Assembly (NCBI GenBank): GCA_938045315.1 | Contig: CALINM010000149.1 | Location: 1-5,105 of the forward strand | Length of the DNA stretch: 5,105 bases | Reading direction: 5' to 3' | Source of the DNA: an uncultured bacterium | GTDB taxonomy: Bacteria; CALINM01 | In this document: piece by piece, positions 1 to 5,105 of the stretch | How positions within the stretch are numbered: the stretch's first letter is position 1 | How the letters are laid out: each line of letters opens with the position of its first letter | Position numbers and translations under genes: made by a program | The notes under the pieces: model-generated | Databases searched by the model: none | What the model was told of the DNA's origin: nothing | Seen by the model: the letters and a program-made list of their open reading frames with translations, nothing else

Positions 1-434
1 TGTTTTAATGCCATATATAAATTTTTTATAGCTTTTTTTGTTGGTTTTTTATTAATATCCCATTTATATCCTTTTATTAACAGTAAATATGTTTCTGGCT
101 CTTTTCCGTATAATTCTTTTGAAAGAAATAAGATACTTTCAGGACTCATTTTATGAGAAGTATAAAAATCTTTTTTTAAAGGCGATATTTTAATTAAATT
201 ATAACTTTTTATTATACTTTTACCCGAATCAATAAAAATGACCACATTATATTTGGAAATTTCCAGCGAATCCTCAATATTTAACTGATAATTTGAATCA
301 AAATCAATATTATAAAATCTATTTTTTTTAACCCAACAACTCAAATTGTCTACGGCAAGTATTCCTAATCCATCGTCCTGTCTTCCTGGATTGCCATATC
401 CATAAATAAGAATTTTATTTGCTTTTTTTGTCAA
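1..434 (-). CDS. hoxW: HoxW, [NiFe]-hydrogenase maturation protease (partial, 3' end off window)
   Basis: HoxW is an endopeptidase of the HybD/HyaD/HoxW family. It is expected to clip the C-terminal tail of pre-HoxH once nickel is inserted, in the cytoplasm. The 144 visible codons begin MTKKANKILIYGYGNPG and show the family landmarks: a GYGNPGRQDDGLG loop (residues 12-24), an IDSG motif with D69 after a hydrophobic strand, and H94 in TSHKMSPES. D21, D69 and H94 align with the three Ni-contacting residues of HybD (Glu16, Asp62, His93). The start is TTG: an in-frame TAA lies two codons upstream, no ATG in this frame precedes the GYGNPG loop, and AAAGGG sits 8 nt before the TTG. The gene overlaps hoxH by 20 bp in the +1 frame relative to hoxH, suggesting coupled translation. 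The open frame reaches the window edge without a stop; family members are usually about 150-200 residues, so little is missing. Family assignment is secure; specificity for HoxH is inferred from position. Confidence 0.93.
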   Translation of the reverse strand, partial: MTKKANKILIYGYGNPGRQDDGLGILAVDNLSCWVKKNRFYNIDFDSNYQLNIEDSLEISKYNVVIFIDSGKSIIKSYNLIKISPLKKDFYTSHKMSPESILFLSKELYGKEPETYLLLIKGYKWDINKKPTKKAIKNLYMALK

Positions 435-1863
435 TTATATTACCCTTTGAATCAATAAGAGTAATCTCCAATGGCATTTCTCCAAATGCATGGGTTGCGC
501 AGGATAAACATGGATCATAAGCTCTGATTCCAACCTCTATGGCATTCAACATAGATTCACTAATATTAGATTTTCCATTAATCAGCGATTTGGCAATAAA
601 ATTAACAGATTCATTCATTGGCTGGTTATTATTTGTTGTTGAAACTATCAAATTGCATTTTATTATCTGATCATTATCATTTATTTCATAATCATGGAAT
701 AATGTCCCGCGTGGGGCTTCAATTAAACCTATTCCCCTTTTTGCCTTTGTTCCTTTTGTAATAAGATTTTCGCTTTGCAAATCAGGATCATTTAATAAAT
801 CCCGTATCATTTCAGCGGCATGAAGCGTTTCTATTAACCTGGCCCAATGAGTATGTAAACAAATATTACTGATTTTACCTGTTATACTTTTGTATTCTTC
901 AAACTCTTTTTGTGCAAGTGGTGTTGGTATAAAATCAACGGTATTTAATCGCGCTAAAGGTCCTACTCTATACCATCCTTTATCAGGTCCTAGTTGTTTT
1001 AAATATGGAAATTTCATATAACTCCACGAACGGACTTCTTCTCTTATATATTCAAGATAATCCTGATAATCTACATCGTTTAGTATCTTTTTCCCATTTT
1101 CATCAACAGCGCGTAAAACGCCATGATATAAATCAAGAGCTCCATCTTTTCTTACTAATGATAAATGGTTTGATGGAAATTTTGAAAAATTATCTATAAA
1201 ATCCTTATTTTTTTTATAATAACTTTTAAAAAAATCAATGGCTGCCTTTGCCCATGTTATCATCATATCTGCATTAAATGGATTTGGACCTTTTAACAGT
1301 TCATCTCTCTCTTTTATGCTTAAATTTTTATTTATTCCACCAGGTATTGCACCAGTACCATGTATCTTTTTACCTGCTGTTCTTGCTATAACTTCCTGCC
1401 CGAATTTTCTCATCAATACAGCTTGGACCGCAAGATCTTTATTTTCAATCGCAATATTAATTACATTTCTTTTTTCTGGAAGAGCATCATAACCAAATAG
1501 TAAATCTGGTGAAGCCAAATGAAAAAAATGTAGCGAATGAGACTGAAAAATCTGACCATAATGCATAAGACGCCGCATTTTTTCTGCGACTGGTGTCAAT
1601 CCTTCTCCTGTGCCTGCTCCTACTATAACATCCATTGCTTTTGCTGCCGCAAGATGATGGGAAACAGGACATATACCACATAATCTTTGAACCAAAACTG
1701 GCGCCTCCCAATATGGTCTGCCAAGAACAAACCTTTCAAATCCCCTGAATTCAACAATATGGAGTCTTGATTGAATGATATTATTATTATCATCTATTTG
1801 TATTGTAACTTTACCATGTCCTTCAACACGTGTTACTGGTTCAATTACTATTTTTTTTGCCAT
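415..1863 (-). CDS. hoxH: HoxH, NAD-reducing [NiFe] hydrogenase large (catalytic) subunit
   Basis: HoxH is the large subunit of a group 3d [NiFe] hydrogenase and holds the active site that interconverts H2 with protons and electrons. Its 482 residues are close to the usual length of about 475-490. The N-terminus has the family motif VTRVEGHG (10-17). The two nickel-binding motifs are intact: RLCGICPVSHH (60-70; C62 and C65) and DPCLSCATH (450-458; C452 and C455). Blocks such as EVRSWSYMKFPYLKQLG (276-292), EAPRGTLFHDYE (382-393) and NAIEVGIRAYDPC (440-452) are typical of HoxH. Processing is expected after H458, removing a 24-residue tail that keeps the nickel pocket open until maturation; this is HoxW's substrate. 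The ATG follows a GGAGAG Shine-Dalgarno with a rather long 9-nt gap. hoxH lies 20 bp after hoxY and overlaps hoxW by 20 bp. It is intact with no missing metal ligand. Confidence 0.98.
   Translation of the reverse strand: MAKKIVIEPVTRVEGHGKVTIQIDDNNNIIQSRLHIVEFRGFERFVLGRPYWEAPVLVQRLCGICPVSHHLAAAKAMDVIVGAGTGEGLTPVAEKMRRLMHYGQIFQSHSLHFFHLASPDLLFGYDALPEKRNVINIAIENKDLAVQAVLMRKFGQEVIARTAGKKIHGTGAIPGGINKNLSIKERDELLKGPNPFNADMMITWAKAAIDFFKSYYKKNKDFIDNFSKFPSNHLSLVRKDGALDLYHGVLRAVDENGKKILNDVDYQDYLEYIREEVRSWSYMKFPYLKQLGPDKGWYRVGPLARLNTVDFIPTPLAQKEFEEYKSITGKISNICLHTHWARLIETLHAAEMIRDLLNDPDLQSENLITKGTKAKRGIGLIEAPRGTLFHDYEINDNDQIIKCNLIVSTTNNNQPMNESVNFIAKSLINGKSNISESMLNAIEVGIRAYDPCLSCATHAFGEMPLEITLIDSKGNIIDKKSK
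443..448 (-). promoter_or_regulatory. Ribosome binding site of hoxW inside the hoxH 3' end
   Basis: The minus strand reads AAAGGG, 8 nt upstream of the TTG start of hoxW, within the hoxH codons for Ser-Lys-Gly. It is a weaker Shine-Dalgarno match than the GGAG sites of the other four genes. Its placement supports the TTG start. Together, the weak site and non-ATG start suggest that the protease is made in smaller amounts than the structural subunits (inference). Confidence 0.6.
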
Positions 1864-1883
1864 TTTATTGTACTCTCCTTATG

Positions 1884-2447
1884 TTAATCATATTTTAATA
1901 CCTCATATGGTATTAACATTTCGTTTCCTACTACGAGCGCATATAAAGCATTCCATATTAAATCAGCCCTTGGCGGACACCCTGGTAAAAAATAATCTAT
2001 TTTTACTATCTCATGACAAGGATAAACTTTATTCAGTATTTTTGGTATATCAGGATCATTAGGTATTATTTTTCTTGGATTTGCATCTTTTACTGTGGGA
2101 CCATTTAAATATGCTTCTTCTAAACATTCGCTTAAAGGAATCCCATTACGAAGCGCAGGAAGTCCACCCATTATTGCACATTCACCAAGTGAAATTAAAA
2201 TATCACAATTTTTTCTGAATTCTTTTAAAACATGTACATTCTCGTCATTACAACATCCTCCTTCAATAATTCCAATATCACAATGTTTGGTAAATTTCTT
2301 TATATCGTTTATTGGCGATTTATTAAATTCTACAAGTTCAATGAGATCTAAAATTCTTTCATCTATATCAAGAAATGACATATGACAACCAAAACATCCG
2401 GCCAAAGATGTTGTTGCAATAATTTTTTTCTTATTAGGCATATTCAT
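1884..2447 (-). CDS. hoxY: HoxY, NAD-reducing [NiFe] hydrogenase small subunit
   Basis: HoxY is the small subunit, which pairs with HoxH and carries the single proximal [4Fe-4S] cluster linking the Ni-Fe site to HoxU. Its 187 residues are short compared with small subunits of membrane-bound hydrogenases, which bear three clusters, and match the compact HoxY type. The four expected ligands are visible: C18 and C21 in LAGCFGCHMSFLD, C90 in SLGECAIMGG, and C157 in LPGCPPRAD. No Tat signal is present, consistent with a soluble cytoplasmic enzyme. A CC pair (65-66, EGGCCNDEN) is not among the expected ligands. The annotated ATG lies only 3 nt after GGAG; a second ATG at 2441 (codon 3) has a better 9-nt spacing, so the protein may begin MPNKKK. 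The gene starts 11 bp after hoxU and ends 20 bp before hoxH, within the same operon. Confidence 0.97.
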   Translation of the reverse strand: MNMPNKKKIIATTSLAGCFGCHMSFLDIDERILDLIELVEFNKSPINDIKKFTKHCDIGIIEGGCCNDENVHVLKEFRKNCDILISLGECAIMGGLPALRNGIPLSECLEEAYLNGPTVKDANPRKIIPNDPDIPKILNKVYPCHEIVKIDYFLPGCPPRADLIWNALYALVVGNEMLIPYEVLKYD

Positions 2448-2450
2448 TAT

Positions 2451-2456
2451 CTCCTT
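2451..2456 (-). promoter_or_regulatory. Ribosome binding site of hoxY (start choice)
   Basis: The minus strand reads AAGGAG directly after the hoxU stop codon. It is 3 nt from the first in-frame ATG (2447) and 9 nt from the second (2441). The usual 5-9 nt spacing favours the second ATG. The difference is two residues and does not affect any motif. Confidence 0.6.
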
Positions 2457-2458
2457 TT

Positions 2459-3157
2459 CTATTTTTTTTCAATATCACTGCCAATTGGATTATAATCGTA
2501 TTTTCTTTTACCTATTGGAACCGTAAATCCCTTTTCTTTTACAAGTATTGCACCTACAGGACATATATCCATACATTTTTGAGCAAGTTCATCAGAAATA
2601 TTTTTTGATGTTTCCTTATCAATATTTATTTCCAAATTTTCCCCACGTTTTCCATAAGCAAAAATTGATTTTCCCTGTTCATTTTTTATACCTCTTATAC
2701 ATCTTTTACATAATATGCAACGATTATGGTCTTTTATTAATTTGGGATGCCATGCTTCAATGGATCTTTTAGGAAACAAATAAGGAAATTGCGGAGCCAT
2801 AATTTTATATCTATATGCAAGTGCTTGTAATTCGCAATTACCACTTTTTTCACATGATGGACAAAAATGATTACCTTCTATAAATAATAATTCAATTACC
2901 GCCTTTCTGAAATTTTCCAATTCTTCTGTTGATGTTTTTATATCCATGTTTTCTGAAACTTTTGTTGTGCAGGCAGTTGCAGGTTTTCCATTAATTAAAA
3001 CCGTACATATTCTGCAAGATCCTTTTGGTGGTATCCCAGAGAAATTACATAAAGTGGGAATATAAATATTATTTTCTTTTGCTGCTTCTATAAGTTGCTT
3101 TCCCTCTTCTGCCAAACATATTTGTCCATCAATGGTAAATTTTACAAATATAGACAT
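2459..3157 (-). CDS. hoxU: HoxU, diaphorase iron-sulfur subunit of NAD-reducing hydrogenase
   Basis: HoxU is the electron-wire subunit, homologous to the N-terminal part of complex I NuoG. It joins the hydrogenase half (HoxYH) to the flavin subunit HoxF. Its 232 residues match the usual HoxU length. Domains in order: a plant-type [2Fe-2S] ferredoxin fold with C37, C48, C51 and C63 (C-x10-C-x2-C-x11-C); a His/Cys3 [4Fe-4S] site in GNHFCPSCEKSGNCELQ (H97, C99, C102, C108); and a ferredoxin-like segment with C147, C150, C153 and a distal CPVGAI motif (C199), binding another [4Fe-4S] cluster. The C-terminal PIGKRKYDYNPI segment is also typical of HoxU. The ATG has GGAG 6 nt upstream, and the Shine-Dalgarno region abuts the hoxF stop codon, so translation of hoxF and hoxU is probably coupled. 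All expected cluster ligands are present. Confidence 0.97.
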   Translation of the reverse strand: MSIFVKFTIDGQICLAEEGKQLIEAAKENNIYIPTLCNFSGIPPKGSCRICTVLINGKPATACTTKVSENMDIKTSTEELENFRKAVIELLFIEGNHFCPSCEKSGNCELQALAYRYKIMAPQFPYLFPKRSIEAWHPKLIKDHNRCILCKRCIRGIKNEQGKSIFAYGKRGENLEINIDKETSKNISDELAQKCMDICPVGAILVKEKGFTVPIGKRKYDYNPIGSDIEKK

Positions 3158-3168
3158 TGTTTTCTCCT

Positions 3169-4968
3169 TTATTTTTTATTTACGACTTCCATATAGTCTT
3201 TTATAGCTGAGTTTTCATCAAAATCAGGATTAAACAACTCAATATTACCTTTGACTTTTTCCTCATAGAGTTGTCTAAAATTTTTAATTGTACTTATCGT
3301 AGGATTGGCTGCGGTTTGGCCTAAACCACATCTGTTGTTTTTCATAAAAGCAGCCCAACTTAATAAATTATCAATATCACTTTTTGTTCCTTTCCCATCA
3401 ACAATCTTTTTTATAATTTTTTCATAAATAACTGTTAATGTGCGACAAGGCACACATGAACCACAAGATTCTTCCTTAAAAAAATGTTGAAAGTTTAAAA
3501 CAACATCTTTTATCAAATCCCTTTTTTTACTGATTATAATTAATGAACCACCTGTTGATAGATCTTCATAAGCTAAAATCCTGTTAAATTCTTTTTCAGA
3601 AATACAGTTTCCCGATGGCCCGCCTACCTGCACCGCAAGAACATCCTGAGTTTTTGCTCCTGCTTTTTTTAATATATCATTCACAGAAAAACCCCATTCA
3701 AGTTCATAAATACCTGGTCTTTCACAATCACCGGAAATACTTAAAACTTTTGTGCCTTTGGACTCTTTTGTCCCCATTTTATTATACCACTCAGCTCCGT
3801 TTAATATAATTTTAACAGCAGTACAAAATGTTTCTACATTATTTACTACTGTTGGTTTATTTAAATAACCACTTTCTACTGGGAATGGAGGCCTATCACG
3901 GGGTTCACCCCGTTTTCCCTCAGCAGATTCAATTAATGCTGATTCTTCACCACATACATAAGCCCCTGCCCCACATTGTATTCTTATATCAAAATCAAAT
4001 CCTTTTTTTCCATTTATAAAACTACCTAATAATCCTTCTTCTCTCATTTCTTGCAATACATGTTCTAAATAATTTTTCATATATCTATATTCATTTCTCA
4101 GATAAAGTATGCCATATTTTGCACCAACAGCATATCCAGCTATAATCATACCTTCAAAAACTAACTTGGGTAATTCAGTAAGAATTACTCTGTCCTTAAA
4201 TGTCCCTGGTTCACCTTCATCGGCATTACAGAAAATATATTTAATGTCACCTTTTGCCTTTCTTGCTATTTCCCATTTCAACCCGGTTGGAAATCCGGCA
4301 CCGCCTCTGCCACGTAAATATGATTTTTTTAATTCTTCTATAACATCAGTAGAACTTAATTCTTTAACAATTTTTTTAACAGCTTCCCCTGGGGTATAAT
4401 CTGAAAATATAACAGCACCTTTTTCCCTAATATTATTATTAACCAAAGACCGCATTAAATAGTGAGAATTATTTCCTTCACCATATTTATTTCCTTTTAT
4501 ATCTTCTATTGATTTTTTTTCCTTCATTAATTTAACAATATTTTTTACTTTATCTGGTGTGAGTGAAGGAAATGGGTGTTCATTTATTAAAGCAGCTGGT
4601 TCTTGATCACTCATACCAATACATGCTGTTTCAAATAACCCTATTAACCCGTCAGGAGTTACCTGACCTGTTTTAATACCAAGTTCTTCTTCAAAAACCT
4701 TTTTGATTTCCTCTTTACCATAAAAATTAGAAACAACACTATCATTTAAATATATTGTGTATTTTCCACGTGGTTCTCTATGAAAAAAATGATAAAAACT
4801 TAATGTCTGTAATATTTCTACCTGCGGAATATCTAGGGATTTTGATATTTGCTCCACAGTCCAATCATTTATAAACCCAAGTTCTGTCTGCACATCAAGC
4901 AAAATATCCATTAATCTTGTTTCATCACCATTGTATTTTTTTATTATTGCATTTATTGTATTGCCCAT
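3169..4968 (-). CDS. hoxF: HoxF, NAD(H)-oxidoreductase flavoprotein subunit with fused HoxE/NuoE-like domain
   Basis: HoxF is the diaphorase subunit that exchanges electrons between FMN and NAD+/NADH. Its 599 residues match the roughly 600-residue HoxF of Cupriavidus necator type. Residues 1-150 form a NuoE/HoxE-like domain (LMDILLDVQTELGFI, LSFYHFF, VTPDGLIGLFETACIGMSD), and residues from about 215 form the NuoF-like domain. In the latter, RGRGGAGFPTGLKW (219-232) is the FMN-binding glycine loop, NADEGEPGTFKDR (248-260) and GAGAYVCGEESAL (333-345) belong to the FMN/NADH site, and ESCGSCVPCR plus NRCGLG supply C502, C505, C508 and C547 for a [4Fe-4S] cluster. The N-domain has only one cysteine (C116), so the usual four-Cys [2Fe-2S] site is absent. 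The ATG at 4968 is chosen because GGAG lies 5 nt upstream. The frame stays open to a TTG at 5037, but that stretch contains the Shine-Dalgarno, the putative operator and the promoter. It is the first gene of the operon. Confidence 0.97.
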   Translation of the reverse strand: MGNTINAIIKKYNGDETRLMDILLDVQTELGFINDWTVEQISKSLDIPQVEILQTLSFYHFFHREPRGKYTIYLNDSVVSNFYGKEEIKKVFEEELGIKTGQVTPDGLIGLFETACIGMSDQEPAALINEHPFPSLTPDKVKNIVKLMKEKKSIEDIKGNKYGEGNNSHYLMRSLVNNNIREKGAVIFSDYTPGEAVKKIVKELSSTDVIEELKKSYLRGRGGAGFPTGLKWEIARKAKGDIKYIFCNADEGEPGTFKDRVILTELPKLVFEGMIIAGYAVGAKYGILYLRNEYRYMKNYLEHVLQEMREEGLLGSFINGKKGFDFDIRIQCGAGAYVCGEESALIESAEGKRGEPRDRPPFPVESGYLNKPTVVNNVETFCTAVKIILNGAEWYNKMGTKESKGTKVLSISGDCERPGIYELEWGFSVNDILKKAGAKTQDVLAVQVGGPSGNCISEKEFNRILAYEDLSTGGSLIIISKKRDLIKDVVLNFQHFFKEESCGSCVPCRTLTVIYEKIIKKIVDGKGTKSDIDNLLSWAAFMKNNRCGLGQTAANPTISTIKNFRQLYEEKVKGNIELFNPDFDENSAIKDYMEVVNKK

Positions 4969-4971
4969 GTT

Positions 4972-4980
4972 CTCTCCTTT
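4972..4980 (-). promoter_or_regulatory. Ribosome binding site of hoxF
   Basis: The minus strand reads AAAGGAGAG followed by AAC and then ATG at 4968. This strong Shine-Dalgarno at good spacing decides the hoxF start against the longer open frame that begins with TTG at 5037. Confidence 0.85.
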
Positions 4981-4982
4981 AT

Positions 4983-5000
4983 GTGTGAAATTTATCACAA
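4983..5000 (-). promoter_or_regulatory. Putative Rex (NADH/NAD+ sensor) operator
   Basis: The minus strand reads TTGTGATAAATTTCACAC, an inverted repeat of TGTGA arms around 6 A/T bases. Against the Rex consensus as I recall it for Firmicutes (TTGTGAA-W4-TTCACAA), 16 of 18 positions agree. The site sits between the predicted -10 box and the hoxF ribosome binding site, about +1 to +20 of the inferred transcript, where a bound repressor would block transcription. Rex leaves DNA when NADH is high, which would make sense for an enzyme that can dispose of NADH electrons as H2. The same TGTGA-N6-TCACA core also fits the CRP/FNR family, so the regulator is inferred, not proven. Confidence 0.6.
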
Positions 5001-5007
5001 GTATAAC

Positions 5008-5037
5008 TATATAAGCATTTTTTAAAAAATTTGTCAA
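5008..5037 (-). promoter_or_regulatory. Sigma-70-type promoter of the hox operon
   Basis: The minus strand carries a perfect TTGACA (-35) at 5037-5032, an 18-bp spacer and TATATA (-10, 4 of 6 to consensus) at 5013-5008. TATAGT two bases further on is a better hexamer, but at 20 bp spacing. The spacer contains the A/T palindrome ATTTTTTAAAAAAT (5017-5030), which may bend the DNA. Transcription would begin near 5001, giving a leader of about 33 nt. In AT-rich DNA -10 boxes are easily found by chance; the intact -35 and the position make this the best candidate. Confidence 0.65.
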
Positions 5038-5056
5038 GTGTTTTTATTTTCCATAC

Positions 5057-5076
5057 AACGCGTTAGAAAACGCGTT
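5057..5076. repeat. Paired palindrome AACGCGTT-AGAA-AACGCGTT upstream of the hox promoter
   Basis: Two identical 8-bp perfect palindromes are separated by 4 bp, with centres 12 bp apart, in otherwise very AT-rich DNA. The pair ends about 20 bp upstream of the -35 box, centred near -65 from the inferred start, a usual place for an activator. Because each copy is its own reverse complement, the pair can also fold as an 8-bp stem with a 4-nt loop. On the plus strand the hairpin is followed by T5 (5075-5079, partly in the stem), so a terminator for plus-strand transcription is an alternative. The binding protein is unknown to me. Confidence 0.55.
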
Positions 5077-5105
5077 TTTAATGAAAAACTAAATTTTTTT
5101 ATTAT

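Follow-up and report, generated by a model that had tools for sequence, protein, structure and literature searches.

The 18-bp palindrome that precedes a hydrogenase operon in an uncultured bacterium is, judging from its sequence, very likely an operator for the Rex repressor, which would represent a new host for an established mechanism. The window analyzed is the entire 5105-bp contig, the minus strand of which carries hoxEF, hoxU, hoxY, hoxH and a maturation protease gene. The features are as follows.

5032..5037, minus strand: predicted -35 box TTGACA; the hyd and aat promoters and the hox promoter of the Goldbacteria genome G146 (TTGACT) have a similar layout
5008..5013, minus strand: predicted -10 box TATATA, after an 18-nt spacer and 7 nt before the operator; consensus match only (4/6)
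4983..5000, minus strand: putative Rex-type operator TTGTGATAAATTTCACAC, based on consensus match, upstream-region p value, identity to the 7WB3 operator and conservation in Goldbacteria
3169..4968, minus strand: hoxEF fusion (599 aa) with NuoE-like [2Fe-2S] and NuoF-like FMN/NADH domains (Pfam PF01257, PF01512, PF10589)
2459..3157, minus strand: hoxU (2Fe-2S, NuoG N-terminal-like); the best NCBIfam model is HoxU, under the cut-off
1884..2447, minus strand: hoxY, hydrogenase small subunit (PF01058)
415..1863, minus strand: hoxH, [NiFe] hydrogenase large subunit (PF00374)
3..434, minus strand: hydrogenase maturation protease, truncated at the contig boundary; TIGR00072 under the cut-off; complete in the matching contig L051

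The NADH/FMN module, HoxU, HoxY and HoxH of a NAD-linked [NiFe] hydrogenase of the Hox type all are present. The assignment to the NAD-linked type follows from the NADH/FMN domain of the NuoE/NuoF-like fusion and from the affinity of HoxH, whose nearest solved relative is the NAD-reducing hydrogenase 5XF9 (E 3.5e-158), with the subgroup within the group 3 [NiFe] hydrogenases not being settled by NCBIfam.

On the minus strand, which is that of the hox operon, the upstream region is arranged in the order TTGACA, 18 nt, TATATA, 7 nt, the palindrome, GGAGAG and the ATG at 4968. The 18-mer ends 14 nt before the hoxEF start and thus is positioned between the predicted promoter and the ribosome-binding site, just after the -10 box as the first-pass annotation had described. 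The same annotation was correct that the site agrees with the Rex consensus TTGTGAA-W4-TTCACAA at 16 of 18 positions, the only differences being at position 7 (T for A) and position 18 (C for A); the consensus reported for Staphylococcus aureus Rex, TTGTGAAW4TTCACAA, is the same 18-bp palindrome (PMC2883068). The window site also matches at 16 of 18 positions, including 14 consecutive identical bases, the Thermotoga maritima TM0201 operator that was co-crystallized with Rex (PDB 7WB3; PMC8836258). One half of the operator is GTGTGA in the window and TTGAGA in TM0201, the Goldbacteria side of the comparison being known from sequence. Dinucleotide shuffling of the 137 bp that precede hoxEF produced a site with ≤2 mismatches in 0.2% of cases (p about 0.002), and the exact pattern TGTGA-N6-TCACA has only three copies in the assigned 1.86-Mb assembly. 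When the window is taken in its entirety, finding two sites with ≤3 mismatches is unremarkable (mean of 0.89 in shuffled sequences). The palindrome as such is confirmed as real and unlikely to have arisen by chance.

The location downstream of the -10 box is that of a repressor site, the promoter itself being predicted; the hox promoter was absent from the output of an automatic promoter scan of the window. The location bears also on the main rival reading, that a CRP-family regulator of Goldbacteria binds the palindrome, which is improbable. The TGTGA half-site is the same core, the TGTGA-N6-TCACA pattern suits both the Rex and CRP families, and the left half of the window site has T at position 7 as in CRP sites. 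However, a CRP/FNR activator would be positioned upstream of or overlapping the -35 box, whereas the window site is elsewhere, and CRP would not activate from a site downstream of the -10 box, although repression by CRP would be possible from there. FNR was set aside as a ligand: the FNR box, TTGAT-N4-ATCAA, does not fit the palindrome.

Sequence comparisons among genomes, all of which are metagenome-assembled (MAGs), indicate that the contig probably is misbinned in its assigned genome, G000. The window is identical at 5104 of 5105 nt to a 107-kb Candidatus Goldbacteria contig (L051) of genome G145, and in two other Goldbacteria MAGs (G146 and G147) the operon likewise adjoins this contig's GTPase gene, which its context marks as hydF-like. 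The operon is absent from G001 and G002 which are relatives of G000. Threonyl-tRNA synthetase of G000 is 55% identical to the Goldbacteria protein, compared to 73-74% among the Goldbacteria MAGs. Very recent transfer of the DNA into G000 instead of misbinning is less likely. As the contig probably is misplaced, Goldbacteria provide the relevant genome and the regulator was sought there. Accordingly, the Rex protein of G000 (L001) was discarded as a candidate for the cognate regulator, its identity being 88% within its own genus and 40% with Goldbacteria Rex1; the probable misassignment of the contig would have directed a bench test to the wrong Rex protein. The sites detected in the G000 assembly (L002, L003, L005-L009) lie within coding sequence or beside unrelated genes, and were not considered further given that the contig appears foreign to it. 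A scan of that assembly for TTGTGA-N6-TCACAA with two mismatches was mostly noise (134 vs 94). Near-duplicate contigs in G146 (L094/L102 and L114/L115) suggest that this MAG merges two strains.

The search for rex in the source genome yielded one gene in the assigned assembly, for the more distant protein, and two genes in the matching G145 genome. The latter specify Rex1 and Rex2 which are 46% identical and both exceed the NCBIfam Rex subfamily cut-off, with Rex1 passing in addition the equivalog model NF003993 (244 vs 217 bits). Rex1 shares 43% identity with T. maritima Rex, and most of the residues that contact DNA and NAD are conserved. Among the listed DNA contacts, Arg12, Ser33, Gln46, Arg48, Lys49, Ser52, Gly58, Arg60, Gly61 and Tyr64 are retained, of which Gln46, Arg48, Lys49, Arg60 and Gly61 contact bases, and the nucleotide site keeps Asn92, Tyr100, Asp115, Lys120 and Asp191. 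The vicinity of rex1 showed no good site. A variant that is compatible with a Rex operator, in which Rex2 from the molybdenum gene run acts instead of Rex1, is possible but unlikely. G145 does possess two proteins that pass the Rex models, but Rex2 has Lys-Lys in place of Arg-Gly at the minor-groove contacts, and G146 keeps the hox site, yet the search of that MAG yielded rex of a single type, the Rex1 orthologue (62% identical to Rex1), in two near-identical copies that probably are strain duplicates. A single CRP-family protein that exceeds the Pfam cut-off is also encoded by each of G145, G146 and G147; in G146 and G147 the recognition helix of this protein is TRETTTR, in which RETTTR is like that of E. 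coli CRP. As both Rex and CRP-family proteins are encoded, their presence alone does not decide the regulator.

The motif was examined upstream of orthologous hoxEF genes and is kept in the two further Goldbacteria MAGs and in some Bacteroidota, one of which matches the consensus perfectly. The G146 site is TTGTGATAAAATTCACTT and the G147 site is TTGTGATAAAATCACTT. The latter (L053) has lost one base, and the -35 region that is present in L052 is missing between direct repeats TATAAATAATA, possibly through a real deletion or an assembly error. Upstream DNA was sufficient for analysis in 39 hoxEF relatives, of which nine have a site with ≤3 mismatches within 120 bp (0.81 expected) and three a site with ≤2 mismatches (0.09 expected), the shuffles overstating independence among sequences that share ancestry. 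The other 30 of the 39 have no site of ≤3 mismatches within 120 bp and the motif is absent from most distant relatives. In Bacteroidota, perfect or one-mismatch sites precede hox in L077 and L057, and rex is beside hox or hyp genes in L066, L077, L062 and linked contigs. In L066, rex ends just before hoxEF, but no good site was seen there despite this adjacency, whereas a one-mismatch site is directly before rex in L063/L101. The proximity of rex to hox in these bacteria argues against CRP as the ligand. Retention of the site in orthologous promoters across species, with three of the 39 relatives at ≤2 mismatches, similarly argues against the very remote prospect that the palindrome is a chance occurrence in A+T-rich DNA to which no regulator binds.

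The core pattern GTGA-N6-TCAC has four copies in G145, all four of which are in promoters. The targets are as follows.

hox
hydCBA, the [FeFe] hydrogenase
class V aminotransferase-serA
moeA, at the head of a long same-strand run with a molybdo-oxidoreductase and rex2; the promoter boxes are weak

The hox and hyd sites recur in G146 and G147, in which a hdrC-hdrB-like pair also has a site, the hdr promoters being outside the scored 170-bp frame. Raw counts of the pattern in the three genomes are not above those of the reversed control (4 vs 3, 11 vs 11 and 5 vs 6), as would be expected of a chance palindrome, and genome-wide counts were rejected as evidence. Only position and gene context separate the sites from the control. 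Across the three genomes, 13 of 20 sites are located in promoters compared to none of the 15 reversed-pattern copies for which loci were fetched (Fisher p 6e-5), which argues further against chance; when orthologues were merged by eye the values were 6/11 and 0/13 (p 0.003). In the promoters of hox, hyd and aat, the operator begins ~7–14 nt downstream of the predicted -10 box. Position 7 is A, the Rex form, in 15 of the 20 related half-sites, which speaks against CRP, as does the correspondence of the targets, namely two hydrogenases, an aminotransferase-serA pair and a rex-containing run, with Rex regulons. The first-pass annotation had proposed Rex as the ligand, and the rex genes, the conserved site and the Rex-like target set support this proposal. 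The motif is found before other redox genes, at the [FeFe] hydrogenase, the aminotransferase-phosphoglycerate dehydrogenase and the rex-containing run, which are established categories of Rex target and not typical CRP/FNR targets.

An operator arranged in this way makes biological sense and belongs to a kind that is already familiar; here it is traced in Goldbacteria, for which no work on Rex was found in the open literature. The closest parallel is Caldicellulosiruptor bescii, in which Rex binds upstream of the [FeFe] hydrogenase Hyd, the [NiFe] hydrogenase Ech, a class V aminotransferase-3-PGDH and rex, as tested by EMSA (PMC6391272). The Goldbacteria sites precede a similar set of genes, but the phylum is different and the [NiFe] enzyme is of the HoxEF-U-Y-H type rather than Ech. 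Autoregulation involves rex itself in C. bescii, whereas in Goldbacteria it would involve rex2, inside the molybdenum gene run. This run comprises molybdenum-cofactor and molybdo-oxidoreductase genes on the same strand as the second rex (L143, G145:C38:12000-25090). In G145, hydCBA, two radical-SAM-like maturase genes and the hydF-like GTPase gene immediately precede hox and share its orientation (L142, G145:C6:6900-18000) and therefore both hydrogenase systems form one block.

Rex is dimeric, with a DNA-binding winged-helix domain and a Rossmann domain that binds NAD(H). At low NADH/NAD+ ratios, Rex would bind the palindrome and obstruct RNA polymerase immediately after the -10 box. NADH binding releases Rex from DNA (PMC8836258), so that accumulation of NADH would permit expression of the hoxEF-U-Y-H-protease operon. 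The NAD-linked [NiFe] hydrogenase could then re-oxidize NADH by H2 production; the reaction catalyzed by such enzymes is reversible, with disposal of H2 being the likely direction for Hox. The [FeFe] hydrogenase operon, aminotransferase-serA and the molybdo-enzyme run with the second rex are probably under the same control in Goldbacteria. More tentatively, and with a prospect somewhat short of even, hox and hyd, which share one block with a Rex site heading each, may constitute a single NADH-controlled set with the serine and heterodisulfide-reductase-like genes, and rex2 in the similarly headed molybdo-enzyme run may form a nested, self-controlled branch. Rex control of hox would offer a rule, open to testing, for how H2 metabolism is regulated in an uncultured phylum, and would add a NAD-linked hydrogenase of the Hox type to the experimentally known set of Rex targets.

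A dispersed intergenic repeat of ~85–90 bp, consisting of an A+T-rich leader and a hairpin (GTTTTTCCGTAAAAACGCGTTTTCTAACGCGTTTTTACGG; hairpin z -3.4), occupies about positions 5048-5105 of the window on the minus strand. Rfam gave no match in the window or in four of the repeat loci. With ≤1 mismatch, the repeat core has 48 copies in G145 compared to one for the control, and 0–1 copies in two related MAGs. Nearly all of the copies examined in G145 (L166-L194) are intergenic, with many just upstream of genes and some followed by TTGACA; one copy is upstream of the hox promoter and another is upstream of hyd.
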